Of a stretch of 64,000 nucleotides of DNA, positions 1 to 64,000 are shown one piece after another (the first letter of the stretch is position 1; the number at the start of each line of letters is the position of its first letter). The notes under the pieces were generated by a model. That model saw nothing but the letters and a program-made list of their open reading frames with translations. It had not been told where the DNA came from and did no database searches. The position numbers were made by a program, and so were the translations under genes. The DNA is taken from IMG/VR virus record IMGVR_UViG_3300034284_002793, positions 1 to 64,000 of that record; one strand, given 5' to 3'. The stretch is from a virus.

Positions 1-4
1 AAAA

Positions 5-79
5 TGGTGGACAGTGAGGGGATCGAACCCCCGACCAACTCGGTGTAAACGAGCCGCTCTACCGCTGAGCTAACTGTCC
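5..79 (-). tRNA. tRNA-Val(TAC)
   Basis: Cloverleaf on the minus strand: acceptor GGACAGT pairs with ACTGTCC. The anticodon loop TTTACAC gives TAC, reading GUA. The T arm contains GGTTCGATCCC. The 3' CCA is encoded (positions 5-7). It is the last member, in transcription order, of the tRNA cluster at the left edge. Confidence 0.95.
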
Positions 80-82
80 ATG

Positions 83-166
83 TGGGAGTGGATGGATTCG
101 AACCAACTAAGCCAAAAGGCGACAGATTTACAGTCTGTTGTAACTCTCCAACTTTACCGCGCTCCC
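83..166 (-). tRNA. tRNA-Tyr(GTA)
   Basis: Class II tRNA. Acceptor GGGAGCG pairs with CACTCCC with one mismatch. Anticodon stem-loop ACAGACTGTAAATCTGT gives GTA, followed by a long variable arm. No CCA is encoded: discriminator A is followed by CAT. It lies 3 nt upstream of tRNA-Val. Confidence 0.92.
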
Positions 167-214
167 AATTCATACTATTAGTATACAATTTTTGTATTAA
201 AATGTCAAATAAAA

Positions 215-291
215 TGGCGTTCCCAGCAGGGATCGAACCTGCAACCTACAGCTTAGAAGGCTGTTGCTCTCTCCAGTTGAGCTATGGGAAC
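215..291 (-). tRNA. tRNA-Arg(TCT)
   Basis: Acceptor GTTCCCA pairs with TGGGAAC. Anticodon loop CTTCTAA gives TCT, reading AGA, a codon frequent in AT-rich phage genes. The T arm is intact, the discriminator is G, and CCA is encoded. Confidence 0.95.
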
Positions 292-298
292 GTAATTA

Positions 299-685
299 TT
301 AAATTTTAGGCAAAATCAGCACTAGTCCCTCATGAACTTCTCTATGGCAGTTGGCGCACAATAGAATACATGGGGTGTTATTAATTTCATCTTTATATTT
401 TTGCTGATTATTGTCCCTACCTATTCGTGAAAATTCCAGCGTTTTACCTGCGGGATCAACGTGATGCACCTCTAGACCGGATAGGCACTTGTTATAGCCA
501 CAAATTTGACATTCACCACCCATGTATTCCATTAAAAAATATTTATTGTCTTTTCTTATATCACTTTTTCGCATATTTTTGCATGGTTTGCATTTGTAAT
601 ATTTTTTATCACCAACAACTTTATTAAGTTCATGCAATACATCTCCATGTACTTTGCAATTTTTGATTATTGATTTAGCATTCAT
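299..685 (-). CDS. HNH homing-type endonuclease, free-standing between tRNA genes
   Basis: About 128 aa from ATG at 685; the open frame runs further upstream only into tRNA-Asn. The N-terminal half is basic with a CKPCKNM cysteine pair. The C-terminal half is an HNH/McrA-type fold: CQICGY, then LEVHHVDP (the HH core), then LLCANCHREVHEG (second CxxC and final His). The two CxxC pairs fit the zinc site common in this family, which nicks or cuts double-stranded DNA. Its position between tRNA-Asn and tRNA-Arg, only 5 and 7 nt away, fits a mobile homing gene. The target site is not visible. Confidence 0.85.
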   Translation of the reverse strand: MNAKSIIKNCKVHGDVLHELNKVVGDKKYYKCKPCKNMRKSDIRKDNKYFLMEYMGGECQICGYNKCLSGLEVHHVDPAGKTLEFSRIGRDNNQQKYKDEINNTPCILLCANCHREVHEGLVLILPKI

Positions 686-690
686 TAATT

Positions 691-765
691 TGGCTGTCGA
701 GGTAGGATTCGAACCTACAACCAATGAGTTAACAGCTCATCGCTCTACCATTGAGCTACTCGACA
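691..765 (-). tRNA. tRNA-Asn(GTT)
   Basis: Acceptor TGTCGAG pairs with CTCGACA. The anticodon loop CTGTTAA gives GTT (AAC/AAU). The T arm contains GGTTCGAATCC, the discriminator is G and CCA is encoded. Confidence 0.95.
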
Positions 766-799
766 TTATTACTTATAATACAACTGTATGCGCTCAGGG

Positions 800-991
800 T
801 CAATTTTTTCTTCTTATATAAAGCACAGCTTGCTCTTCATAAAAGCACCTAATAAGCGTTTTATCTCCCGAATATCCTTTTAAATAGTAATTTCTCCAAA
901 TTGGGAATAAGTTGAATCTCCATTGTGGCACATAGTATCTTTGCTCATTCTCAATGATTTTTTTAACTCTATAGCTGTATAAAAAATTCAT
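800..991 (-). CDS. small basic protein, function unknown
   Basis: 63 aa, rich in aromatic and basic residues (Tyr, Trp, Arg, Lys), with no membrane segment, signal or cysteine motif that I recognise. The start ATG at 991 is supported by a GTGTAA box ending exactly 8 nt upstream, the same arrangement as at four other genes in the window. It is monocistronic, between the terminator of the 1083-1190 gene and tRNA-Asn. No family recognised. Confidence 0.7.
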   Translation of the reverse strand: MNFLYSYRVKKIIENEQRYYVPQWRFNLFPIWRNYYLKGYSGDKTLIRCFYEEQAVLYIRRKN

Positions 992-999
992 ACATACTA

Positions 1000-1005
1000 T
1001 TACAC
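1000..1005 (-). promoter_or_regulatory. GTGTAA box, 8 nt before ATG
   Basis: Minus-strand GTGTAA followed by AGT-rich 8 nt and the ATG at 991. One of ten exact copies that lie just ahead of transcription units in this window. Read here as the core of a phage-specific promoter; no convincing -35 is seen. Confidence 0.55.
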
Positions 1006-1026
1006 CATAATTTGTAAAATTAAAAA

Positions 1027-1060
1027 AAATAGCAGACTATACTATGATAGCCTGCTATTT
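1027..1060 (-). terminator. rho-independent terminator
   Basis: The minus strand forms AAATAGCAG plus GCTAT pairing with ATAGT plus CTGCTATTT around the loop CATAGT, a stem of about 14 bp. An eight-residue U run follows. It ends the 35-residue lipoprotein transcript. Confidence 0.9.
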
Positions 1061-1082
1061 TAATACTTTTAAATACGGGTTT

Positions 1083-1190
1083 TTATTTAACAGCAGCGAC
1101 TGTAGTTTTGCCGCATGGCTGACAAGGCTTTTTGGAAGCACAGGCTGCCAATGCAACAACTACAACGATTGATAGAATAATATTTTTCAT
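1083..1190 (-). CDS. tiny lipoprotein (35 aa)
   Basis: 35 aa starting MKNIILSIVV. It has a classic lipoprotein signal: positive N-terminus, hydrophobic Val/Ala core and lipobox ALAAC with Cys17. The mature part is about 19 residues with a CQPC pair. It should be exported and lipid-anchored in the host envelope. A consensus promoter (TTGACT, 16 nt, TATAAT) ends 8 nt before the ATG, and a strong terminator follows the stop, so this is a complete single-gene unit. An overlapping 73-codon frame (1087-1308) has none of these signals and was set aside. Possible roles are envelope modification or superinfection exclusion (inference). Confidence 0.8.
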   Translation of the reverse strand: MKNIILSIVVVVALAACASKKPCQPCGKTTVAAVK

Positions 1191-1198
1191 AAGGCCTT

Positions 1199-1226
1199 AT
1201 TATATAATGTTTATTAAATAAGTCAA
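1199..1226 (-). promoter_or_regulatory. sigma70-like promoter, near-leaderless
   Basis: -35 TTGACT (1221-1226), 16-nt spacer, -10 TATAAT (1199-1204), then AAGGCCTT and the ATG at 1190. A start about 7 nt after the -10 would place +1 on or beside the AUG. Confidence 0.85.
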
Positions 1227-1239
1227 ATATTTTGTTGGT

Positions 1240-1495
1240 TAAAAATAATAAAATGGTAATGAAGTGTTTTACTCTAGAAATTGTCACTTCTTCAACGAGT
1301 TCTGGCATGGAGCCAGATGCATCGTCATAGCTTGTATTTTAATAATGATACTTTCGTAGCTTCCCATGACTTTTTGCTCAGTATCGGACCATTCTTATCA
1401 ATCACCAACAAGCAACTTCAGTTTGGCTGATCAAGAATATGCGTCATGAACTTGATCGTATAAATTATACTACGTTTTTTTAAATGGAAAGTCAA
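1240..1495 (-). other. possible small non-coding RNA unit or decayed gene
   Basis: A promoter-like TTGACT (1490-1495) with TAGTAT 17 nt on, or TATAAT 20 nt on, precedes RNA with several inverted repeats. These are GATCAAG/CTTGATC, TCTGGC/GCCAGA and GAAGTG/CACTTC. A frame starting MTHILDQPN (ATG at 1447) is stopped by TGA at 1418-1420. The same frame then continues with 30 protein-like codons to a second TGA at 1325-1327. Either a structured sRNA or the remains of a gene; the sequence alone does not decide. Confidence 0.35.
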
Positions 1496-1677
1496 TCTTT
1501 TTTCTTTTTTCTTTCTCTGACCCATTTATTTTTAAATCTCATAGTCCAATCTATCAATGCATAGGCAAATCCAACATCGCGCCCAGCCTTTTCACTCTCG
1601 TACCACTTATGCTTCATTATCTCCTCTTTTTGCGCCAAGAATTCTCGATATAATGATGTTTCTGCGATATTCATCAT
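1492..1677 (-). CDS. small conserved-looking protein (61 aa)
   Basis: 61 aa. The core KHKWYESEKAGRDVGFAYAL, then IDW, resembles a small domain of unknown function that I recall from chromosomes of aquatic bacteria (pattern: HKW-SE-AG-DVG-A-DW). The tail is strongly basic (RERKKKKD). ATG 1677 is preferred over the adjacent ATG 1674 because the GTGTAA box then has the recurrent 8-nt spacing. No catalytic motif or signal is visible. It may be an acquired host gene, but the function is unknown. Confidence 0.75.
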   Translation of the reverse strand: MMNIAETSLYREFLAQKEEIMKHKWYESEKAGRDVGFAYALIDWTMRFKNKWVRERKKKKD

Positions 1678-1685
1678 ACTCTATA

Positions 1686-1691
1686 TTACAC
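1686..1691 (-). promoter_or_regulatory. GTGTAA box, 8 nt before ATG
   Basis: GTGTAA followed by TATAGAGT and the ATG at 1677. A TTGTTG lies 17 nt upstream of TGTAAT here, which could act as a -35, but this is not general among the boxes. Confidence 0.55.
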
Positions 1692-1804
1692 TAATATAAT
1701 AGGATCGCAACAATACTTGCAATTATTAGTATTGCTGCAAATGTAAAACAACATAAATCCATAACTTGTATGAATTTATCTTTAAATGTAGGATCCGCTC
1801 TCAC
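1691..1804 (-). CDS. possible small membrane peptide
   Basis: Open frame with GTG at 1804 giving 37 aa. Its C-terminal half (FAAILIIASIVAILLY) is one clear membrane segment. The frame stays open further upstream without ATG, and a perfect AAGGAGG lies too far upstream to serve this GTG, so the start is uncertain. The TAG stop overlaps the GTGTAA box of the next gene. It could be a genuine one-pass membrane peptide or a remnant that lost its start. Confidence 0.3.
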   Translation of the reverse strand: MRADPTFKDKFIQVMDLCCFTFAAILIIASIVAILLY

Positions 1805-1872
1805 TCTATAGTTTAGTACGAACGCAACAATATTTAATTAATTAAATTTCCTCCTTTCTTGTTTTGGTTAAG

Positions 1873-1943
1873 CTGGCTCGCTACGATTTGAACGTAGAAA
1901 AGTTCCTCCAAAGGGAACCGTGATACCGTTTCACCACGAGCCA
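1873..1943 (-). tRNA. tRNA-Gln(TTG)
   Basis: Acceptor TGGCTCG pairs with CGAGCCA. Anticodon stem-loop GTTCCCTTTGGAGGAAC gives loop CTTTGGA and anticodon TTG (CAA). The T arm has GTTCAAATC. No CCA is encoded. Confidence 0.92.
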
Positions 1944-1986
1944 ATATTGTTGTAACTATATATTACATTAAAATAGCTTAATCTTC

Positions 1987-2277
1987 TTAAAAATCAAAGA
2001 ATTCTTGCCGCTCTCGATCTTGATGACACATCTCCTCTTTGATCATTTTTTCTAGCTTGTGTTCTAAAAAATCTAGAGCTTTATCGTATGTCTCGAAATC
2101 TTCATCAATTTCGTCTGCTACGTAACCATGATGTTGAACGCAGTATGTTTGATTTTGGCCATAACTCCAAACTGTATTGATGTAAAAATGGCAATCACGA
2201 TCTTTATGGTGATCCTTACCAATTAACTTATACCATTCATCTGTTAATTGTGTTATTTTTTTAAGCTTGTCTTTCAT
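1987..2277 (-). CDS. hypothetical acidic protein
   Basis: 96 aa from ATG 2277, chosen because it lies directly after the stop of the upstream gene (2280); the frame continues upstream of that stop without need. It begins MKDKLKKITQ. The middle is His/Tyr-rich (HHKDRDCHFYINTVW, YCVQHHGYV) and the C-terminus is charged and probably helical. No known domain recognised. It is the last gene of a three-gene operon driven by the promoter at 3005-3033. Confidence 0.65.
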   Translation of the reverse strand: MKDKLKKITQLTDEWYKLIGKDHHKDRDCHFYINTVWSYGQNQTYCVQHHGYVADEIDEDFETYDKALDFLEHKLEKMIKEEMCHQDRERQEFFDF

Positions 2278-2279
2278 AA

Positions 2280-2678
2280 TTATCCCAAAGTACAAAGATC
2301 AAAATCAATCAATACGGGTTTATTTCTAATCTTGCCAACATTATCAGAGAAAAGATCATATGTACTCCATCCCATTGATGAAACATTTTTTCTTAACGCG
2401 GACATTTCTTCATTATTAAGCCCACCCTGCATTGCGTGTTCAGTAACATAATAAAAATAGCGTCCTTTGGTTCCCATAAATAATGGTTTGGGGCCAAAGC
2501 CCATTTTGTGGGCAGCATCTTGTCGAAAAAAGCATCCCTTACATTTTAGTTGACTGGTATAGAATTTTACACCATATCGCCCACTAATTTGAATGTAGTA
2601 CCGAACAGTTGCGGAATCTGTTTGTTCATAAAACCGCAAATTGATTTTGTTGATGATTTTTTTAAGTTTAGCAATCAT
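2280..2678 (-). CDS. hypothetical protein
   Basis: 132 aa, no signal peptide. It starts with a short basic stretch (MIAKLKKIINKINLRF). A later CKGCFFRQDAAH holds a CxxC pair, and the rest is mixed alpha/beta in character. The start overlaps the stop of the upstream gene by 4 nt (ATGA), so the two are probably translationally coupled. No family recognised. Confidence 0.7.
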   Translation of the reverse strand: MIAKLKKIINKINLRFYEQTDSATVRYYIQISGRYGVKFYTSQLKCKGCFFRQDAAHKMGFGPKPLFMGTKGRYFYYVTEHAMQGGLNNEEMSALRKNVSSMGWSTYDLFSDNVGKIRNKPVLIDFDLCTLG

Positions 2679-2998
2679 GGCTCACAAACAAGAAGTGCAA
2701 GACTATTTCCGCTAAAAAACTCTTCTACTGTTTTTTTTGCTGTTTTGAAATCATATTTTCCATCGACCCATTTGCAACCACGATCATAAGCAGTGGCTTC
2801 TTCAATTGAAGAATACTCCTCATAAACAAAATCTTCGCCACAGCACTTGCAAGTTACATTATCTGGATCGCGCTTAAATAGTTCTTTAAAAGTCCTAACG
2901 GCTTCTCCAAGCGGCTCATCAATATATATGTGAGCATAAGGCGTCTTCAAATGACCACCACTATGCATATCCATGAAACGTGTAACAGTTTTCTTCAT
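2675..2998 (-). CDS. small protein with one CxCC zinc-like motif
   Basis: 107 aa beginning MKKTVTRFMDMHSGGHLKTP. It has a CKCCGEDF motif at about residues 49-56 and a single later Cys. It is the first gene of a three-gene early-type operon. The start is fixed by a consensus promoter whose -10 ends 6 nt before the ATG. The frame is open for 25 codons upstream, but these overlap the promoter and have no start codon. Function unknown. Confidence 0.75.
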   Translation of the reverse strand: MKKTVTRFMDMHSGGHLKTPYAHIYIDEPLGEAVRTFKELFKRDPDNVTCKCCGEDFVYEEYSSIEEATAYDRGCKWVDGKYDFKTAKKTVEEFFSGNSLALLVCEP

Positions 2999-3004
2999 AC
3001 CACC

Positions 3005-3033
3005 ATTATGGGATTTTTTACAAATTTTGTCAA
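3005..3033 (-). promoter_or_regulatory. sigma70-like promoter, leaderless geometry
   Basis: -35 TTGACA (3028-3033), exact 17-nt spacer, -10 CATAAT (3005-3010), then GGTGGT and the ATG at 2998. Very close to the bacterial consensus. Transcription should begin at or within a base or two of the start codon. Confidence 0.9.
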
Positions 3034-3392
3034 TAGAAAACTTGGTGTTTTTGTCGCACTTTGGACCAGATCAGAGTTGCGCCCCTGCTGGCATCAGTTA
3101 ACAATTTTTCTTGATTATAGAGTTAACCTCAGAACACCTAACCATTTATACAAGAGTTTTGGCCCATATAGCCTTGGTTTACCCAGAACCTACGCTCTTT
3201 TTTTTAATTACATATGTGCGCGCACACTATGTGATCTTATTTACTGTGAAACCTATATCATAACGATTATAGGGGGTAGAGTTGCATACCTTATAAGGCG
3301 ATCCCATTTTTTGGCTGGTCATCGCCACACCACCATTTGCAAAATTTTAAAGAACTATTAATATTTATACACACTCTTTATAAAAAGATCAA
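3034..3392. other. gene-poor stretch with dyad symmetries
   Basis: No convincing gene. The minus strand holds a 31-codon frame (3227-3322, starting MTSQKMGSPY), too short to defend. A dyad at 3210-3232 has core GTGCGCGCAC and arms ACATA/TATGT. A GGCGAT/ATCGCC inverted repeat spans about 3297-3326. This may be a regulatory or replication-related region; nothing more can be said. Confidence 0.35.
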
Positions 3393-3566
3393 TTATTTTT
3401 TAAAAATTTTTATTTCAAGAATGCGAAATTTTGTTCCCAAACCATGGCTTTTAAAATTTTCTACTTCTTGCGTTGCTTTTTTAACATTTTTATAATTGAT
3501 AAAATCGTGCCTAATCCAAGATTTAAACAAGTGGCTCCAGCATTCAATTTGGTAGTATTTATTCAT
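3393..3566 (-). CDS. hypothetical small protein
   Basis: 57 aa from ATG 3566 (MNKYYQIECWSH), immediately after the stop of the lipoprotein gene at 3568. Earlier in-frame ATGs lie inside that gene. The composition is basic and aromatic, with no signal or motif. It is probably the distal gene of the 3393-3943 operon. A longer 74-codon version from 3617 is possible but would overlap its neighbour by 50 nt. Confidence 0.6.
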   Translation of the reverse strand: MNKYYQIECWSHLFKSWIRHDFINYKNVKKATQEVENFKSHGLGTKFRILEIKIFKK

Positions 3567-3567
3567 T

Positions 3568-3825
3568 TTAAAAAAGTATTTCAAGTCCAGTTTCACCATA
3601 GTCAGGCATCCCAACATCCATAGAGTGATTGCTGATATATGGTTGCGCCATTTTTCCTTTGATATTTAATCGCTCATTAATCGGATAAATTGCAGTAATA
3701 ACGTGCTTGCCTTTGGTGAATTGCTGATTGCTATATTTAGTGCCTGTGACTTCACCCTTGACTTGAATTTTATCCAGATGTTCGCATGCTGTCAGCAGAA
3801 GGCATAGTAGTATTATTGCTTTCAT
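3568..3825 (-). CDS. lipoprotein (85 aa)
   Basis: 85 aa. N-terminus MKAIILLCLLLTAC is a lipoprotein signal with lipobox LLTAC (Cys14). The mature domain of about 70 residues looks beta-rich (KIQVKGEVTGTKY, KHVITAIYPI). It is expected in the host envelope after lipidation. It overlaps the 3' end of the upstream 57-residue gene in a different frame. Envelope modification is possible; function unknown. Confidence 0.75.
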   Translation of the reverse strand: MKAIILLCLLLTACEHLDKIQVKGEVTGTKYSNQQFTKGKHVITAIYPINERLNIKGKMAQPYISNHSMDVGMPDYGETGLEILF

Positions 3826-3943
3826 CGTTTTCGTTTTTTTTAGACCAGTCTATCAAATCATAATTATCTTTGAATTTTTTGGAAAAGCAATTTCTTGGCT
3901 TATCGCCTTTTCCCGCCCCTTTATTTGATGCTTTTTCGCTCAT
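3770..3943 (-). CDS. small conserved-type phage protein (57 aa)
   Basis: 57 aa starting MSEKASNKGAGKGDKPR. The pattern GKGDKPR ... NYDLIDW matches a short, widespread type of phage protein, as I recall (KGDxPRP...YDxNYDxIxW), of unknown role. Its last 56 nt overlap the start of the lipoprotein gene in another frame. The C-terminal part (after WSKKNEND) may therefore be read-through rather than conserved sequence. It begins 13 nt after tRNA-Ile. Confidence 0.65.
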   Translation of the reverse strand: MSEKASNKGAGKGDKPRNCFSKKFKDNYDLIDWSKKNENDESNNTTMPSADSMRTSG

Positions 3944-3955
3944 AAATTTGTTAAA

Positions 3956-4027
3956 TAGAGGCAGTAGGACTTGAACCTACAACCCTCACCTTATCAAAGT
4001 GATGCTCTGCCATTGAGCTATGCCTCT
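3956..4027 (-). tRNA. tRNA-Ile(GAT)
   Basis: Acceptor AGAGGCA pairs with TGCCTCT. The anticodon stem TCACT/GGTGA closes loop TTGATAA, giving GAT (AUC/AUU). T arm GTAGGTTCAAGTCCTAC. Discriminator A; CCA not encoded. Confidence 0.92.
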
Positions 4028-4078
4028 GCGTATTCATAGTTTAGATTATCTAAATTTTATTTAAATGTCAAAAAGAAA

Positions 4079-4160
4079 TGGGCATGAAGGGAGTCGAACC
4101 CCTACTCCTTACGGAACCAGATCCTAAGTCTGGCGCGGCTGCCAGTTACGCCACATGCCC
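4079..4160 (-). tRNA. tRNA-Leu(TAG)
   Basis: Class II tRNA with acceptor GGGCATG/CATGCCC, anticodon loop CTTAGGA (TAG, reads CUA), long variable arm, and T arm GGGGTTCGACTCCC. No CCA encoded. It starts 3 nt after the stop of the PQ-loop gene. Confidence 0.93.
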
Positions 4161-4162
4161 TT

Positions 4163-4429
4163 TTATTTGTTATACTTACACCAAGCATAGACAAGAATCA
4201 AGCACATAATTAAACCTACACAGTAGTTTAAAAACCACCACAGGCCAAATGTGCCCAAAAACATATAAATCATTCCTGAAATATACCCAACGATTGACAT
4301 TAAAATTAGCATTAATGAAACATCTTTGGATGAATGATTTTTAAAAATTTTAACTATTTGTGGGATATAGCAAAACATAAAAGCAAATGTCATTACTATC
4401 CCAGCAATCTCTCGCATTATCTCTTTCAT
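4163..4429 (-). CDS. PQ-loop / SemiSWEET-like small membrane protein
   Basis: 88 aa with three predicted membrane helices (about residues 8-23, 37-57, 63-84). The first helix ends in CYIPQIVKIFKNHSSKDVS, the PQ motif followed by the polar loop and S-S-K-D-V-S typical of PQ-loop proteins. Length and three-helix layout match bacterial SemiSWEETs, which dimerise into sugar uniporters. The start overlaps the stop of the upstream gene (ATGA). Substrate transport by the phage copy is an inference. The gene is unusual in a phage, and the family call rests on motif and topology only. Confidence 0.75.
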   Translation of the reverse strand: MKEIMREIAGIVMTFAFMFCYIPQIVKIFKNHSSKDVSLMLILMSIVGYISGMIYMFLGTFGLWWFLNYCVGLIMCLILVYAWCKYNK

Positions 4430-4632
4430 AGTGAATATGCCATTTCGTTATTCCATTCTGCAAACTCTTCAATTTCGTCGATAAGCTGCTTCTCCATAAA
4501 TTCAATAAATGCAATATCATTACTCAATTCACGCTTGGCTATCAGCATAGTATCGGACAATTCTTCTTGTGGAATTGTAAGAAGCCAAAGAATAATTTTA
4601 CCATATTGATTGACTTTGGTTTCTTTATTCAT
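4426..4632 (-). CDS. hypothetical helical protein
   Basis: 68 aa from ATG 4632, preceded by GGAGGG, one of the few good Shine-Dalgarno sites here; an in-frame ATG four codons upstream lacks that site. The protein is acidic and largely helical (LIDEIEEFAEWNNEM), without membrane segment or cysteines. It overlaps both neighbours by short ATGA-type junctions in the 4163-5601 operon. Function unknown. Confidence 0.65.
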   Translation of the reverse strand: MNKETKVNQYGKIILWLLTIPQEELSDTMLIAKRELSNDIAFIEFMEKQLIDEIEEFAEWNNEMAYSL

Positions 4633-4963
4633 ATTGCCCTCCAAACAATAAATCTATATCTTCATCTGATGCTTTTAAAATCCATTTGTTCATTTCGGGA
4701 ATTCTATCTAAGTAGTTTAATATGTCTAGGTTATACTTTTCTGTGAGAAAAGGCAATATTATAAAATAAAAGATGGATGGATCTTCGAGGTCGCCGTCAC
4801 GAAACCAGCTTGGCATATTCCAATCAAATATATATTTTGAGTCATAGCCGTGATCGTCCATGAAGTTATGGAACGTATTTACAAGATGATTTTTTGGTAG
4901 CTTATTGACAATTTTGCAGAAGCTGCAATTACAATCTTTTGTTTTGTGAGATTTCCCTTTCAT
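4625..4963 (-). CDS. hypothetical protein with Cys/His N-terminus
   Basis: 112 aa. The N-terminus HKTKDCNCSFCKIV carries a CxCxxC group that could bind a metal. The rest is acidic and aromatic (WNMPSWFRDGDLEDPS, FLTEKYNLDIL). It is coupled to the upstream HNH gene by an ATGA overlap and to the downstream gene by a short overlap. No family recognised. Confidence 0.65.
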   Translation of the reverse strand: MKGKSHKTKDCNCSFCKIVNKLPKNHLVNTFHNFMDDHGYDSKYIFDWNMPSWFRDGDLEDPSIFYFIILPFLTEKYNLDILNYLDRIPEMNKWILKASDEDIDLLFGGQYE

Positions 4964-5601
4964 TTTATTTTATCTAAAAATATTGCCCAATCAGGATTAA
5001 GAGCTTTAATAAGTAAATGCGCGGTCATAGGTCTTGGATTTTTTAGTTTGTATTTTGGACTGTACCCATGTTTGGACACAAATTCATCAATTGTCATGTC
5101 ATTTTTTAAACGATTAATTTTTGATGATGTGATGGCAAGATTATCCCAAGAATTTTTGCCGCCTTTTGATTTTGGATGCAAATGATCAATTGTTGCTTCG
5201 TTATAGGTGAGCTTTTCCCCCGTCCAAAAATCAACGCCATCATAACGTTCGTAAAGATTCTTTTTTGTAGGTCTAAAAGTTTTAATTGGAAGTTTATTAT
5301 AATTGCTTCCTACAATAGCCACTGTTGGAACGCGAATTTCAAGATTGATTGTGTGGATTGAAAACTCATCGTGCTCTCTTGGTGACAATGTGACCCACTC
5401 ATCCCAGCCAAGTGGGATAATTTCGCTTGGGCTAGCATAATCTGGCTCCCCATTATCATCTTCTAAATACTCTATCTTAATGGCTTTTTTGGGGTAATTA
5501 GCAGAATTCATATCTTCCAATACTTTCTTAACTGGAAGCGTACAGATGGGCAACCAAGAAGCATTAAGCATTAAAACTTTATGATTTAGAATATTAATCA
5601 T
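4960..5601 (-). CDS. HNH endonuclease
   Basis: 213 aa. The N-terminal 90 residues carry a strand-rich segment opening HKVLMLNASWLPI, typical of a subgroup of stand-alone phage and bacterial HNH proteins. The HNH core sits at about residues 138-172: ATIDHLHPKSKGGKNSWDNL gives D-H, N and the final N/R residues. It probably nicks or cleaves DNA. It is the first gene of a four-gene operon, 67 nt from the divergent plus-strand transcription unit. Host-DNA degradation and homing are both possible. Confidence 0.85.
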   Translation of the reverse strand: MINILNHKVLMLNASWLPICTLPVKKVLEDMNSANYPKKAIKIEYLEDDNGEPDYASPSEIIPLGWDEWVTLSPREHDEFSIHTINLEIRVPTVAIVGSNYNKLPIKTFRPTKKNLYERYDGVDFWTGEKLTYNEATIDHLHPKSKGGKNSWDNLAITSSKINRLKNDMTIDEFVSKHGYSPKYKLKNPRPMTAHLLIKALNPDWAIFLDKIK

Positions 5602-5658
5602 TTAAAAATAAAGATTAGAATTTTTTGGGTTAAAAGTAAAGATTATTTAATAATAAAA

Positions 5659-5664
5659 ATGTAA
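5659..5664 (+). promoter_or_regulatory. ATGTAA variant of the box, 15 nt before ATG
   Basis: Plus-strand ATGTAA (one mismatch to GTGTAA) lies exactly 15 nt before the ATG at 5680. That is the second spacing class also seen at 7919, 14592 and 30614. It helps select 5680 over the ATG at 5668. Confidence 0.4.
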
Positions 5665-5679
5665 TGAATGGTGAAGTTT

Positions 5680-6156
5680 ATGGACAAACAAGATTTGCCA
5701 TTATTGGCGACAACAGAACACAAAGATGATATGGGTCGCCGCTCATATGATGAGAATGGTAATGGTAACGGCTGGTCACGATATCAAATAATGGTATTGC
5801 AGCAATTAACTGACCACACAAAGCTTCTTCAAGCATTAATGTCAGAAATTAATACAATAAAGCAGCAAATTGCAATCACGGATATTGTATCAAAAAATTG
5901 GAGAGATCAAGCTGATAGGTCAATACAGGAATTAAAAGATGATGTTGAATTTATTCTTGAGGACGAAGGTGGTATTAACCAAAGATTAAAGAGTATTGAA
6001 GATAATACAAAAATAGAAGAAAAGTCAAGCTTAAAAATAAAAGCATTTTGGGGTCTTTTGGGTGGGGCAGTTGTGGTAATTGTAGATTTGGCAATAAGAG
6101 TTGTAAGCTTGATTAGTAGTAAACTGCAAATTATAATGCAAAATCCGCCGCAGTAA
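5680..6156 (+). CDS. coiled-coil protein with C-terminal membrane segment
   Basis: 158 aa from ATG 5680 (MDKQDLPLLATTEH); an in-frame ATG at 5668 is possible. Residues about 40-115 are heptad-like and charged (LMSEINTIKQQIAI, DRSIQELKDDVEFIL). They are followed by one membrane helix (FWGLLGGAVVVIVDLAI) and a short tail. The layout recalls phage membrane-associated coiled-coil proteins of the XhlA/holin-accessory type. It forms, with the next gene, the only plus-strand unit in the window. Role in lysis or the envelope is inference. Confidence 0.7.
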   Translation: MDKQDLPLLATTEHKDDMGRRSYDENGNGNGWSRYQIMVLQQLTDHTKLLQALMSEINTIKQQIAITDIVSKNWRDQADRSIQELKDDVEFILEDEGGINQRLKSIEDNTKIEEKSSLKIKAFWGLLGGAVVVIVDLAIRVVSLISSKLQIIMQNPPQ

Positions 6157-6170
6157 AGTTGCGCTAACTA

Positions 6171-6176
6171 GTGTAA
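6171..6176 (+). promoter_or_regulatory. GTGTAA box, 8 nt before ATG
   Basis: Plus-strand GTGTAA followed by CTTTAATT and the ATG at 6185. Finding the same box and spacing on the opposite strand shows it follows the gene's direction. Confidence 0.55.
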
Positions 6177-6184
6177 CTTTAATT

Positions 6185-6586
6185 ATGGTAGTAAAAACAT
6201 TTTTTATTTGCCTTAGTGCGGTTTTAGTTCTCGGACTATTGCCTCATTATTCTACAAAGCCGCCAGAGGAAGATTTTGTACTCAATAATGGCTGTTTAAT
6301 CTATTCTATTCAATATCAGCACGCACTAAAGGCTAAAAAAATACTTGGCGAATCAGAAGTTTGGGCTAAAGTTATAATGTACAAAGTATTGGGGGCAAAA
6401 GCGGGACATGCTGTTACTCTGTATATTTATAAAAACTCTACATATGTGTATGATCCGGCATTTGCAAGCTATCAATTGGCGCAATTTCCTGTATACAATC
6501 CATACAAGGTTGCAAAAATGATGCATCCAATGAATGATATTGTATGGGCTGAATATGCAGAGAATGTGATGCTATATAACCCTTAA
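6185..6586 (+). CDS. exported protein with Cys-His-Asp arrangement
   Basis: 133 aa. N-terminal signal or anchor (MVVKTFFICLSAVLVLGLLP), then an outer domain. NNGCLIYS, then GHAVTLYIY, then VYDPAF places Cys, His and Asp in the order used by papain-like and transglutaminase-like cysteine hydrolases. The spacing fits a small fold of that kind, but I cannot name the family. It has its own box 8 nt upstream and is convergent with the 6591-7919 virion gene (4 nt apart). Peptidase activity is a hypothesis. Confidence 0.65.
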   Translation: MVVKTFFICLSAVLVLGLLPHYSTKPPEEDFVLNNGCLIYSIQYQHALKAKKILGESEVWAKVIMYKVLGAKAGHAVTLYIYKNSTYVYDPAFASYQLAQFPVYNPYKVAKMMHPMNDIVWAEYAENVMLYNP

Positions 6587-6590
6587 TTTT

Positions 6591-7919
6591 TTATCTAGTT
6601 TCGCGCCACTGAAGACTGGTTAATACATTTGTAGTATTTCCTGGCCCAGTAGCAGCATTTTTTAATAAAACGGCAAATATATTGCTGTCCGTGCTGTCTA
6701 TGTTTTGACTAATATAATTTCTTTTAGCGCTAGAAACATTTGCTAAACTTGAAGATACTCCAGCAGTATTGCCAACCCCAACTGCGTTTACCGTAATAAA
6801 TCCAGCATCAAATAAATTTCCGCCATTTAAATTAAATCCAGTCGCTGTAATATTATATTCTACAACACTTGAATCGTCTACGCTTTGCCAAGATCCTCCA
6901 ATTAAAGAAGCACCACTTGGTAGGCGCCAAAATTCATAAGAGCAAAGTTGGTCGGCACTATAAAGTTGGGAAGATCCCAATCTAACAACACTTCTATTTG
7001 GTGCCCCATAATATCCAGTTTTTAATCTTATTGCAATAACTGGCATTGTAGATCCAGCTGTTATATTTCTATATCCAGTAGTTCTTGCTGCAAAATCTAC
7101 ACCAGCTTCACTATAACCACCTTCGCTCACTACTGTTGCACAAATTTGATCCATAGAAGATATTCCAGTCGTTCCATTACTATAGTTTCTAATTTCACAA
7201 CGAATCGGCAAATTAGGATTGCTCCAATATACAGTGTTTTTATTATTACTATTATAAAATTCGTGAGCAATAATCGTATTGCCATCATGTACAAATCCCG
7301 CACGTACGCGACCAACTCCAAGCCATTGATAATCAGCTGTAAATAATTGGGTTTTAGTAATATCTAAATTAAAAGCTGATGGGCCAGTTCCATCACAGCG
7401 ATCTTTATTCCAAGCGGATTGTGGAATTACCGTATTTTGAACACTTCCAGATACGTCACTTCTTAATACGATAGCTAAGCTACCATCGCCGCTATGTTGG
7501 AAAAATATCCCATTATAATCATCATACAAGCCAATCCTTTTATTAGTTCCAGATCTGGGAGGGTGAGAATTAAAGCTTTGTAGTGTTAATTGGCTTTTAC
7601 CAGCCATATAGTGATGGTACATGCGGCTTTGATGAATTACATAATCATTTGCGCCAGTGCCAACTGTTAGAATAGCTTTTGCTTGCTTTACATTGAATGC
7701 AATATTAGATTGCGTGCCGCTAGTTTTAGTTAAAAGCTCTGTTTCTTCTCCGTAAACATGAGTATAGTCAGCCAACGTGTATTGCTCTGATACTCTTTGG
7801 CGACCAAAAGCATCTATTGTTCCATCTTTGTACAAATTTTGTACATTCAGAACGCCGTCAGTAACTGAAACTTTTATTGGTGCGTCTTGATATTCTTTTT
7901 CTATTCTATAGATGTGCAT
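6591..7919 (-). CDS. virion structural protein, probable tail or fibre
   Basis: 442 aa. The N-terminus has DAFGRQRVSEQYTLADYTHV, a segment I recall from structural proteins of several large myoviruses, followed by a long beta-rich region with many Gly, Ser and Thr. No enzymatic motif, signal or membrane segment. It has its own GTGTAA box (15-nt spacing) and follows a terminator, so it is transcribed separately from the lysis genes. The exact virion position cannot be assigned. Confidence 0.75.
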   Translation of the reverse strand: MHIYRIEKEYQDAPIKVSVTDGVLNVQNLYKDGTIDAFGRQRVSEQYTLADYTHVYGEETELLTKTSGTQSNIAFNVKQAKAILTVGTGANDYVIHQSRMYHHYMAGKSQLTLQSFNSHPPRSGTNKRIGLYDDYNGIFFQHSGDGSLAIVLRSDVSGSVQNTVIPQSAWNKDRCDGTGPSAFNLDITKTQLFTADYQWLGVGRVRAGFVHDGNTIIAHEFYNSNNKNTVYWSNPNLPIRCEIRNYSNGTTGISSMDQICATVVSEGGYSEAGVDFAARTTGYRNITAGSTMPVIAIRLKTGYYGAPNRSVVRLGSSQLYSADQLCSYEFWRLPSGASLIGGSWQSVDDSSVVEYNITATGFNLNGGNLFDAGFITVNAVGVGNTAGVSSSLANVSSAKRNYISQNIDSTDSNIFAVLLKNAATGPGNTTNVLTSLQWRETR

Positions 7920-7934
7920 AATTATATATATTAA

Positions 7935-7940
7935 TTACAC
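7935..7940 (-). promoter_or_regulatory. GTGTAA box, 15 nt before ATG
   Basis: GTGTAA followed by a 15-nt AT-only spacer and the ATG at 7919. It lies just downstream of the terminator at 7968-7995, as a promoter for a new unit should. Confidence 0.55.
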
Positions 7941-7967
7941 ACAATAAAATTAAAAAAAATTAAAAAT

Positions 7968-7995
7968 ATCCCCCACGCGCGAACGCATGAGGGAT
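7968..7995 (-). terminator. terminator with UUCG tetraloop
   Basis: The minus strand reads ATCCCTCATGCG, loop TTCG, CGCGTGGGGGAT: 12 consecutive pairs including two G-T pairs, then ATTTTTAATTTTTTTT. A very stable intrinsic terminator that ends the lysis operon. Confidence 0.92.
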
Positions 7996-8017
7996 TATAT
8001 ATTTTATTTATTATTTA

Positions 8018-8176
8018 TTAAAATAAAGCCATTATGGTTTTTTTGGCCCAACGAAATAATCCGAAAAAAATCTTACCGATTTCCTTCAAATCTTCCCGCT
8101 GTATTGTTCCTGCATAGCCAATTGATCCATAAGGACCAAAAATGATCCCTAACTGGTGAGTTTGATAACGTTCCAT
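8018..8176 (-). CDS. small protein (52 aa) after the endolysin gene
   Basis: 52 aa, MERYQTHQLG to KKTIMALF. It is preceded by AAAGGAGGTG, the best Shine-Dalgarno site in the window, 11 nt before the ATG, and followed by a strong terminator. There is a Gly/aromatic-rich N-terminal half (LGIIFGPYGSIGYAG) and an amphipathic basic C-terminal half. It may be a small membrane-active lysis factor, but no family is recognised. Its efficient initiation site contrasts with the leaderless-type neighbours. Confidence 0.75.
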   Translation of the reverse strand: MERYQTHQLGIIFGPYGSIGYAGTIQREDLKEIGKIFFGLFRWAKKTIMALF

Positions 8177-8245
8177 TAAGATTAGCACCTCCTTTCATAT
8201 ACTGTATATTACAGCAATTTAGGTGCCAATCAAGTTACAATTTTG

Positions 8246-8941
8246 TTATAAATAGGCTGCTTGGAAGTGCATCCAGTCATAATTACGCCTTCTACCCAAG
8301 CTTGTCCAGCCCTCAGCTTCTACAATTTTCCAGAATGGTTCATATTCTTTCTTGCTAAATGTAGCTTTGGGACTGCTCCATTTTAATTGATTATTGTCGG
8401 GATCAAGGTCAATTGCAGCGCCCCAACTGTGTATTGACCAAGCTGATCCGCCGCGCATTTTACGAACATTCAAGCATCCGCCAAACATATTTAATCTTAA
8501 TTTCTCAATATCTTTTTCGCCATATGTTTTTAATGTATTATCAAAAATAATACCAAGCGATTGTGCAACTTTTTGATTGCATGTAATTCTTGATAGTGTG
8601 GTTGATGGCGCCCATGCTAGTTTTATTTTATATGGCAACTCTAGCTTGATTTGATTTTCGCCAACCGAACCATAAAAATCAACCATACTATTGTAGTCTT
8701 GTTTTGGCCAGCGTTGTGATAGTGGTGTATTTTTTGAAACGTTTGTTACAAATTTCCAAGTCTTGGGACCAACAACACCATCTGCCTTTAATCCGTTTTT
8801 AAGCTGAAATTTTAAAGTTTCACGCTCTGTTGCTGGGCCAAAAGCACCATCAACATATGGAATTTTATAACCAGTGCTTTGTAGAAACAATTGCCATTGT
8901 TTTACTTCTTCTCCAAAACTACCTTTTTTCAAAGCTTCCAT
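8246..8941 (-). CDS. endolysin: peptidoglycan-binding domain plus M15 peptidase
   Basis: 231 aa. Residues about 5-65 form a PG_binding_1 repeat domain (GSFGEEVKQWQLFLQ, VDGAFGPATERETLKFQ, DGVVGPKTW). Residues about 145-230 form an M15/VanY-type zinc carboxypeptidase: SIHSWGAAIDLD supplies the H-(x)n-D metal ligands and DWMHFQ the final His. It should cut peptide stems of host murein. No signal peptide, so release depends on the upstream holin-like gene, with which it shares one nucleotide (8941). Confidence 0.92.
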   Translation of the reverse strand: MEALKKGSFGEEVKQWQLFLQSTGYKIPYVDGAFGPATERETLKFQLKNGLKADGVVGPKTWKFVTNVSKNTPLSQRWPKQDYNSMVDFYGSVGENQIKLELPYKIKLAWAPSTTLSRITCNQKVAQSLGIIFDNTLKTYGEKDIEKLRLNMFGGCLNVRKMRGGSAWSIHSWGAAIDLDPDNNQLKWSSPKATFSKKEYEPFWKIVEAEGWTSLGRRRNYDWMHFQAAYL

Positions 8942-9420
8942 TACTGTTTGCCCTCCTGATCAAATACCCATTCTATGGGAGCATAGGATGGATCGTCTTT
9001 GTATTTTTCTGCATAAACAATTGTTTGCTCTTCTATAATTTTTTCTTCCCTTTGTTCGGATGTTAATAGGGAATCTAAATTAACACTTGATGAGCTGCCA
9101 TACTTGAGATCAATCGCGGCTTGTACCCCAATGTAAGAAGCTACAATGATTGCTACAATTTCAATGGTCTTTGTAAAAATAGTAACATAACCAGCAATAA
9201 GTTCATTTCTGCTTGGTAATAAAAATAATATACCAACAGATGTCAGATAAAAAAACAATAAACCAACAAAAGAAGAAAATGCTAAGAAAAATTTTTTAGA
9301 CTTGAAGTGATTTTCTTTTCGTAGTGAGCTTTGTAACTCGATTGGGGTTCCTGGCGGAACGCGATTCGATGTTAAAAAAGAAGCTGCACTGCTTGCGATA
9401 TTTTTTAAGTTACCCCACAT
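8941..9420 (-). CDS. holin-like membrane protein
   Basis: 159 aa from ATG 9420, just after the stop of the upstream gene; a start at 9468 would overlap that gene by 47 nt. Two membrane segments (about residues 45-66, FFLAFSSFVGLLFFYLTSVG, and 78-98, GYVTIFTKTIEIVAIIVASY) are followed by an acidic cytoplasmic-type tail (EQREEKIIEEQ). Position directly before the endolysin and two-helix topology support a holin or holin partner. No sequence family is recognised. Confidence 0.7.
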   Translation of the reverse strand: MWGNLKNIASSAASFLTSNRVPPGTPIELQSSLRKENHFKSKKFFLAFSSFVGLLFFYLTSVGILFLLPSRNELIAGYVTIFTKTIEIVAIIVASYIGVQAAIDLKYGSSSSVNLDSLLTSEQREEKIIEEQTIVYAEKYKDDPSYAPIEWVFDQEGKQ

Positions 9421-9421
9421 A

Positions 9422-9940
9422 TTATAAAAATACCCAAACAAGTGTTGCGAATAATCCAGCACCGCCAATTGGAACTAGTAAGCTGTATGGTGGAGGAACA
9501 AAGCTCATAATTTGCAAGCCCAAAAGTACGCCGACTGCGCCAGCTATAATTGCAGCAATCCATTTAAGACGGTGATAGCGCTTGATTGCATTAGTGTATT
9601 TTTCAAGCCATTTTTGCGCTTCGGCTTGCTGAACAACGCCCCACTCTTTTAATGCGTCAATATCTTTTTTAAGTTTATCAATTTGTAAAAAGCTGTCTTT
9701 TAAATTACCGTTTGCTTTACTTAAGTTATCTTTAAGTTTTGCATTTTCCGACTTGGCAACTCTTAATTCCGATTGCAATTCTTTAACAATTTGTTTTGCA
9801 TCTTGAACTGGAGTTTTAGACTTTTGCACAACTGCGACTGGTGTTGGCTGTGCTTTTGGCTTTGGCTTGAACCAATTGAATTGGCTGTAGCCAGTGCTTG
9901 TTAGGATTAATAATAAAACTATTGGTACTAATTTTTTCAT
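9422..9940 (-). CDS. inner-membrane spanin-like coiled-coil protein
   Basis: 172 aa. N-terminal signal or anchor (MKKLVPIVLLLILTSTGYSQ), Pro-rich linker (KPKPKAQPTPVAVV), a coiled coil of about 70 residues (ELQSELRVAKSENAKLKDNL and on), then two C-terminal hydrophobic stretches. Coiled coil plus anchor next to a small lipoprotein gene resembles a two-component spanin that fuses inner and outer membranes in the last step of lysis. The two extra C-terminal hydrophobic segments are not typical of i-spanins, so the call is tentative. Confidence 0.6.
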   Translation of the reverse strand: MKKLVPIVLLLILTSTGYSQFNWFKPKPKAQPTPVAVVQKSKTPVQDAKQIVKELQSELRVAKSENAKLKDNLSKANGNLKDSFLQIDKLKKDIDALKEWGVVQQAEAQKWLEKYTNAIKRYHRLKWIAAIIAGAVGVLLGLQIMSFVPPPYSLLVPIGGAGLFATLVWVFL

Positions 9941-10212
9941 TTGATTGGTTCCTTTACTATTTTGGAGCTGGACTGTTCCTCGATTTGCTCAAGAAGCTTT
10001 TCAAGCCGCTCGGCCAATGTTAGTGCTGTTTCTACCTTGTCGCCAACAATTGTGTTGGATTCTCCAGCTTTGGCAAGATCTTCTTGTGTTTTTTCCAAGG
10101 ATTGTATAACTTCGCCTGTATTGGCAATTGGCGGAGCTGCCTTTTTGTGATCTGGATTCAAGCATACGCATCCAGTTAAAAATGGAATAATAATTAATAA
10201 AAAATACCTCAT
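9937..10212 (-). CDS. o-spanin-like lipoprotein
   Basis: 91 aa. MRYFLLIIIPFLTGC is a lipoprotein signal with lipobox FLTGC (Cys15). The mature part is acidic and helical (EKTQEDLAKAGESN, ERLEKLLEQIEEQSS). It overlaps the start of the coiled-coil gene by 4 nt and is first in the lysis operon. Size and context suit an outer-membrane spanin subunit, which implies a Gram-negative host. Alternative: an unrelated envelope lipoprotein. Confidence 0.7.
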   Translation of the reverse strand: MRYFLLIIIPFLTGCVCLNPDHKKAAPPIANTGEVIQSLEKTQEDLAKAGESNTIVGDKVETALTLAERLEKLLEQIEEQSSSKIVKEPIK

Positions 10213-10220
10213 ACTATTCT

Positions 10221-10226
10221 TTACAC
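10221..10226 (-). promoter_or_regulatory. GTGTAA box, 8 nt before ATG (lysis operon)
   Basis: GTGTAA followed by AGAATAGT and the ATG at 10212. It heads the lysis operon 10212-8018. Confidence 0.55.
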
Positions 10227-10254
10227 CAAATATTATTGGGTTAGAATTAAATAA

Positions 10255-10686
10255 TTAATTGGCAGAAAGTGTTTGCGCTGCTTCTCCGCTAGTTTCAGCA
10301 TAAGTAAATGGTGCGGATGGAAAGCTACTAGATGATTGTGCAAACATCATAGCCTCTAACCATTGTTTGGACGCTTCCATTTTTGGACCAAGTGTTTTTC
10401 CTTGAGATAGGATAGCCTGTTCAAGGCGCATTAGTGCTATGACTTCGAGATTTGTGAAGTATTTGCCGACCCACTCCTCTGCCGTGTAGGTTGGAAGGGT
10501 TAGGTTTTCAACCAGCCACCCGCCATTGCCCCAAACTAAAAATTGCGTTTCTGGATTATACTCTGGCTCTGGCGGTGTTAGTTGCCAATTATTGGCTTTT
10601 GGATTGCCATTATTAATCCAACCATCCATAGTTTCGTCACTAATGTCGCGCCTTTCAAAGGTTAATGTGTTGTAATAATTTTTCAT
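10255..10686 (-). CDS. tail-fibre-associated protein, possible chaperone
   Basis: 143 aa from ATG 10686, 2 nt after the stop of the LamG protein gene. It starts MKNYYNTLTFERRDISDETM. The middle (PPEPEYNPETQFLVWGNGGW) resembles the conserved part of small tail-fibre assembly proteins placed after fibre genes, as I recall that group. The C-terminal half is helical (LEVIALMRLEQAIL) with a Ser-rich tail. The last gene of the 14.6-10.2 kb fibre operon. Confidence 0.6.
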   Translation of the reverse strand: MKNYYNTLTFERRDISDETMDGWINNGNPKANNWQLTPPEPEYNPETQFLVWGNGGWLVENLTLPTYTAEEWVGKYFTNLEVIALMRLEQAILSQGKTLGPKMEASKQWLEAMMFAQSSSSFPSAPFTYAETSGEAAQTLSAN

Positions 10687-10690
10687 AATT

Positions 10691-11341
10691 TTATGCGTAA
10701 ACTCTTGGATGTGCGGTAACTGTTGGACCATTATTCGCTGTGAGGATTAGGCCACCTTTAGTGTCTATCAAATCTCTAACTAAAGGCGCATAAAATACTA
10801 AATTTTGAGGTCTAATTTTATTACAAGTAACGCCCTTAGCTAATGAGATAATTTCTGACTGGGTAAGCGCTACGTTCCACGCGCCAACCTCTGCAATAAT
10901 ACCCTCTAACCATCCAGCTGTTGCAGTGTTTGTAAAATTGGCTCCAATATTTATATTAGTAATATTTAGAGCTCCGGCAACCGTTGTATTCGTTGATGTT
11001 GTTGTTCCATTTAAATAAATTGAACGAGAGGATGTGGAATTAAATACAGCTGCTCCATGATAAAAATTATTAGCTATTACAGAGCCAGGAGGAGTATCTG
11101 CGGTACCGAGCCCAGCAGTGCTGTTATGTAATGCGCGTAAAAAGGTACTGTTAGCTGGCACAACCATTCGGTATGAGTTGGAGGTAGAGCCGAAACTAAA
11201 GTTATTTAGTTGAACAATTACTTGTAAGGCAGATCTTGGAACTGTTGTTAATCTAAACCAAGCAGCTAGAGTTAAGGGAAGATTTGTTACTGGAGCAATG
11301 GCTGATATGCTTTGAGTAGTTCCGTTAAAATTATAAGCCAT
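10691..11341 (-). CDS. LamG/concanavalin-like virion protein
   Basis: 216 aa forming one LamG-like jelly roll: starts MAYNFNGTTQSISAIAP, then LTLAAWFRLTTVP, HGAAVFNSTSSRSIYLNG, and the closing EVGAWNVALTQSEIISLAKG that is typical of phage LamG domains. The short C-terminal tail begins LVFYAPLVRDL. It lies between fibre genes and probably binds host surface glycans. No signal peptide. Confidence 0.8.
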   Translation of the reverse strand: MAYNFNGTTQSISAIAPVTNLPLTLAAWFRLTTVPRSALQVIVQLNNFSFGSTSNSYRMVVPANSTFLRALHNSTAGLGTADTPPGSVIANNFYHGAAVFNSTSSRSIYLNGTTTSTNTTVAGALNITNINIGANFTNTATAGWLEGIIAEVGAWNVALTQSEIISLAKGVTCNKIRPQNLVFYAPLVRDLIDTKGGLILTANNGPTVTAHPRVYA

Positions 11342-11342
11342 A

Positions 11343-12422
11343 TTATACCGCCCTCACTTCAATAAAATTTATCTCAGCATCTCCAAGCATCGTATCATTC
11401 ACAGTGTCCGCACTATTTCTAAAAACAAGCATTCGGTAAAAACTGCCAGTGGTCAGCCCGTTAATACCAGTGCATGTTATTTGGGTTACTGTTGGAACGC
11501 CATTTGTGGCATTTGCCACACCGCTACCAAAACCAGCAACGTCAAAACTATCAATGTCTAAATCTGTATTTAGATTCATAAATCGTGCGCCCCAAACACA
11601 ACTTCCGCTAGTTCCTGATACTGCAGACCAATTAATCCTAACATTTAATCCATTTGAAATATTTGCCGTATCTGGTATTGATCCAACAAAAGTTCCGGAC
11701 TCTGTGAGCGTATCATCAAAATCTAAAACTAAAATTGAATTGCGCGTATCGAATTGTGCGAAACCTGTAGATGGCGGTTGATTTTGAGATGGTGTAAATT
11801 TATCAATTATTTTTGATATATCTTGTTTGTATGCAACGTTGCCAGTTTGATTAAAAGTTATCTTGCCATTGCCAATAGCAGCGCCATTTAAAAACTCTAA
11901 AGAGTATACATTTCCAGCATCACCTCTTAAAATAAAAGCTGCGTCATCAAGCTCTGGGGATTCAGATGCTTCTTGTGGTGGAATTGCAAACCTAATTTTG
12001 TTTATGCCATTATTAATAGTTAAAAATGGATTATCGTACGTGTTGGTCGTGCCAGTATTATAAATACTTATATTTCCATTAAGTATTGATAATGGTCCAT
12101 TATAACTTGGCTGGCCACCACCATACTGAAAACTGCCGTCATTCATTTTTGCTGCTATAACCTCATCATTATCAGTAATAAGGCCAAGCTCGCCACTGAT
12201 ACTGTCATCTGATATTGAAACAGTACCGTTAAGACCCATACCAAAATGGGATAATTGGCTATAAAAAGTTTTAATTCCACTAATTGTTTGATCACCAGTT
12301 GTAAAAACAACATTCTCTACAGATCCGCCAGCAGCCTCGCCCTGTAATAGAACGCCAGTACCATTAACCGTTGGTCGATTTTGTACTTCTAAATATCCAA
12401 TCTGTAAACGCTCATTAATCAT
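11343..12422 (-). CDS. tail fibre/adhesin subunit
   Basis: 359 aa. The N-terminus carries NRPTVNGTGVLLQGEAA and VVFTTGDQTISGIKTF, repeats shared with the genes at 12538, 17992 and 25385, so these proteins belong to one fibre complex. The remainder is beta-rich with a GELGLITDNDEVIAAKM segment also found in the 25385 protein. Its C-terminal 150 residues are unique. Upstream lies a 96-nt folded RNA element instead of a GTGTAA box. Confidence 0.8.
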   Translation of the reverse strand: MINERLQIGYLEVQNRPTVNGTGVLLQGEAAGGSVENVVFTTGDQTISGIKTFYSQLSHFGMGLNGTVSISDDSISGELGLITDNDEVIAAKMNDGSFQYGGGQPSYNGPLSILNGNISIYNTGTTNTYDNPFLTINNGINKIRFAIPPQEASESPELDDAAFILRGDAGNVYSLEFLNGAAIGNGKITFNQTGNVAYKQDISKIIDKFTPSQNQPPSTGFAQFDTRNSILVLDFDDTLTESGTFVGSIPDTANISNGLNVRINWSAVSGTSGSCVWGARFMNLNTDLDIDSFDVAGFGSGVANATNGVPTVTQITCTGINGLTTGSFYRMLVFRNSADTVNDTMLGDAEINFIEVRAV

Positions 12423-12436
12423 ATTTTATTATTTAA

Positions 12437-12532
12437 TATACCAACAAGGACTGGCCTTTGTGGCAGTCCACATGAAATCATTTTTGCATGAAATCACGTA
12501 GGCATAGCTATGAACTAGCCCTTGTTGATATA
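12437..12532 (-). other. structured intergenic RNA element
   Basis: A closing stem pairs 12437-12449 with 12520-12532 (13 positions, one mismatch). It encloses a hairpin at 12448-12469 (GGACT/AGTCC, bulged G, GCC/GGC). Inside are two direct copies of TGATTTCATG and a perfect CATAGCTATG palindrome. It fills the gap between two fibre genes and ends 14 nt before ATG 12422. There is no U run, so it is not a plain terminator. RNA processing site, attenuator or translational control element are possible. Confidence 0.6.
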
Positions 12533-12537
12533 CTATT

Positions 12538-14592
12538 TTACCAATGTTTAAATTCTGATCCATTTGGTCCCTTATCTATTAATATTACACGTTCTTTTTG
12601 TACAAAATTATAATTTGCCCCACTTAATGTAAATATTGGAGTATTGTTATTTATATCCAGACCGCTAATTACGCATGGGTTGTTATCGGCTTCAAAATCA
12701 AAACGTAAATTCATACAAGTTCCTTGGACAAATGGAAAGCTATTTGGCCTACTAAATAATATATATCTTATTCCTCCGCCATTTGGCACACTAATATCAT
12801 AAAATGTTTCTAATCTGCGCGTTTTGGGCCTGATAATTGGACAATTTGTTGTATCGTATCCTGCTGATAAAACAAATCTTTCATAGCCATTTCCAACTGT
12901 AGAATTATAACGTACTTTTCTTATTGCCTTTCCTGAATAATTGCTATCATCTGGAAATTTTATAAGATTGCGATTTGATGGACCGCCATTGTAATCAACA
13001 ATAACCCCAGGGTTTACTTTTAATGTTTTAGAATAGGGGTTAACATTGCCTATTCCTTCTGATAGGGGTTCTTCAAAATATAAATTAACAAGATCACCAT
13101 TCTCCATTCCTGATTTATGAATTTGACTTGTTAAAATATTTTCTTGTTGAAGATATTGATCTGTCTTATTAGTTTGTATATAATATTTATGCAAACCATT
13201 ATTTATAATAAACCCGCTAGGGTTATCTTTCGTATAAAAGTTAGAAGTGTTTATTCCTGTTATAAAGCCGCTTGGATTGTTTCTTGGATATAGATTCGAT
13301 AAATCAACTCCTGTAATAAATCCGCTAGAATTAATGTTGTTAATTTGTTGTTGTAAATTAGATCCAGTAGATGCTAGATTTAAAATTGTAGCATATTTAT
13401 TATTTACAAATCCGCTATAATTTATTATGTCTTGAACGGCGGCAATGTCATTTAATACAGAGAGATCATCACTTCTTCTAGCTATGCCAAATTTAAATTT
13501 ATTACTATGATCAAAGCCAATGATTGGCCCATAATCATTTGCGCCAGTTAAGCCACTTCCAGTAACGAAGAATATGCCGCCATCTGTAGAGCCGCCTGTT
13601 AAATTTAATAAAATATAAGAGCTTTCTATAAAATTATTTTGTACATTGGCAATAAACTCTGTTCCAGTAACATACAAATCATGAATATAAACACTATTTC
13701 TAAATGTTTTTGTTCCATCAATAGTTTGATTGCCATAAACTAGTACAGAAACTCCACTTAAATTATTAATTTTAGAATCTAAATTTAGCCCAGTTAAGGC
13801 AAGATTAGAAATGCTGGCATAGTTACCTGTTAATGTTCCGCTAAGATTATTGATTTGTGCGGTTAGAGTAGATCCTGTCGCTGCTAGATTAGCGGTTGTG
13901 GCATATGAGCTTAAATTAACTCCTGTTATAAATCCACTTGGGTTGCTGCGCGGATATAGATGTGATAAATCTACGCCTGTAATAAAGCCACTACCATATA
14001 AATTATTAATTTGTTGCTGTAGATTAGACCCTGTTTGTGATAACTGAAGATCGCTGGCATAATTTAAATCAAGATTGTTTATTTGATTCTGTAAATTTTG
14101 CCCAGTACTTTGCAAATTTGCAACTGTTGCGTATGGAGATAAATTTACCCCTGTTATAAATCCACTTGGATTTGTATTCGGATAAAAATTGGAATTGCTA
14201 TATCCACTTAAATTATTAATTTGATTCTGTAGATTTAAGCCAGTGGATTGAAGATTGGTAATGGTGGAAAATGTACTATTGCTATATCCGCTTAAACTAT
14301 TTATTGCAGAATTTAAATTACTACCAGTTTGCGCCAGTAATCCGCTGAGTATATTTATTTCTGTTTGAGACGCATATCCAGTACCTAATTGATCTATTTG
14401 GTATTGTAAATGACCGCTGGCTCCCAATATGCTTAAATTTTCGACATTAGAAAGGCCAACATCTGATTTGTCTAATGTTACAAAGCCTATTCTTCCATTA
14501 ACGGCCTGAACTGGCGCATAATCTTGCTGCACCTCAATATATACCGCTTCTCCGGTAATGGGCTGAACTGTAACTAAAACTTCTTTTGCCAT
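12538..14592 (-). CDS. long tail fibre with tandem repeats
   Basis: 684 aa. The N-terminus VNGRIGFVTLDKSDVGLSNV is the typical phage fibre entry motif. Residues about 65-290 are built from repeats of the type LQSTGQNLQNQINNLSG and SGFITGVDLS. A central block (LILNLTGG-type, GGIFFVTGSG, GPIIGFDHS, FGIARRSDDLS) is almost the same as in the 17992 protein. The C-terminal 200 residues are unique and probably form the receptor-binding tip. GTGTAA box 15 nt upstream. Confidence 0.88.
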   Translation of the reverse strand: MAKEVLVTVQPITGEAVYIEVQQDYAPVQAVNGRIGFVTLDKSDVGLSNVENLSILGASGHLQYQIDQLGTGYASQTEINILSGLLAQTGSNLNSAINSLSGYSNSTFSTITNLQSTGLNLQNQINNLSGYSNSNFYPNTNPSGFITGVNLSPYATVANLQSTGQNLQNQINNLDLNYASDLQLSQTGSNLQQQINNLYGSGFITGVDLSHLYPRSNPSGFITGVNLSSYATTANLAATGSTLTAQINNLSGTLTGNYASISNLALTGLNLDSKINNLSGVSVLVYGNQTIDGTKTFRNSVYIHDLYVTGTEFIANVQNNFIESSYILLNLTGGSTDGGIFFVTGSGLTGANDYGPIIGFDHSNKFKFGIARRSDDLSVLNDIAAVQDIINYSGFVNNKYATILNLASTGSNLQQQINNINSSGFITGVDLSNLYPRNNPSGFITGINTSNFYTKDNPSGFIINNGLHKYYIQTNKTDQYLQQENILTSQIHKSGMENGDLVNLYFEEPLSEGIGNVNPYSKTLKVNPGVIVDYNGGPSNRNLIKFPDDSNYSGKAIRKVRYNSTVGNGYERFVLSAGYDTTNCPIIRPKTRRLETFYDISVPNGGGIRYILFSRPNSFPFVQGTCMNLRFDFEADNNPCVISGLDINNNTPIFTLSGANYNFVQKERVILIDKGPNGSEFKHW

Positions 14593-14607
14593 GACTTTAT
14601 TATTACA

Positions 14608-14613
14608 TTACAC
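14608..14613 (-). promoter_or_regulatory. GTGTAA box, 15 nt before ATG
   Basis: GTGTAA, a 15-nt spacer (TGTAATAATAAAGTC) and the ATG at 14592. The box heads the fibre operon 14592-10255. Confidence 0.55.
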
Positions 14614-14657
14614 CTCTAGTGCAATATATTTTTTAATTAATTAATCGATTAAAATAA

Positions 14658-14831
14658 TTAATTAAATATACCATTTTTTCCACTCGCAAAGCAATCTTCT
14701 ATGGTATCAAGCCCACTGCCCGCGCTATTAAAGCCTGTTATAAAAATAAATATATTATCAATTGGATCTGAATTATTAATTTCATTAATTCCAGAAATAA
14801 AAATATCTGTGCTATCTGCAAGTATGCACAT
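14658..14831 (-). CDS. small hypothetical protein (57 aa)
   Basis: 57 aa, MCILADSTDIFISG to GKNGIFN. It begins 4 nt after the stop of the preceding small gene and ends before the GTGTAA box of the next unit. No signal or membrane segment; hydrophobic strand-like core (DNIFIFITGFNS). It is likely a small virion or assembly protein by context only. Confidence 0.6.
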   Translation of the reverse strand: MCILADSTDIFISGINEINNSDPIDNIFIFITGFNSAGSGLDTIEDCFASGKNGIFN

Positions 14832-14835
14832 TTGA

Positions 14836-14994
14836 TTATTCTTGTATTTTTTTTATAATTTCTTCTACATCTTCTATTTCTTTGATACAAGATTCATATA
14901 ATGCTATATCGCCATTTGTAAATGCAGCATTTTTTTTATCATTTAAATTGCGCAATTTATTCTGTAAAAGGGTTTTTAATTCTTGAATATTCAT
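14836..14994 (-). CDS. small helical protein (52 aa)
   Basis: 52 aa starting MNIQELKTLLQNKLRNLNDK. Entirely helical and charged, with coiled-coil character to its end (EIEDVEEIIKKIQE). ATG 14994 overlaps the TAA of the 822-residue virion gene. Possibly an assembly factor; similar short helical proteins often follow fibre genes, but no family is recognised. Confidence 0.65.
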   Translation of the reverse strand: MNIQELKTLLQNKLRNLNDKKNAAFTNGDIALYESCIKEIEDVEEIIKKIQE

Positions 14995-14995
14995 C

Positions 14996-17464
14996 TTAAG
15001 TATAAATTAATGTTCTCATTGATTGACTTGTGCTTGGAAGCATAAAATATAAAAATATCAAATCATCACTTATTTTATACATTGGAAATGTCTTTATTCT
15101 TGAGAAATTGTTATTGTTTGATGTGTATGGAAAAAACGCGCATGTTTCTACTTTAAAATTATTTAAATCTATATAACCACATTGCTGACTGTTTCCTCCA
15201 TATGTAAAATATAAACGATCTTTAAAATCATATGTTGTTTGTGCTCCCAAAGAAAATGGATTGTTTTGGCCTTGATTTTCTATATTTGGTAGAAATGCCT
15301 CCCACTGTTCTGTAGTTACATTATATCTTAAAAATGTAAATTTAAAAGCAGCCGTACCGACAGCTCCAGCATTATAATATACGTATTTGCCGCGATTTTG
15401 CGTGCTATTTTCTACGCAGTTAAGCATTATATTGCTACCACCCAAGGCTTGACGACTATTGCCAAGAATCGCGTAAACGCTAGTAGTATCCAATGAAGTG
15501 GTTGTGGCTGCGGTAGTTAATGCTGTAGCAGTGTTAGACGTAATTGTAGTCTCAGTAAAAGAAGAGGTACCAGCTAAAATTGCTACTCTTTTACCAGCAT
15601 GAATATTTGTAGTCCAGTTTTTTGTAGAGTCTGTTATAACGCCAGCTGCACTTGAAGCCGTACAAGTTCCATATCCATCTTTATCTGCTGTTGTGCCATC
15701 TGTTACATCCACACCAGCTGGTCTTAAATTAACTATATAGTATCTAGCTCCAGCACTAGGGGCGCTGGCCATAGCATTGACTGTTAAGCTATTAGATGTG
15801 TTTGATGTTATTTTTCTTACAATGCTGGTAGGAGTCGCTGTATTTTGTACAGCAGATTGAACTAGTAGTAATCCATATCCAGACCATTGATTCGTTGCCC
15901 AATTTTTAGAAAGATCAAATACTTGTGTGGCTGAAAATACATTTGATGCAGCTGCGGCTACTGTTCCAGTAAGCGCGGCAGTTAAAGTAGTTACAGATGC
16001 TGCACCAGTAAATGTGAATGATTGATTAAAAGAACTATCCGTGCATCCCGTTATAGCTCCAATATCACCAGTTGAAAGCAAATGATCACGAACAGTTGTA
16101 AATGTTCCTACGCCACCAGCTCTCGTAATTGTAGAAATTGGTATTGGTTCAAATCCAGAAACATTTGCTCCTGTTGGAGTTAAAAGAATATTGTTTAAAT
16201 ATCCTTTATCGTACCAGTAATTATTCGGCATCCAAACATCTTCATCTTCATTATAAATGAACCATTTTTGAGATGTGCTGGTTTGTGTATAAAGTTTTGT
16301 ATTGTCTTGACCAATATGGTATTGGCTAGAAGAATCTGGCTCGGTATCAAATGGTCTGTGCAGTGTGATTTTAGTATCTGTATTTTCAGAAATTACTCTA
16401 TATTGCCCAGCGCCAACGCCACTAGTAATAGAAAGTAACATATTTCTATAGTCACCAGTAGTCCAATTCGCGCCAGTATCATTAATTTCTGTTGTTGTTG
16501 CGCTGGTTACAGTCCCACTTGTGAATCCGGACGCCATATTGGAAAAAGAATCAATCGTCAAATCGCTTGGACTTGATGGCGTCATATTGTTAACTGTTTT
16601 ATTATACCAAACATTTGAACCTAAATCATATTTTACCAAATTCCATGGCGCATTTTGAACTGATGCATAAAAAATACATTCTGTGTCTAAAATTTCAAAA
16701 AAAGATGTTTTGTCTGGTACTATATCCCAAGGCGAATCTATAGTAGCTTCAGAATATTGAATTCCTATTATTGATTGAGAACCAGCTGTTGTACTTATAG
16801 CGACTGGAAGATATTGCCCCCAATCTTGGCGAACACCAACTAAGTTAACTTGGGTCAATGCTATAGCGCTTGGACCATTTGATAAAATTTTTCTAATACT
16901 GTTTGTACCAGCGCCAATTAAGATTTTCATTTCGTATCCCATCCATCTATTTGTAGGCCAAGATTTTGTAGAATCTGTAATAGATTGTGCTACTGCCCAA
17001 GTTGTACCAACAGTTGACGAAGTTGGTACTAATTTTTCTTCTGTAACTGGCGCTGAAATACTAGTTATTGTTCTAATTTGATTTTTACCTTTGCCTTTAT
17101 AAATTCTGATTTTTTTACCAACAAATTCAGGCTTAGAATCAACAAAAGCTGCGCTTACTTTATTTGATGAAGCAGTAATTACTTGACCTTTATACCCATC
17201 ATTTGAATAAACTAAATTTACTGCAGTATTAGTGGTAGTGTAAGGCGGAAGTCCAATTTGTGTAGTCAAAACAGAATCTGAAATTAAATCATTTCTATAT
17301 ATTCCGTTTCCAGCACCATTGTTATAATAATAATATCTATCTTTTAAATCTTTTCTGAAACAAATAGATCCATTAGCAGCATTTGCGCCAATTATATAAG
17401 AACTTTTTAAAAATTCATATGTTGGCTGATCTAAAACAGGAACTAATTTATTTTGAATACCCAT
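14996..17464 (-). CDS. large virion protein with Trp-containing repeats
   Basis: 822 aa. It begins MGIQNKLVPVLDQPTYEFLK. There are about six irregular repeats, each with a W-x-x-N-x-W-x-G-type element and an R-x-I-x-S/T strand, as in SWPTNRWMGYEMKI, NWATNQWSGYGLLL and NWTTNIHAGKRVAI. These alternate with Thr/Ser-rich strands. The C-terminal part is aromatic and may be propeller-like. No enzymatic motif. Tail or baseplate-distal role by context between fibre genes. Confidence 0.8.
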   Translation of the reverse strand: MGIQNKLVPVLDQPTYEFLKSSYIIGANAANGSICFRKDLKDRYYYYNNGAGNGIYRNDLISDSVLTTQIGLPPYTTTNTAVNLVYSNDGYKGQVITASSNKVSAAFVDSKPEFVGKKIRIYKGKGKNQIRTITSISAPVTEEKLVPTSSTVGTTWAVAQSITDSTKSWPTNRWMGYEMKILIGAGTNSIRKILSNGPSAIALTQVNLVGVRQDWGQYLPVAISTTAGSQSIIGIQYSEATIDSPWDIVPDKTSFFEILDTECIFYASVQNAPWNLVKYDLGSNVWYNKTVNNMTPSSPSDLTIDSFSNMASGFTSGTVTSATTTEINDTGANWTTGDYRNMLLSITSGVGAGQYRVISENTDTKITLHRPFDTEPDSSSQYHIGQDNTKLYTQTSTSQKWFIYNEDEDVWMPNNYWYDKGYLNNILLTPTGANVSGFEPIPISTITRAGGVGTFTTVRDHLLSTGDIGAITGCTDSSFNQSFTFTGAASVTTLTAALTGTVAAAASNVFSATQVFDLSKNWATNQWSGYGLLLVQSAVQNTATPTSIVRKITSNTSNSLTVNAMASAPSAGARYYIVNLRPAGVDVTDGTTADKDGYGTCTASSAAGVITDSTKNWTTNIHAGKRVAILAGTSSFTETTITSNTATALTTAATTTSLDTTSVYAILGNSRQALGGSNIMLNCVENSTQNRGKYVYYNAGAVGTAAFKFTFLRYNVTTEQWEAFLPNIENQGQNNPFSLGAQTTYDFKDRLYFTYGGNSQQCGYIDLNNFKVETCAFFPYTSNNNNFSRIKTFPMYKISDDLIFLYFMLPSTSQSMRTLIYT

Positions 17465-17467
17465 ATT

Positions 17468-17989
17468 TTATGTATTTATTATATTTGCACGAGTGCCATT
17501 TGCAAATGTTCTTCTTGTTTCGTTTATTAATTGTTCGTTTACTCCAAAAGTACCAATAGTATTAATATTCACATTTTGGTTTCCTGGTAAATTTCCAGCA
17601 ATACTGTCTATAACTACGCGCTGCCTGCTCGCTGTGTCAATTATGCCTAAACTTTGAGACATTAATAGTAATTTTCTAAGGATAGCCGAATTATCGTTTA
17701 TAGAATTTAATAAATCTTGAAGGGTTTGGTCTTTTGCAGAAATATACCCATCCTCTATAAAAATTTGCAAACTATCACTGTTAGACATGCCGCTTGTGTC
17801 AAAGCCCAGATTCAATACATTTCCAGATACTGTCCCGCCTCTTGTTGAATCGGCAAAATTATAAATAATAATATTATTAGTAACATTTGTTACTAAAAGT
17901 ATCGATTCAAGATTTACAGAGGCATAGTCTGTAAGAGTAATTTCTCCAGAAGCTGCATTAAATGTATAATTTTCTACAAGAATTTTCAT
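17468..17989 (-). CDS. fibre-complex protein
   Basis: 173 aa. The N-terminal half is beta-rich (ENYTFNAASGEITLTDYASV), a type of segment I recall preceding large fibre proteins in other phages. The C-terminal half has helical SINDNSAILRKLLLMSQSLG then DTASRQRVVIDSIAGNLPGN. It is packed 2-3 nt from both neighbours. Probably a short connector or assembly component; no function is proven. Confidence 0.7.
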   Translation of the reverse strand: MKILVENYTFNAASGEITLTDYASVNLESILLVTNVTNNIIIYNFADSTRGGTVSGNVLNLGFDTSGMSNSDSLQIFIEDGYISAKDQTLQDLLNSINDNSAILRKLLLMSQSLGIIDTASRQRVVIDSIAGNLPGNQNVNINTIGTFGVNEQLINETRRTFANGTRANIINT

Positions 17990-17991
17990 AT

Positions 17992-19896
17992 TTACCCCAA
18001 AGCTATTGCAAATGCAATACTATTGTTTACACCTAAATTATTTATCTGGTTTTGTAAATTTACATTTACCTGATTTAATTGTCCAGTGGTTGCATAATTA
18101 GACAAATCAATTCCAGTAATAAAGCCACTTGGATTATTATTCGTATAAAACGCTCCAGTTTGGTTGGATGTAATAAAATTACCAGTTTCAGAAGGGCGTA
18201 CAACACTGCCCGTAGTATAATTTGATAAATCAACTCCTGTTATAAAACCACTTGGATTATCTTTTGTATAATAATTAGATAAATCTATATTAATTCCTGT
18301 TAATACAGGGTTTCCGGAAACGGTTAAAAGGTTGTTAACATTAACGGAATTTTGACGAACAACTAAATTATCGGCGGCACCAAGAGCACCATTGCCGCTT
18401 TTATAAATAATAAATTCTCTAGACTTAATGGGATCTGGATTAATATAAATATTTCCATGAGCAATAATTGGTCCGCCTCTGTTATCTGAAGTTCTTGCTC
18501 CACCATATAAATTAATGCTGCCAATAGTTTCTGGAAGTGGAGCAAATGTGGGTAAATTTCCACCACTACCACCTATTATAGTTATATTACCTGGCGTTAC
18601 TGGGGGAAATCCACCTGATAGGGCATTGCCGCCTATTAAAGTAATATTTCCGCCATTTGCAAATGAAAATGCACTTCCATCTCCAACTCCAGATCCGCCG
18701 CGTATTATAACTGATTCTCCGAATGCATCTGTAATTCCTACAACATCTTTTCCTGCAAGATTTATAGTACCACCAGTAATGATTATACCGCTTGAGAAAG
18801 TTTTTAGGCCGCCAATAGTTTGATTTCCAGTTGTATTTACATATGTTGTTGGGTCAATAGTTATTCCGCTAATTTTTAGTGATAGGCCATTTTGTATATT
18901 AAGATCAGAATCATTAACGCTAATAACTGGCGTACCAACATCTCCACTTTTATAAAATAGAACGCTTAAGTCTTTATTTGTGCCGCGATTTATAGAAATG
19001 CTGGATTGCAATTGAATATTTCCATTTGCGTTTGCGCCTGTCCCCCCCTGAATAACTACAGGACCACCAAATCCACCACCATCTCCTCCAAATAAATTTA
19101 ATTGGTTACCAAAAAAACCGTCTGGCCTACCTTTTATCTGATTAGCATAAACCGTGCTTAAAAATGTTTTTATACCACTAACTGCTTGATCACCAATCGT
19201 ATATACCAAATTTTCAATTCCGGTTATAAAACCAGAGTTATTTAAATTATTGATCTGATTTTGCAAATTAGATCCTGTAGATTCTAAGTTTAGAATTGTA
19301 GAATATTTATTATCAACGAAACCACTATAATTTGTTACGTCTTGAATAGCAGCAATGTCATTTAGAGTTGAAAGATCATCACTTCTTCTTGCAATACCAA
19401 ATTTAAAATTCTTGCTATGGTCAAAACCAATGATTGGCCCATAATCATTGATGCCAGAAAAACCGCTACCAGTTACGAAAAATATTCCCCCATCAACCGC
19501 ACCGCCAGTTAAATTTAAAATTAAGTATGGGCTTTGAACATTAAAATTTGTAGTACTAACTATAGTTTCTGTTCCTGTAACAAACAAGTTTTTTATATAA
19601 ATATTATCAACAAAATTTTTAATACCAGAAATCGTTTGATCGCCAGTTGTAAATACAACATTTGTTGTTGTTATATATCCGCTAGGATTCGACGCCGCGT
19701 AAAACGCTCCAGTTTGGCCTGTCGTTATATACGGCGAAAGATCTACGCCTGTAATAAAACCGCTAGGGTTATCTCTGGTGTAGTAGTTTGAAAGGTCTAC
19801 GTTTACCGCCTCGCCAGATAATAAAATATTATACTTTCCAAATCGGCTTTGATCTGAAAGTATTTTTTTATTGAATATATCTACTGATAGTGGCAT
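17992..19896 (-). CDS. tail fibre with repeats, paralogue of 12538 gene
   Basis: 634 aa. It has repeats of NPSGFITGVDLS and TTGDQTISGIKNF. A block of about 100 residues (GGIFFVTGSGFSGINDYGPI, FKFGIARRSDDLS, IAAIQD) is nearly identical to the 12538 protein. A glycine-rich middle follows (GGDGGGFGGPVVIQGG, ITLIGGNALSGG, ITIIGGSGG), suggesting a collagen-like or polyglycine-sandwich shaft. Late start ATG 19896, 6 nt after the stop of the Pro-rich protein. Confidence 0.85.
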   Translation of the reverse strand: MPLSVDIFNKKILSDQSRFGKYNILLSGEAVNVDLSNYYTRDNPSGFITGVDLSPYITTGQTGAFYAASNPSGYITTTNVVFTTGDQTISGIKNFVDNIYIKNLFVTGTETIVSTTNFNVQSPYLILNLTGGAVDGGIFFVTGSGFSGINDYGPIIGFDHSKNFKFGIARRSDDLSTLNDIAAIQDVTNYSGFVDNKYSTILNLESTGSNLQNQINNLNNSGFITGIENLVYTIGDQAVSGIKTFLSTVYANQIKGRPDGFFGNQLNLFGGDGGGFGGPVVIQGGTGANANGNIQLQSSISINRGTNKDLSVLFYKSGDVGTPVISVNDSDLNIQNGLSLKISGITIDPTTYVNTTGNQTIGGLKTFSSGIIITGGTINLAGKDVVGITDAFGESVIIRGGSGVGDGSAFSFANGGNITLIGGNALSGGFPPVTPGNITIIGGSGGNLPTFAPLPETIGSINLYGGARTSDNRGGPIIAHGNIYINPDPIKSREFIIYKSGNGALGAADNLVVRQNSVNVNNLLTVSGNPVLTGINIDLSNYYTKDNPSGFITGVDLSNYTTGSVVRPSETGNFITSNQTGAFYTNNNPSGFITGIDLSNYATTGQLNQVNVNLQNQINNLGVNNSIAFAIALG

Positions 19897-19902
19897 GTAG
19901 TG

Positions 19903-20232
19903 TTAATTATTTGTATTTGTAATTGAATTCGTTACTGGAAAATTGGTTGAAAAATTTGTTGCAACATTGGTTGGGAAAACTTGCGGCGGAGCTGGTGTTA
20001 TCGCTGGAATCGGGGCAACAATTGGGTTTATTGGTTCATCTATTGGCGTGACTATCGGTGGGTTAATAACGTCACCACCCACGGCAATATTTGTAAAAAT
20101 TCTTGTATTAAACGCGTAATTTGGAAAAGTTTTCGGCCCGTAGCTTGCTGGCCAAACTAATATAAAACTTAAAAATAGCCCAATTATGGCAAAAATAATG
20201 GTGTCTGTGGGTAGTCTGAGAATAGAAATCAT
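19903..20232 (-). CDS. membrane-anchored Pro-rich protein
   Basis: 109 aa. One membrane segment near the N-terminus (TIIFAIIGLFLSFILVWPA) is followed by a Pro/Ile/Thr linker (INPPIVTPIDEPINPIVAPI) and an Asn/Thr-rich tail (NVATNFSTNFPVTNSIT). ATG 20232 has a GTGTAA box 8 nt upstream, so it opens the 20232-14658 unit. A membrane protein heading a fibre operon is odd; it could be an envelope protein that affects superinfection. No family recognised. Confidence 0.7.
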   Translation of the reverse strand: MISILRLPTDTIIFAIIGLFLSFILVWPASYGPKTFPNYAFNTRIFTNIAVGGDVINPPIVTPIDEPINPIVAPIPAITPAPPQVFPTNVATNFSTNFPVTNSITNTNN

Positions 20233-20240
20233 AGTATGCT

Positions 20241-20246
20241 TTACAC
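20241..20246 (-). promoter_or_regulatory. GTGTAA box, 8 nt before ATG
   Basis: GTGTAA followed by AGCATACT and the ATG at 20232. Confidence 0.55.
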
Positions 20247-20286
20247 TTATAACTCATTAAACATAGGCACATCAATCAAAATACTT

Positions 20287-20853
20287 TTATTTTTCTATAA
20301 AATCAACCAATTGACCTGAAGAGTTTAGTTGTTTTTTAATTGGCGTGATAAATTCGTTGCATAATTCTAAATTAAATTTGTTTTTAATTTTATTAACAGT
20401 GCCTTCCTGACTTGCCTGTAAATCTTCAAAATTTATCATAATAGATATGTCGGGATTTTGTTCACAAAAGTCTGTGTAAATTTTTTGCCTTTGGGTATAA
20501 AAATCCAAATCATCTTTATAAACTTCTAAGCCCATAGGAGTATTATAAAACCAAATATCTTTATTTGCTAGCCTTGGTAAAAATTCAAAGGTATTTTGAT
20601 GCTTTAATTTAACACTCTCTGACCAACAATCATAATTTCGGTTTGTGAAAATAAAATAAGGCTGTTCATTTGTGTATTTTTTAATGTATTCTAAAATAAT
20701 CTCAGACGGAGGAACCCCATGTTTCCATCCAAGATAGTGCGTGTGATGCTCTCCCAAGTCGCAAACATATGCTTTAAAATTTATAGTAAGTAGACATTGC
20801 AGCAGATTTGTTCCTGTTCGTGGCATGCCGTAAACTTTTAAAATCTCTTTCAT
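20287..20853 (-). CDS. sulfotransferase-like protein
   Basis: 188 aa. The N-terminal VYGMPRTGTNLLQCLL matches the PAPS-binding 5'-phosphosulfate loop of sulfotransferases (RTGTN in place of the usual RSGTT/S). FIFTNRNYDCWSESV fits the 3'-phosphate-binding region (R..D...S). It is shorter than most family members (250-300 aa). It lies among fibre genes beside a glycosyltransferase, so it might sulfate glycans or fibre residues (inference). Alternative: a related P-loop protein of unknown substrate. Confidence 0.7.
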   Translation of the reverse strand: MKEILKVYGMPRTGTNLLQCLLTINFKAYVCDLGEHHTHYLGWKHGVPPSEIILEYIKKYTNEQPYFIFTNRNYDCWSESVKLKHQNTFEFLPRLANKDIWFYNTPMGLEVYKDDLDFYTQRQKIYTDFCEQNPDISIMINFEDLQASQEGTVNKIKNKFNLELCNEFITPIKKQLNSSGQLVDFIEK

Positions 20854-20862
20854 TGGGCGTTA

Positions 20863-21648
20863 TTAAAGATTTAATCTTTGAACTAAATTTTCTATTTTTT
20901 CCGAAATTCCGTACTGATTTTTTGCACCCATCAAGTGAGTGTATTTTTTAGCCATTGCCTCTTCATTACTTGGCCACCCATTTGGAAAAACAAAATCTAT
21001 TTTTTTATCATAGAACTTCGCTATTGCAGAAAGATAATATTGTTCGGCTATTACGGCTTTTGTCCATTGATTATGTTTAAACCCGTGGTAATGAGTCCAA
21101 AAATCTTGATTGCTAGGATCTTCTACAAATTGAATTGCTGATTTGCTGTATTTTCTTATAAAATCTGTATCATGCCCGCCAATAACACCAACATTTACTG
21201 CATATTCTGGTTTAGAATTATTAATTATATGCAAATTTGGACAATGTCTTTCTAGTTTTTCAATTTCATAAAAATAATTAACAGCATTTTCTGGAGATTG
21301 GGCAAAAATTGCAGAGTTTGAAATATTTCCAATTCCCTCATATAGAAAAACATCGTAATCCACATGAATAAATGGTTGTTTTTTTTCTGCAATTTGCCCG
21401 TAAGCATAGAGCTTACTAATGCTCCAAGTCTGTGAATATTTTGAATCTACCTCGTTAAGCCCTTCTGAAATAGATGTCCATTTTATGTCTTTAAAAATTT
21501 CTGCACCTTTTGTATCAGTAATAAAATGCACCTCGCCAAAATTTTTTAATAAAAAATATGATGATAATTTATGTAAATTTATTATAAATGGAGAAGGATT
21601 AGCGGCGTAACCATTTGTCCAATATGACATGTATGGTACTAGTTTCAT
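20863..21648 (-). CDS. glycosyltransferase-like protein
   Basis: 261 aa, alpha/beta. FGEVHFITDTKGAEIF and then PFIHVDYDVFLYEGI give a GT-A-like D-x-D (VDYDVF) for metal and nucleotide-sugar binding. ALNVGVIGGH-type (YAVNVGVIGGHDTDFI) and NQDFWTHYHGF follow. It resembles a family of uncharacterised bacterial and phage transferases. It lies between fibre genes and overlaps the 21645-22190 gene by 4 nt. Confidence 0.7.
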   Translation of the reverse strand: MKLVPYMSYWTNGYAANPSPFIINLHKLSSYFLLKNFGEVHFITDTKGAEIFKDIKWTSISEGLNEVDSKYSQTWSISKLYAYGQIAEKKQPFIHVDYDVFLYEGIGNISNSAIFAQSPENAVNYFYEIEKLERHCPNLHIINNSKPEYAVNVGVIGGHDTDFIRKYSKSAIQFVEDPSNQDFWTHYHGFKHNQWTKAVIAEQYYLSAIAKFYDKKIDFVFPNGWPSNEEAMAKKYTHLMGAKNQYGISEKIENLVQRLNL

Positions 21649-22190
21649 AAAATTTCGAGAAGTTCGTCAATTAAATTAATGCCAATACCAACAACACCTT
21701 GGTTATTGTAATTATAAAAATAATTTGATGGTGGCGTTACGCTAACAGATGAAAAATTAATTACATTATCACCAATATTTTGCAATAAAATTCTTGTAGT
21801 ATACCCCTCAAATGAATATATGATATTTTCATCGCCGAGTTCTGCAAAAACTGTATTTGATGGAAAGGTGTGAGCAACGTGCCCTTGATGATCGGCAATT
21901 AAATATACATTTATGTTTTTTCCAATTGCAAAATTGGCATAAAAAACTGTTAATGAATCAGCTGCTTTTATTAAAAATGTATCATAATTTTTAATATCTA
22001 AAGTTACATTATTTTGATTTTCTATATATTGTATTGTGCTAATTGTTGGATCTGCCCATGTTCCGTCGCCGCGTAAAAAGTTTTTATTATCACCAGTAGT
22101 GGCTTGTGGAACAAAACCGGGGCGACCAGCATAACTACCAGAAACACCGTCATATGTTTTTGCTACATAATATTTATTGAGATCTATCAT
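21645..22190 (-). CDS. short tail-fibre protein
   Basis: 181 aa. The N-terminal AGRPGFVPQATTGDNKNFLR then GDGTW is the hallmark of phage fibre segments that precede a receptor-binding domain. The remainder is beta-rich (TLDIKNYDTFLIKAADSLTV). No signal or enzymatic motif. Located 9 nt after the LamG protein gene in the same operon. Confidence 0.82.
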   Translation of the reverse strand: MIDLNKYYVAKTYDGVSGSYAGRPGFVPQATTGDNKNFLRGDGTWADPTISTIQYIENQNNVTLDIKNYDTFLIKAADSLTVFYANFAIGKNINVYLIADHQGHVAHTFPSNTVFAELGDENIIYSFEGYTTRILLQNIGDNVINFSSVSVTPPSNYFYNYNNQGVVGIGINLIDELLEIL

Positions 22191-22199
22191 GATTAAAAA

Positions 22200-25100
22200 T
22201 TAAATATTGGCATAGGTTTCGATTTGTGTAATTTCTTCTGAAGATAGCTCCCTGTTATAAATTAGTATTTCTACTATTTGACCTGGTAATATTTCATCAG
22301 GAGTGCCCCTTCCCCCTATAACGATATTAGTCAACTGTGGCAAGTTATTCATCGTGCCGTATGATATATTATATGATGTTACGCCATTAATGCGAATAAA
22401 ATTAGAATTGGGTATGCCGTTATGCACAACAGTTTGAACATGATAATTCGCAAGGCTGCTTGAAGAAGCGGCTGTTGGCCCAGCAATTTGTCTGGCTTCG
22501 GTGTAGTAGTAGCCCCTATCTTCGTTAGCGTTTTTAAAGACGTAACACAAATCTCCTGATGTTGAGTTTAAGTAACCTTTTTGACCTGTGGTAGCAGGGT
22601 TATTATATCTACCAATAACTACAAAGGTGCGAGGTGCGCCATTGCTTATAGGGGTAGGAAATGTAAACGTAAAATATGTATTAGAGCCATTAAATGAAAC
22701 AGCTTTGCGGCCATTAAACTCATTTGTTAGCAAGGTCGGATTATTAAATGCGGTGGCTACTACTCCATTCTGCTGATCGGTCCAAGAGGTAATGTTGCCA
22801 CCAGACTCACTAATACCACTATCGGCATTGAATCTAACAAGCAATCCATTTCTAGGAATCTCAGAAACAGGATTTGCAAATGGTGCAGTCTGAGGTACAA
22901 AGTTTGCAGTATATCGGGCAACACCTTTGGTAATTCTTAGTTCGTCGATGTAGCCGTTAAAAGAACCATCCCCACCTCTACCGATATAGATATTTGATGG
23001 TAAAGAATGAGATTGTAGAATAGGAATATTTAAATTTGTAAGACCTGAATCTGCTACCCCGTTTACGTAAACTGTGGTATTTGCACCATTACGTACCCAG
23101 GCTATATGTGTCCATTGATTTTGAGGAATAGTTGCATTGCCCACTATTGGGGCACCCCCAAACGGTTGATACCAAGAGCTAGAACCATTTTGTATTAATA
23201 GGCCTATTTTGTTTGAAGAGGTTATTTGCAATTCCCAGGGAGAATATATTCCAGCAAGTCTTGTTGTAATTAATGCCCCGCCAGATTGAGATGCTGCGCT
23301 AAAAACCCACATTTCAACGGTGTAATTAGTATTATAAAAATTAAAAGTACTATTACCCGCAATTTCTAAATAATCCCCATTACCATCAAAAAGAGCCGCT
23401 CCACTTCCAAACTTTTTAATAGCCGTATCTATCTGAGCATTTCCATAAGCTGTCAAAGCGAAATTATTCGCAGAAGAGTCGGTAAAAGGTGCAGGATTAA
23501 AGTTTAATAATAATGAAACATTATTAAAGTTTGGGTCATCATTGATATTTGATGGTAATTGGGTGGCAGGAGGAGTAAAGGTTGTTGTATATCTAGCAAC
23601 TCCCTTGGTTACTCTTAAATCATCGATATAGCCATTAATAGTATACGATCCAATAGTTTCTGTAATCGTGCTAATTAAAACACCACCTCTTGAAAAATTT
23701 ACAGAGTTAGTTAAAGATATAACACTGATACCGTTTAAAAATACCTTTAAAGAAGAGCCAGAGCGGGAAACTGCTATATGGTTCCATGTATTAATTATTG
23801 GATGAGATGAGGCATTAGTTGGAGTTCCATTATGGAAAAAATACAGTTGCCCAGATGAATCTACCGCAATTGCAAATCCATCTGATCTTGTAGAGTTTTG
23901 ATTTGGCAACGTAGCATCATATAAGCATTGGTTGGTAGACAATGATAGAGGATAATACCACATTTCTACAGTAAAATCTCCAGGAAACTGAAATGCTTCA
24001 TTGAATGAAGAAGCTAGATAATCCCCACTACCATCAAAACTAACAGAACCTCCTCCATACTTGTACGTAGAAGTACTAATTTTCGTATTTCCATACTTTG
24101 TTAGTTTAAAATTATTTTTAGATTTATCCGCATAAGAATCTCCATCCATGTGTAGTAATAAAGAAACATTATCGCCGTGTGGATCTGAAGGATCGGGTAA
24201 TTGTTGCGCTGGCGGGGTAAAGTTCGAAGTATATCGGGCAATGCCAGATGTAATTCGAAAATCATCTAAATATCCTTGAAAATAGAAACCGTAATTAGGT
24301 GCTCCACCTATTGTAAAAATATTGTTAGTTACTGGGTATGTTTGATTGCCTGACCCAACAGCGGTTCCATTTATATAAAGAGTATTAACATTATTGTTTC
24401 GTACAATAGCAAAATGTACCCACTGGTTAAGCGTAGCGGTGCCGCCTTGAAAATCGGGTGTGAAACCATCATTTAAAACAAATGTACCGTCACCATCTAT
24501 ATAAAAATGCACCCCACCTTGACCAGGTTGAATATCTCCAGCTTCAAAAATTGTGCCAAGACTACCGCTGCCAGTACGATATACCCAACCCTCAATAGTA
24601 AAATTGGAACTATAATCAAAAAGTTGATTTCCTCTTATGTAATCTCCATTACCATCAAAATAGGCTGAGCCTCCTCCGTATTTCGTAATTGAAGTATCTA
24701 ATTTAGCATTTCCATTTGGTGTTAATTGTAAACTGTTTGTTGATGAATCTTCTAAGAATAATATTCCTTCTGGCTCTAAGCCGTTTCCGTTATTGTATAA
24801 TGCTTGAACTTCTTGCAATGTTAAAGGCCTATCCCAAATTCCTACAGCATCAAACATTCCATCTGTAACATTGTCGTTGTATGTATAAGCAATTGAGATT
24901 TTTCCTGCAGATGTAAATGTGTGTGTATTAGATCCTATTAAAACCCCATTTAAATAAAACGATACAACTCCATTGCTGCTAACGCCACATAAATGATACC
25001 ATGTATTTGTAGTAATACCTCCAGAAGAAGAAGATACAATTGCATTATTACCAGAGTTGTTTCCAATATAAACAGTACCATTGGTTAGTGAACCAAATGT

Positions 25101-25376
25101 AAACGCATTAACAGTTCCATCTGCACCAAATTTACCACCATTCGTTAAGGTATTTAATTTTAACCAGCAAGATACAGAAAAGTTTCCACTAGCATATGGA
25201 ACAGGTGGGCTAAAAAGGGCTTCAAGACTACGCCCTAATTGAAATACAGCTCCTTGGCCTATTTTTCCCGATGCAAAAGTAACGCCATTAACGTTTGTTA
25301 AAGTGTATCTATTACCTCGACTATCTATTAGATCGTCAAGTTTCCAAAATGCTAGTAAATTTTCTTTAGGAAACAT
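22200..25376 (-). CDS. large multi-LamG adhesin
   Basis: 1058 aa made of five concanavalin-like units, at about 1-205, 206-400, 401-610, 611-850 and 855-1058. Units 2-4 share FTIEGWVYR/FTVEMWYYP/YTVEMWVFS, HIAVSRSGSSLKVFLNG-type strands and the repeated ending DDLRVTKGVARYT. Unit 1 ends IWDRPLTLQEVQALYNNG and unit 5 ends EILIYNRELSSEEITQIE. Tandem LamG domains bind carbohydrates or proteins, so this is probably a host-recognition or capsule-adhesion protein on the tail. Confidence 0.88.
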   Translation of the reverse strand: MFPKENLLAFWKLDDLIDSRGNRYTLTNVNGVTFASGKIGQGAVFQLGRSLEALFSPPVPYASGNFSVSCWLKLNTLTNGGKFGADGTVNAFTFGSLTNGTVYIGNNSGNNAIVSSSSGGITTNTWYHLCGVSSNGVVSFYLNGVLIGSNTHTFTSAGKISIAYTYNDNVTDGMFDAVGIWDRPLTLQEVQALYNNGNGLEPEGILFLEDSSTNSLQLTPNGNAKLDTSITKYGGGSAYFDGNGDYIRGNQLFDYSSNFTIEGWVYRTGSGSLGTIFEAGDIQPGQGGVHFYIDGDGTFVLNDGFTPDFQGGTATLNQWVHFAIVRNNNVNTLYINGTAVGSGNQTYPVTNNIFTIGGAPNYGFYFQGYLDDFRITSGIARYTSNFTPPAQQLPDPSDPHGDNVSLLLHMDGDSYADKSKNNFKLTKYGNTKISTSTYKYGGGSVSFDGSGDYLASSFNEAFQFPGDFTVEMWYYPLSLSTNQCLYDATLPNQNSTRSDGFAIAVDSSGQLYFFHNGTPTNASSHPIINTWNHIAVSRSGSSLKVFLNGISVISLTNSVNFSRGGVLISTITETIGSYTINGYIDDLRVTKGVARYTTTFTPPATQLPSNINDDPNFNNVSLLLNFNPAPFTDSSANNFALTAYGNAQIDTAIKKFGSGAALFDGNGDYLEIAGNSTFNFYNTNYTVEMWVFSAASQSGGALITTRLAGIYSPWELQITSSNKIGLLIQNGSSSWYQPFGGAPIVGNATIPQNQWTHIAWVRNGANTTVYVNGVADSGLTNLNIPILQSHSLPSNIYIGRGGDGSFNGYIDELRITKGVARYTANFVPQTAPFANPVSEIPRNGLLVRFNADSGISESGGNITSWTDQQNGVVATAFNNPTLLTNEFNGRKAVSFNGSNTYFTFTFPTPISNGAPRTFVVIGRYNNPATTGQKGYLNSTSGDLCYVFKNANEDRGYYYTEARQIAGPTAASSSSLANYHVQTVVHNGIPNSNFIRINGVTSYNISYGTMNNLPQLTNIVIGGRGTPDEILPGQIVEILIYNRELSSEEITQIETYANI

Positions 25377-25384
25377 ATTATATT

Positions 25385-27049
25385 TTAATTAAAGTGAAGT
25401 AGTAAAGTAACATAGTCCGAATATGGATCGGCTCCTGTTGTAATCGGTGGAACTTCAAGAATTGAGAATGTTCCACTAGCCAAGCCACTACCGCCACTGT
25501 TAACGGCTGTAAGGTAGAATGTATAATTTCCAGTTTCATTGAATGTATAAGTTATTACACTCTGATCAAACTCTGGGGCGGAATCTCCGCTAACGTTCCA
25601 GTACCAGTGATCAACTGGCGAAAATTCAGCTGGAGTTTGTAGATTTATCCCTGTAAATGAGAGAGTCAATGGGGCAAATCCAGAGATGCTTGAAGTGGAA
25701 ATTGCTGGTATTGGTGGAAGTGGGTTAAATACATTGATAAATCTATTCTCAACATCAAATCCAGCTGCGTTCGACCCAGAAAGTGTTACATTATAAATTC
25801 CAGTTTGTAAGTATGTATAATTAATAGTTTGACCAGTTACTACATATCCATTTCCAGTGTTTAGATTCCAGTACCATTCATCAACTGGCGCTTGTGCTGG
25901 ATCAAGCAAGTTAACCCCCGTGAGAGCGATAGAGAATGGAACGATTCCACTCAATGATGCGCCCGTAATGGCAATCGATGGCGGTAAGAATAGTGGTACA
26001 TTATGTATTGGCATTGGATAAATTCTCCAACCAATATTATTTTGTGTTGTATAAATTAACTTAATTAGCCCATGACGGACATTGCATTCTAACTTGTCTT
26101 TTTTCTGCTCAATATAATTTCCATTATTATCAATAACTAATGGATTAATATGCCAAGTGCCAGCACTGTCATAAAGCTCAATCTCGTCGCCCTTTTGAGG
26201 ATTGGCTGGTAAAATTCCAGTTACAAGCCCTGAAAATGTATCAAATGAATAACGATTATTAGAAAGTAAATTAACAACCCCACTGGCTGGAAAATATCTA
26301 AAGTTGGCACTTCCAGCAGCTTCGCCGCTTAGTAGAACGCCAGTTCCATTAACCGTTGGTCTATTAGTAAAATTTGCAATGCCACTCAATATGGATAATG
26401 GTGCAAAGCCAGGTGCTCCGCCACCATATTGAAAACTACCACTAGCCTCACCCCCCATCATTTTTATAGCTAGCACTTCCTCTTCGTTTATGAGTAGCCC
26501 CAATTCGCCGCCATATAGGTCATCCCCTATTGTTACTATTGAGCCAAAATTGACTCCAAAATTTGTTGCGGAATTTTTAAATGCTTTTCTACCGCTAATA
26601 TCTTGATTGCCAGTGGTATAAACTATTGTGCTTGGTAGACTAGCCGCTTCCCCACTTAATAGTACGCCAGTTCCATTAACGGTTGGGCGATTTAAAAATT
26701 GTCCGCTTGTTTTTGTGACATAATTTGATAGATTAACCCCTGTAATATAACCACTAGGATTGTCTCTGGTATAATAATTAGATAAATCAACTAAAAAATT
26801 ACCTTCTCCGCTTAATAATACTCCTGTCCCATTAACTGTTGGGCGAGTAATGAAATTTTTTATACCAAATATATTTTGATCTCCAGTTGTTAAAACAGCA
26901 TTTTGCGCACTATCAATTACTACGTGCCCAACCTGTCCATTTACAGATAAGACAGATTGACTCCCAACAACAATATCAACCGTTATATCTTCACTGTATG
27001 GATCTGGCGTTACTACAATAACTTCCTGATCTGAATTTTCTAAAATCAT
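25385..27049 (-). CDS. fibre protein with PKD domains
   Basis: 554 aa. The N-terminal VNGQVGHVVIDSAQNAVLTT and three copies of NRPTVNGTGVLLSGE tie it to the fibre family. Two C-terminal Ig-like PKD domains lie at about 355-445 and 446-535 (VDEWYWNLNTGNGYV with IYNVTLSGSNAAG; VDHWYWNVSGDSAP with YTFYLTAVNSGGSG). PKD domains mediate adhesion on virions and cell surfaces. The end DYVTLLLHFN is the beginning of a LamG motif, cut off by the stop, so it may be a module split from the downstream LamG gene. Confidence 0.85.
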   Translation of the reverse strand: MILENSDQEVIVVTPDPYSEDITVDIVVGSQSVLSVNGQVGHVVIDSAQNAVLTTGDQNIFGIKNFITRPTVNGTGVLLSGEGNFLVDLSNYYTRDNPSGYITGVNLSNYVTKTSGQFLNRPTVNGTGVLLSGEAASLPSTIVYTTGNQDISGRKAFKNSATNFGVNFGSIVTIGDDLYGGELGLLINEEEVLAIKMMGGEASGSFQYGGGAPGFAPLSILSGIANFTNRPTVNGTGVLLSGEAAGSANFRYFPASGVVNLLSNNRYSFDTFSGLVTGILPANPQKGDEIELYDSAGTWHINPLVIDNNGNYIEQKKDKLECNVRHGLIKLIYTTQNNIGWRIYPMPIHNVPLFLPPSIAITGASLSGIVPFSIALTGVNLLDPAQAPVDEWYWNLNTGNGYVVTGQTINYTYLQTGIYNVTLSGSNAAGFDVENRFINVFNPLPPIPAISTSSISGFAPLTLSFTGINLQTPAEFSPVDHWYWNVSGDSAPEFDQSVITYTFNETGNYTFYLTAVNSGGSGLASGTFSILEVPPITTGADPYSDYVTLLLHFN

Positions 27050-27402
27050 TATTCTGTAACATCAGTAATATCTTGATAAACGGATACGTCTCCGCGAACA
27101 TATGTTCTTACCACATTGCCAGACATTAATTGCAAATCATAACCATATGTACTTGCATTTATTTCCATTTGCTCCCCAGGCTTTGGCAGCATTGTTACTG
27201 CGTTGCCAGATATTGACATTGTATTATCAATGGTGTCCCATGCAGCAACAACTTCATTTGTTCTTTTATTTCTAAATTGAACTGATGCTCGCACACCACT
27301 TAGCGGTATTCCGCTTCCACTAACATCAGTAAATTTAAAAATTATTGGACCGTAACTATCGCCACGATATGCGTCTGGTAAATTGTAAATTGCTGGTATC
27401 AT
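27049..27402 (-). CDS. BppU-like N-terminal domain protein
   Basis: 117 aa. The pattern (AYRGDSYGPIIFKFTD, SVQFRNKRTNEVVAAWD, then a strand with YGYDLQLMSGNVVRTYVRGD) matches the small beta domain at the N-terminus of baseplate upper proteins, which connects receptor-binding proteins to the baseplate. It shares one nucleotide with the downstream fibre gene and is the first gene of the fibre operon. A GTGTAA box lies 38 nt upstream, further than usual. Confidence 0.78.
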   Translation of the reverse strand: MIPAIYNLPDAYRGDSYGPIIFKFTDVSGSGIPLSGVRASVQFRNKRTNEVVAAWDTIDNTMSISGNAVTMLPKPGEQMEINASTYGYDLQLMSGNVVRTYVRGDVSVYQDITDVTE

Positions 27403-27440
27403 AAGAGTAAAAATGTATTAAGATATAATTTCTTAATTAA

Positions 27441-27446
27441 TTACAC
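27441..27446 (-). promoter_or_regulatory. GTGTAA box, 38 nt before ATG
   Basis: Exact GTGTAA between tRNA-Ser and the 27402 start. The spacing breaks the 8/15 rule, so this copy may give a leader of normal length. Confidence 0.4.
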
Positions 27447-27490
27447 CGTTTTTTACTCTAAATACGCCACTTAAAATAAATATTTTAATA

Positions 27491-27578
27491 CGGTGAGAGA
27501 GAGATTCGAACTCTCGGTAGACTTTTGGCCTACGGGACTTTAGCAAAGTCCTGCCTTAAACCGCTCGGCCATCTCACC
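27491..27578 (-). tRNA. tRNA-Ser(GCT)
   Basis: Class II tRNA. Acceptor GGTGAGA/TCTCACC; anticodon stem GGACT/AGTCC with loop TTGCTAA (GCT, reads AGC/AGU); long variable arm; discriminator G; no CCA encoded. Confidence 0.94.
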
Positions 27579-27604
27579 TAATAGCTAATAGCTAATAGCT
27601 AATA
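27579..27604. repeat. tandem 7-mer repeat
   Basis: Three full copies and a partial copy of TAATAGC lie between tRNA-Ser and the tmRNA 3' end. Possibly replication slippage or a recombination scar at an RNA-gene junction. Confidence 0.9.
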
Positions 27605-27619
27605 TTTTTTTATAAAAAA

Positions 27620-28054
27620 TGGTGGAGGTGAGGGGAGTTGAACCCCTGTCCAATTAATTTACATTAAAAATTCTACATGTTTATGTGTTTTTGGCGTTTG
27701 ATTGGCTAAAGGCCACCTTGGCAACACAAGCCTAACTTTTAAAGCCTGCCTATGCAGAGAACGTTCTGCATAACGCCCAACAATTATTTTTACAATTAAG
27801 TTGGCTTGGTAAACCTATTGCGTTTCCAATGCTTTTAATAGGATCCAGACATTGGTTCTTAGGCTGCTAAGAGCATTTCGTCCTCAACGCCAGCGAGAAA
27901 CTCGTCAGCGTTGTTGAAGATATACTCGGCTTCAGCCAAGATATCAGAAGTATTATCTTCTGCGTTTAGTTTTTAATCGATTTTTAACGAGGCCGTCGAT
28001 CAACCTCGACATGCATTTTTAATTTCAACTAGCTGTCGAAACCAATACACCCCC
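27620..28054 (-). ncRNA. ssrA: tmRNA (ssrA) with a 34-residue tag
   Basis: Single-piece tmRNA of about 435 nt. The 5' end GGGGGTG pairs with CACCTCC near the 3' end. The 5' part has GGTTTCGAC; the 3' part has the T arm GGACAGGGGTTCAACTCCCC and encoded CCA (27620-27622). The tag frame at 27963-27859 starts at a GCA resume codon, reads AEDNTSDILA ... EMLLAA and ends in TAA. It should release stalled ribosomes and mark peptides for host proteases. The tag is at the very long end of known tags but keeps the hydrophobic LAA-type end. A phage-borne copy could supplement or retarget trans-translation. Confidence 0.95.
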
Positions 28055-28062
28055 CCAAAAAG

Positions 28063-28138
28063 TGGAGCCTGAGGTCGGACTCGAACCGACGACCACGCGA
28101 TTACAAATCGAGCGCTCTACCAACTGAGCTACACAGGC
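28063..28138 (-). tRNA. tRNA-Thr(TGT)
   Basis: Acceptor GCCTGTG with CTCAGGC (one mismatch), anticodon loop TTTGTAA giving TGT (ACA), T arm GTCGGTTCGAGTCCGAC, discriminator T, CCA encoded. Ends 9 nt from the tmRNA 5' end. Confidence 0.94.
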
Positions 28139-28146
28139 ATAAAAAT

Positions 28147-28220
28147 TGGAGCGGAATGAGAGAATCGAACTCTCGTTACCTGCTTGGAAGGCAGAAGTTT
28201 TACCATTAAACTAATCCCGC
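28147..28220 (-). tRNA. tRNA-Gly(TCC)
   Basis: Acceptor GCGGGAT/ATTCCGC with one G-T pair, anticodon loop CTTCCAA giving TCC (GGA), T arm GAGAGTTCGATTCTCTC, discriminator T, CCA encoded. Confidence 0.94.
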
Positions 28221-28224
28221 AAAA

Positions 28225-28297
28225 TCGGGCAGAGAGGACTCGAACCTCCGGTACCCTGCTCCCAAAGCAGGTGCCATAGCCACTAGGCGACTGCCCG
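28225..28297 (-). tRNA. tRNA-Pro(TGG)
   Basis: Acceptor CGGGCAG/CTGCCCG, anticodon stem CCTGC/GCAGG with loop TTTGGGA giving TGG (CCA), discriminator A, CCA not encoded. The C1-G72 start is usual for tRNA-Pro. Confidence 0.94.
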
Positions 28298-28302
28298 TTA
28301 AA

Positions 28303-28396
28303 TGGTGGTTGATGTGGGAATCGAACCCACGCTCGGCCCTCATCTAGGGCACACAGTTTATAAAACTGTCGATGCTTCCAATTACATTAATCAACC
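28303..28396 (-). tRNA. class II tRNA with UAU anticodon, Leu-like body
   Basis: Acceptor GGTTGAT/ATCAACC (7 bp), anticodon stem ACAGT/ACTGT with loop TTTATAA giving TAT (AUA, Ile). However, the variable arm is long (GCCC-TAGATGA-GGGC). The D arm has a 3-bp stem and loop TAATTGG, as in tRNA-Leu; discriminator A also fits Leu; CCA is encoded. True tRNA-Ile has a short variable loop. The amino acid it carries is therefore uncertain: Ile by anticodon, Leu by body. Confidence 0.85.
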
Positions 28397-28403
28397 ATAA
28401 AAT

Positions 28404-28490
28404 TGGTAGCGGGGGTGGGATTTGAACCCACGAGGCCAAAGGGCGGTACGTTATGAGCGTACTGAGCTACCAGACTGCTCGCACCCCGCA
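28404..28490 (-). tRNA. tRNA-Met(CAT), initiator-like
   Basis: Anticodon loop CTCATAA gives CAT. Initiator features are the mismatched first pair (T1/T72) on acceptor GCGGGG/CCCCGC, and the D arm GAGC-AGTCTGGTA-GCTC with the A11-U24 pair. The three G-C pairs usual in the initiator anticodon stem are absent (GTACG/CGTAC), and one extra base precedes the D stem. CCA encoded. An AUA-reading elongator role is less likely. Confidence 0.88.
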
Positions 28491-28626
28491 ATTAAAAAAT
28501 ATTAGCTATTATACACAGATTGTGTTGCCCATTTAGCTCAGGGTCGTGGCTTGATTGTTTTTAGGCTCAAGTCTTAGAAGGCCAATGTCTAGTATGTTCT
28601 TACAATTATTGTATTAAAAATCTTCT
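28491..28626. other. gap with tRNA-like remnant
   Basis: No gene found. The plus strand has CATTTAGCTCAG and a CTTGA/TCAAG stem, reminiscent of a decayed tRNA, but no complete cloverleaf forms. Confidence 0.3.
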
Positions 28627-28866
28627 CTATTGTCTAATTTCTTGTTTGGTAACAATTCGTACAGTTACCATACCATCATCATGATAAGTAATATCACGGT
28701 TAATAATTTGCGCTGTGCCTTTGTATTTTTTGGCATCAGCGAATGCAGTATCAAATGCTTTGCCAGTTCCGTAATGCACTTGATTGATAACAATATTTTT
28801 ATCATTACCAATGCAATTAAGTGCTGGGATTAGCAGCAAACAGCTTGCAAAAATAAATGCTTTCAT
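28627..28866 (-). CDS. small secreted protein
   Basis: 79 aa. N-terminal signal MKAFIFASCLLLIPALNCIG, with a possible lipobox at LNC (weak), and a mature domain of about 58 residues. It shows a YGTGKAFDTAFADAKKYKGT segment and strands DITYHDDGMVTVRIVTKQ, alternating like a small beta-alpha fold. The start is set by a consensus promoter with its -10 ending 9 nt upstream. It may act in the host periplasm; no family recognised. Confidence 0.75.
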   Translation of the reverse strand: MKAFIFASCLLLIPALNCIGNDKNIVINQVHYGTGKAFDTAFADAKKYKGTAQIINRDITYHDDGMVTVRIVTKQEIRQ

Positions 28867-28875
28867 CGTTTAAGG

Positions 28876-28904
28876 ATGATAGGCTTTATTTATTTAAAAG
28901 TCAA
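28876..28904 (-). promoter_or_regulatory. sigma70-like promoter, near-leaderless
   Basis: -35 TTGACT (28899-28904), 17-nt spacer, -10 TATCAT (28876-28881), then 9 nt to the ATG at 28866. Confidence 0.8.
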
Positions 28905-28912
28905 ACAGAAAA

Positions 28913-29059
28913 TTAATCTTCTTGATCATCAATGCCGTTTTTGGATGACTGATAGTTATCTACGCCATCAAAATCATCTTCATCAGTAGCATAAAGATCA
29001 ATAGAATTAAATTTGTTTAAATTATCGTCATCTTCATTAAGCCAAGATGGATTTAACAT
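28913..29059 (-). CDS. small acidic protein (48 aa)
   Basis: 48 aa, MLNPSWLNEDDDNLNKFNS to NGIDDQED; about one third Asp/Glu, no hydrophobic core, probably disordered. It follows the 29095 gene by 35 nt in the head-gene operon. Small acidic proteins near head genes can be scaffolds or DNA mimics, but nothing specific is shown. Confidence 0.6.
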   Translation of the reverse strand: MLNPSWLNEDDDNLNKFNSIDLYATDEDDFDGVDNYQSSKNGIDDQED

Positions 29060-29094
29060 ATTTTATCTATTAAGATATTGGCAAAATTTAATAA

Positions 29095-29727
29095 TTAACT
29101 ACCAAATAATTCTTCCTGTGTTGGTAGGTTTTGCCAATTTACAACTTCCTGTTCGCCTTTTTCCTCCACAATTTCCTTTGATAACAAACTTGTTACACTG
29201 GGTTTAGACCAAAACTTACAACTCCAATAGCGAGCTTTCCATTTAGGACCAGGATTGTCACAGCCATGTCTAGCTCTAAAATTGCGCCGTCTTTCTGGAT
29301 CGTCGCGTTTTATTGACATATTCGGATCACCAAAATTTACTTTGACAATATTTCCCTTGTCATTCTTTACATAAACAGAAAATTTCTTTGGGCCACCTGG
29401 GGTTCTAAATGGCTTATTTAGTTTCTTTTTTGCTTCTTTGGCTTTTACTTCAGAAACTTCTTCTTCTGATCCGCAATCAAGATCAGCCTCGCATATAGAA
29501 TAATTAACAACTATTTTTTCTTCTTTGCCTTTTATGCTTTTTTTGATAGAGGTGCGTGATGGTTTTTTGTCAGTATATGATACTTTTCCACCGCGCCTTT
29601 TGTACTCATTTAAAATCCAAAGATTTTTAACATAACTGTTGCCGCTGAATTTTTTGTCAGCAGCTTGCCTCACTCTCTCATAAAGAGCATTGTCTTTGTA
29701 TTTTACTGATGCAAGAATGTCATCCAT
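29095..29727 (-). CDS. probable head-assembly protein with conserved C-terminal domain
   Basis: 210 aa from ATG 29727, 2 nt after the stop of the upstream gene; an ATG at 29760 would overlap it by 31 nt. The N-terminal half is basic and helical. The C-terminal domain (about residues 109-185) has FRTPGGPKKFSVYVKNDKG, FGDPNMSIKRDDPERRRNFR, ARHGCDNPGPKWKARYWSC. I recall this domain at the end of head or scaffold proteins of many large phages, function unknown. The two Cys could bind zinc. Confidence 0.7.
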   Translation of the reverse strand: MDDILASVKYKDNALYERVRQAADKKFSGNSYVKNLWILNEYKRRGGKVSYTDKKPSRTSIKKSIKGKEEKIVVNYSICEADLDCGSEEEVSEVKAKEAKKKLNKPFRTPGGPKKFSVYVKNDKGNIVKVNFGDPNMSIKRDDPERRRNFRARHGCDNPGPKWKARYWSCKFWSKPSVTSLLSKEIVEEKGEQEVVNWQNLPTQEELFGS

Positions 29728-29729
29728 AC

Positions 29730-30614
29730 TTACATTTTTTTGTTTTTTTCGCCCCCGCAACCAGCGTCATCAATCTCATTCATTTCGACCTCTTCAGTCT
29801 CAGATTTATAATTTGATGAACCGCAATTTGGACACTTTTCAGCTTTTTCGCCTTCGTATCCGCAATCTTCACATTCATATTCGTCTTCTTCTTCGTCTTC
29901 CGAAGATTTAATTTTTTTTGCCAAAACTTCTTTTGCTTCGGCTTTATTTTCTTCAACAAACATGATATAATTATGAATAGCCAACATATAATCTTCTGTA
30001 ATGGCTATTTTGCCTTGTAGCCAAGGCTCTGTTAAATTTTCTTTAACCATTGGGCTGTCAATGGCCGCAATAATATTTTCTGCATGCTTTTTGATAGAAT
30101 TTAAAGAGCCTAATGACATATGGAAGAAATCCATCTTGTACTCTTCCAAAGAGTCTTCCGAAGCAGTCAAGTTATGTTCTTTTTTTGTGCTTTCTGGAAT
30201 AGCATTTACAAATTCTTGACCTTTACTTTTTGCCTTGCGATAAAGTTTTTTAACAAAAGCATCGTAACTCATATTGCCGCCCATTCTGCCAAAATTGCTA
30301 ATAGCATCACGTACATCTTGAGGGCTTACGATTGGAAAACTGCGTGTTTCTGGAAATAAAAAGTCACTATCTTTTAGTTCACTGCGTTTTTTACCACCAT
30401 AAGTTTTTTGTGCAGCTTCGTTAATGATTAAAATTTCATTTCCTTCTGATCCTAAAACAACATCGGCGCTAGCTTTAGCTTTTTCCCACAGAGAATAGCA
30501 TACAGCAGCGCGCTGCTTTTGATTTTCAAAATCTTTGCCCATTGTATTGTCACCCATACATCTGGATACAAAGTCACTTTGCTTTTCTTTTCCTTTTGGG
30601 CTTGGTAATGGCAT
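29730..30614 (-). CDS. head-associated protein with zinc ribbon
   Basis: 294 aa. N-terminal module MPLPSPKGKEKQSDFVSRCM, then RAAVCYSLWEKAK, as I recall from virion or scaffold proteins of large phages. A helical middle follows, then a zinc ribbon at about 245-270 (YECEDCGYEGEKAEKCPNCG) inside an acidic tail. GTGTAA box 15 nt upstream. It is probably involved in capsid assembly or maturation (context and recollection, not proof). Confidence 0.7.
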   Translation of the reverse strand: MPLPSPKGKEKQSDFVSRCMGDNTMGKDFENQKQRAAVCYSLWEKAKASADVVLGSEGNEILIINEAAQKTYGGKKRSELKDSDFLFPETRSFPIVSPQDVRDAISNFGRMGGNMSYDAFVKKLYRKAKSKGQEFVNAIPESTKKEHNLTASEDSLEEYKMDFFHMSLGSLNSIKKHAENIIAAIDSPMVKENLTEPWLQGKIAITEDYMLAIHNYIMFVEENKAEAKEVLAKKIKSSEDEEEDEYECEDCGYEGEKAEKCPNCGSSNYKSETEEVEMNEIDDAGCGGEKNKKM

Positions 30615-30629
30615 AATTATTAATATTAA

Positions 30630-30635
30630 TTACAC
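30630..30635 (-). promoter_or_regulatory. GTGTAA box, 15 nt before ATG
   Basis: GTGTAA, 15 AT-only bases and the ATG at 30614. It sits inside the 3' end of the polymerase frame's untranslated border, separating replication genes from head genes. Confidence 0.55.
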
Positions 30636-30636
30636 C

Positions 30637-33219
30637 CTAATTTTCCAAAGTTTCCTTTGAATCTTTTAAATCCTTTAATTTGCAATAAATCTTGTTGGAC
30701 TGTATGCCTAAATCATTTATATAAATTGCGTCTGGCCCCTTTACGGCTCCAGAAATGACTACGATGTCGTTCTCTTCTGGAAGCTTGCCACCATTCTTGT
30801 CCATCATTTCTTGAATTTTATTGCGGTTACTGTCAAAAACCATAGCTGCGACTTCACTAGTTTCGTCAGAAATCATAACTTTAACATATTTATTGCCGCG
30901 CTGCGATGTTCGTTTGGTAACTTCTTGAACAACGCCAACAACCATTACTTTATCACCCTCTTTTTTGCTTTTAATATCAATAATAGAATTAAAAGATGGA
31001 TTCTTTTCTCGATAAATTTTATTTAAAGATTGCGAGTATGGATTTCCAAGAAGAGTATATTCATACCAAAAATTTGCCAGATCTTCATTTCTACTATTTA
31101 ATAAATAGATTTTTTTGTAAGGCTCATATTTTTTCTTAATAGTTTCAAACCTAGATGGCTTGATAATAAAATCACCATCGGTTGCATCTGAAAGCTTTTT
31201 AATATTATCAAGAATATCTGTTTCTCCATTGGCAAACATTTGACGGATCATGTTTTTTTCACGATCTGTAAGAATATTGTATGTTTGAGCTTCTAATGCT
31301 AGTTTAGATCTTGACTTGCCAAAGCCATCAAGCGCACCAGCTTGAATCATTGCCGAAAGAGCGCCAATATTAATTTTAGCTTCTTTAGCAGCATCAAAGC
31401 ATTCAATTTTATTTGTAAAATTAGAACGAAATGCAATAACATTTTTAAGAGTTTTTTCTGAAATACCCTTAATGGCTGAAAGTCCGTAGCGAATGTTATC
31501 ACCTTCAATTTTAAAATCAACATCTGATTTAGCCAAATGCGGCGGCAGCAGTTCAATGCCAAAAGCTTTCATTTCATGACAAATCAATCTTGATTGCTCA
31601 AGGAAATCTGATTCGTTAACAGCCATTCGTAGAAGTGCCAAGAAAAATTCTTTGGGATAATTAAACTTTAAATATGTGGTAATTGCAGAAAGAGATGCGT
31701 ATGGATAGGCATGCCCTGCACAGAATGAATAGTTCGCGCTGTCTTCGAGAATTTTCCAATAGAAATCAGCAATCTCTTCGCCAAGTTTTAGTTCTTTTGC
31801 TTTGGTATAAATAATCTCTTTCCATTTAGGCATCTCTTCGCGCTTTTTCTTACCAACAATCTTTCTTAAGGTTTCAGCTTCGCTCAGTGTGAGCCCAAAA
31901 ACTTTATGCCCAATCGCCATCATTTGCTCTTGGTACAGTGCAGCGCCACCAGTTCTTTTTAATACCTCATCAACCTTTGGGTGAAATTCTGGAAATTCTC
32001 CATAGTTTGCATATCGGGCATATTGCTCTGCGAAAGCTAAAGCCCCTGGTCTTGCAATTGCTACTACGGCAGCAAGCTGATCTAGATTTTTTGGCTTTAC
32101 TTGCTTACAAACATTATAATTTGTAAACGCCTCAATTTGAAAAATTCCATGCGGGTATTTTAAATCTTGTAAATGTGCATAAACAGTCTCGTAATCTTCA
32201 ACATCAATATCAAAATAGTTTATGCCCACTTGCGTACAAACATCTTGCACTACAGAAAGGCTTTTTAGACCCAAGATATCAAGTTTGAGATTTATTTTTC
32301 CTGCCCATTCCATGTTGTATGAAGAAACTCTCTCCTTGTCAGATGTCAGCTCCGTTGGGCAAAAATTATTAATATTTTCATAAGAAACAAGATTTCCAGA
32401 GGCGTGAACGCTTTTGTTCCTCATCAAGTCTTTTAATTGAATAGCTACATCGTAAATATCTTTATTTTCGTCACACCATTTTTTAAAATCTTCGTTATCT
32501 TTATATTCATCGTCAATTTCGTTAATCTTGCCAAACTTTGACTGGATCATAGAAGTAACAGCGTTCATCTCATCTTCTGTTTTATCTCCAACTGTCTTTC
32601 CGCAATCTTTGATTAAAGCTCTTCCAGATAGGGTGCTTGTATTTAAAATTTTTGCCGTCCTATTGGGGTAACGCTTTTCTAAGTACTTAATAACTTCTTG
32701 GCGACGATAATAGCAAAAATCCATGTCAATATCTGGCAAGAAGCTTCCATCAAAATAAACAATACCATCCACAATAGTTTTTTTGGCTCTTGTAGCTGAA
32801 ATGAATCTTTCAAAATAAAGATCATACTTGATAGGGTCTACCTTTGTAACTCCAATCAGATAAAGTATTAGGCTTGATGCTGCAGATCCGCGACCAGGCC
32901 CAGTTGGAATGTTTTCTTTTTCGCAAAAGTTGATCACATCCCAAATCATTAAAATATAGTCAACAAATCCAAGATCTTGCAGCACTTTGAATTCTTTAAC
33001 AGTACGCTCTTTGTATAAGTCAATATTTGCCCCATCTTCTTTTAATTTGGGAATAATTTTTTTAAAACCAGACTGGCAAAGAGCCTGTAAAAAGTCATCA
33101 TTTGATGCATCTTTTGATAGCCCAATTTTCTTTTTTTGAGTTGCTGTAAACTCAATAGTGGGACATCTTACGCCATGCAGAGGCAAGTCTAATTTATCAA
33201 AAGATTCTAGAAAGTTCAT
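30637..33219 (-). CDS. dnaE: DNA polymerase III alpha, catalytic part (DnaE without PHP)
   Basis: 860 aa. The C-family palm is complete: GPGRGSAASSLILYLIGVTK, PDIDMDF (two catalytic Asp) and LKLDILGLKSL (third Asp). SFCAGHAYPYASLSAITTYL marks the fingers, and an OB fold lies near the C-terminus (KVMVVGVVQEVTKRTSQRG, then KVMISDETSEV). The usual N-terminal PHP domain is absent; the protein starts exactly at the palm-side linker (LPLHGVRCPTIEF). PHP is encoded separately at 34515-35270. It replicates the phage genome with the exonuclease at 33881. The start overlaps the ClpP stop by 4 nt. Confidence 0.95.
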   Translation of the reverse strand: MNFLESFDKLDLPLHGVRCPTIEFTATQKKKIGLSKDASNDDFLQALCQSGFKKIIPKLKEDGANIDLYKERTVKEFKVLQDLGFVDYILMIWDVINFCEKENIPTGPGRGSAASSLILYLIGVTKVDPIKYDLYFERFISATRAKKTIVDGIVYFDGSFLPDIDMDFCYYRRQEVIKYLEKRYPNRTAKILNTSTLSGRALIKDCGKTVGDKTEDEMNAVTSMIQSKFGKINEIDDEYKDNEDFKKWCDENKDIYDVAIQLKDLMRNKSVHASGNLVSYENINNFCPTELTSDKERVSSYNMEWAGKINLKLDILGLKSLSVVQDVCTQVGINYFDIDVEDYETVYAHLQDLKYPHGIFQIEAFTNYNVCKQVKPKNLDQLAAVVAIARPGALAFAEQYARYANYGEFPEFHPKVDEVLKRTGGAALYQEQMMAIGHKVFGLTLSEAETLRKIVGKKKREEMPKWKEIIYTKAKELKLGEEIADFYWKILEDSANYSFCAGHAYPYASLSAITTYLKFNYPKEFFLALLRMAVNESDFLEQSRLICHEMKAFGIELLPPHLAKSDVDFKIEGDNIRYGLSAIKGISEKTLKNVIAFRSNFTNKIECFDAAKEAKINIGALSAMIQAGALDGFGKSRSKLALEAQTYNILTDREKNMIRQMFANGETDILDNIKKLSDATDGDFIIKPSRFETIKKKYEPYKKIYLLNSRNEDLANFWYEYTLLGNPYSQSLNKIYREKNPSFNSIIDIKSKKEGDKVMVVGVVQEVTKRTSQRGNKYVKVMISDETSEVAAMVFDSNRNKIQEMMDKNGGKLPEENDIVVISGAVKGPDAIYINDLGIQSNKIYCKLKDLKDSKETLEN

Positions 33220-33884
33220 TTCTTTCTTAGCCTATTCTTTTTTGAATAATTTAGCAACATTGTTTGTTCTGTTTTTTGCATTTCGACTTTTAATCTTGGG
33301 ACACCAATATGATCAGCAATTCCTAGTTGATATGTCGCTTTTGCATCCAAATAAAGATCAGCGTTATTATTTTTAATAAGCATTTTTTCAAAAGTGCCAG
33401 ATTTCTTTTTGCAATTTTTATCCAGCATTAGAAGTAAATTACTATTTAGTTCAGAACAATGCTCTGCGCTAACAGCAATATCTGAGAATTTTCCATAATA
33501 CTCATGAGATACCTGATGGACAAGAACATAGCCATATTTTGAAATAAATCTCATTCCATGATCACCAGCAGATAACAAAACTGCGCCACAGCTAAACGCT
33601 TTTCCATCACAAATTGTAGCAACTTTTTTGGTAGAGCTTTCAATAATAGAAAGCATTGCATGGAGAGCATAAACATCGCCACCATAAGAATCTACGATTA
33701 TGGGAATAATTTCTTGATCAGAAGATTCGAGTCTGAAAAAATCTTCCCGAAATTCGTTAACTGCACCTTCGCAAATTTCATTAACAATAATAAAGTTATT
33801 GTTTTTTCTTTTATTTAAACCTTGTAAATCTTGAATATCGATTTCAAACGGCAAATCATCTTGATTAATTTTAATTTCTTTCAT
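33216..33884 (-). CDS. ClpP-like serine protease
   Basis: 222 aa ClpP/crotonase fold. IIVDSYGGDVYALHAML gives the oxyanion region, GKAFSCGAVLLSAG holds the catalytic Ser, YVLVHQVSH the catalytic His, and DLYLDAKATYQLGIADHIG the Asp and closing helix. The family forms barrel peptidases. In phages such proteins are usually head-maturation proteases near portal genes, but here the gene lies inside the polymerase operon, coupled by 4-nt overlaps on both sides. Replisome regulation or host-protein degradation is a hypothesis. Confidence 0.88.
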   Translation of the reverse strand: MKEIKINQDDLPFEIDIQDLQGLNKRKNNNFIIVNEICEGAVNEFREDFFRLESSDQEIIPIIVDSYGGDVYALHAMLSIIESSTKKVATICDGKAFSCGAVLLSAGDHGMRFISKYGYVLVHQVSHEYYGKFSDIAVSAEHCSELNSNLLLMLDKNCKKKSGTFEKMLIKNNNADLYLDAKATYQLGIADHIGVPRLKVEMQKTEQTMLLNYSKKNRLRKK

Positions 33885-34525
33885 TGGTTTAATAAGTAAA
33901 GTTGTTTTTTTAGAATTTGATATGTTAGTTCAACATCGTACAAGCCATTGTGAGCAAGACTTTTATCGTATGGGATGCTGTATTTCTTACAAAGGTATTC
34001 TACTGAAGTTTTAAGGCCTTTTCTATTAAAAGATTTAAGTTTAAAATTCCAAGCTGCTTGTGATTGGCCTTCAGGTTTTTGATATCCAATCTCTATAGCT
34101 TTTTCAATATTTTGAACATCGTATATTCGTTCAACATACGAGTAATCACTTTTCTTACCTAAAGATCTTCGAAAAGTGTTATGTATAAAAATATCAAAAC
34201 CAATCAGGTTAGCTCCAGAGATTAAAATGTCTCTATCGAATAAGTATTTCTCAAAATGTTCGAGAACTTCGCTTGGATCTTCGCTTTTTTGCTTGTATTC
34301 GCTATGAATAAAGCCAGTTATTCTTGCAGCATCTGTAGACATTTTTAAATCTGGCCAGAATGGAAAGCGATCATATTCTTCAATTTTTTCATTCCCTTGA
34401 TAAAGGCAGTAAGAAAGTTGCCAAGGTCTGGATGAAAATAAATTTAAATCCTCAGTTTCAAAATCGAAAATGAGCCACTTTTTATTATTATCAAATCTTA
34501 ATAAATTATTAATTTTACGAGCCAT
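33881..34525 (-). CDS. DEDDh 3'-5' exonuclease (epsilon-like)
   Basis: 214 aa from ATG 34525; a start at 34549 would overlap PHP further. Exo I is WLIFDFETEDLN (D and E), Exo II is NLIGFDIFIHNTF, Exo III is AHNGLYDVELTYQIL (H and D), so it is of DEDDh type like DnaQ. It should proofread for the split polymerase encoded around it. It overlaps the ClpP gene by 4 nt and PHP by 11 nt. Confidence 0.92.
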   Translation of the reverse strand: MARKINNLLRFDNNKKWLIFDFETEDLNLFSSRPWQLSYCLYQGNEKIEEYDRFPFWPDLKMSTDAARITGFIHSEYKQKSEDPSEVLEHFEKYLFDRDILISGANLIGFDIFIHNTFRRSLGKKSDYSYVERIYDVQNIEKAIEIGYQKPEGQSQAAWNFKLKSFNRKGLKTSVEYLCKKYSIPYDKSLAHNGLYDVELTYQILKKQLYLLNQ

Positions 34526-35270
34526 GAACTTCACCCTTCCATCGTTCAAAATTAAATGTATCAGAACTCATATAGTTTAATTCTGGTTTCGATAATTTAG
34601 ATTTGTTTAAAATACAGCGAAAAGATTGATATGCTTTGAAATTTTCTGGCTTTTCATAGAAAATTGACTGTGCTGGAGTTAAAGTGCAACCATGATCCGC
34701 AGAGCAATATAGCTCTAGAGCATCTTTTATAATTCCGTCAAACGGAAGACCATTATCTTCAACAAAGAAAGTATGCGGCATTCTAGACAGTGATGGTATG
34801 ATTTCAGAGAATGTCATTGTATTTTTAGCTACAAAAGAATCGTAAAATGGAAATGCTATGGTTAAATTCTTAGTGATGAGATCATTAAAGTTTTTCCAAT
34901 CAATTCTCGGCAAATAATAAAACCCATACTCACTAGCCCAAGCCCAAATCTTGATTAGGTCTTTATATCCTTTAGAATTTTTAATGAATAAAATAATTTT
35001 AGATTCATTTTTAAGACTTTCTTCTTTTGTTGAAGCATCGTCTGTGATGATCAATTTTAATCCAAAACGCAAATTTAAATCAAGATCTTTGCAGTTCGAA
35101 TATGCCTCAAGAAAACCAGTCATAACGCTTTCAACCAAATAAACATCTTGAATATTGTTATTTTTGCAAATATCAAGAATGGATTTAGGCCCAATCTCTG
35201 GACTTTCTTTATCTAAGGTTAAGATAGATCGCCCAGAATAATGGGATGTCCATAAAGGAACTTTAAGCAT
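34515..35270 (-). CDS. separate PHP-domain subunit of the DnaE polymerase
   Basis: 251 aa. VPLWTSHYSGRSILTLDK at the N-terminus, SILDICKNNNIQDVYLVESV, GLKLIITDD and FKAYQSFRCILNKSKLS follow the order of a DnaE PHP domain. It ends just where the palm protein at 33219 begins. The usual metal-binding HxH motif (HLHxHxxYS) is reduced to TSHYS, and the TDHG motif is replaced by VESV, so it is probably structural and not catalytic. Weak similarity; the assignment depends on order and context. Confidence 0.7.
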   Translation of the reverse strand: MLKVPLWTSHYSGRSILTLDKESPEIGPKSILDICKNNNIQDVYLVESVMTGFLEAYSNCKDLDLNLRFGLKLIITDDASTKEESLKNESKIILFIKNSKGYKDLIKIWAWASEYGFYYLPRIDWKNFNDLITKNLTIAFPFYDSFVAKNTMTFSEIIPSLSRMPHTFFVEDNGLPFDGIIKDALELYCSADHGCTLTPAQSIFYEKPENFKAYQSFRCILNKSKLSKPELNYMSSDTFNFERWKGEVHGS

Positions 35271-35301
35271 TTTTTTATATTAGAGCTTGTTGGGGCAAAA
35301 A

Positions 35302-36309
35302 TCAATTAAAATCTGCACTGCCATAATGTGCGGGACAACCAGCGTATTCTAGCTTTTCCCATGACTGATTATCGCCTACCTTTTCGTACTGAAATTTTTC
35401 TAGATAATCTTTTTCAAGAACTGTTTTAATAATATTTTTATTCTCATCGAATAGTCTGTAGTAAGAAAATGGATCGCGGAATGAGCATTTCCATCCAGAC
35501 TTTGCGCCACACTTCCATCTTCTTGAATTATCATATAGAGCATAATCATTTTTTGCGTCTTGTTCGTCAAAATTAGAAATGATAGTATTCACATAAGATA
35601 AATAGTGCCGGAATCCTTCAATTTGCTCTTCAGTAAATTCAAGCTCTTGGAATGGATTTTTGGCAAATCGTAAAAAAATAAATCGACCAATTACCTTTTT
35701 AAAGTTTGGAATTTTACCAGCCTTCTTTAAGAAATGTGCTGCAAGAGTATACATCATAGCTTGCAAATTACTCTCAAGCTCTTCACCTCTAAACTGCTGC
35801 TTGCTTGACTTATAATCAGAAATAAAAATTGATTCTGTTTTTTTATTAAAAAGTATTTTATCTATATAGCCAACAATTCTAAATTCAAGCTCTTCGTCAA
35901 TAATATCAAAAGCATATTCCGAATCAAGAATTTCTTCGTGATCTTCTGGAAAAAATCCAGCTTCAAGACCTACCTTAATCATTTCATAAATTAAACCTAT
36001 GTTTGTTTTTTTTGATTTTTTATCCTCTTCAAACATTTCTAGCCCGTACTTATGACACTTGGCTCTTAAAAATCTTTTTATTAATGGGAACTTTTCAATA
36101 TCGCAATCTGCTTCGTGCATTTCTTTTGCAAAACGTATCCATTTCGGCTTTGTTAAGAGTTCAAAAAGGTCATGGCATACTGATCCTCTTAAAGCTCCAG
36201 AGTTTGTCGTGTCTGGAAGTTTAAGATGATATTTGCTCCAATATAGCCATGAGCACTCTCCAAGGGTTTTAACCCTAGAAGCTGAAAGCTTTGTTAGTTC
36301 TTTATCCAT
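35302..36309 (-). CDS. PD-(D/E)XK nuclease, Cas4/RecB-like with Fe-S cysteines
   Basis: 335 aa. GALRGSVCHDLFELL (catalytic His), FRIVGYIDKILF (Asp) and SIFISDYKSSKQQF (D-x-K) form the RecB-type nuclease core. One Cys at LGECSWLYWSKY and three C-terminal Cys (RWKCGAKSGWKCSF, AGCPAHYG) match the four-Cys iron-sulfur arrangement of Cas4/AddB. It probably trims DNA ends in recombination or replication. Coupled to the primase gene by 8-nt overlap. Confidence 0.88.
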   Translation of the reverse strand: MDKELTKLSASRVKTLGECSWLYWSKYHLKLPDTTNSGALRGSVCHDLFELLTKPKWIRFAKEMHEADCDIEKFPLIKRFLRAKCHKYGLEMFEEDKKSKKTNIGLIYEMIKVGLEAGFFPEDHEEILDSEYAFDIIDEELEFRIVGYIDKILFNKKTESIFISDYKSSKQQFRGEELESNLQAMMYTLAAHFLKKAGKIPNFKKVIGRFIFLRFAKNPFQELEFTEEQIEGFRHYLSYVNTIISNFDEQDAKNDYALYDNSRRWKCGAKSGWKCSFRDPFSYYRLFDENKNIIKTVLEKDYLEKFQYEKVGDNQSWEKLEYAGCPAHYGSADFN

Positions 36310-37183
36310 TTAAAATATTATTTATTTCTTCTTTTGAAGATTCACCCCAATCCTTACATTTAGGAAGGCGTATTTGAATCTGATCTTTGTTAAAAAATTC
36401 AAAAAGAGATTGCTGCATCTTTTCGGCAGCATTGTTTCCAGCAAAATTATTATCTGAATCATTATTTGTTGATATGATAATTCTATCAGGATCTGCTGCA
36501 ATTAGCGATTTTAATATTGCCCTACCCAGCTTAAGCCCGAATAAAACTAAAAAGTTTTTGACACCAGCTTCCCAAAGTGCAAGACCATCGCCAATAGATT
36601 CAACAAGGATAATTTCTTTTTTATTTAAAATATCATCTTTATTCAAAAATGCAGGATATACCCAAGAATCAACAGATCCGAGATGTTTCCATTTCGGAGT
36701 ATTTTTAGATATTTTTTTGCCAATCCATCGCCCAGATATGCCGATAAATTCATTACGGTTATTTTTGATTGGAAAGACGTAGCGATTATACATTGCGCTT
36801 TTGGTTGTTTTTGGTATAACTCCACCAAGAAAGAGTTCTAATGTGGCGTCACTAATACCCCTTTCATTCCAATAAGAGTGATTTTTTTGCAAGCTTTCTA
36901 ATTCACTTTTATCAAAAACTTCACCAGATGAAACTATAGTTTCTTTTTTAACTGGTATTTCTAAATTACCATCAAATTTTCCACCACTTATTTCTACAAG
37001 CTTTTTAAAATCCCCACCTGTACCCCTTGCAAAATCAATCCATTTGCCAGAATCTTTTAGAATTCTTAATGAAGAATCGTTATCTGAATCACGATAAATT
37101 GGCTTTGTGCGCCACTCCTTCCCGCGATCAAGAAGTGTATATCCCAACCCCTCTAGGACAGTTTTGAAATCTACACTTGTCAT
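36302..37183 (-). CDS. DNA primase (Toprim)
   Basis: 293 aa. The N-terminal part (WIDFARGTGGDFKKLVEISG) resembles the degenerate zinc-domain region of phage primases without cysteines. The Toprim core has IILVESIGDGLALWEAG (Glu), GLKLGRAILKSL and IIISTNNDSDN (D-x-D). It makes RNA primers for the helicase encoded next to it; the genes share one nucleotide (37183). Smaller than DnaG and without a C-terminal helicase-binding domain, as in split T4/T7-type systems. Confidence 0.9.
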   Translation of the reverse strand: MTSVDFKTVLEGLGYTLLDRGKEWRTKPIYRDSDNDSSLRILKDSGKWIDFARGTGGDFKKLVEISGGKFDGNLEIPVKKETIVSSGEVFDKSELESLQKNHSYWNERGISDATLELFLGGVIPKTTKSAMYNRYVFPIKNNRNEFIGISGRWIGKKISKNTPKWKHLGSVDSWVYPAFLNKDDILNKKEIILVESIGDGLALWEAGVKNFLVLFGLKLGRAILKSLIAADPDRIIISTNNDSDNNFAGNNAAEKMQQSLFEFFNKDQIQIRLPKCKDWGESSKEEINNILNG

Positions 37184-38658
37184 TACAACAATCCATCTTC
37201 TTGATTTTCATTTTCAAATACGTTAACATCAACATTTCTTGCGTTAACGACATCTTCAAGCGTTCCACATTCGCTAACTTGAAAATTTTCAACCTTATAA
37301 TTAATAAAGTTAGGTTTGTAAGTGACTCTGCCTCGGTCATCGACAACGCGAACAAGATTTGAGTGACCCCTTGCATTTTTACCCTGATAGCGCGTAGCAA
37401 GCTCAATATACTTATGAGTGCCAAACTGGACACCATCTTCAGCCTGCTCTTCGATTGTTTTTCTTCTAAAGATACCAACTTGAGAAGCAAACCACTGTAA
37501 ACGATCTGACTGTGCAATGGCGCTAGAGTCATCTGTGCCACCCTCTGCCGATCTGTTTAATTGACATGCAGTAAGTAGTGGAATGTTTAAGCGCAAATGA
37601 CATTCTTTTAGCTTATCAACCTTTTCTCCAATAAGCTGATATTCTTGCTTATTTCCATCAGATTCTCCTGTAAGCTTAATATAGTCATAAACCACAATTG
37701 CAGGATTTCCACGACCAACATCACCATAATACCAGCGCTGAATCAAAGAAGTAATTTCTTCTGTCTTTTTTCTTGCAACTGTCATGTGCTGAACATGGCC
37801 AAGAGCTTGTTTTAATTCTTGCTTTTTGGATTCAAATTTTGCATACAACTCTCTATTCTTTTTATAATTTCCCGTTTCAAGCCACCACATTGGAACGCCA
37901 GTGATTGCACTTGCAATTCTAAATTTCATATCTTTAGTTTGCATTTCGGTATCCAGAATTAAAGCCTTGCAATTTGGATTAAGCAATGCTGTTTTAAATG
38001 CAATATCATTCAAGATTGTGCTTTTGCCGTGCTTTGGTCGAGACACCCAAGCATATACCTCTCCATTACGAAGACCGCCGTACATTTCATTAAAATTTTT
38101 ATATGGAGTAACGAGACCAGTATCGTTGATAGGATTATCTCCTCGCTCCTCAATCATTTCAACAATGTCATCAAAAAGATCTTCAGGCTTTTCATTAAGA
38201 TTATATGCTGAGATTTTTTCTCCATACATTTTATCAGCCAATGCAACAATTTCATCAGCTTCCATTTCCCCAGCAGAAATCATAGACTGGGCCATGCTTG
38301 AGGCCATTGTGTGTATGTCACGCCTAATAGAAAGTGTTTTTAATCTACGGCATGCATCTTCCAAAGCCTTATCGCTAATCTTAATGTATGAAAGGCTCTG
38401 TAGATAATTTAAAATATCTAAATTTCCTTTATAGGTAATGCCAAGGCTCTGCAGTCTTTCTGAAACGAGAACTGGATCGCTTGACTTATTATGCAAAGCG
38501 CAGTCTTTTAGTATTGCAAATATAGCACCGTGAGGCTTATGAATAAAGTCTTCTTCAGAAATTAAATGAATTAACTCAAGTAGCTTCTTGGGATTCTTTA
38601 AGAACCCTGCTATACAGTGTTTTTCAATTGTTTGATTTGCGATCTTGTCTTGATTCAT
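37183..38658 (-). CDS. replicative helicase, DnaB family
   Basis: 491 aa. The N-terminal helical domain (IEKHCIAGFLKNPKKLLELI) is followed by the RecA-type core from about residue 185: Walker A SRPKHGKSTIL, Walker B-like AIVVYDYIKLTG, LLTACQLNRSAEGG (H3/H4) and the arginine finger near ATRYQGKNARG. It unwinds the fork as a hexamer. It overlaps the dNMP kinase and primase genes. Confidence 0.95.
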   Translation of the reverse strand: MNQDKIANQTIEKHCIAGFLKNPKKLLELIHLISEEDFIHKPHGAIFAILKDCALHNKSSDPVLVSERLQSLGITYKGNLDILNYLQSLSYIKISDKALEDACRRLKTLSIRRDIHTMASSMAQSMISAGEMEADEIVALADKMYGEKISAYNLNEKPEDLFDDIVEMIEERGDNPINDTGLVTPYKNFNEMYGGLRNGEVYAWVSRPKHGKSTILNDIAFKTALLNPNCKALILDTEMQTKDMKFRIASAITGVPMWWLETGNYKKNRELYAKFESKKQELKQALGHVQHMTVARKKTEEITSLIQRWYYGDVGRGNPAIVVYDYIKLTGESDGNKQEYQLIGEKVDKLKECHLRLNIPLLTACQLNRSAEGGTDDSSAIAQSDRLQWFASQVGIFRRKTIEEQAEDGVQFGTHKYIELATRYQGKNARGHSNLVRVVDDRGRVTYKPNFINYKVENFQVSECGTLEDVVNARNVDVNVFENENQEDGLL

Positions 38659-39269
38659 TGCGGCTTGATTTGGCTATAAATAGGCTTAACAACATTATAG
38701 TGATAACTATCAAAATTGTCAATTTCAATATTACTCATTGTGTGCCAAGTTACAGCAAAATCAGCATATTCTTTGATCATCGGCGAATTTGCTTTTTCTT
38801 CGAAATTGGCTGGGTCAATCAGTTTGTTGTGTTCAATTCTTTCAAGGTGAATTAATTTTCCACCTTGAGATTTAATCCAGTTATGTTCGTCTTGTTCGTA
38901 TTCGGCATATCTAATATCTGGAATAATTGCAATAAATGGTTTATCGCTAGATACAGAATGGGCATCTGCTACAATTTGTTTTTGCAAGATGCTAGTCCAA
39001 TATGTTCCATTGGTTCTTATTCTTTGAATTTTTCCATAGCTAACTAATAGTTCACGAAATTTTGATTTTTCATTCGTGTCTTCTGTCCAAACATTCATTG
39101 AGCATTTTTCAGCCAGAAATTGCTGCATATCTTTTTTAAGCTCATTTGCTAATGAGTATTTTTTAGCAATAAATCCATCGCGTTTAAATAGCTCTATAAG
39201 ACAATTTGCGAACGTATCCTTGCCGACTCTAGCTGCGGCACCAACTCCAATAAGTTTAATTTTATTCAT
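38655..39269 (-). CDS. deoxynucleoside monophosphate kinase (T4 gp1-like)
   Basis: 204 aa. Walker A GVGAAARVGKDTFANCL near the N-terminus, lid-like region (DTNEKSKFRELLVSYGKIQR), PFIAIIPDIRYAEYEQ, GGKLIHLERI. This matches the phage dNMP kinases that phosphorylate dGMP, dTMP and 5-hydroxymethyl-dCMP. Overlaps both neighbours. Substrate range is not visible from sequence. Confidence 0.88.
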   Translation of the reverse strand: MNKIKLIGVGAAARVGKDTFANCLIELFKRDGFIAKKYSLANELKKDMQQFLAEKCSMNVWTEDTNEKSKFRELLVSYGKIQRIRTNGTYWTSILQKQIVADAHSVSSDKPFIAIIPDIRYAEYEQDEHNWIKSQGGKLIHLERIEHNKLIDPANFEEKANSPMIKEYADFAVTWHTMSNIEIDNFDSYHYNVVKPIYSQIKPQ

Positions 39270-39798
39270 GTGCTAAAATTTTCCAATACTTGGGGTCTGC
39301 ATAAATTTCTCCAGAATTAATTTTCATTAAATATTCAACGATTTCACCCCAGGATTCAAATACAAGATCCATATTAATAAGCCCAGCCAACCAAAGTGGA
39401 AATTTTTTCTTATCATCAGTATAAATAAGAATTGGCTTATTCTGCAAAGACGCAATTACAATCTCGTGTATTGTTCCGAAAGTCGGGACTTCTGGATCAA
39501 TTTTTCCAATAATAAAAGTAGAAAGATCAACCATGCGAAGGTCACGGCTAATAACACCTTTCATATATTTAGAAATAGATTTCCAATCACCACATTCTCT
39601 TTGAGTTTTTAACTTATCTCTATCTTCTTGCGTTTCTGTAAGCTGGTTTGCAAAATGGTCATTATTTGGATCGAAACATTTTATGCCAATTTGTTTAACC
39701 GCTTCTGTTATTGTAATACGCCAATCAAAACAATTATCTGAATATTCAATTGGGCCAACCAAATAGCAATAAGAATTTTTTAAAAGTTCAAGATTCAT
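39262..39798 (-). CDS. nucleoside 2-deoxyribosyltransferase-like protein
   Basis: 178 aa Rossmann-like. CYLVGPIEYSDNCFDWR (substrate loop), VISRDLRMVDLSTFIIGKID (D..M..), PTFGTIHEIVIASLQNKPIL (catalytic Glu position in GTxxE) fit the NDT family, which swaps or hydrolyses deoxynucleoside bases. It lies between dNMP kinase and RecA genes. Nucleotide salvage or base-modification supply is likely; the exact reaction is unknown. Confidence 0.8.
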   Translation of the reverse strand: MNLELLKNSYCYLVGPIEYSDNCFDWRITITEAVKQIGIKCFDPNNDHFANQLTETQEDRDKLKTQRECGDWKSISKYMKGVISRDLRMVDLSTFIIGKIDPEVPTFGTIHEIVIASLQNKPILIYTDDKKKFPLWLAGLINMDLVFESWGEIVEYLMKINSGEIYADPKYWKILAHE

Positions 39799-40238
39799 GA
39801 ATCATTATTAAAGCAATATTTGCTCTGTATATCAATATTAAAAGTATTTTGTACCCATTCTAGGCTTAAATTTTTGATATCATTTTCGTTTATTCTAATG
39901 ATAAAAAAGCCATTGTTTTGTAGCCACTCATCTTTTTTTTGGTCGCGCTTCAAGCTATTTAAAAAACCAATTCTATTTTTGTGATGAAATTTTGAAAATG
40001 TATTGTGGAAATTACCATCTGCCTCCACAGCAAACATTTTATCAAAATTAATTAAATCACAATTTAATTTTGTTCCTAGTACGGGAAACTCTTCAACGCA
40101 ATTATCGTACTTCCAGTATTGTTTAAAAAACTGTTTTATATTAAACTGGAATTTACTTTTAGAGCCTTTATCCCAATTAATCCTGTATTTTTTTAACGAT
40201 ACACTTTTTGCCCTACCAAAAACATCTATAAGCCTCAC
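39795..40238 (-). CDS. Vsr/DUF559-like PD-(D/E)XK endonuclease
   Basis: 147 aa. VLGTKLNCDLINFDKMFAVE then ADGNFHN resembles the iE-DG-H core of Vsr/DUF559 nucleases. The ending KKDEWLQNNGFFIIRINEND matches their closing strand (D-x-x-L-x-x-x-G-x-x-v-x-R). It may resolve recombination intermediates or nick DNA. Overlaps the recA start by 4 nt. Confidence 0.75.
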   Translation of the reverse strand: MRLIDVFGRAKSVSLKKYRINWDKGSKSKFQFNIKQFFKQYWKYDNCVEEFPVLGTKLNCDLINFDKMFAVEADGNFHNTFSKFHHKNRIGFLNSLKRDQKKDEWLQNNGFFIIRINENDIKNLSLEWVQNTFNIDIQSKYCFNNDS

Positions 40239-41365
40239 ATTGTTAGATCTTTGAATCTGTCAAAAAGATATTTTTGAATTGGTTCACTATCTTCAATGAA
40301 TTGACGAAGGCCATTAACTCCCTGAATTTTTTCTGGCACTTCAATATTTAAAGATGCAGCCATTTCAGTTCTGAAATTTGGTTCTAGTTCAAACCATGCC
40401 CCTTTGCCATTTGGTTTGTAGGCAATTTCCCAAAGCTGAAGTAGATCTGCTAGCTCATAGCTTGTCCAAACGCTTTTGCCGCCTTTTTGGCCATAACGAA
40501 TTGGGTATTTAACTTCAACCATATTCTTTTCGTTATTGCTCTTTACAATCTTGGCTTTGGCAAAATGGCCAACTACTTTACTGCCCTTTTCTCCTTCATG
40601 GATCAAGTCTCCACCAAATCGTGGAAGAAATTCAATAACAACGTCTGCTTGGTGTTCAAGCGCTCTTGGACCACTTGCCTTGCCCTGCTTTGGAATTGCA
40701 ATTTCGTATGGATTAATTTTAATCTGATCACGAATTTGTGAAATATAAATATCTACGTGACCACGCTTTGCCATTGCCAAGCCAACCTTTTTAAGAAAGA
40801 CAGATGTAATCAAGCTTCCGCCGCCAACAGTAATAGATTCATCTTCAGCTTTTTTAGCATCATCTCTTTTGATCAGAGAATCAACCGAGTCAGTAATAAA
40901 AAAGTATTCTGTGTTTGTTGGATTATTTGTAATAAGGTCTCGTTTTAATTTAAAAACAGCCTCGTAAATATTACTTTCAAATACGAAACATGAGCCGTCT
41001 ATCCACTCTGCTGTATTATAAACAAATTTAATACCTGATCTATCTCTTATTTCTTCAGAAAGGCGCCCCTCACTTTTGATAAAGATTCCTCTGCGTTTTC
41101 TTGAACGGTCATTCAAGAAATGGTGCATAAAATCAAGGGATGCGCTGGTTTTGCCACCAGAAGCAAGACCAACGAACCTGTGAGCGCCAGGCCCTAGGCC
41201 GCCACTCAGCATAGAGGTAAGAAGAAGGCTGGAGCATCCAACTTTGTAGTCGTGTGCCTCTTCATAGTTATAGTGATCTTCTTTTGTTGATTTTAAGATA
41301 GATTCCAGCTGATCTTCTGGAGCCATTACTTTTTCTGTTTCTGTTGAAATTTTACCTTTAGCCAT
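40235..41365 (-). CDS. recA: RecA/UvsX recombinase
   Basis: 376 aa from ATG 41365, just after the stop of the upstream gene; an ATG 15 nt upstream is in frame. Walker A GLASGGKTSASLDF, Walker B YFFITDSVDSLI, ISQIRDQIKINPYEIAIPKQ (L2 region and Q sensor) and FAKAKIVKSNNEK. It catalyses strand exchange in phage recombination and replication restart. The P-loop GLASGGKT departs from the bacterial GPESSGKT, as is usual for phage RecA. Confidence 0.92.
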   Translation of the reverse strand: MAKGKISTETEKVMAPEDQLESILKSTKEDHYNYEEAHDYKVGCSSLLLTSMLSGGLGPGAHRFVGLASGGKTSASLDFMHHFLNDRSRKRRGIFIKSEGRLSEEIRDRSGIKFVYNTAEWIDGSCFVFESNIYEAVFKLKRDLITNNPTNTEYFFITDSVDSLIKRDDAKKAEDESITVGGGSLITSVFLKKVGLAMAKRGHVDIYISQIRDQIKINPYEIAIPKQGKASGPRALEHQADVVIEFLPRFGGDLIHEGEKGSKVVGHFAKAKIVKSNNEKNMVEVKYPIRYGQKGGKSVWTSYELADLLQLWEIAYKPNGKGAWFELEPNFRTEMAASLNIEVPEKIQGVNGLRQFIEDSEPIQKYLFDRFKDLTM

Positions 41366-41367
41366 AG

Positions 41368-41730
41368 TTATTTTTTCCAAATTTTTAAGAAATCATTAAG
41401 TGATTTTAACTTTTCTTTTTTTGGTTCTTCAGTTAGTATAGCAGGTTTTATTTCTTTTTCAATATCTTCTTCTATTTCAAAATGCTTTATTTTTTCTGGA
41501 TTGAATTTGTATTTAGCCCACTCCTCTTTAAGGAATTTATCACCATTTGGAGTAATAAACCAAGCAAGGCTGGGAATTTTAAACTTTAATTCAAGGCCCA
41601 TCCAGAAAGCTTCATCCTCATGTTTAGAGGAAAGCTGATTCATTATTTTCATTTCTCTTGGCCAATTGGTATGTTTGCCAAGATGTTTGGATATAAATGA
41701 TTTTTTAAATGAACTGCTATTTTTTTGCAC
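41368..41730 (-). CDS. hypothetical protein ahead of recA
   Basis: 120 aa if it starts at GTG 41730 (Met-Gln-Lys-Asn-Ser); the first in-frame ATG gives 94 aa (MKIMNQLSSKHEDEAFW). WxxPREMKIMNQL and FITPNGDKFLKEEWAKYKFN look ordered; the C-terminal part is acidic then basic. It is probably the first gene of the 41.7-30.6 kb replication operon. A TTGACT lies upstream, with a TGTAAA 15 nt further on, 8 nt before the GTG, resembling the other start-abutting promoters. Function unknown. Confidence 0.65.
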   Translation of the reverse strand: MQKNSSSFKKSFISKHLGKHTNWPREMKIMNQLSSKHEDEAFWMGLELKFKIPSLAWFITPNGDKFLKEEWAKYKFNPEKIKHFEIEEDIEKEIKPAILTEEPKKEKLKSLNDFLKIWKK

Positions 41731-41781
41731 TTATCATTTTTACAATAAGTTTTAAAATAAGTCAATTAATTTTAAATTTGA

Positions 41782-42357
41782 TTAAAGCACACAATCTTTC
41801 GTAGTCTCGTGTATAAAATCCCATTTTTTAGTATAAGTTTTGCCAGGCACACTTATAGATTGGGTAATGGTATCGATACCAAAACTTCCGCCGCAAGCGC
41901 CTCCACCGGAGGCTCCGCCACCAGCGGTTTGGGTGAAATAGGAGTTTTTAAATGTCACATTAAATGTTTTTGACTCATCAGTTCCAGAATCCCACTGTGG
42001 CTGAGCTGGCTCAATTCGACTATCATAATTTGTTCTTTCGTTTCCACATACACATGGTGGAAGTGGCCCATCCGGAGAACATGTTTCTGTGCCACCAACA
42101 GGATCTTCAACCGTTTCTCCAATTTCGGGATCAAATTCAATATCAAAAGGCTCATCCGTGTATCTTTTAAAGCAGCCAGACGAGTCAGGTTGGCCATCTG
42201 CTGGTCTCGACACGCTTGGCGTCCCATTTGGGACCCATTTCTTTTGAATGTATGGTGTTGTGCATATTTTTGCTCCACCGCCGCCACCGCCAGAACATGG
42301 GCAGGCGGATAAAAATTTTGAAACACCAAATTTTTTATCGTTTAATAATAAATTCAT
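41782..42357 (-). CDS. Cys/Gly-rich virion protein
   Basis: 191 aa. The N-terminus has CPCSGGGGGGAKIC and a later ETCSPDGPLPPCVCGNERTN, with GGGASGGGACGG near the end. Pro- and Gly-rich linkers separate short beta stretches (KTFNVTFKNSYFTQ, TQSISVPGKTYTKK). It follows the 180-residue decoration-like gene by 4 nt. It resembles a small head or tail accessory protein; no family recognised. Confidence 0.65.
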   Translation of the reverse strand: MNLLLNDKKFGVSKFLSACPCSGGGGGGAKICTTPYIQKKWVPNGTPSVSRPADGQPDSSGCFKRYTDEPFDIEFDPEIGETVEDPVGGTETCSPDGPLPPCVCGNERTNYDSRIEPAQPQWDSGTDESKTFNVTFKNSYFTQTAGGGASGGGACGGSFGIDTITQSISVPGKTYTKKWDFIHETTKDCVL

Positions 42358-42361
42358 AATT

Positions 42362-42904
42362 TTATTGCACGTTAAGCCTTAAAAGGCAATATCCATTAGC
42401 CGTATTTTCGCTAACTTGGCTCAAAAATGTGCCTATGCGATTTACACCATTGGTGGCAACCCTGCCGTTTGTTCCAGCATATGCAGCTGCGCCAATCGTT
42501 GGGTATCCACCAATGCTTGCATCAATATCATTAATAAGAACAATCCCCTTTGTCAAAATTGGAACTGCTTGCTGTGGTAGAACAGCATCTCTTTCAGCAA
42601 GAAGCTGTGGTTCCCAGATTAATGGCGTTCCGTTTTCATCAGTTTCAATAACATTTTTCAAAAGAACACCAATGGCTAAATCAGTAGCCGATGTTGTTTT
42701 TGTTACTTTGCCAACTGGTACAAATGATGATGACATTGTGTTTCCAATGCTGGAAAGGTTTGAAAGAGAAAGACCCTCACCATACGCATCTTTCCAATTT
42801 GTATCGATTTTTACCAATGTTCCGGCTGTTGCTGTACCATCATAAGCAAAAAGATTGATAACATCGTGTTGGCTGAAATCTCTAAATGGTTTTAAGTTTG
42901 GCAT
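42362..42904 (-). CDS. decoration-like virion protein
   Basis: 180 aa. MPNLKPFRDFSQHDVINLFA then DGTATAGTLVKI and VGKVTKTTSATDLAIGVLLK follow the pattern of small beta-barrel head proteins (DUF2190/decoration type: open with a variable loop, then 'lAiGVal...'). KGIVLINDIDASIGGYPTIG and GVNRIGTFLSQVS close the fold. Probably coats the capsid; family assignment is by pattern only. Confidence 0.7.
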   Translation of the reverse strand: MPNLKPFRDFSQHDVINLFAYDGTATAGTLVKIDTNWKDAYGEGLSLSNLSSIGNTMSSSFVPVGKVTKTTSATDLAIGVLLKNVIETDENGTPLIWEPQLLAERDAVLPQQAVPILTKGIVLINDIDASIGGYPTIGAAAYAGTNGRVATNGVNRIGTFLSQVSENTANGYCLLRLNVQ

Positions 42905-42935
42905 ATTTTTATTATTTAATAGTTATAGTTTAATT

Positions 42936-45302
42936 TTATGCTTGTCCGGTCGCATATGGGCGCAATCTTTTTCTGATTTGTTGACCGGGCTCGGCACTTT
43001 CTGGAATATTCACATAAGAAAATTCACCAGACTTTAGCCAAGTAAGTTTTTGCTTGAATTTTTGCAAACGTCTCCATTTTTTATTTTTATATGTAAGTCC
43101 GCCAGAGGCCGCATCATTGTTGTAATTATATTCACTTGGAAATATTTTATTTACAAGCTGTAATATTTTTGAATTAATTTGCTTAATTGCTGCTGTTTTG
43201 GCAATATTTCTTGCATCATTCTCGGTTGGGCCTGACTTATAGGCTGTATAAACTAGATTGTTATAATCATCAATTGCATGGCGATAAGGATTTCTTTTTT
43301 GATGCCATGGTACCTCTCCGGAGACGATATATTGTGCTGATGGATTTGGAAATATTGTGTGTGCTCCAGCTGGGCTAATTCCTGTTTGTAGAACTTTATC
43401 AATACTGTCTAGGGTTCCATAGCCAGAATAAATAACTGAAATATTTCTATCATTTACAATTCCAATTTCAGTGTCAAGCGTGCAAGAAACCAACTCTACG
43501 GAAAATCTAACTCCTGAGGGGATTATTCCATTCCATGTTCCTGTAGCGATAACTTTATTATTATTTTTATATAATTGATTGTAAAATTTATAAAAATATG
43601 TATCTTTTAATGGATCTGCTTGTTTGAAGTGTCCATTAGGATTTATTGCATATTTTGTTCCAGTTGCTGTTCTGGTTGGGATTTGTATTCCAGAATTCAG
43701 TATTGTTTGGTAAGTTATTGATCTGCCACTGATAATGTATCCGCTCCATGCATTGCCTGTTGGCGCTGGGAGTTGTGTTTCTGGAGACATTCCTGTTGTT
43801 GCTGCTCTCCAAGCGCTATAAATAGGAACTTGATATGTATAATTTGTTTTGTATATGCCTTCTGGTAGCACCCTGCCGTCATCAATATACCGTGAATCAG
43901 GAATTAATGATGGCATTTGGAGCAGCTTTGAAAGCATTTTTCTTTCTTTTCTGCAGGTTTTAAAAGCGGATACTACCGGAGATTTAACTGATGCGCGATT
44001 CAGGTTAATTCCTGATGCTGCTCTTGGGTGACCGCTAGCAGGTATCCAAACCCCATCAAGCTTTCTTGGATCTGTTTTTTTCCAATCAGTTAGACTGTTT
44101 GGTTGATATATATATACAACGCCTCTTTGCCCCGTGTTTGTTGAGAGATTTACGTTTCCGCTTAGGCAAATAGCCCATGCGCCACTACCATATGGTGTAG
44201 ATATTGTACTATCAAAATATACTTGCCTTGCTGGTTTTTCAATGTTATAAAATCTTAACCTGCTAGTATCCTCTGATGGAATTGGTGACTCTTTATAATT
44301 TCCATTTAGCGTATCAAGATATCCATATTTTCCGCAACCAATAAATCCTGTTGTTCCAGAACCATACCATGAAGACTGATCGATGGTGGCCAATGAGTCT
44401 GCACCAGGAACAACAGTTTTAGTTAGTAACTGTGTTTCTGTGTATAGATCTTCAATAGTGTTTAAAAAACCAGTTTCTATAGTGTGAGGGCTCACATAGC
44501 AAATTGTTTTTTGTTCAGCATCACCAGTTGATATTAGTAATAGCCCGTTTATTGATTGTTCCGTTGGCGATTGGCCATTGTCTTGGTTAAATTTAGGAGC
44601 CAATTTGACTGGTACATTAAAAACTGGACTATCATAAACAGATACTGCGTTTGGATATGGGATATTGAACCCACTAAGATTCATATTATCATATGGTGAT
44701 TGTTGCTGTCCAGATTGAAATTGAGTGGATTGCTTATGCCAGCGATAGTATGCCTTTCTTGATTCCTCTTTTGATAATTTTCCTACAAATTTTGGGGAAA
44801 GTTCTTGTTTGCCAGAGCGTGTTTGGATTTCAATATCTAATGTGTTTGATGCTTTTTCTGGAAAGCGAAATCTTGCATATGAGAATGAATTTTTATTAAA
44901 TACGCGTTTTACAACTTTTTCTTCTGACCATGGCTTGAAAAAATTATTGTCTTTATAGCTATAATATTCTGAAGGAAAATGTATTTCCGATAATTGTCCT
45001 ACTAGTGGGGTGTTAATGCGATATCTTACAAGAAAGTGCTCTGAAGCAATGGTCTGCCTCCATGTTTTTAAAACTTTTACTTGTGCGCTATTTCCAAGCG
45101 TGCCTTCTACTGGTTTTCTAATTACTAGATATGGATTGGTCTTTCTTAATGGGCCAACATTTTCTAAATCCAAGAAAGCAGATTTTAGATTAAAAACTGC
45201 TGTTTTTTGCTGGTCTGTGAAGCCAATGTCTTCACCAGCCTTTGTATAGGCGCCAAAGCCTAGCTTTTGCAGGTCTTCTTTGGAAATAGAAAAATTATCC
45301 AT
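42936..45302 (-). CDS. large virion protein downstream of a group I intron
   Basis: 788 aa. It has a helical, charged N-terminus (MDNFSISKEDLQKLGFGAYT) and C-terminus (KIFPSEYNYNN, KKWRRLQKFKQKLTWLKSG). The long middle is beta-rich (SWYGSGTTGFIGCGKYGYLD, PYGSGAWAICLSGNVNL). No enzyme motif or membrane segment. Gene order beside decoration-like genes suggests a head or neck structural protein, but I do not recognise it. Its leader holds an intron core, so its mRNA may need splicing or be regulated by it. Confidence 0.75.
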   Translation of the reverse strand: MDNFSISKEDLQKLGFGAYTKAGEDIGFTDQQKTAVFNLKSAFLDLENVGPLRKTNPYLVIRKPVEGTLGNSAQVKVLKTWRQTIASEHFLVRYRINTPLVGQLSEIHFPSEYYSYKDNNFFKPWSEEKVVKRVFNKNSFSYARFRFPEKASNTLDIEIQTRSGKQELSPKFVGKLSKEESRKAYYRWHKQSTQFQSGQQQSPYDNMNLSGFNIPYPNAVSVYDSPVFNVPVKLAPKFNQDNGQSPTEQSINGLLLISTGDAEQKTICYVSPHTIETGFLNTIEDLYTETQLLTKTVVPGADSLATIDQSSWYGSGTTGFIGCGKYGYLDTLNGNYKESPIPSEDTSRLRFYNIEKPARQVYFDSTISTPYGSGAWAICLSGNVNLSTNTGQRGVVYIYQPNSLTDWKKTDPRKLDGVWIPASGHPRAASGINLNRASVKSPVVSAFKTCRKERKMLSKLLQMPSLIPDSRYIDDGRVLPEGIYKTNYTYQVPIYSAWRAATTGMSPETQLPAPTGNAWSGYIISGRSITYQTILNSGIQIPTRTATGTKYAINPNGHFKQADPLKDTYFYKFYNQLYKNNNKVIATGTWNGIIPSGVRFSVELVSCTLDTEIGIVNDRNISVIYSGYGTLDSIDKVLQTGISPAGAHTIFPNPSAQYIVSGEVPWHQKRNPYRHAIDDYNNLVYTAYKSGPTENDARNIAKTAAIKQINSKILQLVNKIFPSEYNYNNDAASGGLTYKNKKWRRLQKFKQKLTWLKSGEFSYVNIPESAEPGQQIRKRLRPYATGQA

Positions 45303-45309
45303 AAATTTT

Positions 45310-45765
45310 TAAAATTTTTTTTGATCTTTTAACGTCCGTTCTTAAACACTCCTATCTAGTCAAGTCATTTTATCCGTCCTGGCTTCTCAATCTGTTACCC
45401 TGGGGACAAGGCTGAGTTTACTTCTAGACGAATCCTCTCGGTGGACCTAACATTCTCAGAATGTGATCGATCAATTTGTTATCGTACAGTTGTTTATACC
45501 ATACATCTATATATTTCTATATAGTTCAGACTATATCTTGGTACCAAAAGTTAATTTGGCACACAGGGCGCTCTTGGGCAGTTTTATTGTTGGGACTCAA
45601 CCGCCTAGTCGTTACACCTTCTGTCCTATCTTTCCCAGACAGCTTGGCTCGGTATTGTCTTTTTGGCAAGTTATTCACCAACGAAGATATCCACCGAATT
45701 CACCCCGTAAACGCTATTTAAATTTTTTAAAGAACTTGAGTAGATTTTACTACTAGCAAATACAA
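45310..45765 (-). ncRNA. group I intron core in the leader of the 788-residue gene
   Basis: Minus strand, 5'-3': P3 GTTGG (45682-45678), P4 CTTG, Q region AATACCGAGCCAAGC, and P6 hairpin CTGTC...GACAG (45642-45621). Then R region GTAACGACTAGGCGG (45615-45601), P3' CCAAC (45593-45589) and S region AAGATATAGTC (45539-45529), whose TAGTC pairs with GACTA to form P7. A structured 3' part (P9-like) follows to about 45340. No homing endonuclease gene inside. Exon borders are not determined; boundaries given are approximate. Confidence 0.82.
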
Positions 45766-45771
45766 TTACAC
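45766..45771 (-). promoter_or_regulatory. GTGTAA box directly before the intron
   Basis: Exact GTGTAA with no ATG 8 or 15 nt downstream; the intron core follows instead. Read as the promoter of the intron plus 788-residue gene. Confidence 0.45.
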
Positions 45772-45786
45772 TAAAAAATGTAGCTT

Positions 45787-45999
45787 TTACCTTTTGTTAT
45801 CATTTTTTTCAAAATCCCAGCAGTAATGACAAATTTCTGGAGTTACTTTAAATATATCCCTTTTTAAACATTTATAGCCAGAGTCTGTATAATCTCCGCC
45901 TTGACAGCTGCATCTACGGACAGTAACAGTTTCTTCTTTTTCAGATTTGTGCTTGCAGTTTTCGAATTTATATTCGCCCGTCATATTTTCTTCGCTCAT
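45787..45999 (-). CDS. small Cys-rich zinc-binding protein
   Basis: 70 aa with seven Cys and several His. The order (ENCKHK, RRCSCQGG, YKCLKRDIFKVTPEICHYC) resembles a short zinc-binding domain that I recall attached to glycosyltransferases of phages and bacteria. It is coupled by 4 nt to the oxidoreductase gene upstream and followed by the GTGTAA box of the intron unit. Possibly a stand-alone domain of a glycan enzyme. Confidence 0.65.
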   Translation of the reverse strand: MSEENMTGEYKFENCKHKSEKEETVTVRRCSCQGGDYTDSGYKCLKRDIFKVTPEICHYCWDFEKNDNKR

Positions 46000-46964
46000 A
46001 GGTTTTCAATTATTGAATAATTTGCGTCTTGAAATCCACCATTTAAAAATAGTTTAGATGTATCTGATACATTACATGCAGACCCATTCAGTTTGCAAAA
46101 AACATCAGAAAAATATTCAGCACTGCAAGATGTTAAATATGAAGACATGCTTAGCCTATTAATAAAACTATCTTCACTTTCCTCCATTGCCTTTGTATAG
46201 CTTTTTGGCATATTATCATCTAAATTTAAAATTCTATCTGAAAAATTAATTAAAATTGGCATAATTTGATCGTATTTGTCGTAAACCAGCTCTGCTGTTT
46301 TTGCATAATCTTGGCCATTTACTTTAAGATCTAATTTTGGGTACTCATTGTATCCCCATTCAAACACATATGAGATATCATTTGTATAAAATTCGCCAGA
46401 AAAATTATCTCTTACGATAAACTTATCAAAAGATTTTATATTTAAAAACACTGCCGTATTAAAAATTAAATTAAATGCTTGATTAATATAAAATTTCTTT
46501 GCTAATTCTGGCTGATCTTTGAATTTTGGCCCAGAGCATTTAATTGAGAAAAATTTTGCTTTTTTTAAAATTCCTCCTGACATCAATCGCGCAAAATCTT
46601 GATCTAAAAAATATGGAAAATTACAATAAAATATTTTTTGGCTATTTGATTTTTTTAATAAAAGATCGTATATCTCTTTTCTCTCTGATATAGAATTACA
46701 AACAGGTGATTCGCATATAATATGTTTATTAAGCTCTATACCGCTTTTGAGATATTCAAATTGAGATTCTCTTGGTGTGGCAACATACCACATGTCTGAA
46801 TTATTTAAAATTTCTTTTTTATTAGATTCATCAGTAGATGTATTTATTGATCCAATAATTTCATATCTGCTGATAAGGCTGGCAACATTTTGGACTTGGG
46901 AGCCCCACTCGCCATTACCAATAATAGCAACTTTTATTTTAGACTTGGCTAATTGAGAATCCAT
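45996..46964 (-). CDS. Gfo/Idh/MocA-type oxidoreductase
   Basis: 322 aa. KVAIIGNGEWGSQVQNVASL is the Rossmann GxGxxG. DMWYVATPRESQFEYLKSGI, then HIICESPVCNSISE, is the family's 'vaTP...H..y......K.v..EKP' region, with ESP in place of the catalytic EKP, so the usual Lys is replaced. The C-terminal beta domain is divergent. It belongs with sugar metabolism; loss of the Lys casts doubt on the standard dehydrogenase reaction. Confidence 0.75.
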   Translation of the reverse strand: MDSQLAKSKIKVAIIGNGEWGSQVQNVASLISRYEIIGSINTSTDESNKKEILNNSDMWYVATPRESQFEYLKSGIELNKHIICESPVCNSISERKEIYDLLLKKSNSQKIFYCNFPYFLDQDFARLMSGGILKKAKFFSIKCSGPKFKDQPELAKKFYINQAFNLIFNTAVFLNIKSFDKFIVRDNFSGEFYTNDISYVFEWGYNEYPKLDLKVNGQDYAKTAELVYDKYDQIMPILINFSDRILNLDDNMPKSYTKAMEESEDSFINRLSMSSYLTSCSAEYFSDVFCKLNGSACNVSDTSKLFLNGGFQDANYSIIENL

Positions 46965-46973
46965 ATGTTTAAT

Positions 46974-47001
46974 ATTATATGTGTCTTTTGTAACAAATCA
47001 A
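46974..47001 (-). promoter_or_regulatory. sigma70-like promoter before the oxidoreductase
   Basis: -35 TTGATT (46996-47001, overlapping the stop of the 772-residue gene), 16-nt spacer, -10 TATAAT (46974-46979), 9 nt to the ATG at 46964. Confidence 0.65.
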
Positions 47002-49316
47002 AATATATAACCACTCCACCATTTTTGATCATAATTTCTCAAATCTATCATAAATTGGTCCATTTGATCATTTAGCATTCTTAATCTATCAAATTTACTT
47101 GGCTCTTTGTACCAACCAATATTTGGATCACTCCAGTCTATTATTGGTACATTATTTATGCCAGAAACTGAAAGTGTTGGAAATTCCTCTATGGGACCTG
47201 AAACATAAAAATCATTGTTATTTTGACTTGTAATTGCAAAACTTCCACTTTCTGGATTCCCTAATATTTTTTTTGCCAATTCTAGCATTTTTTTATAATC
47301 TTTTATATTTTTCCCATCGCTATCTTTTGCAAAATTTCCGCTAGTATCTTTTAAAAAATTTTCACCAGTCATTCCTAAAAATTGCATTGGCAAGTCAGTA
47401 GAAAAATAATTTTGATGATTGTTAAAATCATCCACCCAATAATCTCTTCCAATAACTCCTCCATGCAAATTTCCATCGTATGGTGATGTTTTTCTCTGCG
47501 CAGCGCAAGCATATGGGTTTGGAAAATAATATCTTCCAGGAGTTAAATCATTTAACATCTCACCAAGTAGGCATTCTTTAAATTCATTATCTCCAGATTT
47601 AAAATATAAATTATATGGAGTTTTTATAGATTTTTTTTCTATTCTATCAATCCATAAAAATGGATAATATTTTTCAGATTCAGCTATGCCATCAAATAGG
47701 TTAAAATATTGGTCTACGTTCAATCTTCTTGAGCCATTGCCATTTAAAACAATATCGCCACTTTTCAATATTGTTTTACAAAAAACATTTTTTCTCATAA
47801 TGGTGAGAGGATTGGTATCTTCAAAGTATAACGCTGGCATGCCAAAACTATCAAATGATGTTATCGCTGGAGTTACCTCTGCTTTTAGAGGTTTTGGAAT
47901 ATCAACGTAAAGCCAATTATATTTAAATATATCTTTTCTTACGTTGTGATTGTAGTGTTTTACAGCGACATTTCTGATAAGATATCCAGCGTCATCCGCC
48001 CCACCATTAGTTCTAAATCCAAAAAATATAGAATCTTTTGCTTGACCACTAACTGTTCCGCTCGCTATTCCATCTTCTATATAAAATCCACTACTATTTG
48101 TTCGAGTGGCATATGCGAATTTTTCATCATTTTCAATATATATATAATCCTGACCTTCTATTTTGCCACCTAAATTTTTTGGATCTAGTTGTGATCCTAA
48201 TAAATATCCAGATGGAGGGTTATTTAAACCTCCGCGATTAAAAATTTGAGCAGTATAATAATCCACCTCCCCATCAATAAAAAGCCTGTCTTGTGCAAAA
48301 TGATCCCAAAGTATAGATTTTTTTTCTATATCGTCTTGACCCAATTGCTGCTTTATACTTTCAGTATATTCTATAAATTTACCAGGAAGCCTTTGTGGAA
48401 TACCATCGGAAGAATTAAAATCAAAAATTGAAGAAACGACCGAATATCTCATAAACCATGGGTCTATGCATGCCACAAGAATACAAAATATAATACATCC
48501 ACAATATGAGCATGTTGCAGTTTTGGATACTAGGTAGTTTTGCCAGCCTATCGTCGGCTCTGGACCTCGAACTATTGTCCCATTATAATCCGTCAAAAAT
48601 TTTTCTGATGGAAATAATTCATTTTTTGCAGCTTTATCTGTAAGCCAATATTGGTCAAGGGCATAAATAACTAAATTAAGGGCATGCTCTCCGTTTCCAA
48701 TACAGCTATGGCCTTTATAAGAACAAACATAGCATGGCTCTCCGCATCCGCCAATCCAAAAACTTATAGACAGTGGGGAGAGTATATACGGCCACCAACC
48801 ATACTCTCTCCATTTTACAACTTCTCCAGTTAGTTCGTTAATATTTTCACTAAGTATGTCCTGATAATAATCTTTGACTAATTTTGTATTTCGTCCAAGC
48901 GCTGTTTGATCAGGCTTTGTAACAATACTGTCGTTTTTAACTAAATTGTATCTCGAATATGTGCTAAGGCATTTTTGATCGACGGATGTAGGGCGCTGCC
49001 CTTCGCGTGTAAAATCGCTATAAACCCAATTTTGAAAATTTGTTACAAATCCAAATAGTGGGGGGTTATTTGTAGAATATTTTTCTAAATCAACGTATTT
49101 TGGATTTTGCCAATGCCATGGCACGCCATATTCTTCTTTTATGCTACCAAATTTTGATGCAAGATAGCTTATAGAGCGTGTTGCTCCTATAAAGTATGTG
49201 CCAGATTGGCATGACAAGTCTTTATTTTCATTTTCTTCCGTGCCTTGGCCGGTGCGAATAATTCTTAAATTTGCTAAATTTGGATAATTGCACTGATTTA
49301 AATAATAATTTGACAT
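46998..49316 (-). CDS. large virion-type protein, Cys-rich
   Basis: 772 aa, no signal peptide. The middle has GGCGEPCYVCSYKGHSC, then SKTATCSYCGCIIFCILVAC, two Cys-dense stretches, the second strongly hydrophobic. The rest is aromatic and beta-rich (PSGYLLGSQLDPKNLGG, YYFPNPYACAAQRK). The C-terminus is helical (SKFDRLRMLNDQMDQFM). I recognise no family; size and neighbours suggest a structural protein. A perfect inverted repeat (AGTCTA/TAGACT) lies across its start codon region. Confidence 0.65.
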   Translation of the reverse strand: MSNYYLNQCNYPNLANLRIIRTGQGTEENENKDLSCQSGTYFIGATRSISYLASKFGSIKEEYGVPWHWQNPKYVDLEKYSTNNPPLFGFVTNFQNWVYSDFTREGQRPTSVDQKCLSTYSRYNLVKNDSIVTKPDQTALGRNTKLVKDYYQDILSENINELTGEVVKWREYGWWPYILSPLSISFWIGGCGEPCYVCSYKGHSCIGNGEHALNLVIYALDQYWLTDKAAKNELFPSEKFLTDYNGTIVRGPEPTIGWQNYLVSKTATCSYCGCIIFCILVACIDPWFMRYSVVSSIFDFNSSDGIPQRLPGKFIEYTESIKQQLGQDDIEKKSILWDHFAQDRLFIDGEVDYYTAQIFNRGGLNNPPSGYLLGSQLDPKNLGGKIEGQDYIYIENDEKFAYATRTNSSGFYIEDGIASGTVSGQAKDSIFFGFRTNGGADDAGYLIRNVAVKHYNHNVRKDIFKYNWLYVDIPKPLKAEVTPAITSFDSFGMPALYFEDTNPLTIMRKNVFCKTILKSGDIVLNGNGSRRLNVDQYFNLFDGIAESEKYYPFLWIDRIEKKSIKTPYNLYFKSGDNEFKECLLGEMLNDLTPGRYYFPNPYACAAQRKTSPYDGNLHGGVIGRDYWVDDFNNHQNYFSTDLPMQFLGMTGENFLKDTSGNFAKDSDGKNIKDYKKMLELAKKILGNPESGSFAITSQNNNDFYVSGPIEEFPTLSVSGINNVPIIDWSDPNIGWYKEPSKFDRLRMLNDQMDQFMIDLRNYDQKWWSGYIF

Positions 49317-49344
49317 AGTCTAGTATATAGACTTTATTACATAT

Positions 49345-50391
49345 TTATATGTCAGATTCTATCATTTCTTTGATCAAGTCATCAAATGATATTTGCGGTA
49401 CCCATCCAAGTTCAGATTTTGCCATATTGGAATCGCCAAGCAATAAGTCTACTTCAGCTGGTCTATAAAAAGCAGGACTAATTTTTACAAGCGTATTTGA
49501 TTTTATGTTATTTTCTTGAGTAACAAAATTATCAATAACAAGCTTCTCATCTATGCCGTCACCCTCCCAATGATAGTATTTAATACCAGCATAGACAAAT
49601 GCTTTTTCAATAAATTCTTTAACTGTATGTGTTTTTCCAGAAGATAGTATATATTCTTTTGGTTCATTTTGATTTAGCATTATCCAAATGCCTTTTATAA
49701 AATCTTTAGCATGGCTCCAATCTCTTTTTGCGTAAATGTTTCCAAGCTCGAGCGGCTCAAAGACTTCTCCAGAAGTTATAGCTTTTTTAATTTTACCGAT
49801 ATGTTTTGTTATTTTTCTAGTAACGAATTCTTCACCGCGCCTTGGGCTTTCATGATTATATAATAATCCTTGTATCGCAAAAAGGTTATAACTTTCACGG
49901 TATACTTTTACAATATGTCTAGCGGCTGCTTTTGCGGCGCCGTATGGGCTTCTTGGCTTTAGGGGGTGTTTTTCATCTTGTGGGCTGTAATCAACATTGC
50001 CTAATTCTTCTGAGGATCCGGCATTATAAAATCTACATTTTGGGGCATGCTTTCTAATCGCCTCTAAGCATCTTATTACGCCTATTGAATCGATATCAAA
50101 TGTTTGTTCTGGAATTTGCCATGATGCGCCAACAAAGCTTTGAGCAGCTAAATTTATAAAATAATCTGGCACAATATCTCTGACAATATTATCTATTGAT
50201 TGAGAATCTGCAAGGTCTCCAGTTATTAGTTTGAATTTGTTATTGTTTAATAAATGTTTTATATTTTTATAATTATTTGTTGACGCTCTACGAACCATGC
50301 CATAAATTTCATAATCGGTATTTTCCAGCAAATATTCTGCCATATAAGACCCATCTTGTCCAGTCACCCCAGTAATTAAAACTTTTTTCAT
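49345..50391 (-). CDS. gmd: GDP-mannose 4,6-dehydratase
   Basis: 348 aa extended short-chain dehydrogenase. LITGVTGQDGSYMAEYLL (NADP site), NLAAQSFVGASWQIPEQTFD, NAGSSEELG (catalytic Ser/Glu), SPYGAAKAAARHIV (YxxxK), LYNHESPRRGEEFVTRKIT. These are diagnostic for Gmd, which converts GDP-mannose to GDP-4-keto-6-deoxymannose, precursor of fucose, rhamnose and related sugars. The first enzyme of the glycan island; no GDP-fucose synthase is seen nearby. Confidence 0.95.
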   Translation of the reverse strand: MKKVLITGVTGQDGSYMAEYLLENTDYEIYGMVRRASTNNYKNIKHLLNNNKFKLITGDLADSQSIDNIVRDIVPDYFINLAAQSFVGASWQIPEQTFDIDSIGVIRCLEAIRKHAPKCRFYNAGSSEELGNVDYSPQDEKHPLKPRSPYGAAKAAARHIVKVYRESYNLFAIQGLLYNHESPRRGEEFVTRKITKHIGKIKKAITSGEVFEPLELGNIYAKRDWSHAKDFIKGIWIMLNQNEPKEYILSSGKTHTVKEFIEKAFVYAGIKYYHWEGDGIDEKLVIDNFVTQENNIKSNTLVKISPAFYRPAEVDLLLGDSNMAKSELGWVPQISFDDLIKEMIESDI

Positions 50392-50406
50392 TGTTTGTTT
50401 ATATTG

Positions 50407-51057
50407 CTATTTAAGCGCATCAAATATAGATGAAAATGCGTGAAGATCCCAAAGATTTTGTAATTTCTCTACGACATCTGTATTATTGTTAATTTCGCGC
50501 CTAATATTTAAAATCATGTAATCAGTATCATGATGAATATTATAAATATCAAAATTATTTAATATAGATATTTTACTTAAAGAGACTAATGAGTATATGT
50601 ATTTTGCTTTTTTGAATTGCTCAATGTTACTTAAAATAAAATGTGGCGTAAATATACCAACATGCAAATCAATGTTTTTTGAAAAAAGTTCTTGAATTGA
50701 AAAAATAGATTTTAAGCATACATTTGATAAATCTGGAATAATAACTGAATCGATTTTTCCAGAAGCTAATAGTTTGGAAACATTTTTTTTATTAAAAATA
50801 TTCTCACCATATTCTTCAAATGCCGATGCTTGAATATCTGCCTTGATCAAGCTGTTGCTTGATACTAATGCACTGTTGTTATATTTTATTTTATTTGAAT
50901 ATAATTTTTTAAATAAATTAAAAATATCAGCTTGATTTAAAATATTATTGCCTGTATTGTCGCCAAAGTTAAAATAACAATACGCACAAATATTTTTATC
51001 TAAAATATTATTTTTAACGATATTTTGAGAATCGCAAAGATTACAAGCTTTACTCAT
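50407..51057 (-). CDS. degenerate C-methyltransferase-like protein with zinc motif
   Basis: 216 aa. The N-terminal CNLCDSQNIV ... NICAYCYFNFG is a two-CxxC zinc motif like that at the start of sugar C-methyltransferases. Near the C-terminus AKYIYSLVSLSKISILNNFD then IYNI recalls the 'hFsyfSl..L..ll...gf.i.dv' part of that family. The SAM-binding glycine motif is absent. Possibly a truncated paralogue or a non-catalytic partner of the 57156 protein. Confidence 0.55.
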   Translation of the reverse strand: MSKACNLCDSQNIVKNNILDKNICAYCYFNFGDNTGNNILNQADIFNLFKKLYSNKIKYNNSALVSSNSLIKADIQASAFEEYGENIFNKKNVSKLLASGKIDSVIIPDLSNVCLKSIFSIQELFSKNIDLHVGIFTPHFILSNIEQFKKAKYIYSLVSLSKISILNNFDIYNIHHDTDYMILNIRREINNNTDVVEKLQNLWDLHAFSSIFDALK

Positions 51058-51087
51058 ATATATAATTTTAAGTATATTATATATATG

Positions 51088-51492
51088 TTATTTTGCGCAA
51101 ATTTTCCAGTAAATATCTTCTGCCTCTGACATTGATTTATTTAAAATTTCTTGATAATCTTCAACATCTGCCACTTCTTTTTTTCCAGTAATTAAATTTA
51201 ATAAATCTACATTACTGTCATTTAATACTTCATTAATTTGCTTTAGCTGGTTCTGCATTATTTCATTAACGCTTTCTTTCCATGCTTTTATAAAAGCTTT
51301 TTCAAATTTTTCTCTGTCCTGCTCTAAATAAGAATCTGACTCTATAATTTTGTTCCATAAAAAGGATACTATTGATAGTAGTAAATTTTCTTTCATTCCA
51401 TTGAAAATTTTTTCTTTGTAATTGTCTTCAAATATATTTGATGTATTATTTTCCACTAGAACCAAACCCCCTTTCACCGCGATCAGACTCAT
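51088..51492 (-). CDS. hypothetical helical protein
   Basis: 134 aa if started at ATG 51492; this overlaps dUTPase by 47 nt. GTG 51456 or ATG 51396 would shorten the overlap. Mostly helical and acidic (NEIMQNQLKQINEVLNDSNV, QEILNKSMSEAEDIYWKI). No motif. It lies after dUTPase in the same unit; function unknown. Confidence 0.6.
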   Translation of the reverse strand: MSLIAVKGGLVLVENNTSNIFEDNYKEKIFNGMKENLLLSIVSFLWNKIIESDSYLEQDREKFEKAFIKAWKESVNEIMQNQLKQINEVLNDSNVDLLNLITGKKEVADVEDYQEILNKSMSEAEDIYWKICAK

Positions 51493-51865
51493 CTAGTGAA
51501 TCTACAAGTATCGGATCCCAGTTATAACATTTTTCAATAATTAATTGGGCAATTTTATCGCCAATATTGATTGTGTAATCATTTTCTCCAGAATTGTATA
51601 GAATAACTTTTATTTCGCCTCTATAGCCTGAATCAACAACCCCAGCGAAAACATCGAGTCCGTACTTATATGCCAGTCCAGATCTGGGGGCTACTCTGGC
51701 ATAATGCCCATCTGGAATTGAAATGGAAATCCCACAGCTTACAGCTTTCCAACTACGACCTTTTATTACATCTGGCTCAGATGAGTATAAATCAAGCCCA
51801 GCGTCAGATGGCGTGTTTCTAGTTGGTAATTTAGAATTTTTTGTTAAAAGTTTGACTTGTATCAT
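51446..51865 (-). CDS. dut: dUTPase
   Basis: 139 aa from ATG 51865 (MIQVKLLTKN), set by a promoter ending 6 nt upstream. All five trimeric dUTPase motifs: DAGLDLYSSE (1), ARVAPRSGLAYKYGLD (2), AGVVDSGYRGEIKVIL (3), GDKIAQLIIEK (4), RGERGFGSSGK (5). It hydrolyses dUTP to dUMP, keeps uracil out of DNA and supplies dTMP synthesis. Confidence 0.97.
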   Translation of the reverse strand: MIQVKLLTKNSKLPTRNTPSDAGLDLYSSEPDVIKGRSWKAVSCGISISIPDGHYARVAPRSGLAYKYGLDVFAGVVDSGYRGEIKVILYNSGENDYTINIGDKIAQLIIEKCYNWDPILVDSLDESDRGERGFGSSGK

Positions 51866-51871
51866 TAAACT

Positions 51872-51899
51872 ATTATAGTTCAATATATTACAAAGACAA
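51872..51899 (-). promoter_or_regulatory. sigma70-like promoter for dUTPase, leaderless geometry
   Basis: -35 TTGTCT (51894-51899), 16-nt spacer, -10 TATAAT (51872-51877), AGTTTA, then the ATG at 51865. Confidence 0.75.
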
Positions 51900-51901
51900 T
51901 A

Positions 51902-52315
51902 TTATATTTTTATAAGTTCTATGCCGAATTCTTTTGCTAGTTCTGTAGAAAAATCGTCACGCTCATAAGCTTCGTTATAATAAACTTCTTTTATTCCATA
52001 CATTGATATATTCTTTATACATTCAGAGCAGGGGCGTAGTGTGACTGCCATTAATTTAGCTTCATGTGGCTTAATGTAGCGCAAAGCAGCGGCTTCTGCG
52101 TGAGATACTCGACGACGCCTTTCGTCTCTATCGCTCCAATTAATCTCAACGCCTGGAGGCGCTCCATTGTAACCTATTGCAGCTACAGTATTATCATAGC
52201 GCAGAATACAGGCACCGACCTTCCTATAAGGATCTTCAGATCTAAGTGCGGCAGCTTTTGCAAGCTCCATGGCATATTCTGGCCAAGTTAATCGTTTATG
52301 CATCATATTTGACAA
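51902..52315 (-). CDS. dCMP deaminase
   Basis: 137 aa zinc deaminase. HKRLTWPEYAMELAKAAALR, GYNGAPPGVE (substrate site), VSHAEAAALRYI (HAE zinc and catalytic Glu) and LRPCSECIKNISMYGI (PCxxC zinc). It makes dUMP from dCMP, feeding thymidylate synthesis with the neighbouring dUTPase. The start overlaps the reductase gene by 13 nt. Confidence 0.93.
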   Translation of the reverse strand: MSNMMHKRLTWPEYAMELAKAAALRSEDPYRKVGACILRYDNTVAAIGYNGAPPGVEINWSDRDERRRRVSHAEAAALRYIKPHEAKLMAVTLRPCSECIKNISMYGIKEVYYNEAYERDDFSTELAKEFGIELIKI

Positions 52316-54627
52316 GCACCACCAGCACAGGCTTGGGCTCCAAGAGTAGCGGCCTCTACGTAGGTTTGGTCTTTTTCTATTACACTAGACCAATCGACTT
52401 CTCGATGTTCTCTTTGTATGTCGCACCATGTTTTCCACAATGTAACATGTTTTAAACAATGCGCTGTCCTGCGATCATCGCCATTAAAATATCTTTGAGA
52501 AAACTGCTTCGCTCTCCTTAACCAGTCTTTTTTCGCAAACCAATTGTCATATTCTACTTTTTTTCCATAGTATGAAATAATTTTTTCATTATGCTCTTTA
52601 AGAGTATACCCATTCTTATGTGGAAATACTGGCTCAATCATGCTTTCTGGAACTTGCTCTCCAATGCCAAGAAATGCATCGCATGCTTTCCATAAATTAC
52701 CATCAAAAGCAGCTAGTCCATCTACAGTTAATCCAGAAGCAAACACTGAAGCATTTCCATATTGCTCAACAATCTCTTCTGGGGTTAAAACAGTGCTGAA
52801 TGGAGCCTGTGGGTAGTCAAGATCGCCAGAGGATGGCAGCAATGATATGCCAGAAAAATATTCTTGATTATTAAAAATAAACTTTTCGACATCCTTCCAT
52901 TCATTTGGTTGAACAACTACTGTGCATGACACATTATGCCTAACATATGGTTTTACGCATAGTTCTTGATTTGTGCCATGTTCTACCCAGTTTCTTTGAG
53001 TAGACTTGATTTGATCTAAAAACTGAACTGCTGATGTGGCATTTTTTAAAATAGCGCCTCTTGGCACTTCGCACAAAAACGAAACAACCTCATCGGTTCC
53101 GTTGGCTGACCAAACGCTTGTTTCTACAGCAAGTGGGTTTTGTGACTTATAATGCTGTGCTGGAAATTCATTGCGATTGGCTTGAACTCTGCGAATATAT
53201 CGTTTTGCATGGTGTGGGTGTATTCCAGAGGCGGTTCCAAGCACACAACTGGTTGATCCGGCTGGCTTTACGCATGTTGTTCTTGCAGATTGATTAATAC
53301 CAATCATTGCGGAAATTTTTTTATTTGTTTTTTTAATTTCCTCCGCGCCTTTTCTTTGAATTTTTGAATCTAAAAGAATTTCAGGATTATCCATGAATCC
53401 AGTTATCGAACAGCCAAGAAGGGCCTCTCTTTCAACTATTTTTTTAGTAGTATCTGTTAAATAGTTAAAACGAGTATACCCTGCCTGCATTGTTCCCAAA
53501 ATGGCAGATGCTCGGCATGCTTCATAAAACTCATCTTCGCTTGTGCAAAATTTTCCATTAATTTCCGTTAGATTACAGACTTGTATGCCGCTCTTGCCAT
53601 TAAAGTTTGGAATCATTCCAATTTCAGCACATGGGTTATATACAACGTCTGTTCCATGTAGCCAAATAAATCCAGGCTCACCAAATTGACGCGTTGACTC
53701 CATGAGGCTATGAAACTCTTCTGAAGTTGTTTTGCCTTTAATAAGGACAGCAGAATTATTAGACCTTGCTCTTTGAGGATTTTCTATAAACCAATTGCCA
53801 GTTTTAGCAGCAGCCATTTCGCCATCATTTAGTGAAAATTGACAGATAGTAGCAGATCTGCGAACGCCCCCAGATAAAACTGCATCGCTGGCATGCATAA
53901 TAATATCATATGCATCTATTGGGCGCAGCTTCCCAGCAAATTCATCTGTTTTGAATTCTGCACTATTAATTCGTTTTTCAATCAATGTCCTAATTTTTTC
54001 TATTGCCTTTTCAAGGCCTTTATGTCCAGGTGCTTTAAATTGACCAGCTATTAAGGCGCCCTCTGGACGAATAAGGCTATAATCAAAATTTACTTTGTGA
54101 CCAGACATTTCTGGAAATTCGCTGTCTTTTTCAGCAAAATAGCTATTGACAATAACCCCAATCGCATCGGCCCAGCCCTCAATGGAATCTTCTACTTTCC
54201 ATTTTCTCCAAGCAGAACTATCTACGTGATGAAGTTTGGGCAATTTATCAATGTGTTCTTTTTGAACAGAAAATCCAAGACCAACACCACAAAGTAATAC
54301 ATACATCGATTCTTGGAATGATCTTGCCCTATCAATATAGGTAGAAGAACAGTTATAGATTTTAAATTCTTCTTTCTCAATCCATTTTCCGCCAAATTGT
54401 AAAGCCCTTTGTGAGCCAAGAACTCTTTTCTTTCTTACCATTCTTTTTGCAAATTCAAATTCCTCTTTAAATTCTGGATTTGATTCTAGAACATGAGCAT
54501 ACTTTCTAGCATGCATTCCAAATACGCGCTCTACAATTTCTGGCCATGTCTCTCTTCTTTGTTTTTCTGGAAGATAGTGTGAGTATTTTGCGTACAATGT
54601 GTATTCTGAAAGTGCTTTTAGGCTCAT
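52303..54627 (-). CDS. nrdJ: class II (adenosylcobalamin) ribonucleotide reductase
   Basis: 774 aa, the monomeric ribonucleoside-triphosphate reductase type. YNCSSTYIDRARSFQESMYV (first active-site Cys), SGGVRRSATICQFSLND, YNPCAEIGMIPNFNGKSGIQ then VCNLTEIN (radical-site region), and C-terminal CAGGACQI redox pair. It converts rNTPs to dNTPs with vitamin B12, so the host must supply cobalamin. No B12 riboswitch is seen in the 130-nt leader. Confidence 0.95.
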   Translation of the reverse strand: MSLKALSEYTLYAKYSHYLPEKQRRETWPEIVERVFGMHARKYAHVLESNPEFKEEFEFAKRMVRKKRVLGSQRALQFGGKWIEKEEFKIYNCSSTYIDRARSFQESMYVLLCGVGLGFSVQKEHIDKLPKLHHVDSSAWRKWKVEDSIEGWADAIGVIVNSYFAEKDSEFPEMSGHKVNFDYSLIRPEGALIAGQFKAPGHKGLEKAIEKIRTLIEKRINSAEFKTDEFAGKLRPIDAYDIIMHASDAVLSGGVRRSATICQFSLNDGEMAAAKTGNWFIENPQRARSNNSAVLIKGKTTSEEFHSLMESTRQFGEPGFIWLHGTDVVYNPCAEIGMIPNFNGKSGIQVCNLTEINGKFCTSEDEFYEACRASAILGTMQAGYTRFNYLTDTTKKIVEREALLGCSITGFMDNPEILLDSKIQRKGAEEIKKTNKKISAMIGINQSARTTCVKPAGSTSCVLGTASGIHPHHAKRYIRRVQANRNEFPAQHYKSQNPLAVETSVWSANGTDEVVSFLCEVPRGAILKNATSAVQFLDQIKSTQRNWVEHGTNQELCVKPYVRHNVSCTVVVQPNEWKDVEKFIFNNQEYFSGISLLPSSGDLDYPQAPFSTVLTPEEIVEQYGNASVFASGLTVDGLAAFDGNLWKACDAFLGIGEQVPESMIEPVFPHKNGYTLKEHNEKIISYYGKKVEYDNWFAKKDWLRRAKQFSQRYFNGDDRRTAHCLKHVTLWKTWCDIQREHREVDWSSVIEKDQTYVEAATLGAQACAGGACQI

Positions 54628-54653
54628 AGTATTAAAAATGATTTAAATTTTTT

Positions 54654-54676
54654 TGACGCGCTTGCGTCAGTTTTTT
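54654..54676 (+). terminator. hairpin with plus-strand T run
   Basis: TGACGC-GCTT-GCGTCA followed by GTTTTTT on the plus strand, 27 nt upstream of the reductase start. In the transcribed minus strand the hairpin lies in the leader, so it may act as a leader structure or as a stop for antisense transcription. Confidence 0.5.
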
Positions 54677-54705
54677 ATATTACGCTAATTTGTTTGGAAT
54701 GAAAA

Positions 54706-54733
54706 TTTTTTTTACGTGATGGCGTAAAAAAAA
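54706..54733 (-). terminator. terminator after the deoxysugar reductase gene
   Basis: TTTTTTTTACG-CCATCA-CGTAAAAAAAA on the minus strand: an 11-bp perfect hairpin with an A/T base. It lies between the 54759 gene and the reductase and is symmetric enough to work in both directions. Confidence 0.7.
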
Positions 54734-54758
54734 TGAAAACAAAAAAAAGTGGTGTATG

Positions 54759-55592
54759 TTATTTTATAGACATATCAAATATCATCTCTTCTATAGATAA
54801 TATTTTACCATTCCATAACTGGCTATTCATTGATTGATCTATCGTAGATAATGTTTTATTAACAGTAATGTCACAAAGGCTAGGAGTAATATCAATATTT
54901 TTTTTAAAATACTTTTTAAATAATTCGAGTAAATGATATTTGCTAGCTGTATCTTGCGGAACTATATGCTGAACATTATTGACTTGTATATTATTTGATA
55001 TTATATTTTCACATATTTTGGCAAATTGAAGTGTTGTAATTCCATTCCAAAAATGATTAATATATCCTTCAATTGGGATATCGGTATTTTGGTTGAGAAA
55101 CCAAGAAAGTAAATTTTTTGATGTATTTAGTTCCTCACCAATGATTGAGCATCTAAGATTGTAGACTTTCTCATTTTTGATTTCTCCAAGACTTTTAGTT
55201 TTTCCGTACACATCAACTGCATCATGCGATGATAGCTCTGAATAGTTGCCAGATTTTCCAGAAAATACCCCATCGGTAGTTATGTTAATAATTCTTTTTG
55301 CAAGATCTGATTGCAATATCTTCATGGGAAGTAGCGTGTTGATATTGACTGCTTCAGACAAAAGATCTGGAGTTTTTTCCTTTGTTCTTAATATACCAGC
55401 ACAATTAATTAAATAATCATAAGGCAAAAAGAAACTAAAGAGTTCATCGTAATGAATATAGAATATATTATCCTCTCGACAAATTCTCCTATTTCTAGTA
55501 AAAGCATATATTGTCCAGTTTTTATTTTTGGATAGATATTTTACAACCGTATGCCCCAGCATTCCTCCAGAACCAACTACCGCAATTTTCAT
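54759..55592 (-). CDS. RmlD-like nucleotide-sugar 4-reductase
   Basis: 277 aa. VVGSGGMLGHTVVKYLS (NADPH site), CAGILRTKEKTPD, NITTDGVFSGKSGNYSE and VYGKTKSLGEI (YxxxK) match the dTDP-4-dehydrorhamnose reductase family. Its partner upstream is a CapE/FnlA-type dehydratase, so the pair resembles CapE-CapF/FnlA-FnlB of UDP-N-acetylfucosamine synthesis. The CapF cupin domain is missing here. Product is therefore inferred, not certain. Confidence 0.85.
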   Translation of the reverse strand: MKIAVVGSGGMLGHTVVKYLSKNKNWTIYAFTRNRRICREDNIFYIHYDELFSFFLPYDYLINCAGILRTKEKTPDLLSEAVNINTLLPMKILQSDLAKRIINITTDGVFSGKSGNYSELSSHDAVDVYGKTKSLGEIKNEKVYNLRCSIIGEELNTSKNLLSWFLNQNTDIPIEGYINHFWNGITTLQFAKICENIISNNIQVNNVQHIVPQDTASKYHLLELFKKYFKKNIDITPSLCDITVNKTLSTIDQSMNSQLWNGKILSIEEMIFDMSIK

Positions 55593-56515
55593 AAATAAAA
55601 ATTATTATCAGATAGTAGATTTTCTAAAGCTAGCTTATCCATTACATAATCTCTACTTGAAAATTCTTTATTAATAAAATTAACAGGCTTTTCAGAAGTT
55701 TTCGTTGGGCTAATTGCAAAATAATTGTCATGGCTTGTAGTTCTGAAAGCCTCCTCTTCGCTTATCATTACTTCGTGTATTTTTTCGCCAACTCTTGGTT
55801 TTGTAATAGAATATTGCAATCCAAATTTTTCTTTATAAATATCAAAAAGATCTTTTATTTTGAAAGATTTAATATTAGGAATTATTGTTGCCTGTGAAAA
55901 ATTTTGCATGCTATATAGAATTAAGTCTATTGCATCTTCTATGGATAGCATAAATCTGGTCATTTCTTCTGAATATAAATTTAATTCATATTTATTTTCT
56001 AGCGCGTTTTTAATTAATGGTATAATAGATCCAGTTGAATTTGTTACATTTCCGTATCTGCATGATACTAAAGGTACATGCGAGTTATTTACAATAAAAG
56101 ATTGTTCAGCAACGAATTTGCAGGCGCCATATATAGTTGTTGCCGCGCATGCCTTGTCGCTTGAAACAAAACATGCTGATTCAAAATTATTATCTTCAGC
56201 GGCAATTCTCGAATTTACTGCACCATTTATAATAGTATCTATTGCTTCAGTAGTGTTCTCGTCGCAAGCCGATATTTGCTTTAAGCTGGCTGTAAAAATG
56301 CCTACATTGCAATCTTTTGACTCTCTAATTAATCTATTTAAATTTCTAATATCTCCAACAACGCATTTTATTTTTGGATATTTTTTCTTTAATAAATAGT
56401 GCTTGGCCTCGTCTCTAGAAAAGCAAACAATTTCATTATCTTTATAAAGTCTTTCAATTAAATTTTTTCCAAGATATCCAGCGCCTCCAGTAATAAAAAT
56501 TCGCTTGTTTTTCAT
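55589..56515 (-). CDS. UDP-sugar 4,6-dehydratase/epimerase, CapE/PseB type
   Basis: 308 aa. FITGGAGYLGKNLIERL (NAD(P) site), CVVGDIRNLNRLIRESKDCN (D..R.gD.R), ASLKQISACDENTTEAIDT (k.vp..E.nP-like), FVSSDKACAATTIYGACKFV (SDKA..P...YG..K). These are the signatures of the PseB/CapE dehydratase group acting on UDP-GlcNAc. Overlaps the reductase gene by 4 nt. Function in making a 6-deoxy-amino sugar is likely. Confidence 0.88.
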   Translation of the reverse strand: MKNKRIFITGGAGYLGKNLIERLYKDNEIVCFSRDEAKHYLLKKKYPKIKCVVGDIRNLNRLIRESKDCNVGIFTASLKQISACDENTTEAIDTIINGAVNSRIAAEDNNFESACFVSSDKACAATTIYGACKFVAEQSFIVNNSHVPLVSCRYGNVTNSTGSIIPLIKNALENKYELNLYSEEMTRFMLSIEDAIDLILYSMQNFSQATIIPNIKSFKIKDLFDIYKEKFGLQYSITKPRVGEKIHEVMISEEEAFRTTSHDNYFAISPTKTSEKPVNFINKEFSSRDYVMDKLALENLLSDNNFYL

Positions 56516-56518
56516 ATA

Positions 56519-57163
56519 TCATTTATGATGTATTGTAAATGTTTTATCTAAAAAATTTGTGCCAACGAGTTCACCAAATTCTTTATTGTATGGTCTTGTT
56601 TCGGCTAGTTTCCTAACTTGATTGCGGCATTCTTCTTGAGGCCAAGAGCATAAATTAGGAACAATGGCCCATTTATCAGCTAATAATTTTCTATTATTGT
56701 CGCTTGGGGGCCAAGAGCTTGGAATATTTAAAAATGGTATTTCTAAATCATAATAATACGCAATATTTGCTTCATTTAATCTAAATAAAAAATCCATATC
56801 TTCTTGACCGCCGCCGACAAATCTTTCATCAAAAAACCCTACCCTTCTTATAGTTTCTTTATGTATGCCAAAAAAACCAAGAGCATATAGGCCAACCAGC
56901 CCATAGCCAGATCTAAGTAATTGAATTATTTTATAAAAACTTTTGGATGATTCTGGTCTAGCCTTATCCGATAAGAATATGCAATATTCTGATTTAGAGC
57001 TTAAAATAGATTGATTCATCATCTCGGAATAACTTTTGGGGTTATTTGGAGTAAATAAATCAAAATTTATATCAGGGGTTGAGCGTATTAATTCGTCCGC
57101 CAAATGTTGCCTATTGGAGTTAATTGTGCAAGAAAATAAAGTCTCGTTAAAAAAATTATTCAT
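56519..57163 (-). CDS. glycosyltransferase, GT-A type
   Basis: 214 aa. YCIFLSDKARPESSKSFYKI gives a D-x-x-x-R-P donor site, and RVGFFDERFVGGGQEDMDFL is the ED catalytic region of family-2-like transferases. The tail has unusual IPSSWPPSDNNRKLL and is short. It probably transfers a sugar in the phage-directed glycan pathway; donor and acceptor unknown. Overlaps the methyltransferase gene by 8 nt. Confidence 0.8.
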   Translation of the reverse strand: MNNFFNETLFSCTINSNRQHLADELIRSTPDINFDLFTPNNPKSYSEMMNQSILSSKSEYCIFLSDKARPESSKSFYKIIQLLRSGYGLVGLYALGFFGIHKETIRRVGFFDERFVGGGQEDMDFLFRLNEANIAYYYDLEIPFLNIPSSWPPSDNNRKLLADKWAIVPNLCSWPQEECRNQVRKLAETRPYNKEFGELVGTNFLDKTFTIHHK

Positions 57164-58370
57164 AAACTTTTATTTCTGGTAATGGAATGATCCATTTGCC
57201 ATTAAAATTTTTATTTCTTTTTATTATTTCATCAATAAAAGTATACGCAAAGCATAGGATATAGTCTGGCGGATCTGTATTTAAAATTTCAGAATTTACT
57301 ATTGGTATATGATTATTTGGAGTAAAACATCCAACTTTTAAAGGCGCATCATCAATAATTAGTGGTATCTCAGACTTATTTATATTATAAAATGCCATAA
57401 GTGTATTTGCTTGGCCAGAAGCTCCATATCCATAAATTTTTTTATTTTCACTTTTGAGTCTAGATATCAAAGATTTAAGTTCAGCGCCAAGAGACTTTAC
57501 ATTATCAGAATAATCAAGATATGTATTGATATCATAAAGTTTTAAATCAATCTCCTCTTTTTCTAAAGATGATACGCTATCTTTAATTTCGTATGCTCCA
57601 TTATGGCAAATATAATAGCGTACAGATCCGCCGTGTATGTCAATATGTTTAACATCGAATATTGATAAATCAAACTGATCCATTAAATATTTCATAGCTT
57701 TAAGGCTATAATAATACATATGCTCATGATATATGAAAGGAAATTGAAAATTTTTAATAATATTTCCAAGCCAATGTACCTCTATAATCGCTACCCCTTC
57801 GCTAGATAATAATTTTTTAATTCCAAAAGTAACATCTTTAATATTTTCGATATGGGCAAAGCAGTTGCTGGCGCTTATAATATCTGCCGTTCCATGTTCA
57901 GAACTTATTTTATCTGCAAGGCTACTATTAAAGCATGTGTTATACAGTATAGTACCATCTGGTTGAAAGTTTTTTGCAACATTGCTTGGGTCTACGCCAA
58001 TAATTTTTTCATACTGTGTGCCTATCAGATTGCCAAGCATAGAAAAATCATTGCAACCAATTTCAACTATATTTTTATTATTTTTTGCTGACTTATATTC
58101 ATTTGCCATTTCACCAAAATGAATTTTAAGAGTATTTATTGATCCTGTTTTGTAGAAATAATCGCTAAATAAAACTTCTGGAGAAATTACTTCATTCACT
58201 TGGACTAAAGAGCTTTCTGGGCAAAAAGAGACTGTTAGCGGATATTTAGATTCTGTTTTACATGACCCTTCATCTTTTAAAAATCCACCAGCCAATGCCG
58301 TATCGAAAGAAAAAAATGTTATTAAATTTTTTGATTCAGAAATTCTGCAATGATTATATTTTTTATACAT
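57156..58370 (-). CDS. sugar C-methyltransferase (zinc cysteines partly lost)
   Basis: 404 aa. Family layout: N-terminal zinc region, SAM domain (NIVEIGCNDFSMLGNLIG, VDPSNVAKNF, ASNCFAHIENI), PFIYHEHMYYYSLKAM and HGGSVRYYI, and C-terminal KIYGYGASGQANTLMAFYNI then PLIIDDAPLKVGCFTPNNHI. Such enzymes methylate C-3 or C-5 of nucleotide-linked ketosugars. Here both N-terminal CxxC motifs read C-x-x-S (HCRISES, FCPESSLVQV), so the zinc site looks lost. The neighbouring 50407 protein keeps a CxxC pair, which may compensate (inference). Confidence 0.88.
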   Translation of the reverse strand: MYKKYNHCRISESKNLITFFSFDTALAGGFLKDEGSCKTESKYPLTVSFCPESSLVQVNEVISPEVLFSDYFYKTGSINTLKIHFGEMANEYKSAKNNKNIVEIGCNDFSMLGNLIGTQYEKIIGVDPSNVAKNFQPDGTILYNTCFNSSLADKISSEHGTADIISASNCFAHIENIKDVTFGIKKLLSSEGVAIIEVHWLGNIIKNFQFPFIYHEHMYYYSLKAMKYLMDQFDLSIFDVKHIDIHGGSVRYYICHNGAYEIKDSVSSLEKEEIDLKLYDINTYLDYSDNVKSLGAELKSLISRLKSENKKIYGYGASGQANTLMAFYNINKSEIPLIIDDAPLKVGCFTPNNHIPIVNSEILNTDPPDYILCFAYTFIDEIIKRNKNFNGKWIIPLPEIKVYE

Positions 58371-59163
58371 AGGATCCTAGTGATATTTTTTGTCTAAATT
58401 GTTGAATTGAAATTCCTGCTTTTAACTGAAAGTTTTCTAAATTATTTTCATTTTTAAGTTCTTGTGGAAGCCTCTTCATTGAAGCAGAAGATGTGTGAAA
58501 AACAAAGGATTTATTTGAGCAAATATGTTTAAAGTTAAATCCGTGCAATTTCCATAGGTTGTAGGCAAACATATCATCGCGTCCGTACCCGCTACGAAAA
58601 GTCATATCCCATTCTCCAGAATATCCACCAATAGAGAGATAATCTTTGGATTTTACGCATATTGGGTGACAATATGATATGATCATTTTGTCTTGATTGT
58701 AAAGATTGTTACTCCATTTGCCAATGAATACGTTGTAGGTTTCAATAGAAATTTCTGATTTTAAATCTGTATCCACAACAACGCATGGGTTATTGCTGTA
58801 AAAATTTTCCACAAGCATACATGAAGATGATGCTGGGTAATTTTTTTCTATAATTTGAATCAGATCATCTGCAAAATCTAGACAAAAAAGCATATCATCA
58901 TTGGTGTTTAAAAAATATTCAGAATTCTCTATAAATGGCTTTAAATAATCTATTGCCAATACGCCTCTGTTTTCTGGAACAGCAACGAATGGTATTTTCA
59001 AATTTAAAAGAAAATCTATCGACTCTATATCGGCCTCATTTAAAACAACAGCAATCCCGTCTTTGCTAAAATCAAGGCTTTGCATTATTGAAAAAATACA
59101 ACCCTTTAAAAGATTTGGGTTATTCCAAGAGCATAATCCAACTAATAATCTTTTTTTATGCAT
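58363..59163 (-). CDS. glycosyltransferase, GT-A type
   Basis: 267 aa from ATG 59163, which overlaps the stop of the upstream gene (ATGCATAA). LVGLCSWNNPNLLKGCIFSI (donor entry), FVAVPENRGVLAIDYLKPFI, YFLNTNDDMLFCLDFADDL (D-D motif) and GYSGEWDMTFRSGYGRDDMF (catalytic region). It belongs to the glycan operon 63178-54759. An upstream extension to 59232 would overlap the neighbour. Confidence 0.82.
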   Translation of the reverse strand: MHKKRLLVGLCSWNNPNLLKGCIFSIMQSLDFSKDGIAVVLNEADIESIDFLLNLKIPFVAVPENRGVLAIDYLKPFIENSEYFLNTNDDMLFCLDFADDLIQIIEKNYPASSSCMLVENFYSNNPCVVVDTDLKSEISIETYNVFIGKWSNNLYNQDKMIISYCHPICVKSKDYLSIGGYSGEWDMTFRSGYGRDDMFAYNLWKLHGFNFKHICSNKSFVFHTSSASMKRLPQELKNENNLENFQLKAGISIQQFRQKISLGSYV

Positions 59164-59914
59164 ATGTATCATTGTATATTGTTGGCGGCAATTGGCCAGA
59201 TTTTTTATAAAAATCTTTATTAATTTCAACACAATTTTTTAAAGGATTCCAATTGTAAGAGCATGCGCCAAAATGTGCCTCTTGGTATTCTATTTTATTC
59301 TTGCTTCTCTCATTATTAAGCCAAGTCATATGTTTTACATGAATATTATTTTTAGGAATAATTATGCTAGAAAGCTGCTTATAATCTACAGGCGCTCCAT
59401 CTTTATTGCTATATAAAATATCATTATCCCAATAAAATTTATCAATAGTATAATTTTGATATGTTTTTTTGAATAATCTCGGCGGACAAAAACCATCTAT
59501 CCAAGATTTTTCATCAAATATATAATTTTTAAAATTAATTTTGGCCCAAGCAACCCAGCTAAAATCATCTCCATTTATAAAGTTTAGTAAACTTTCTATT
59601 TCTTTTTCTGTATAAAACTCATCTATATCTAAAATAAGAAACGTATCAGTGTTTGTATTTTGTTTTAAAAATTCCAATGGAACATTTCTAGCATTATGTT
59701 CGTTTACAATATTTTCATTATTATGAAATATATGACTATCTGGAATAAACTTGCTAAGCTCGTCTAGGCACGGTTTATTGTTTTGTTTTTGAAAATTTTC
59801 GAATTGAAAGCTGGCACATGCAGTTGGTATATTAAAATTCTTCCAAGGAGATAGGCATGGCTGCACATACTCTTCAAGGGCGTAAGCTGACAGTATAATG
59901 GCTAAATTTCTCAT
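59156..59914 (-). CDS. glycosyltransferase-like protein with DxD
   Basis: 252 aa. AIILSAYALEEYVQPCLSPW at the N-terminus, TFLILDIDEFYTEKEIESLL carries the D-x-D metal motif, and WIDGFCPPRLFKKTYQNYTI is the 'W...pRlf' segment of family-2/92-type transferases. The C-terminal HVKHMTWLNNERSKNKIEY gives the HxxW/N end. Acceptor unknown. Confidence 0.75.
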   Translation of the reverse strand: MRNLAIILSAYALEEYVQPCLSPWKNFNIPTACASFQFENFQKQNNKPCLDELSKFIPDSHIFHNNENIVNEHNARNVPLEFLKQNTNTDTFLILDIDEFYTEKEIESLLNFINGDDFSWVAWAKINFKNYIFDEKSWIDGFCPPRLFKKTYQNYTIDKFYWDNDILYSNKDGAPVDYKQLSSIIIPKNNIHVKHMTWLNNERSKNKIEYQEAHFGACSYNWNPLKNCVEINKDFYKKSGQLPPTIYNDTYA

Positions 59915-60702
59915 ATATCTAATCCATGTTTGAAGTATTCGTCTTTAAAATCAGACTCTTGAGTGTTTAATACAACATCTCTTCCACTATAGCCTGACCA
60001 TTCGTTTTGCCAAAAATTTTTATTAATCTCTCCTCGCCTGCTTAAATCTTGATATCCGTAGTGGATAACAAATGGTATTTGTAATGTTTTTAGAATTTCT
60101 ATTGGAGATTTATGTTTAAAGTCTGGATGATGTGTAATATTTATAGATTTGCACAAATTGCCCAGTTCGTCTATTAGCTCGCAACCATCGCTTTTATCTT
60201 TATCAAATTTACCATCAGATCTTCTTGCAAAATTAACAATGCCTCTATGCATACCCTTTTTTCTATGGATATACCATTTTGTGCCTATATCTCTATAGTG
60301 ATTTTTATCCTTATAAAGGTTAATAACGGGAATCATAAAAGCATATCCATCTAAAATTATATCTTTATTGACCTTGATAAAGTTTTTCCAAATATTTGGA
60401 TCATTAATTCTTTCATCTCCGTCAAGTTGAACACATATATCATTTGAGCAATTTTGAAGGGCAATATTCTTTAGCTTTCCATCTTTAGCAAATGTTGTAG
60501 AATTTGCATCATAACTCATAAATACTTTAACTTTGCTATTGTTGTTTGCAATATTTTGTAATATGTCTTGTGTATTGTCTTCATTATCAGGTATTGTGGC
60601 AATACAAATCTCGTCAGCTAATTGAGAAAAATTTTCTATAGCAGAATTTATATCAAACTTATTCTTTTCTATATTGAACGCTGTTGTATAAATTGATATC
60701 AT
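59911..60702 (-). CDS. glycosyltransferase family 2-like
   Basis: 263 aa from ATG 60702, right after the TAA of the upstream gene. ISIYTTAFNIEKNKFDINSA, LADEICIATIPDNEDNTQDI, FMSYDANSTTFAKDGKLKNI, NDICVQLDGDERINDPNIWK (D-x-D) follow the GT2 order of donor binding strand, loop and metal site. The end (YFKHGLDI) is charged. Likely modifies the same glycan as its neighbours. Confidence 0.82.
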   Translation of the reverse strand: MISIYTTAFNIEKNKFDINSAIENFSQLADEICIATIPDNEDNTQDILQNIANNNSKVKVFMSYDANSTTFAKDGKLKNIALQNCSNDICVQLDGDERINDPNIWKNFIKVNKDIILDGYAFMIPVINLYKDKNHYRDIGTKWYIHRKKGMHRGIVNFARRSDGKFDKDKSDGCELIDELGNLCKSINITHHPDFKHKSPIEILKTLQIPFVIHYGYQDLSRRGEINKNFWQNEWSGYSGRDVVLNTQESDFKDEYFKHGLDI

Positions 60703-60704
60703 AA

Positions 60705-61493
60705 TTAATCCCAATACTTAAAAACATGCGCTTTCCATCCTTCAGGGACTATATTATCACATTTTTTTGTAGATAAAATTTCTTTCCATTGATCTTCTGA
60801 AAATGGATAGTATGTATGTTTCATCCTGACATCTCCCGATACTATGCTAACAACCTTTGTATCAGTTCTATGCCTCCATACTGTTCCATCTTTTTCTTGG
60901 CGTACGCTCCATTTGCCACAATCTGCAAAAATAGGATAATTTTTACCATTATGGCTTATATAAATAGATTTATATTTTAAATTATTTTCTTTTATATAAT
61001 TTTGGATACACTCCTCGGTCCATTTGATTTCACTCCATGGGCCTGGACCACCAATACTCTTTGGTATTTTATTGTAGAATGATGGACTTATAAACTGAGC
61101 CCTTTCTGAATAGTTGCCATGTCCTTGGTTACCAGCAAGATCTATATAAGCGTACCTATCGTTTTCAATAAGTTTTACCATTGATTCAATAAAATTATCA
61201 TCAATTACTGCTAATTGAAGCTGGTCTACTTGTATATAGAATGCATAATCGGCAAAGGATTGAGCAAATAGCTGTATTGTTCCTGCGCCGCAACCATTAT
61301 TTCGGCTATTAACTATAAGATCATCTATTAACCCATCCTGCTTGAACTTCTCTGAATATCTCTCGGAAGATCCATTATCTAAATATGTAATTTTATAATC
61401 AAACTTAGAATTTGATCTTATACTATTTAATAAGTTTTTGGCTTCATCTGGCCTATTATAGTCAAGTATAAGATACTCAATAACATATTTCAT
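60705..61493 (-). CDS. glycosyltransferase family 2-like
   Basis: 262 aa. YLILDYNRPDEAKNLLNSIR, ITYLDNGSSERYSEKFKQ, NNGCGAGTIQLFAQSFADYA and FYIQVDQLQLAVIDDNFIES (the metal motif reads QVDQ instead of DxD). The C-terminal part is aromatic (HTYYPFSEDQWKEILS). Start overlaps the 61490 gene by 4 nt. Activity with the altered motif is uncertain. Confidence 0.75.
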   Translation of the reverse strand: MKYVIEYLILDYNRPDEAKNLLNSIRSNSKFDYKITYLDNGSSERYSEKFKQDGLIDDLIVNSRNNGCGAGTIQLFAQSFADYAFYIQVDQLQLAVIDDNFIESMVKLIENDRYAYIDLAGNQGHGNYSERAQFISPSFYNKIPKSIGGPGPWSEIKWTEECIQNYIKENNLKYKSIYISHNGKNYPIFADCGKWSVRQEKDGTVWRHRTDTKVVSIVSGDVRMKHTYYPFSEDQWKEILSTKKCDNIVPEGWKAHVFKYWD

Positions 61494-61879
61494 GTAGTTA
61501 TTTTTAATCCAGTTTTCTTTTCTAACTTCTTAATTCTTTCTTTTCGTTCTTTTTGAACTACTTCTGGATGTTTTGCGCCATGCCTCTTTGCGGAATAGTC
61601 TTTATAATATTTTTTTCTAATAGGATCATTAAACCCGCCACGCTTTTCGCTTAATTCCCTAGAATAGTCCTGAATATCTCCTATGGTGCCTCTCATTTTT
61701 CCAGTCTTCTCTATAAAAGAGTTTTCAGAAGAAATATTTGTATCTATAGAGGCATTTGGAGAGTAGTAAATTCTTCTTAATTTTTTTCCATTGTGATAAT
61801 ATTCATGAACGTCATTCATGCCCTGAACTATATCATGAACTTCGCCACTATCATCATCAATGTAAGAATATATTGGCAT
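61490..61879 (-). CDS. FmdB-like protein without cysteines
   Basis: 129 aa. MPIYSYIDDDSGEVHDIVQG, then MNDVHEYYHNGKKLRRIY, follows the layout of FmdB-type zinc-ribbon proteins but all cysteines are gone. The C-terminal half is basic and helical (KKYYKDYSAKRHGAKHPEV, ERKERIKKLEKKTGLK). Phages often carry such proteins near head or glycan genes; role unknown. It shares one nucleotide with the downstream gene. Confidence 0.65.
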   Translation of the reverse strand: MPIYSYIDDDSGEVHDIVQGMNDVHEYYHNGKKLRRIYYSPNASIDTNISSENSFIEKTGKMRGTIGDIQDYSRELSEKRGGFNDPIRKKYYKDYSAKRHGAKHPEVVQKERKERIKKLEKKTGLKITT

Positions 61880-62100
61880 TATTTATAGTCTTTGCTATTT
61901 CTTATAATTTCACACTTTGGGGTAACTCTTCTCCAAGAGCCATCTGGCATAATTTTATAAGATCTATCAGAGTGTTTAATAAGATTTCCAGAGTTTTCTT
62001 TTAAGAAATCATTTCTAGTATGTTCAGCAAGTTTCTGCTTTAACTCCTCTTTATGCTTATTGTATTTTTGAATTTCTTTATTTTTACTTTTTGATCCCAT
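61879..62100 (-). CDS. small basic helical protein
   Basis: 73 aa starting MGSKSKNKEIQKYNKHKEEL. Strongly basic; one helical half and a C-terminal IMPDGSWRRVTPKCEIIRN. It sits 1 nt from the glycosyltransferase gene. No family recognised; probably RNA- or DNA-binding or structural, by charge only. Confidence 0.6.
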   Translation of the reverse strand: MGSKSKNKEIQKYNKHKEELKQKLAEHTRNDFLKENSGNLIKHSDRSYKIMPDGSWRRVTPKCEIIRNSKDYK

Positions 62101-62101
62101 A

Positions 62102-63178
62102 TTATTTTATACTTTCTAGTATTTGACTGGTAGTTTTTTCCCAAGTAAATTCTTCTTGGAGTTTTAGCCCATTTTCATTTACAGGATTAGATTTTACCTT
62201 TTCGATTGCTGCATCACATGCGTCAATAAATTCACTTGATGAAAAATCAAAAATATTACCTTGATTAAATGGCTGACCCTCTCTAAAGAAAATATTATCA
62301 TATGCTGGAATTTTACCATTTGGAGTTACGCAAACAGAATTTTCTTCGTTCATCCAATCTTTATATCCATGAGCTTTTAGCCCAACGCAATGCTTTCCAA
62401 GAGCAACAGAAGTGAATTCTGGTAACCCCCATGTTTCACCACCAGACATAGCAATTATAATGTGATTTGCATTTAAAAATTTATTATAATCCGCGTTGTT
62501 GGGCATCCATGGCAGAAAATTGATATTAAAATAACTTTTACCCTCTAATGCCTGAGATATCATTGCGCTTTGATCTTCTGGCTTCAAGAAATTATTAAAA
62601 ATGGCACAATTTAAATAAACATCATGCCTATTTCCATATTTTTTTGCCCATGCATTTAAAATTTTGAGGTGATGCTTTCTTTTTTCTAGTTTTCCAGCCA
62701 GACCAAAGCATATTCGATTGTCAGGATAGTTAATATTTTCAATTTTAAATGTATTTGAATCAAAACCAAGGGGTATGGCCTTACAATTAATATCAAAATT
62801 AGAAAAAAGATTTGCGTAATGCTTTGATGGGACAAATACCATTTCTTGATTTTTCAAAATATTAAGCTCACGCGCAGTTGGGCTATCCAACTCATAAAAA
62901 GTATAGAGATATTGTTTTTCTGAAACACTTTCTAGACTTCCGGTAATATGCCATAATTTTAGAACAGGATTCTTTTTAGAATGGGTTTCTTCTGATTTAA
63001 TAGAGTTTGAAACAATCCAATTCACAAAATCATTTTCTGATTCAAGCATCGAATGATCAGGTTGACCTATATGAAATATAGATGGGTTTATTTGCTTTTT
63101 AAAAATCTCTCTAGCAATATTATTTGAACATTGACCCAAGCTAGTCTGATTGAATGGAAAATTTATAGCGAATTTCAT
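62102..63178 (-). CDS. glycosyltransferase family 4-like (GT-B)
   Basis: 358 aa. Two-domain GT-B: N-terminal half with YLYTFYELDSPTARELNILK and MVFVPSKHYANLFSNF, C-terminal half with ICFGLAGKLEKRKHHLKILN (G-x-x-x-x-R-K), FLPWMPNNADYNKFLNANHI and GGETWGLPEFTSVALGKHCV (E-x7-E nucleotide-sugar site). It is the first gene of the glycan operon, after the terminator of the SSB-like gene. Confidence 0.88.
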   Translation of the reverse strand: MKFAINFPFNQTSLGQCSNNIAREIFKKQINPSIFHIGQPDHSMLESENDFVNWIVSNSIKSEETHSKKNPVLKLWHITGSLESVSEKQYLYTFYELDSPTARELNILKNQEMVFVPSKHYANLFSNFDINCKAIPLGFDSNTFKIENINYPDNRICFGLAGKLEKRKHHLKILNAWAKKYGNRHDVYLNCAIFNNFLKPEDQSAMISQALEGKSYFNINFLPWMPNNADYNKFLNANHIIIAMSGGETWGLPEFTSVALGKHCVGLKAHGYKDWMNEENSVCVTPNGKIPAYDNIFFREGQPFNQGNIFDFSSSEFIDACDAAIEKVKSNPVNENGLKLQEEFTWEKTTSQILESIK

Positions 63179-63220
63179 AAACGATAATATTTAAATGATT
63201 TGAAAAATCTAAAAAATAAA

Positions 63221-63241
63221 AGCCCAATTTTAGGTTGGGCT
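63221..63241 (-). terminator. rho-independent terminator
   Basis: Minus strand AGCCCAA-CCTAAAA-TTGGGCT followed by TTTATTTTTT. It ends the sigma/SSB-like transcript and separates it from the glycan operon. Confidence 0.88.
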
Positions 63242-63267
63242 CTTATTTGATTTATAGATAGTTAGAA

Positions 63268-63558
63268 TTAAAACGGAATATCGTCTTGATTATCTACCTC
63301 TTGAGAACTCTCTGACTGTTGTGGCTTTTTAGCCTTCGATTCAGGTTTAAGATCCTCCGATAGGTCGGAGAGTGTCAATCGGTAATCAGGCTGGTTTGGC
63401 TTTGTCTTATTATTTTTAAAAATAAAAGCAGTATATTCGCCAGAACCAATCTTTACCTTTCCCGAAAGGAATTGTTTTCCATTTTTTTCTTTTTTCCAGA
63501 AGGCACCAACATCTGTTAGATCTGATGCATTATTACTTTTTTGCTTTGTATCGCTCAT
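63268..63558 (-). CDS. SSB-like protein with acidic C-terminal tip
   Basis: 96 aa. The core DVGAFWKKEKNGKQFLSGKV, GSGEYTAFIFKNNKT and PDYRLTLSDL looks like a short DUF736-type OB-like domain. A flexible Ser/Gln linker ends in NQDDIPF, the D-D-I-P-F tip used by bacterial SSB to recruit partners. It probably binds single-stranded DNA or mimics SSB docking. It is 5 nt after the sigma gene. The fold call is tentative; the tail is clear. Confidence 0.72.
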   Translation of the reverse strand: MSDTKQKSNNASDLTDVGAFWKKEKNGKQFLSGKVKIGSGEYTAFIFKNNKTKPNQPDYRLTLSDLSEDLKPESKAKKPQQSESSQEVDNQDDIPF

Positions 63559-63563
63559 AGTTT

Positions 63564-64000
63564 TTATACTATATCTAGATTTGATGTAGATTTCAATTTA
63601 TTTTTCAAAAATGAAATAAATTTGTCATGCCAGTTTACAACTGTCTGTGTAGAAACCCCAAAATGATCAGCTATTTCTTTGAAGGTTTTTACTTTATTGC
63701 CTTCAGTAAAATATCTCATTTTTATTACTTCCTTTGCTGTTTCGTCTGATGACATGCTGATTATATTTTTAATATGTGATAGTATATCATTATCTTTTGC
63801 CTGATATGAGGCCTCTTCATTAGAGTACTGATCAGCCAAATATTTTAAAACATCGCTGTCCATTGTTGATTCTTTTTTGTACTGATTGCATGCATTGAGA
63901 CATGCATAAGTTACAATATTACCAAGCCAAGTTGAAAACTTCGCGCCAAATGATGGATCGAATGTTTTAGCTGCTTGATAAATAAGCGAATCTTTTTGCT
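63564..64000 (-). CDS. sigma-70-like factor, 5' end beyond the window
   Basis: Open to the right edge, at least 145 codons, in frame from 63998. Region 2-like DSLIYQAAKTFDPSFGAKFS then TWLGNIVTYACLNACNQYKK, a charged linker, and region 4-like ETAKEVIKMRYF, KVKTFKEIADHFGVSTQTVV, a helix-turn-helix for -35 recognition. The N-terminal part of region 2 lies outside. It should direct host RNA polymerase to phage promoters; the GTGTAA box is the obvious candidate target. An internal ATG at 63863 gives only region 4. Confidence 0.85.
   Translation of the reverse strand, partial: QKDSLIYQAAKTFDPSFGAKFSTWLGNIVTYACLNACNQYKKESTMDSDVLKYLADQYSNEEASYQAKDNDILSHIKNIISMSSDETAKEVIKMRYFTEGNKVKTFKEIADHFGVSTQTVVNWHDKFISFLKNKLKSTSNLDIV

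Follow-up and report, generated by a model that had tools for sequence, protein, structure and literature searches.

A viral tRNA-Ile(UAU) with a second anticodon-like arm that carries GAU

A tRNA with two tandem anticodon-like arms is encoded on the minus strand of the window studied here, a stretch of 64,000 nucleotides that is part of a viral record of 132,627 bases with 17 Rfam tRNA matches. The gene spans positions 28303-28396 (94 nt including an encoded CCA) and, with high confidence, its product is a class I-type tRNA for isoleucine into which one more anticodon-like stem-loop, some 17 nt long, is inserted after the anticodon arm and before the variable loop. ARAGORN calls it tRNA-Ile(tat), Rfam family RF00005 matches it with 48.4 bits (E 2.8e-7), and the R1 covariance model gives it 82.9 bits while the runner-up within the window reaches 56 bits. 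The free fold has five arms and a z score of -3.5 against 200 shuffled sequences, none of which is as stable. All general features of a tRNA are present: acceptor, D, anticodon and T arms, a T loop TTCGANT and the CCA end. An identical copy exists in two more viral loci (L272 and L314).

The 5' strand of the acceptor stem, GGTTGAT (28390-28396), pairs with 28307-28313 according to both the ARAGORN structure and covariation, and the acceptor branch is 7/5, as in the family consensus. The D arm (28372-28387) has the loop AATTGGAA, with A14, A15, G18 and G19. Its stem, ATGT/GCAT, was counted as 3 bp in a preliminary description of the tRNA; the ARAGORN structure and the fold give 4 bp, AUGU/GCAU with a U.G pair. 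Arm A (28353-28369) is the 5-bp anticodon stem-loop called by ARAGORN, ACAGT-TTTATAA-ACTGT, which keeps U33 and is presumed to be the decoding arm; its anticodon UAU, reading AUA, lies at 28360-28362 in the sequence and in the ARAGORN call. Arm B (28335-28351), delimited by covariation and family conservation, is the anticodon-like stem-loop TGCCC-TAGATGA-GGGCC with 4 bp that include C29b-G41b and C31b-G39b. Its 7-nt loop, UAGAUGA, lies 9 nt from the T stem and bears at 34b-36b (28342-28344) the triplet GAU, the anticodon of tRNA-Ile(GAU), evident from the sequence and the family pattern. The 4-nt linker GAGC (28331-28334) between arm B and the T stem has, by register comparison, the length of a class I variable loop. 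It is followed by the T arm GTGGG-TTCGATT-CCCAC (28314-28330, ARAGORN structure), the discriminator A73 (28306), read from the sequence, and the encoded CCA (28303-28305). The ordinary tRNA-Ile(GAU) of the phage, called by ARAGORN at 3956-4027 on the minus strand, serves for comparison.

The preliminary description had rightly seen the UAU anticodon and the discriminator A but took the molecule for a Leu-like class II tRNA with a long variable arm. An extra arm exists, and its geometry is that of a second anticodon-like arm, unlike the variable arms of Leu, Ser and Tyr tRNAs. In 440 such tRNAs the loop of the variable arm lies 3-8 nt from the T stem in 429, at 9 nt in 7, at 10 nt in none and at 11 nt in 4, and it has 4 nt in 287; set against these controls, the 7-nt loop at 9 nt in the window tRNA led us to reject a class II identity. 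In 2411 class I tRNAs of the same data the distance from anticodon loop to T stem is 9 nt in 969, 10 nt in 1299 and another value in 143. Family members were collected with a scanner for long-variable UAU tRNAs that requires a TTATA loop in arm A, A37, a TTC-type T loop and at least 6 acceptor pairs, and that limits the inter-loop distance by an imposed upper bound of 14 nt, missing members such as L253 and L287. It found at least 228 distinct sequences, 217 of which have a 7-nt loop with GAU at its centre, closed by a stem of 3 bp or more; the 11 without a centred GAU hairpin were left out of the family counts. Loop B of these 217 lies 9 nt from the T stem in 117 and 10 nt in 100. Sixteen members with two loops that the scanner set does not contain have distances of 10 nt (11 members), 11 nt (3) and 12 nt (2), and 80 bacterial stretches have 9 nt in 18, 10 nt in 59 and 11, 12 and 13 nt in one each. 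The spacing of 9-10 nt is a rule for nearly all members, not an absolute one.

The tRNA fold is maintained across the family. A73 is found in 213 and an encoded CCA in 167 of the 217 scanner members, and cloverleaf, T loop, A73 and decoding loop are kept over 66 clusters at less than 80% identity, TTATA and the TTC-type T loop being requirements of the scanner. RNAalifold recovers five arms from an alignment of 34 members hand-picked as 30 of the 66 clusters (all with CCA), the window tRNA and three phage loci, the forms with a tiny D arm being left out; compensatory changes occur at 20 of the 23 pairs of this structure. Chance is excluded as the origin of the two-arm structure because many diverged relatives carry the same two arms. 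A covariance model built from the 34 members gave 72-92 bits to eight two-armed members of a test set and at most 57.6 bits to other tRNAs, the exceptions being the member L373 (51.8 bits) and the UAU tRNAs without GAU L104 and L116 (57-59 bits). Many relatives have canonical class I D arms. The clearest case is that of Vibrio phage Achelous, a 76-nt class I tRNA plus 17 nt, with the D region TAGCTCAGTTGGTAGAGCA, the arms GCGGG-TTTATAC-TCCGT and AGCAA-CAGATAA-TTGGC (3 bp) and the variable loop TGGTC; its minimum-energy fold computed without constraints differs from the cloverleaf.

The other family patterns fix letters of loop B, and counts of these letters were therefore taken from a sequence-blind set of at least 120 stretches, retrieved with a pattern that fixed the anticodon loop and the T loop with a long gap and was silent on the extra arm. 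An arm was scored when a 7-nt loop on at least 3 contiguous pairs lay 9 or 10 nt from the T stem, with dereplication at 85% identity. Among the matches listed, the arm is present in 31 of 37 dereplicated long-variable UAU tRNAs, those without it at this register being L022, L049, L075, L092, L104 and L116. This is the rate, while the 227 of 240 TTATA tRNAs with the arm include loci fetched via the arm itself and give none. In the same matches listed the central triplet of arm B is GAU in 30/31 and GAC in 1/31, with A at 33b in 27/31, A at 38b in 20/31 and at 37b U in 18/31 and A in 6/31. GAC replaces GAU in L024 and in Lactobacillus phage 3-521.

The loop YAGAUNA of the extra arm is common to many UAU tRNAs with differing bodies. 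A pattern made of the loop CAGATTAG and a T loop, leaving the anticodon free, has at least 121 matches in the collected loci; among the matches listed, 112 are ARAGORN tRNAs, 111 with UAU and one with CAG, and a TTATAA or TTATAG loop can be read by eye in 8 of the 9 uncalled ones. The loop form CTAGATNAG gave at least 122 matches, of which 93 were called as tRNA and 82 of these as UAU; 10 calls of 'tacc' or 'ctc' are apparently UAU loops read out of register, and one further call is 'cta'. A TTATA loop lies upstream in 16 of the 29 uncalled matches to this form among those listed, one is cut and 12 are without it; these 12 have mostly no proper arm, but one of them, L346, combines an in-register GAU arm with an arm other than UAU. 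The register arm was found in only 6 of 601 long-variable tRNAs without a TTATA loop, 3 of the 6 being UAU tRNAs with G37, and the test on these 601 showed no such design on another anticodon, nor did inspection by eye of 52 odd long-variable tRNAs, including 9 misregistered UAU ones; L346 is the exception. UAU tRNAs called over all collected loci number 64 among the matches listed, 54 of them being 88-96 nt long.

Several sequences depart from this plan. The tandem-arm members L153, L155 and L345 have a decoding loop with G37 (..TATG..) in place of A37, and L345 has also C33. The UAU tRNAs of L104 (4399-4487) and L116 (8974-9064) feature a different extra arm (loops CTAACAA and CTAGCAA) outside the class I register, possibly a second design. 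UAU tRNAs of 80-82 nt with a shorter extra region occur in L022, L061, L105 and L106; for these a UAU anticodon on a Leu- or Ser-like body would be more plausible. The motif CTAGATAAG is found in the variable region of the non-UAU tRNA-like sequences L239, L299, L311, L315, L327, L330 and L346, mostly without a proper 7-nt-loop arm. Short-variable UAU tRNAs are common in viral contigs (at least 95 distinct) and arm B is therefore not always needed.

Isoleucine determinants listed in PMC9976931 are the discriminator, the anticodon and t6A37, the latter a strong determinant for the bacterial-type isoleucyl-tRNA synthetase (IleRS), with C4-G69, U12-G23 (as printed), C29-G41 and D-loop bases as minor elements in E. 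coli; the same source names A15-U48 as a leucine element. The trans-Levitt pair A15-U48 is missing from the window tRNA, which has A15 and C48, and the tRNA-Leu identity was discarded, as was the Leu-like class II body of the preliminary description. A73 is present as in tRNA-Leu and tRNA-Ile alike and does not discriminate between the two because it is common to both. An isoleucine anticodon (G34 or lysidine 34, A35, U36) is found on arm B and not on the decoding arm. C29-G41 is fixed by no pattern, although the arm-B tests demand a standard pair there; among the matches listed of the sequence-blind set its frequency is 23/31 for arm B and 8/31 for arm A (Fisher p=0.0003), compared with 37/68 for tRNA-Ile(GAU) and 144/1455 for other class I tRNAs of the same data. 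Among the matches listed of a second dereplicated set the values are 60/66 for arm B and 12/66 for arm A. Arm A still has some excess of this pair (8/31 vs 144/1455 other class I, p=0.01), and it is found in 30/75 short-variable, one-armed UAU tRNAs among the matches listed. The other class I tRNAs were sampled to at most 120 (sequence-blind set) or 60 (second set) sequences per anticodon and then dereplicated, and near-duplicates were removed at 80 or 85% identity ahead of the family counts.

Arm A has A38 in 24/66 members against 74/80 tRNA-Ile(GAU) and 859/1186 others (second set, among the matches listed), as if it had been freed from recognition. C4-G69 is uninformative (family 32/66, tRNA-Ile(GAU) 39/80, others 436/1186). 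The loop of true tRNA-Ile(GAU) is mostly CTGATAA or TTGATAA, from which arm B departs at 33b and 37b. Position 37b is G in the window tRNA, leaving the arm-B triplet without t6A37 beside it, while arm A has A37; in the family t6A37 is mostly impossible on arm B because 37b is mostly U (18/31) and A in only 6/31. The idea that AUNAG of loop B pairs with the UAU loop was dropped on the strength of these counts, the base opposite U34 being mostly U, not A.

The meaning of AUA was read from alignments of the phage ORFs with homologs of less than 85% identity in 82 loci; columns covered by 5 or more homologs were used. There are 73 such columns for AUA, 3 of which come from an antisense ORF (window 37901-38404, plus strand); the majority falls to I in 29 of them, to L in 17, to V in 9 and to another residue in 18. 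For AUU (198 columns) it falls to I in 105, to L in 35 and to V in 21, and for Leu codons (341 columns) to L in 188 and to I in 37. Ile is invariant at several AUA sites, for example in 63/63 sequences of a ribonucleotide-reductase-like protein (weak Pfam match). Column majorities and invariant sites together indicate that AUA almost certainly stands for isoleucine in this phage. The mean Leu share is 0.21 at AUA, 0.16 at AUU and 0.50 at Leu codons; the slight Leu excess at AUA over AUU is far below the Leu-codon value. The suggestion of the preliminary description that AUA could be read as Leu does not survive this comparison, and Leu charging or a code change at AUA was rejected. AUA accounts for 155 of 582 aligned Ile-codon columns and is therefore common in the phage, which also has the tRNA-Ile(GAU) at 3956-4027 and a CAU tRNA (L013 7875-7948) that presumably resembles Ile2.

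Relatives of the tRNA were sought in other phages, as the preliminary description had proposed, and many two-armed members were found, named phages included. A distant search with the 94 nt returned one long weak match (74.7% over 78%, E 0.2), which lies in Stenotrophomonas phage DLP_6. It is annotated there as tRNA-Ile-TAT and has the same D arm and extra arm as the window tRNA. Both arms can be read in Vibrio phage Achelous, Sinorhizobium phage Phosso, Lactobacillus phages LpeD and Lpa804, Acinetobacter phage vB_AbaS_qsb1 and DLP_6; 14 more Vibrio records score the same as the Achelous member. The search of named phages gave no match for an 8-kb stretch of the window nor for the member of L031. 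In the window phage, Achelous and the Lactobacillus phages the tandem-arm tRNA has ordinary phage tRNAs as neighbours. Four phages, including two Herelleviridae, have a gene for an HNH endonuclease some 30-440 nt downstream of the tandem-arm tRNA (L510 1814-2356, L512 1751-2371, L513 1623-2279, L514 2027-2308).

A three-part pattern run on a bacterial genome collection gave the 80 stretches mentioned above, 71 with both arms by a strict scan; several of the 9 failing it have both loops and a longer junction. Carriers include Ruegeria, Microbulbifer, Pseudoxanthomonas, Acidobacteria and others. In 398 genomes of one phylum the covariance model matched at least one, the centre genome, already a known carrier, and in the genus of that genome at least 4 of 48, two of them known carriers. 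These prevalences are lower bounds, as 10 (398-genome sample) or 89 (48-genome genus) candidates per genome were scored, and of 10 genomes with a known member the model recovered 8. The tandem-arm tRNA is patchy on chromosomes and appears to be an accessory gene that phages and other elements spread. The 10 scanned neighbours of chromosomal copies showed no common partner gene, their families being unlike or none (metallophosphoesterase, AAA, ribonucleotide reductase, LysR, ABC transporter, unknowns), and inspection by eye of genes downstream of the tRNA showed no excess of AUA. Twelve Ruegeria loci (L350, L360, L362, L372, L374, L378, L379, L386, L387, L409, L412, L420) have in common a gene family found at most 3 kb from the tRNA, on the same strand and downstream in the examples inspected, L374 excepted; its L350 member has no Pfam match, and tRNA and gene possibly form a leader-tRNA operon of an island.

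Two other RNAs were noted in the window. An initiator-like tRNA-Met(CAU) at 28404-28490 (minus strand), with a body that we take to be fMet-like, has a U1:U72 mismatch and a short extra hairpin GCC-CTTT-GGC; similar initiator-like tRNAs are found in L040 (1160-1244) and L064 (7079-7165). A phage tmRNA at 27620-28054 (minus strand) matches Rfam RF00023 with 152.7 bits and was not called by ARAGORN; its tag, judged by eye, appears to end in ...EMLLAA.

Recognition of a UAU anticodon is a known difficulty for IleRS; the bacterial enzyme normally reads G34 or lysidine 34 and UAU has neither. Such an anticodon also risks pairing with AUG. Synthetases that read the anticodon normally rely on one loop for both charging and decoding, and it is because the same loop serves both that bacteria use a modified base for the AUA/AUG problem. 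The reading of G34 or lysidine 34 by bacterial IleRS is described in PMC9976931. We propose as the simplest reading, giving it an even chance, that in the window tRNA arm B would serve IleRS as identity element and arm A would decode, TilS being bypassed. Arm A, with its loop UUUAUAA and U33 for the U-turn, would read AUA on the ribosome. Arm B, with its loop UAGAUGA, GAU, C29-G41 and A in the place of U33, looks made for recognition and not for decoding. The host IleRS would read arm B instead of the anticodon, the tRNA would be charged with isoleucine despite a decoding anticodon that starts with U, and the AUA-rich phage would gain an AUA-reading tRNA without lysidine from TilS. The two arms would compete to continue the D stem. 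The proposal draws on the register, GAU, C29-G41, the drop of A38 on arm A, A33b, the association with UAU and the Ile meaning of AUA, and on the engineered variable-arm (V-arm) pseudo-anticodon that recruited a synthetase domain. Its extension to a natural and widespread class of two-headed tRNAs of phages and mobile elements, with a duplicated anticodon arm in which UAU would decode and GAU, U33 being lost, would act as identity card for IleRS, falls just short of an even chance. Counted against IleRS reading are the mostly U 37b, the loss of U33, the 6/37 without the arm, the two GAC members and L346, together with the commonness of short-variable UAU tRNAs, the phage's own GAU and CAU tRNAs and the C29-G41 excess of arm A. 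The inactivity in E. coli of a possibly related allo-tRNA(UAU), given in the review PMC7609411, is counted against it as well.

Arm B might instead bind another partner, be it a host or phage protein, an RNA or, as a decoy, an anticodon nuclease, GAU being then a relic of a duplicated tRNA-Ile(GAU) anticodon arm that was retained for this partner. YAGAUNA is indeed a compact motif of a kind bound by proteins, A at 33b (27/31) with A at 37b in only 6/31 is unlike a true tRNA-Ile(GAU) loop (among the matches listed), and CTAGATAAG stands also beside the T arms of a few non-UAU tRNA-like sequences. We regard this as rather unlikely, as the most constant bases are exactly those of the Ile anticodon, C29-G41 recurs on arm B and not on arm A, and the register arm is very rare on non-UAU tRNAs, UAU being the known problem anticodon of IleRS. 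A regulatory or selfish tRNA-like RNA of mobile elements with little or no use in translation would agree with the patchy occurrence on chromosomes, with the gene family shared within 3 kb in 12 Ruegeria loci and with the allo-tRNA(UAU) of possible five-stem junctions and no activity in E. coli (PMC7609411). Such a role is improbable, given that cloverleaf, T loop, A73, CCA (167/217) and decoding loop are kept over 66 clusters and that the window phage, Achelous and the Lactobacillus phages place the gene among ordinary tRNAs.

The confinement of arm B almost entirely to UAU tRNAs, and the general knowledge that UAU may pair with AUG, would suit a function in decoding accuracy, the arm altering how the UAU arm is seated on the ribosome or barring MetRS so that AUG is not misread as Ile. 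Any hairpin would serve for this, leaving GAU and C29-G41 unexplained, and we give the idea little chance. A class II, Leu-charged tRNA reading AUA as leucine, like the nev-tRNAs in vitro, is very improbable: A73, G18G19, the long arm, a D loop that we take to be Leu-like and a Leu share somewhat higher at AUA than at AUU (0.21 vs 0.16) speak for it, while AUA columns are mostly Ile, A15 stands with C48 and not U48, the arm geometry is not class II and many relatives have canonical class I D arms. The other alternative of the preliminary description, an Ile tRNA grafted on an odd body, came close to the outcome, since a UAU anticodon does sit on an odd body; that body is class I-type with a second arm.

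If charging and decoding are divided between the two arms, one RNA would present different arms to synthetase and ribosome and AUA would be decoded free of lysidine. Identity and decoding would be physically separable within one tRNA, which is directly testable, and the AUA/AUG problem would be solved by copying a whole arm, a natural counterpart of an engineered design. Odd 'tRNA-Ile(TAT)' annotations in phages would then find an explanation, and genetic-code engineering would gain a chassis. The recurrence of the two-armed design in many phages and some bacteria suggests that reading and amino-acid choice may be split in one molecule. A full-text literature search, judged mostly by titles and abstracts, found no description of a natural tRNA with tandem anticodon arms. 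We therefore regard the tandem-arm tRNA as a new form of tRNA-Ile(UAU), whose mechanism would be categorically new if arm B is read by IleRS and arm A decodes.

The bacterial tRNA-Ile(UAU) of Mycoplasma mobile and Lactobacillus plantarum has an ordinary short variable loop and relies on an adapted IleRS. It has a UAU anticodon and reads AUA without lysidine, as proposed for the window tRNA, which differs by its second arm of about 17 nt with GAU in place of a short class I variable loop. According to PMC8450103, a UAU tRNA-Ile replaces Ile2 in some Bifidobacterium, Mycoplasma and Neorickettsia. The tRNA-Ile2 (CAU, with lysidine 34 made by TilS) is described as reading AUA, being charged by IleRS and avoiding AUG (PMC9976931); it answers by chemistry at C34 the same problem for which the window tRNA has an encoded second arm of proposed function. 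Nematode nev-tRNA-Ile(UAU), reported to have a tRNA-Leu-like V arm and to be Leu-charged in vitro (PMC4300185), resembles the window tRNA in its anticodon, UAU, and in the possession of an additional arm in the variable region. The likeness invoked in the preliminary description ends there: in the window tRNA the loop of this arm has 7 nt, contains GAU and lies at class I register, the arm has elements of the tRNA-Ile(GAU) anticodon arm, and membership among nev-tRNAs was rejected, neither the window tRNA nor its two-armed relatives having a tRNA-Leu-like V arm.

The review PMC7609411 describes allo-tRNAs as having an 8/4 or 9/3 acceptor branch, frequently with UAU, in bacteria including Proteobacteria and Acidobacteria, and allo-tRNA(UAU) as having a fifth loop between acceptor and D arm, possible five-stem junctions and no activity in E. 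coli. The window tRNA has a 7/5 branch and, compared with the review's description, carries its extra arm elsewhere, between anticodon and T arms; the two groups may nevertheless overlap. In the engineered system of PMC7590224, whose text contains neither 'UAU' nor 'isoleucine', a V-arm pseudo-anticodon recruited a synthetase anticodon-binding domain and modestly raised charging, and one reference cited there for the pseudo-anticodon idea concerns translational control of E. coli threonyl-tRNA synthetase. That system is man-made, works with His and depends on an added binding domain, unlike the window tRNA, which is natural.
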